Shown piece after piece: positions 1 to 10,146 of a stretch of 10,146 nt of DNA; the stretch's first letter is position 1; each line of letters starts with the position of its first letter. Both the position numbers and the translations under genes were made by a program. A model generated the notes under the pieces. That model was not told the origin of the DNA. It did not search any database and saw only the letters and a list, made by a program, of their open reading frames with translations. The DNA comes from Rhodospirillaceae bacterium (GTDB taxonomy: Bacteria > Pseudomonadota > Alphaproteobacteria > JABSOH01): NCBI GenBank assembly GCA_020629355.1, contig JAHDDM010000026.1, positions 1-10,146 on the forward strand. Direction: 5' to 3'.

Positions 1-37
1 TACCTATCTTTCGCGCATCTAGGGCTAAATCACTCAT
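1..37 (-). CDS. start of an unidentified protein, running off the left edge
   Basis: An ATG at 37-35 on the minus strand opens a frame reading MSDLALDARKIG before the window ends. A good ribosome binding site, GAGGA, sits 6 bases upstream (TTGAGGATGCGAAATG), which supports a real start. Only 12 residues are visible, so no family can be assigned. It is read in the same direction as the ihfA-merR pair but is separated from merR by 143 bases, so it probably has its own promoter. Confidence 0.5.
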   Translation of the reverse strand, partial: MSDLALDARKIG

Positions 38-95
38 TTCGCATCCTCAAATATCTACAATATGTTCCGGTACTCAATATCGTGCTTTAGCCCTA
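20..95. repeat. 10-bp inverted repeat spanning the leader and start of the left-edge gene
   Basis: TAGGGCTAAA at 20-29 is matched exactly in reverse complement by TTTAGCCCTA at 86-95, with 56 bases between. One arm lies inside codons 3-6 of the left-edge gene and the other in its leader, so in RNA the arms could pair around the ribosome binding site. A wide 10-bp match can also arise by chance, and nothing else supports regulation. Confidence 0.3.
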
Positions 96-180
96 TTTGC
101 ATCGAAATCTTAGGCAAATGGAAGAATTCATGGCAATCAGGCGTAGACGGTAGTGCTCCAAATTTTGCTAGAAGCCAGTT

Positions 181-525
181 CTAACGTTTTGCCAGTGCAG
201 CACTAGCGGTTTCAATCGCCGCTAAAACACCGCGCAGAGCCTCAACATTCACTGTAGAGGCAACCGATGCGCCGCTTTGTGTCGCTATAGGGGCTGGTGC
301 ACCCGCAAGCCGTTTTCGGGCAGTGCTAATATCCAGACCGTCATCATGCAGCAGCTTCTGTACTGCACGGATAGAATCGATGGTTTCCACGGTGTAGGCA
401 CGGCGACCATTTCGGCTACGTACTGGTTCGATGGTTGGAAACTGGCTTTCCCACATCCGTAAAACATGCTGTGGCAATTCCAGCATATTGGCCACTTCGG
501 TGATGGAATAAGACTCTTCGGTCAT
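181..525 (-). CDS. small MerR-family DNA-binding protein downstream of ihfA
   Basis: This 114-residue protein is predicted to be a DNA-binding regulator. Residues about 5-75 match the MerR winged-helix domain: SITEVANMLELPQHVLRMWE is the helix-turn-helix start, GRRAYTVETIDSIRAVQKLL the wing and following helix, and GLDISTARKRL the end of the domain. The remaining 40 or so residues are Ala/Ser-rich with no recognisable effector domain and no cysteine pattern for metal or redox sensing, so it differs from classic effector-binding MerR proteins, which carry a long dimerisation helix. It starts 30 bases after the ihfA stop with only a weak Shine-Dalgarno, so it is probably cotranscribed with ihfA. 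MerR-like genes next to ihfA are common in Alphaproteobacteria; their targets are, to my knowledge, not established. Family assignment is firm, role unknown. Confidence 0.88.
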   Translation of the reverse strand: MTEESYSITEVANMLELPQHVLRMWESQFPTIEPVRSRNGRRAYTVETIDSIRAVQKLLHDDGLDISTARKRLAGAPAPIATQSGASVASTVNVEALRGVLAAIETASAALAKR

Positions 526-555
526 GGCAGTCGGCTCAAGTAAAACTCAGGAAAT

Positions 556-873
556 TTATTGATCTTCTGGACGAATCGGCATGGCCGCAATATTTTTGCG
601 CATCTTTGCCGAAGGTGCAAAAGAAATTGAACGGCGCGGCTGGATCATTACCTCCTCGCCAGTTTTCGGATTGCGTCCGATTCGCGCAGCTTTTTGACGG
701 ACTTTGAAATTGGCAAACGAGCTGATCTTGACCTCGCCACCAGAGACCAGTTCGTCTGCAATTTCCTGGAGAACATTATCCACAAGGCTAGACATGGTCT
801 GTTGTGCATGACCAACACGGGCTTGCAATGCACGGGCAAGATCAGCACGGGATAAGGTGGGGAATTTTGACAT
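556..873 (-). CDS. ihfA: integration host factor subunit alpha
   Basis: This 105-residue protein belongs to the HU/IHF family of DNA-bending proteins. IHF-alpha pairs with IHF-beta to form a heterodimer that bends DNA sharply in recombination, replication and promoter architecture. The visible hallmarks are LSRADLARAL at residues 7-16, VKISSFANFKVRQK at about 48-61, and the family signature IGRNPKTGEEVMIQPRRSISF at about 65-85, which includes the DNA-inserting beta arm with its conserved Pro (NP). Length is slightly above the usual 95-100 because of a short C-terminal tail. The start is supported by AGGAG 8 bases upstream and by the promoter at 914-941. The alpha rather than beta call rests on overall resemblance and on the following merR gene. 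Confidence 0.93.
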   Translation of the reverse strand: MSKFPTLSRADLARALQARVGHAQQTMSSLVDNVLQEIADELVSGGEVKISSFANFKVRQKAARIGRNPKTGEEVMIQPRRSISFAPSAKMRKNIAAMPIRPEDQ

Positions 874-913
874 CAGCGTACTCCTAACAGCAAGCGTTAT
901 ATAATGGATTTAG

Positions 914-941
914 ATTAGAGCAAAAAAAGTCGCAATGTCAA
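914..941 (-). promoter_or_regulatory. predicted sigma-70 promoter of ihfA-merR
   Basis: On the minus strand a perfect -35 box TTGACA (941-936) is followed after 16 bases by TCTAAT (919-914), a 5-of-6 match to the -10 consensus. Transcription would start near 907, giving a leader of about 34 bases before the ihfA ATG at 873. The promoter lies in the 83 bases after the deaminase gene, so ihfA need not depend on read-through from the transport operon. Confidence 0.65.
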
Positions 942-956
942 GGGCTTGTTGAGTCT

Positions 957-2249
957 TTAATGTGCAATTCCATAAGATGGATTATGTCGGCGATGAGTGT
1001 CTTTGGGGCGGTTCTTCAGACTAAGTTGACTGTTATTGCGCGCTTTCTGTGCAATGACCTTGCCTTTCGAGACCACGCAAAGGCGGTCTGGTCTTAGTCT
1101 GATGGCCTCGATAGGGTTGCCCGCATCCAGCACGACAACTGAAGCTGTTGCGCCGACCTTGAGGCCATAGTCCGAAAGGTTCAGGATTTTGGCGTTATCT
1201 TCGGTGATCATCGTGAAACAGCGCTGCATCTCTTCAGGGTGGGTCATTTGTGCGACATGCAGCCCCATGAAGGCGACATCCAGCATATCGGCTGTGCCTA
1301 GTGAATACCACGGATCAAGGGTACAGTCCTGTCCCCAGCCTACTGTAATGCCATGGCTTTGCATTTCCTTGACTCTGGTCAGGCCACGGCGTTTGGGGAA
1401 GGTATCGTGGCGGCCTTGCAGCGTGATATTGATGAGCGGATTCGGGATTGCGGCCAGTTCTGCTTCTGCCATGAGCGGCAGAAGTTTCGAGACATAATAG
1501 TTATCCATGGAATGCATCGAGGTCAAATGGCTACCAGCCGCGCGGCCTTGTAGTCCGCAACGAATGGTTTCTGCTGCAAGGGTCTCGACATGCCTTGAGT
1601 GCGGGTCATCGGTTTCATCACAATGCAGATCAATCATCAGACCGCGATTCGCCGCAATTTCGCACAACTCCCGTACTGAAGCCGTGCCGTCTACCATGGT
1701 GCGCTCGAAATGCGGAATGCCGCCGACAATATCAATGCCCATATCCAGTGCGCGCAGAGTATTCGCCTTAGCTTTGGGATCACGATAGAAACCATCCTGA
1801 GGAAACGCCACCAGCTGCAAGTCGATATAGTCTTTGACCTGTTCACGAAGTTCTAGCATAGCCTGTGCACCCAGTAATCTGTCGTCACAGACATCAACAT
1901 GGCTACGAATTGCCAGCAGACCCATTGAAGCTGCCCAGTCACAATATTTTAGACCGCGTTCAATCATGTCTTCGATGGTGACGATTTGTTTTAATTCGCC
2001 CCAAAGCGCAATCCCTTCCAGCAATGTACCAGAGCCGTTAATGCGCGGTATGCCATAGCTTAAGGTCGCATCCATGTGAAAATGCGGGTCAACAAAGGGC
2101 GGCGAGACAAGATCACCAGTGGCATCAATTATTGTTGTGGCGGCAACGCCATTCAGAGATTCTATCGCGGCAATACGATCCCCAACAATACCAATATCGT
2201 TGATTGTGCCATTGGGCAGAGTCCCGCCCTTGATAATGAGGTCAAACAT
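957..2249 (-). CDS. CodA-family cytosine deaminase, predicted 5-methylcytosine deaminase
   Basis: This 430-residue amidohydrolase hydrolyses the exocyclic amine of a pyrimidine base in the cytoplasm. All key E. coli CodA residues (positions from memory) align at a constant offset of five: metal ligands H56 and H58 (PHFHMD), H209 with catalytic E212 (HCDET), H241 and D308, base-binding Q151 (AFPQDG), and W314 (DPW). The exception is decisive: GQDCTLDPW has Cys309 where CodA has Asp314, and Gln307 where CodA has His. CodA homologues lacking that Asp have been shown to deaminate 5-methylcytosine to thymine, which CodA itself does not do. The ATG shares one base with the permease stop (TAATG) and has a strong GGGGGA site upstream. 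The last 28 or so residues are a basic tail. The family is firm; the substrate is inferred. Isoguanine or another cyclic amidine remains possible. Confidence 0.88.
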   Translation of the reverse strand: MFDLIIKGGTLPNGTINDIGIVGDRIAAIESLNGVAATTIIDATGDLVSPPFVDPHFHMDATLSYGIPRINGSGTLLEGIALWGELKQIVTIEDMIERGLKYCDWAASMGLLAIRSHVDVCDDRLLGAQAMLELREQVKDYIDLQLVAFPQDGFYRDPKAKANTLRALDMGIDIVGGIPHFERTMVDGTASVRELCEIAANRGLMIDLHCDETDDPHSRHVETLAAETIRCGLQGRAAGSHLTSMHSMDNYYVSKLLPLMAEAELAAIPNPLINITLQGRHDTFPKRRGLTRVKEMQSHGITVGWGQDCTLDPWYSLGTADMLDVAFMGLHVAQMTHPEEMQRCFTMITEDNAKILNLSDYGLKVGATASVVVLDAGNPIEAIRLRPDRLCVVSKGKVIAQKARNNSQLSLKNRPKDTHRRHNPSYGIAH

Positions 2250-3196
2250 TAGCGTTCCCCCTTACGAAACGGGATCATCAGAGCCGCAGGAATTTCAGCA
2301 CGGCGCGACATGATAATCAAGGCTAAAATCGACAGAACATACGGCATCATCAAAAAGACCTGATAGGGAATGTCGCTGCCGATAGAGGTCTGTTGCAGGC
2401 GAATTTGAAAGGCGTCGAAGGCAGCGTATAACAGCGCACCTAGCACAGCTTTGCCTGGCTGCCATGCCCCGAAGACCACCAGAGCAATGCAAATCCAGCC
2501 GCGTCCGTTGACCATTTCAAATAAGAAGGTGTCAAAGGCTGAAAGGGTCAAAAATGACCCGCCCACCGCCATGAAGCCAGAACCTACCATTACCGCACCC
2601 ATACGCAATCCCGTGACGGATAATCCTTGTGCATCGGCGGCGGCAGGGTTTTCGCCAACACTACGCACCGCAAGACCAAGCGGAGTACGATACAGGACAA
2701 TAGCGACAATAATTGCCAGAAGAAAAGCCCCGTAAGTCATGGCGGTTTGATGAAATAGAGCCTCGCCAATCAGGGGAATATCGGACAGTATGGGAATTTC
2801 AATGGGCTGAAATGGCTCGATTTTCGGAGGCGAGGGGACTTTCGGCAAAATCAGGCGATAGGTGAAATAGCTGCTTGAGGTGGCCAGTAGAGTAACCCCC
2901 AAGCCCACCACATGTTGCGAGAGTCCGAACGGTACGGTTAAGGTAGCGTGTATGAGTCCGAATAGCATCCCCGCGCACATGGCGACAGAGACTCCGAACC
3001 AGAGCGGTGCACCTTGATAGACCGCCATCCAGCCAGCGAATGCACCCACCACCATGATGCCTTCGATCCCAAGGTTGAGTACACCAGCGCGCTCGCAAAT
3101 AATCTCGCCAATGGTGGCAAAAATCAAGGGCGAGGCAATCCGCACCGCCGCTGCCCAGAAACTGGCCGAGAGTAAAATGTCGAAAATCTCCATCAT
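2249..3196 (-). CDS. ABC transporter permease, second subunit (BMP-dependent nucleoside/base type)
   Basis: This 315-residue integral membrane protein belongs to the branched-chain amino acid/ribose permease superfamily, in the branch that works with BMP-type binding proteins (YufQ/NupQ-like). Visible family motifs are NLGIEGIMVVGA at residues 41-52, the cytoplasmic coupling segment VGENPAAADAQG at 180-191, and GWICIALVVFGAWQP at 233-247. Hydrophobic segments run through most of its length, suggesting 8-10 membrane spans. It is the shorter of the two permeases and would form the heterodimeric channel with the upstream gene. Its ATG overlaps the previous stop (ATGA), and its stop TAA shares a base with the deaminase ATG, implying translational coupling. 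A second ATG directly follows the first; either could be used. Confidence 0.92.
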   Translation of the reverse strand: MMEIFDILLSASFWAAAVRIASPLIFATIGEIICERAGVLNLGIEGIMVVGAFAGWMAVYQGAPLWFGVSVAMCAGMLFGLIHATLTVPFGLSQHVVGLGVTLLATSSSYFTYRLILPKVPSPPKIEPFQPIEIPILSDIPLIGEALFHQTAMTYGAFLLAIIVAIVLYRTPLGLAVRSVGENPAAADAQGLSVTGLRMGAVMVGSGFMAVGGSFLTLSAFDTFLFEMVNGRGWICIALVVFGAWQPGKAVLGALLYAAFDAFQIRLQQTSIGSDIPYQVFLMMPYVLSILALIIMSRRAEIPAALMIPFRKGER

Positions 3197-4245
3197 CCGC
3201 GTACCAGCCTTACTCGCGTCAAAAGAATTGCCAAGACCATAAACAATAAAGCAATCGCCAGCAGCATATCGGCGATATAGGTTGGGACATCGGCCGCGCG
3301 GCTCATGCTGTCCGCGCCAACGAAGATTCCGGCAACAAATATTGCTGAGATAACCACGCCCAAGGGATGCAATAATGCCAACATGGCGACAATAATGCCT
3401 GTATAGCCAAAGCCTGGACTGAGATCGAGGCTGAGGTGGCCTTTCAGCCCTGCAACTTCCGAATAGCCTGCCAGAGCCGCGAGACCACCAGAGAGCAAGG
3501 CGGTTTTGACCAGCACCATATTCACTGGAATCCCTGCAAATTTTGCCGCCGCAGGATTATGACCCACAGCGCGAATTTCGTAACCTAATGTTGTTCTGGT
3601 CTGAATAATCCAGACAACCATTGCCGCAATCAGCCCCAAGGCAAAGCCCCAATGTAGTCGTAGTCCCGTGACGATACGTGGCAATCGGGCCTCGTTTGCC
3701 AACCGTTCAGATTTCGGCCAGCCCATGCCCATGGGGTCTTTCATCGGGCCTTCCACCAGATAGGAGACAAACAGCAGCATAATGAAATTGAGCAGAAGGG
3801 TAGTGACGACTTCATCGACCCCGAAGCGGGTTTTCAGGATAACCGGACCAAGCAAAATCATTGCGCCTGTCAAGGCCGCCGCCACAGCCATCAGCAACAG
3901 ATGGGGAATGCTTGGCAAGGCTGCCAATGCGGATGTGCCAATGACTACCGTCAGTATTGCCCCGCCGTACAGTTGTGCTTCTGCACCGATATTCCATAAT
4001 TTTGCTCGAAAGGCCACCGCGACCGCAAGGCCAGTAAAGATGAGCGGCGTTGCGCGATTCAAGGTCTCAAGCAAGGCAAACTTACTGCCTGCCGCGCCCT
4101 TGATGATGAGGCCAAGAGTCGCAAAAGGGTTCGCACCAGCCGCTAACACCAATAAAGAGCCAATGATAATGGTTGCAGCTAATGCCGCAGCAGGCAGGGC
4201 AATTTTTCGTGCCAGCGAGGGATTGTCAATCGGTTCAAGCCGCAC
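3193..4245 (-). CDS. ABC transporter permease, first subunit (BMP-dependent nucleoside/base type)
   Basis: This is the longer permease (YufP/NupP-like), 350 residues from the GTG at 4245. Motifs of the family are FRAKLWNIGAEAQ at residues 79-91, VDEVVTTLLLNFI at 143-155, the ATPase-coupling segment VGHNPAAAKFAGI at 227-239, and GFGYTGIIVAMLA at 278-290. The open frame extends back to an ATG at 4386, but that extension lies inside the ATPase gene and encodes a polar stretch unlike a permease. The GTG has GGGGAGGA 5 bases upstream and is followed by MRLEPIDNPSLARK and then the first membrane helix. The gene overlaps the end of the ATPase by 11 bases and the next permease by 4. It would form half of the import channel. 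Confidence 0.92.
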   Translation of the reverse strand: MRLEPIDNPSLARKIALPAAALAATIIIGSLLVLAAGANPFATLGLIIKGAAGSKFALLETLNRATPLIFTGLAVAVAFRAKLWNIGAEAQLYGGAILTVVIGTSALAALPSIPHLLLMAVAAALTGAMILLGPVILKTRFGVDEVVTTLLLNFIMLLFVSYLVEGPMKDPMGMGWPKSERLANEARLPRIVTGLRLHWGFALGLIAAMVVWIIQTRTTLGYEIRAVGHNPAAAKFAGIPVNMVLVKTALLSGGLAALAGYSEVAGLKGHLSLDLSPGFGYTGIIVAMLALLHPLGVVISAIFVAGIFVGADSMSRAADVPTYIADMLLAIALLFMVLAILLTRVRLVRG

Positions 4246-5770
4246 AGTTGTCCTCCCCCTCAAATCCTTGTCCTGCCATCCACAGGCCAAGTTCGGCGGG
4301 TGTTTTTGTGCCACGTGGAAATTCTGGTGATAACTTGCCTTCGGAAATGACATGAATGACATCAGATAGCCTGAGAATCTCGTCAAGGTCTTCAGAGATC
4401 AGCAAAATTGCCGCCCCTGAAGCTCGTGCAGCCAATAATTGATTATGGACATAGGTAATCGCGCCAATATCCAAGCCGCGTACAGGCTGGTTCGCCAGAA
4501 TAATCTTCGGATTGCCCTCAAGCACCCGCCCAAGGATGAGCTTTTGCATATTACCACCAGAAAGCAGGCGGATTTTGGTGGACGCACCGGGGCAGCGGAC
4601 ATCATAGGTTGCGATAATCGACTCCGTGAACGCCTTGGCTTGCGACCAGTTCATCCAGCCGCGCTTGCTCATGGGTGGTTTCTGATAGGTCTCAAGAATC
4701 GCATTTTCGCTCAAGTCGAAATCAGCAATAGTGCCTGTGTGGTGGCGGTCTTCAGGAATACGCGCAATGCCGCTTTGAACGGCATCCCGAGGATTCCAGC
4801 GATTTTGTACTGTTTCGTCTAACACCAGCTGCCCCTGTTCTGGCAAGCCTAATCCGCAAATCAAATCCGACAGGGCGGCTTGACCGTTGCCAGAAACGCC
4901 TGCAAGTCCTGTAATTTGCCCTGCTTTCAAAGACAGGCTTACATCTTGCAGGCCAGGTGCAGTGCCCATATCTGGAGTCGACACATGCCGTAATTCCAAT
5001 AGAGTCGCACCCACCTGTATCGGCGCAACTTCTGGCGGCTCGACCTTGTTGCCGACCATCATTTCCGCCAAGGCTTCGCGGCTAGTATTTTTGGTCTCGA
5101 CTTCACCGACCAATGCCCCATGACGCAAGACCAGACAACGATCCGCAATCGCCATGACCTCGTGCAATTTATGGCTGATGAATACAATGGATAGCCCCAT
5201 AGCCACGGCCTTATGTAAGGTCTCGAACAGGGCATCGGTTTCTTGTGGCGTTAAAACAGCAGTAGGCTCATCCAGGATTAAAATCCGTGCGTCACGGTAC
5301 AGGGCTTTCAGAATCTCCACCCGTTGCTTTTCGCCCACCGTTAAATTTCCGACCTTGGCATCGACATCAACCAATAGGCCAAAGTCTTCTGCAAGCTGCC
5401 GAATACGCTTTTTTGATTGTCCTAGTCGCAATCTGCCAGACCAGAGCGAACTTGTCCCCAAGCTGATATTTTCCGCAACAGTCAAATTTTCTGCCAGGGT
5501 AAAATGTTGATGCACCATGCCAATGCCCGCCTCAAGAGCCGCCCGTGGGTTTCCTTGTGGCAAAGGTGCACCAAAAGCCTCGACGGTTCCCGCATCTGCA
5601 ACATAATGCCCGAACAGAATGTTCATCAAAGTCGTTTTTCCAGCACCATTTTCCCCCAACAGGGCAATGACTTCACCCTTATGCAAGGTCAAGTCAATAC
5701 CACTGTTGGCGACAAGATCACCGAAGGTCTTGGTGATACCAGCTAAACGTAAAACAACTTCTAAGGTCAC
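4235..5770 (-). CDS. ABC transporter ATPase with two nucleotide-binding domains (BMP-dependent nucleoside/base importer)
   Basis: This 511-residue cytoplasmic protein powers the importer. Domain 1 is complete: Walker A GENGAGKT at residues 39-46, Q-loop Gln88 (MVHQHF), signature LTVGEKQ at 143-149, Walker B LILDE at 164-168, and switch His200. Domain 2 (about 258-500) has a degenerate Walker A, GVSGNGQ at 291-297 without the Lys, a good signature LLSGGNMQ at 402-409, and ILANQP where Walker B would end in Glu. That asymmetry is typical of sugar and BMP-dependent nucleoside ATPases, so it is not decay. The GTG start overlaps the stop of the binding protein gene (GTGA), and no clear Shine-Dalgarno precedes it, suggesting translational coupling. 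NupO/YufO-like proteins are the closest match I recognise. Confidence 0.93.
   Translation of the reverse strand: MTLEVVLRLAGITKTFGDLVANSGIDLTLHKGEVIALLGENGAGKTTLMNILFGHYVADAGTVEAFGAPLPQGNPRAALEAGIGMVHQHFTLAENLTVAENISLGTSSLWSGRLRLGQSKKRIRQLAEDFGLLVDVDAKVGNLTVGEKQRVEILKALYRDARILILDEPTAVLTPQETDALFETLHKAVAMGLSIVFISHKLHEVMAIADRCLVLRHGALVGEVETKNTSREALAEMMVGNKVEPPEVAPIQVGATLLELRHVSTPDMGTAPGLQDVSLSLKAGQITGLAGVSGNGQAALSDLICGLGLPEQGQLVLDETVQNRWNPRDAVQSGIARIPEDRHHTGTIADFDLSENAILETYQKPPMSKRGWMNWSQAKAFTESIIATYDVRCPGASTKIRLLSGGNMQKLILGRVLEGNPKIILANQPVRGLDIGAITYVHNQLLAARASGAAILLISEDLDEILRLSDVIHVISEGKLSPEFPRGTKTPAELGLWMAGQGFEGEDNCAA
4251..4258 (-). promoter_or_regulatory. strong ribosome binding site that fixes a GTG start for the first permease
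   Basis: The minus strand reads GGGGAGGACAACTGTG: a near-ideal Shine-Dalgarno 5 bases before the GTG at 4245-4243. It lies inside the last codons of the ATPase (Gly-Glu-Asp-Asn-Cys). It argues against the ATG at 4386 as start, and for independent, strong initiation of the permease. Confidence 0.75.
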
Positions 5771-6774
5771 GCCGATTTTGGCTCGTTGTCGTTAATTTCG
5801 ACAGTGAAGCTGCCATTTTTAATCGCGGCCTGACGTTTGGCCACCAGATCAAGAGCCGCTTGAGGCACTTTACCCTCAAATGTGCCTAATGGCGCAAGCG
5901 AGCAACCGCCATGCTTCATAAAGGAATAAACCCCGTAATTTTCGGCAGTGAAGTTACCCGCTGCAACCTTGGCAATCGCGGCCTGTAGGGTTGGTTCAAA
6001 GTGCCACAGAGCCGAAGCCACTACAGTGTTTGGATAATCCGCTTGGGTGTCAATGACATTGCCAATCGCCAGCAGGCCTTTTTCCTGTGCGGCATCTGAG
6101 ACACCAAAACGTTCCGCATAGAGCATATCTGCGCCATTTTCGATCATGGCAAAGGCGGTCTCTTTGGCTTTCGGTGGATCATACCAGGAACCAATGAAGC
6201 TTACCTGGAATTTTGTCTCTGGCTTCATTTCACGTGCACCCGCCATGAATGCATGCATTAAGCGGTTGACCTCTGGAATTGGGAATCCACCGACCATGCC
6301 AATATTGCCATGCGACATGGCACCAGCAATAATGCCCGAAAGATAGCTTGCATCTTGAATGTAATTGTCAAAAACGGAAAGATTCGGCAAAGCTGCATCA
6401 GGCATAAACGAAGAGCCCATCAGGAAAGCAACGTCTGGATAGTCTGCAATGACCTCACGAGCTTCTTGTTCTGCACCAAAAATCTCGCCAACGATTAACT
6501 GAACACCGCTTTCGGCATATTCCCGCATCACGCGCGGATAATCCGTGTTCGAGATGCTTTCGGCATGCCTGTATTCAATCTGTCCTGCGGCATTTGCTGC
6601 AACAGCAGCATTATGAATTCGGCTGATCCATTGCTGTTCCACTGGCAGAGTGAAAATCCCTGCGGTTTTAATCGGACTGCTCGCTAAAGCAAAATTCGGG
6701 ATAAGGCTGGTGGCTGCAAGGGTGGCTGCGCTACCAACCATAAGGTCACGCCGTGATAGATGAGGTAATGTCAT
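5767..6774 (-). CDS. BMP-family periplasmic substrate-binding protein with Tat signal
   Basis: This 335-residue protein is the extracytoplasmic receptor of the importer. BMP (PnrA/Med-like) proteins bind nucleosides or related bases. Family features include LIVGEIFGAEQEAREV at about 93-108, FDNYIQDASYLSGIIAGAMS at about 135-154, GGFPIPEVNR at about 162-171, and GSWYDPPKAKETA at about 195-207. The N-terminus SRRDLMVGS followed by an Ala-rich hydrophobic stretch is a twin-arginine signal, with probable cleavage after A31 (FALA/SS). There is no lipobox Cys, unlike many BMP lipoproteins. The start is firm: AAGGAG lies 6 bases before the ATG. It is the first gene of the operon, behind the promoter at 6830-6858. 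The exact ligand cannot be read from sequence. Confidence 0.92.
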   Translation of the reverse strand: MTLPHLSRRDLMVGSAATLAATSLIPNFALASSPIKTAGIFTLPVEQQWISRIHNAAVAANAAGQIEYRHAESISNTDYPRVMREYAESGVQLIVGEIFGAEQEAREVIADYPDVAFLMGSSFMPDAALPNLSVFDNYIQDASYLSGIIAGAMSHGNIGMVGGFPIPEVNRLMHAFMAGAREMKPETKFQVSFIGSWYDPPKAKETAFAMIENGADMLYAERFGVSDAAQEKGLLAIGNVIDTQADYPNTVVASALWHFEPTLQAAIAKVAAGNFTAENYGVYSFMKHGGCSLAPLGTFEGKVPQAALDLVAKRQAAIKNGSFTVEINDNEPKSA

Positions 6775-6810
6775 TGTTGTCTCCTTTAGAATATGGTCTG
6801 GAATATAGTC

Positions 6811-6848
6811 GATGAAAATATTTTACCAAAAGATAAAACATTTTCATC
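6811..6848. promoter_or_regulatory. 38-bp imperfect dyad, candidate operator of the transport-deaminase operon
   Basis: GATGAAAATATTTTACC (6811-6827) and GATAAAACATTTTCATC (6832-6848) are inverted copies matching at 15 of 17 positions, around the spacer AAAA. The dyad is centred at 6829.5, covering the -10 box and the expected start of transcription of the binding-protein promoter. That is where a repressor would block polymerase. No T-run follows on either strand, so it is not an intrinsic terminator. The transcript from about 6823 would contain only one arm, so a function in RNA is less likely than protein binding. Confidence 0.65.
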
Positions 6849-6858
6849 AAGCAGTCAA
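6830..6858 (-). promoter_or_regulatory. predicted sigma-70 promoter of the transport-deaminase operon
   Basis: On the minus strand TTGACT (6858-6853) is followed after exactly 17 bases by TATCTT (6835-6830), matching consensus at 5 of 6 and 4 of 6 positions. The start would be near 6823, leaving a leader of about 48 bases with an AAGGAG site before the binding-protein ATG. The dyad at 6811-6848 overlaps it almost fully. Confidence 0.6.
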
Positions 6859-6900
6859 TGAATTGTATTAAAGAATAATTTGCGACACTACCTAAATGGA

Positions 6901-6929
6901 TTGCTTTATGCGAGGTAAAATTTTACCAT
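6901..6929 (+). promoter_or_regulatory. weak candidate promoter for the cytochrome b561 gene set
   Basis: TTGCTT (6901-6906) and TACCAT (6924-6929) are spaced by 17 bases, each matching consensus at 4 of 6 positions. Transcription would begin near 6936, about 34 bases before the ATG at 6970. The palindrome at 6914-6927 fills most of the spacer and enters the -10 box. Other placements in this AT-rich region are possible. Confidence 0.35.
6914..6927. promoter_or_regulatory. perfect 14-bp palindrome, candidate operator
   Basis: GGTAAAATTTTACC is perfectly self-complementary. Its right half extends to ATTTTACCA (6920-6928), which recurs exactly at 6820-6828 within the larger dyad, 100 bases away in the same orientation. 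The shared half-site suggests that one regulator recognises both places in the divergent promoter region. Confidence 0.55.
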
Positions 6930-6969
6930 AGGGATATTCTTGATGCGAGTGAGATGATAGGAGCAAAAA

Positions 6970-7491
6970 ATGCAGACACAAAAACTCTCGCGGACGAGCG
7001 TGGTCTTACATTGGGTTGTTGCGATAATGATACTGATGCTGCTTGGTTCAGGTATCTATATGCACGAATTTGAAGCGCGTGATGTTTATCCCATCCACAA
7101 GTCTTTTGGTATCACCATTACCCTGTTTGTGGTTGTTCGGATACTCTGGCGCTTGAAAGAGGGCTGGCCTACGCCCGATTCTTCTCATGCTCCGTGGGAG
7201 CGGATATTATCGCGCATTAGCCACTATGTCTTGATTGCAGGCACATTGTTCATGCCTGTTTCTGGTATGATCGGCAGTGTTGCAGGAGGGCGCGGCCTAT
7301 ATTGGTTCGGAGTTGAGCTCATTGCTCGAGACCCAGCAGGTAAAAACAAAATGTTGGCTGAGGCCGCGCATGATGCGCATGAAATGCTGGCAAAGATTAT
7401 TATTCTGTTTTTGATTTTGCATATTGCAGGCGCGTTGAAGCATCACTTTATCGACAAGGACAATACCTTGCGGCGGATATTCAGAGGTTAG
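6970..7491 (+). CDS. cytochrome b561 family membrane protein
   Basis: This 173-residue, four-helix membrane protein is of the CybB/YceJ type, which carries two b hemes and passes electrons between quinol or superoxide and a partner. Candidate heme ligands are H14 (VLHW), H43 (PIHKSFG), H137 (HDAHEML) and H151 (LILHIAGALKHH), placed as in E. coli CybB (His13, 45, 137 and 151 as I recall them). The length of about 175 residues is normal. AGGAG stands 7 bases before the ATG. The cytochrome c gene begins 8 bases after its stop, making a b-type cytochrome to periplasmic c-type cytochrome electron route plausible. The electron donor is unknown. Confidence 0.9.
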   Translation: MQTQKLSRTSVVLHWVVAIMILMLLGSGIYMHEFEARDVYPIHKSFGITITLFVVVRILWRLKEGWPTPDSSHAPWERILSRISHYVLIAGTLFMPVSGMIGSVAGGRGLYWFGVELIARDPAGKNKMLAEAAHDAHEMLAKIIILFLILHIAGALKHHFIDKDNTLRRIFRG

Positions 7492-7499
7492 GTGATTTT

Positions 7500-7937
7500 A
7501 TGGCTCTGCCCCAAAAGGCCTATATTGCGGCTGTTATCGGTATCCTGCTGTTAATCTCTGGTACTGTCTTTTGGTGGTATCAGGCATCAACGCCAGCAAA
7601 TGAGGCAGGATTCGGGGCGGCTATGGTACAGGTAAAATTACCAGAGGAATTGTCTGCATTGGCCAAACGTGGTGAAGGGCTTTTTCATCAAAACTGTGCT
7701 TCTTGCCACGGAATCAATGGCGCGGGTCAGGACGGTGTGGCACCACCGCTTATTCACAGAATCTACGAACCCAGTCATCACAGTGACCTATCTTTTCAGC
7801 GTGCAATGACTTTAGGTGTGCGCGCGCATCATTGGCCTTTTGGCAATATGCCTCCTGTAGCAGGGCTGTCTCAAGCTGATACAGTACCTATTATTGCCTA
7901 TATTCGTACAATTCAGCGCAAAAATGGTATTGATTAG
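7500..7937 (+). CDS. membrane-anchored class I c-type cytochrome, His-rich
   Basis: This 145-residue protein has an N-terminal hydrophobic segment at residues 8-26 that is probably an uncleaved anchor, then a periplasmic monoheme domain. Heme attaches at C66-A-S-C69-H70 within NCASCHGINGAGQDGVAPPL, and the distal ligand is probably M117 in GNMPPV. Between them are five further histidines: H86, H93, H94, H110 and H111. Those near FQRAMTLGVRAHHWPFGNM lie close to the heme Met loop and could bind metal. The gene begins 8 bases after the b561 stop with a weak GGTGA site, so the pair is probably cotranscribed. It likely accepts electrons from the b561 protein. The domain is firm; the physiological partner is inferred. 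Confidence 0.9.
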   Translation: MALPQKAYIAAVIGILLLISGTVFWWYQASTPANEAGFGAAMVQVKLPEELSALAKRGEGLFHQNCASCHGINGAGQDGVAPPLIHRIYEPSHHSDLSFQRAMTLGVRAHHWPFGNMPPVAGLSQADTVPIIAYIRTIQRKNGID

Positions 7938-7962
7938 AGTTCCATAAAGAATATTTCTGTTC

Positions 7963-7968
7963 TATAGT
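7963..7968 (+). promoter_or_regulatory. possible -10 element upstream of copC
   Basis: TATAGT in the 74-base gap between the cytochrome c and copC genes matches the -10 consensus at 5 of 6 positions, 44 bases before the copC ATG. No acceptable -35 box stands 16-18 bases upstream (TTCCAT at 17), so an activator-dependent or absent promoter are both possible. I see no CueR/CopY-like operator. Confidence 0.25.
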
Positions 7969-8011
7969 CAGCCATCTTAAACAGTGAAACGAAGACAATT
8001 CGGAGAAGACC

Positions 8012-8356
8012 ATGCGATACATATTTGCTTTGATCGGCTTAATAATCTGTACCGAGGGGGCTTGGGCGCACTCTAAAATCAACAAGACCATGCCTGCTGA
8101 TGGTGCGATTCTGAAACAGTCTCCTCAGGATATCGCATTTCATTTCGATAAAACTATCAGGATCACGCGGATTGTTCTGTCGCACGAAAGCAGCAACGCG
8201 GTTGGATTGGATTACTTGGACGGTTATGAAGACTATAATAATCGTTTCAAGCTGCCTATTGTCTCTATGGGAAATGGTGCGTATCAAGTGCAGTGGCGTG
8301 GGATCAGTCAGGATGGTCATGTCATGCAGGGTGATCTCCGCTTTGCTGTAGAGTAG
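8012..8356 (+). CDS. copC: CopC-family periplasmic copper-binding protein
   Basis: This 114-residue protein has a signal peptide (residues 1-19, ending GAWA) followed by mature HSKINKTMPADGAIL, the classic CopC opening. The mature N-terminal His (H20), together with D101 and H103 in DGHVMQGDLRFAV, reproduces the Cu(II) site of CopC proteins (N-terminal His plus a DxH motif). The Met-rich Cu(I) loop of Pseudomonas CopC is absent, so a Cu(II)-only form is likely. The domain is a small beta-barrel; the mature length of about 95 is close to family norm. GGAGAAG lies 3 bases before the ATG. The stop is 5 bases before copD, as expected for proteins that hand copper to the CopD membrane partner. Confidence 0.9.
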   Translation: MRYIFALIGLIICTEGAWAHSKINKTMPADGAILKQSPQDIAFHFDKTIRITRIVLSHESSNAVGLDYLDGYEDYNNRFKLPIVSMGNGAYQVQWRGISQDGHVMQGDLRFAVE

Positions 8357-8361
8357 CCTTG

Positions 8362-9231
8362 ATGGATATTTGGATCTTCGGGTCTGTTCTGTCAAAGTTC
8401 GGACTCTATGTTGGGGTTCTGTTTGCGGTAGGGACTGTTTTTTATCAATACGCCTTTGAAACAGAAAGCGCGGCAAAAGCTCTGCCGATGCGTAACTTTG
8501 CCTTGGGGATGATTGCCCTTGGTTTGTGTGCGGCTATACTCAGTTATGGAATACGGGCAGCGAGCCTGACGGGCAATATTGCCGCGATATTTGATCCTAG
8601 AGTACTAAAGATTCTGTGGACAACGCCAGTGGGGACTGTACTGGTTTTGCGTGTTATCGGCCTGGCCTGTCTTGTTGCGGGGCAATTTTTGAAACCATAC
8701 GCCACTGGCCTGGGAATTTTAGGCGGTCTGATCACGCTTGCTTCCTTTACACAGATTGGACACGTCACCAATTTCACAGGGATATATGTCCCGATATTGT
8801 TGTTGGCGCATCTTCTGTGTCTTTCGCTGTGGTTGGGGATTCTGTTGCCACTGTACCGTTTGAGTGTTGATACAGAATATATCGCTACGGTTGCCAAAAT
8901 TGGCCGTCACTTTGGGCAATTTGCAGTACTCTTTGTTCCGATTGTGATCATTGCGGGTACGGGACTCGGATATTTTCTGTTAGGCTCGTGGTATAACATC
9001 GTGACCACAGCCTATGGTCAAGTTCTTGTTTTGAAAGTTTTTCTTGTCATGTTATTGCTCGTTTTGGCTGCTGTGAATAAATGGCATCTTGTCCCCAAGA
9101 TTGTCACAGGCGACTGTTCTGCACTCAGACATTTCCGCTATTCTGTGCTGTTGGAAATACTGATTGTTTTAGGTGTGCTGCTGGCTACAACCTTTTTAAC
9201 CAGCCTGCTTGATTTGCCACTGCCGATGTGA
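8362..9231 (+). CDS. copD: CopD-family inner-membrane protein, putative copper importer
   Basis: This 289-residue polytopic protein has about eight membrane helices. CopD-domain features are H134 in QIGHVTNF, H150 in LLLAHLLCLSLWLGILLPL, the segment FVPIVIIAGTGLGYFL (191-206), YGQVLVLKVFLVM (218-230) and a final helix LEILIVLGVLLATTFLTS. CopC-CopD pairs are generally taken to move copper from periplasm to cytoplasm. A TTG one codon earlier keeps the frame open, but the ATG at 8362 is the natural start. No strong ribosome binding site is visible, and the start is 5 bases after the copC stop, so translation is probably coupled. Transport direction and metal are inferred from the family. Confidence 0.87.
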   Translation: MDIWIFGSVLSKFGLYVGVLFAVGTVFYQYAFETESAAKALPMRNFALGMIALGLCAAILSYGIRAASLTGNIAAIFDPRVLKILWTTPVGTVLVLRVIGLACLVAGQFLKPYATGLGILGGLITLASFTQIGHVTNFTGIYVPILLLAHLLCLSLWLGILLPLYRLSVDTEYIATVAKIGRHFGQFAVLFVPIVIIAGTGLGYFLLGSWYNIVTTAYGQVLVLKVFLVMLLLVLAAVNKWHLVPKIVTGDCSALRHFRYSVLLEILIVLGVLLATTFLTSLLDLPLPM

Positions 9232-9240
9232 CCTGGACAC

Positions 9241-9264
9241 CTGTAAAATAATCAAATTATACAG
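9241..9264. terminator. AT-rich dyad in the convergent gap, possible weak terminator
   Basis: CTGTAAAAT (9241-9249) and ATTATACAG (9256-9264) pair at 8 of 9 positions around a 6-base loop, in the 53 bases between the convergent copD and GcvT-type genes. The position suits a two-way terminator, but the stem is AT-rich and no T-run follows on either strand. Confidence 0.25.
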
Positions 9265-9284
9265 AATTAGCTATACAACGAACA

Positions 9285-10146
9285 TCAAGCCCGTAACCTT
9301 TCGCCTTTGGGGTCAAAGGGAGGCTCTGCAAGGATGACACCTTGATGGGGTTGACCAAGTACAGCGACAAGAACCTCTTGTCCTGCTTGGGCATATTCGG
9401 TTTTGATCATGGCCAGAGCAAGAGACTTTTCGACAGTATAGCCGTAGCCGCCTGAAGTCACTCGACCAATCGGCGTGCCATCGGTGAGGAAAATCGGTTC
9501 GCTACCACTGGCATCAGCATTATTATTGGCGGTGACCTCGATGGTCACCAGAAGCTCGCGTGGCGAGGTGTCTGCAAGGCCAAGATAGGCTTCTTTGCCG
9601 AGGAAATCGCCTTTGTCTGCCTTGATCAGGCGGTCAAGCCCGACCTCGTGCGGCCAGTATTCTGGACTGTATTCGCGAGACCACGAACCATAGCCTTTTT
9701 CAAGCCGCAAAGACAAGAGCGCGCGTGAACCCACAGGGCGAGCATCAAGGTCTTTTCCTGCATTCAAGAGGGCTTCGTACAGTTTTTCCTGGTCTTCGCT
9801 GGCGACATATATCTCCCAACCGAGGTCTCCAGTAAAGGAAACCCGAAGGGCAATGGCTTCCAGTCCTGCAATGGTGAGTTGCCTTGAGCGCATGAAAGGA
9901 AAGCTTGCGGTGCTGAGGTCTGCTTGTGTCAAGCGGCTAAGTAATTCACGCGCGTTTGGTCCTGCAACGTTAAAGCCGCAATAGTCATGGGTGCGCGAGG
10001 TAAATTCCACCGAGTCTGGTTTGGCCACAGCGTTGAAGAATCGCTTATGGTAGCGTTCTGCCATGCCAGAGCCAATCATAAAGAAATGATCCTCGTCAAG
10101 CTTGGTGAGTGTAAAATCACCCGCCACCCCGCCACGCTCACCGATC
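9285..10146 (-). CDS. C-terminal GcvT-like part of a dimethylglycine/sarcosine dehydrogenase-type enzyme, cut at the right edge
   Basis: The open frame enters from the right edge (IGERGGVAGDFTLTK from 10145) and ends at 9285, giving about 286 residues. The GTG at 10127 is an internal Val, not a start. It matches the folate-binding aminomethyltransferase fold: RGGVAGDFTLTKL, YCGFNVAGPNARELLSRLT, SFTGDLGWEIYV, the segment ARPVGSRALLSLRLEKGYGSW, KGDFLGKEAYLGL, and TPIGRVTSGGYGYTVEKSLALAMI. In dimethylglycine and sarcosine dehydrogenases this domain follows an FAD domain and transfers the released one-carbon unit to tetrahydrofolate. The Glu-Lys-Gly-Tyr-Gly segment and long C-terminal beta domain favour this group over plain glycine-cleavage GcvT. 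The FAD domain would lie outside the window. It converges on copD and has no visible link to the other genes. Confidence 0.82.
   Translation of the reverse strand, partial: IGERGGVAGDFTLTKLDEDHFFMIGSGMAERYHKRFFNAVAKPDSVEFTSRTHDYCGFNVAGPNARELLSRLTQADLSTASFPFMRSRQLTIAGLEAIALRVSFTGDLGWEIYVASEDQEKLYEALLNAGKDLDARPVGSRALLSLRLEKGYGSWSREYSPEYWPHEVGLDRLIKADKGDFLGKEAYLGLADTSPRELLVTIEVTANNNADASGSEPIFLTDGTPIGRVTSGGYGYTVEKSLALAMIKTEYAQAGQEVLVAVLGQPHQGVILAEPPFDPKGERLRA

Follow-up and report, generated by a model that had tools for sequence, protein, structure and literature searches.

Cytosine deaminase of E. coli (CodA, PDB 1k6w) carries an aspartate at position 314 and a histidine at position 312, and is encoded with the permease CodB. 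PDB entries 4r7w, 4r85 and 4r88, named 'cytosine deaminase' in the PDB, are presumably the Klebsiella 5-methylcytosine deaminase Kpn00632. The other two 5-methylcytosine deaminases in Hitchcock's 2014 work are said to be Rsp0341 and NCgl0075. We take the latter, which lacks the aspartate, to be the codA gene of C. glutamicum. According to those parts of PMC6186785 that report Hitchcock (2014), the Klebsiella enzyme has serine at the Asp314 position and is a 5-methylcytosine deaminase, and E. coli CodA gains activity on 5-methylcytosine when alanine replaces this aspartate. In excerpts of PMC1578569 and PMC8864220, C. glutamicum codA (cg0104) is called a creatinine deaminase. Hence, the natural substrate cannot be read off from the absence of this aspartate. 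Free 5-methylcytosine has to be recycled; to our knowledge, no bacterial route for its uptake has been described.

Here, we analysed 10,146 nucleotides of alphaproteobacterial DNA (the window), which make up one whole contig of an assembly of 1.25 Mb that is 65% complete. A CodA-like deaminase of 430 amino acids is encoded on the minus strand at positions 957-2249, and the gene is present in single copy in the assembly. It is the last gene of an operon of five minus-strand genes that run in the same direction with overlapping ends. The first encodes a BMP/PnrA-type substrate-binding protein (5767-6774; PF02608) with a twin-arginine-like signal, for which the best PDB match is AtzT (6pi5). This is followed by a double-domain ABC ATPase (4235-5770; PF00005 in two stretches) and by two permeases of the BPD_transp_2 family. 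Permease 1 (3193-4245; PF02653) most likely starts with the GTG at 4245, which is preceded by a purine-rich stretch; its gene overlaps that of the ATPase by 11 bases, matching Paracoccus. The stop of permease 2 (2249-3196) shares 1 base with the start of the deaminase gene, and the two genes adjoin in most related loci. The window therefore holds a complete BMP/PnrA ABC nucleoside importer set: a PF02608 binding protein, two PF02653 permeases and a double ATPase.

Genes for an IHF-alpha-like protein and a short MerR-type regulator lie downstream of the operon (181-873, minus strand). On the other side are divergent plus-strand genes for cytochrome b561-like, cytochrome c-like, CopC and CopD proteins (6970-9231). 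Neither group had a relative in any of the 137 loci that we compared. The contig ends within a minus-strand gene for a GcvT-domain protein related to sarcosine oxidase, GcvT and TMAO demethylase, of which only the C-terminal part is present (9285-10145).

The window deaminase passed the cut-off of model NF005748 (PRK07572), which describes a cytosine deaminase subfamily (743.8 bits, cut-off 438). Conversely, it fell below that of NF006685 (PRK09230), the E. coli-type CodA model (409 bits, cut-off 483). Its best relatives in the PDB were, in order, E. coli CodA (E about 1e-100), 4r7w and N-isopropylammelide amidohydrolases of the AtzC type. E. coli CodA and the window enzyme are 41.3% identical and have all catalytic residues in common, so that the set H-x-H, Q, H, E, H, D, W is complete. 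We built a MAFFT alignment of 240 sequences, made up of the window protein, 119 listed homologues, 116 locus proteins and four Asp- or Ser-type references. In this alignment H56, H58, Q151, H209, E212, H241, D308 and W314 pair with the catalytic and base-binding residues of CodA. All eight were invariant in the 236 family rows, a count from which the duplicate loci L116-L135 and L001 had been removed, with redundancy otherwise unfiltered. The offset between the two proteins is five in the usual numbering and six if the initiator methionine is counted, as it is in the relevant part of PMC6186785, where the residue is hence Asp315. A first-pass annotation of this DNA had recognised a CodA homologue with its full metal- and base-binding set at a constant offset of five, and this was borne out.

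The motif GQDCTLDPW (residues 306-314; 1308-1334, minus strand) includes the metal ligand D308 and W314, the equivalent of Trp319. By phmmer it lay opposite GHDDVFDPW of E. coli CodA without a gap, and the MAFFT alignment agreed. Thus, as the first-pass annotation had read them, Cys309 takes the place of Asp314 and Gln307 that of His312. The cysteine codon is at 1323-1325 and reads TGT on the minus strand. Judged by column 314, the window deaminase lacks the aspartate in the manner of Kpn00632 and Rsp0341, and departs from the E. coli type. It also differs from E. coli CodA in being encoded with an ABC importer.

Cys309 is neither a read error nor a chance event, since GQDC was found in all of the best 120 closest proteins listed, the window's own among them. 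The same motif occurred in 80 of 80 named loci, which constitute the window's own branch. Column 314 of the 236 family rows contained cysteine 233 times, serine three times (L011, L024 and L030) and aspartate never; column 312 contained glutamine in 211 rows, histidine in 22 and serine, asparagine and alanine in one each. Cysteine at 314 is therefore the mark of a whole clade. The first-pass annotation, which had described a CodA homologue with Asp314 replaced by cysteine, was right about the residue, but the word 'replaced' suggests a feature private to the window protein.

We also surveyed 398 genomes from across the phylum, of which 88 had a CodA-like protein at an E value of 1e-90 or better. 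We examined 81 of these proteins; the other seven, including that of the window's genome, were already in the data set. Position 314 was cysteine in 40, aspartate in 21 and serine in 20. Cysteine or serine is thus the majority state in this Pseudomonadota sample (60/81). Because aspartate is the minority state (21/81), its absence is no mark of an unusual enzyme and, alone, is unfit for annotating 5-methylcytosine deaminases. All 21 proteins with Asp314 had histidine at 312. Those with serine at 314 had glutamine (17) or glutamate (3) at 312, and those with cysteine had histidine (22), glutamine (17) or methionine (1). A quick tree of 109 proteins, built by maximum likelihood and rooted at the midpoint, placed the window enzyme within a clade of 60 (57 Cys and 3 Ser; SH-aLRT 100). 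A separate clade of 45 (support 97) united the Asp-type proteins with the main Ser type. The root is arbitrary, and gain and loss of the aspartate are hence indistinguishable. Among 11 more distant matches, five retain the six catalytic residues that we checked, with motifs GHDS (2), GQDC (2) and GQDN (1); the remainder have lost catalytic residues or the motif, and two of these carry aspartate at the 314 place. The window enzyme is a regular alphaproteobacterial member of a known deaminase branch.

We next compared the window enzyme with 5-methylcytosine deaminases. The motif of 4r7w, viewed through an Enterobacter plasmid protein for which 4r7w is the best PDB match, is FAQDSIQDPW. The first-pass annotation had proposed inspecting column 314 against E. 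coli CodA and the Klebsiella enzyme; with 4r7w represented by this close plasmid-borne relative, the window residue was cysteine and not aspartate. The catalytic set, glutamine in the His312 column and the lack of Asp at 314 are common to 4r7w and the window enzyme, whereas the residue at 314 is serine in the former and cysteine in the latter. L136, a close relative of 4r7w, is 40% identical to the window enzyme and falls in the tree clade that contains E. coli CodA, apart from the window's clade. Its locus has a codB gene nearby, and the 7 kb covered there showed no ABC importer. A closer match is P0087, from 'Rhodobacter sp. AKP1', which is 76.9% identical to the window enzyme over 424 columns. 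Both proteins have GQDC, continuing as GQDCVLDP in P0087 and GQDCTLDP in the window. Going by the organism name, P0087 is perhaps the R. sphaeroides 5-methylcytosine deaminase Rsp0341. AKP1 is listed in the taxonomy as a species of its own, and no row named sphaeroides was among the best 120 matches in a search with P0087.

The importer offers a second view of the substrate. The PDB matches of the binding protein were AtzT (E 2e-30) and then the Brucella protein 3s99, solved with adenine. AtzT, the closest solved binding protein, binds nucleobases, which is a point in favour of base salvage. The affinities given in PMC6834077 are 0.11 μM for guanine, 2.5 μM for adenine, 620 μM for thymine and 800 μM for cytosine. 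We took the AtzT pocket residues from the same paper and mapped them by phmmer alignment. AtzT and 3s99 are BMP-type nucleobase-binding proteins of the same family as the window protein. Glu165 and Trp194 are retained as E168 and W197. Conversely, Ser97, Asn169, Asn218 and Asn220 are replaced by I98, L172, E221 and F223, and Tyr45 lands one position away from W49. The partial retention of the pocket, and the very weak binding of cytosine and thymine by AtzT, count against salvage of these bases. Because four pocket side chains have changed, a ligand differing from that of AtzT is expected.

The predicted pocket of the window protein comprises W49, F99, E168, W197 and E221. In 74 other binding proteins from related loci, including a second, unlinked one of L139, these residues were conserved in 73 (W49), 70 (F99), 73 (E168), 69 (W197) and 73 (E221) cases. 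Binding proteins from the pyrimidine-linked loci L117, L121 and L137 match the window at all five positions and at F223. Two other pyrimidine-linked proteins deviate, L130 with phenylalanine for W197 and L158 with alanine for F223. By analogy with AtzT, a distant template, the importer ligand is probably a flat base other than guanine, one that the window and most pyrimidine-linked operons likely have in common. Import of guanine as by AtzT was rejected on account of the four replacements. The putative vitamin B6 importer was also considered and rejected, as scores against NF047927-NF047930 were all far short of the cut-offs (72/400, 208/465, 185/400 and 430/670 bits).

An extra amidase gene lies by the binding-protein gene in some operons of rhizobial and related type (L032:7063-8475, L033:7053-8465, L280 and L282); the amidase of L032 belongs to PF01425. 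Several pocket positions in the L032 and L033 binding proteins differ from those in the window, and these operons may hence serve another substrate.

We then turned to gene neighbourhoods of related deaminases. Neighbouring genes were chosen by a bias-based gene picker; all-against-all clustering of ORFs was dropped, since antisense ORFs dominated. Of 94 listed loci, 14 were omitted from the neighbour lists because the picker missed their deaminase; Pfam scans covered the 25 commonest families per set, and absences in them are limited accordingly. The full set of four importer genes was found with the deaminase in 52 of the 80 named loci, in 20 of 30 class-sample regions, in 7 of 20 phylum-sample regions and all seven of a hand-picked set of Cys-type plasmid loci. 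The gene order varies in a few loci (L138, L139 and L280). We detected no importer gene beside the deaminase in 25 of the 80, some of which lie close to the end of a contig; this counts against the salvage function that we favour below. A targeted literature search, with most subscription journals outside its coverage, found no paper on the importer-deaminase operon. The enzyme branch was already known; its linkage to the importer is new here. The recurrent operon provides a testable route for uptake of 5-methylcytosine.

To find genes for uracil breakdown or salvage we searched for PreA, PreT, URC1, URC4 and Upp (tblastn, E 1e-8). Such genes lay near wider-clade deaminases in 6 of 30 class-sample and 5 of 20 phylum-sample regions (11/50). 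The same search found none in 39 control regions, each 18-19 kb long and taken from other parts of the genomes in both searches; a 40th (L301, 3 kb) was dropped because it lay inside test region L158. Three of the six class-sample regions are from one genus (L116-L118), the L267 match is a partial PreT at the region edge, and Upp stands alone in L266, L272 and L273. Against the PreA equivalog model, which has a cut-off of 335, the PreA proteins of L121 and L158 reached about 711. In L271 the importer and deaminase genes come directly after URC1-URC4-upp and a RutR-like gene. The Azospirillum plasmid locus L137, one of the seven, has the order GTP cyclohydrolase II (taken as URC1), URC4, upp, importer, deaminase, without RutR; this locus supplied the URC and Upp queries and was excluded from the counts. 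In L117, a PRK09290-type amidohydrolase of the carbamoylase family immediately follows the deaminase. In L118 and L117 the importer is preceded by ORFs of 568 and 583 amino acids, respectively, which proved to encode sensor kinases and not dihydropyrimidinases. The rut genes were left out of all counts, because matches to rutC, rutD and rutF in L063 proved to be a Rid protein, an alpha/beta hydrolase and a CoA-transferase/flavin-reductase ORF, with no match to rutA, and because weak rutB or rutC matches occurred in 4 of 20 controls.

Pyrimidine-gene linkage is a feature of the wider clade that the window's own branch does not share. Within the stretches covered, preA, preT, URC and upp were found in none of the 80 named GQDC loci, and in one of them a RutR-like gene lies at a distance of about 9 kb; this counts against the salvage function that we favour below. 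Upp converts uracil to UMP and does not use thymine. Hence, the deaminase at upp-linked loci should act on cytosine, and these loci argue for cytosine over 5-methylcytosine as the natural substrate there. The window genome itself has upp, on another contig. In the same 65%-complete genome there was no match to preA, in a search run without a control genome, which is a further point against our favoured reading; nor was there one to DUF1688 (URC4), which also gave no match in any control.

Taken together, we favour a cytosine-type nucleobase salvage operon, with a deaminase pocket that accepts 5-methyl- and 5-fluorocytosine besides cytosine; from the data above we infer the substrate, the tolerance at C5 and the importer ligand. 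The BMP-type ABC importer would take up a pyrimidine base, and the metal-dependent CodA-like deaminase would then hydrolyse its exocyclic amine, releasing ammonia and uracil from cytosine or ammonia and thymine from 5-methylcytosine. The pocket should take 5-methyl- and 5-fluorocytosine because cysteine replaces the aspartate that excludes 5-methylcytosine in E. coli CodA. Judged from sequence, the window deaminase likely accepts 5-substituted cytosines, and it is likelier still that it is a cytosine-type pyrimidine base deaminase with its own importer; 5-methylcytosine is a plausible extra substrate beside cytosine. The first-pass prediction of a 5-methylcytosine deaminase was thus reasonable as to the acceptance of 5-substituted cytosines. 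That 5-methylcytosine is the real substrate does not follow, because relatives in the wider clade have uracil genes as neighbours (uracil phosphoribosyltransferase, URC genes and dihydropyrimidine dehydrogenase) and because some CodA proteins deaminate creatinine.

One rival explanation is a strict cytosine deaminase, in which cysteine would fill the space as aspartate does and 5-methylcytosine would be rejected. The upp and URC neighbours in relatives, which indicate a uracil product, agree with this, but the Ala mutant of E. coli CodA and the Ser-bearing Klebsiella enzyme, as described in the quoted parts of PMC6186785, speak against it, and we consider it highly improbable. A dedicated 5-methylcytosine deaminase, with cytosine a minor substrate and the operon recycling methylated bases from the DNA or RNA of other organisms, would explain the Gln307 common to the window and 4r7w, the lack of Asp in both, and the absence of uracil-gene linkage from the GQDC branch. 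No match to the C5-cytosine methyltransferase family was found in the 65%-complete window genome (10 of 14 control genomes were positive), and any 5-methylcytosine would therefore be external. However, cysteine or serine is the family majority, also where upp and URC point to uracil, and cytosine and 5-methylcytosine cannot be separated by sequence alone; we regard this explanation as unlikely. Its extension to the whole GQDC branch, as a dedicated uptake and salvage operon for 5-methylcytosine or 5-substituted cytosines in Rhodobacterales and rhizobia, split from mostly GHDC, uracil-feeding relatives, seems to us distinctly unlikely.

The name given to C. glutamicum codA in the two excerpts raises the further prospect of a creatinine deaminase, forming N-methylhydantoin. 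Of 117 loci, 27 encode a GcvT-domain protein near the deaminase, compared with none of 20 controls, and the window itself ends in a GcvT-like fragment; however, 16 of the 27 loci are from one genus, Mesorhizobium. Similarly, HyuA-HyuB lies just upstream of the importer-deaminase operon in L079 (Frigidibacter sp. RF13; L079:1540-5245), a member of the window's branch, but this is the only one of 117 loci with HyuB near the deaminase, and none of 20 phylum regions has it. Of 21 genomes or records searched, 17 had PF02538 (HyuB), which was not near the deaminase in the three genomes with comparable positions (G154, G217 and G041). It was not found in the window's own 65%-complete genome, and no N-methylhydantoinase (HyuA/HyuB) was found among the window ORFs scanned. 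Creatinine is also at odds with the presence of uracil genes in 11 of the 50 regions, and we consider this substrate very unlikely; cytosine-type salvage remains our preferred reading. The GcvT proteins that we checked, in L074 and L106, are full-length FAD+GcvT proteins. Finally, one alphaproteobacterium has two adjacent CodA-like genes (L144:7985-10415), one encoding GHDS and the other GQDC with phenylalanine for Trp319.
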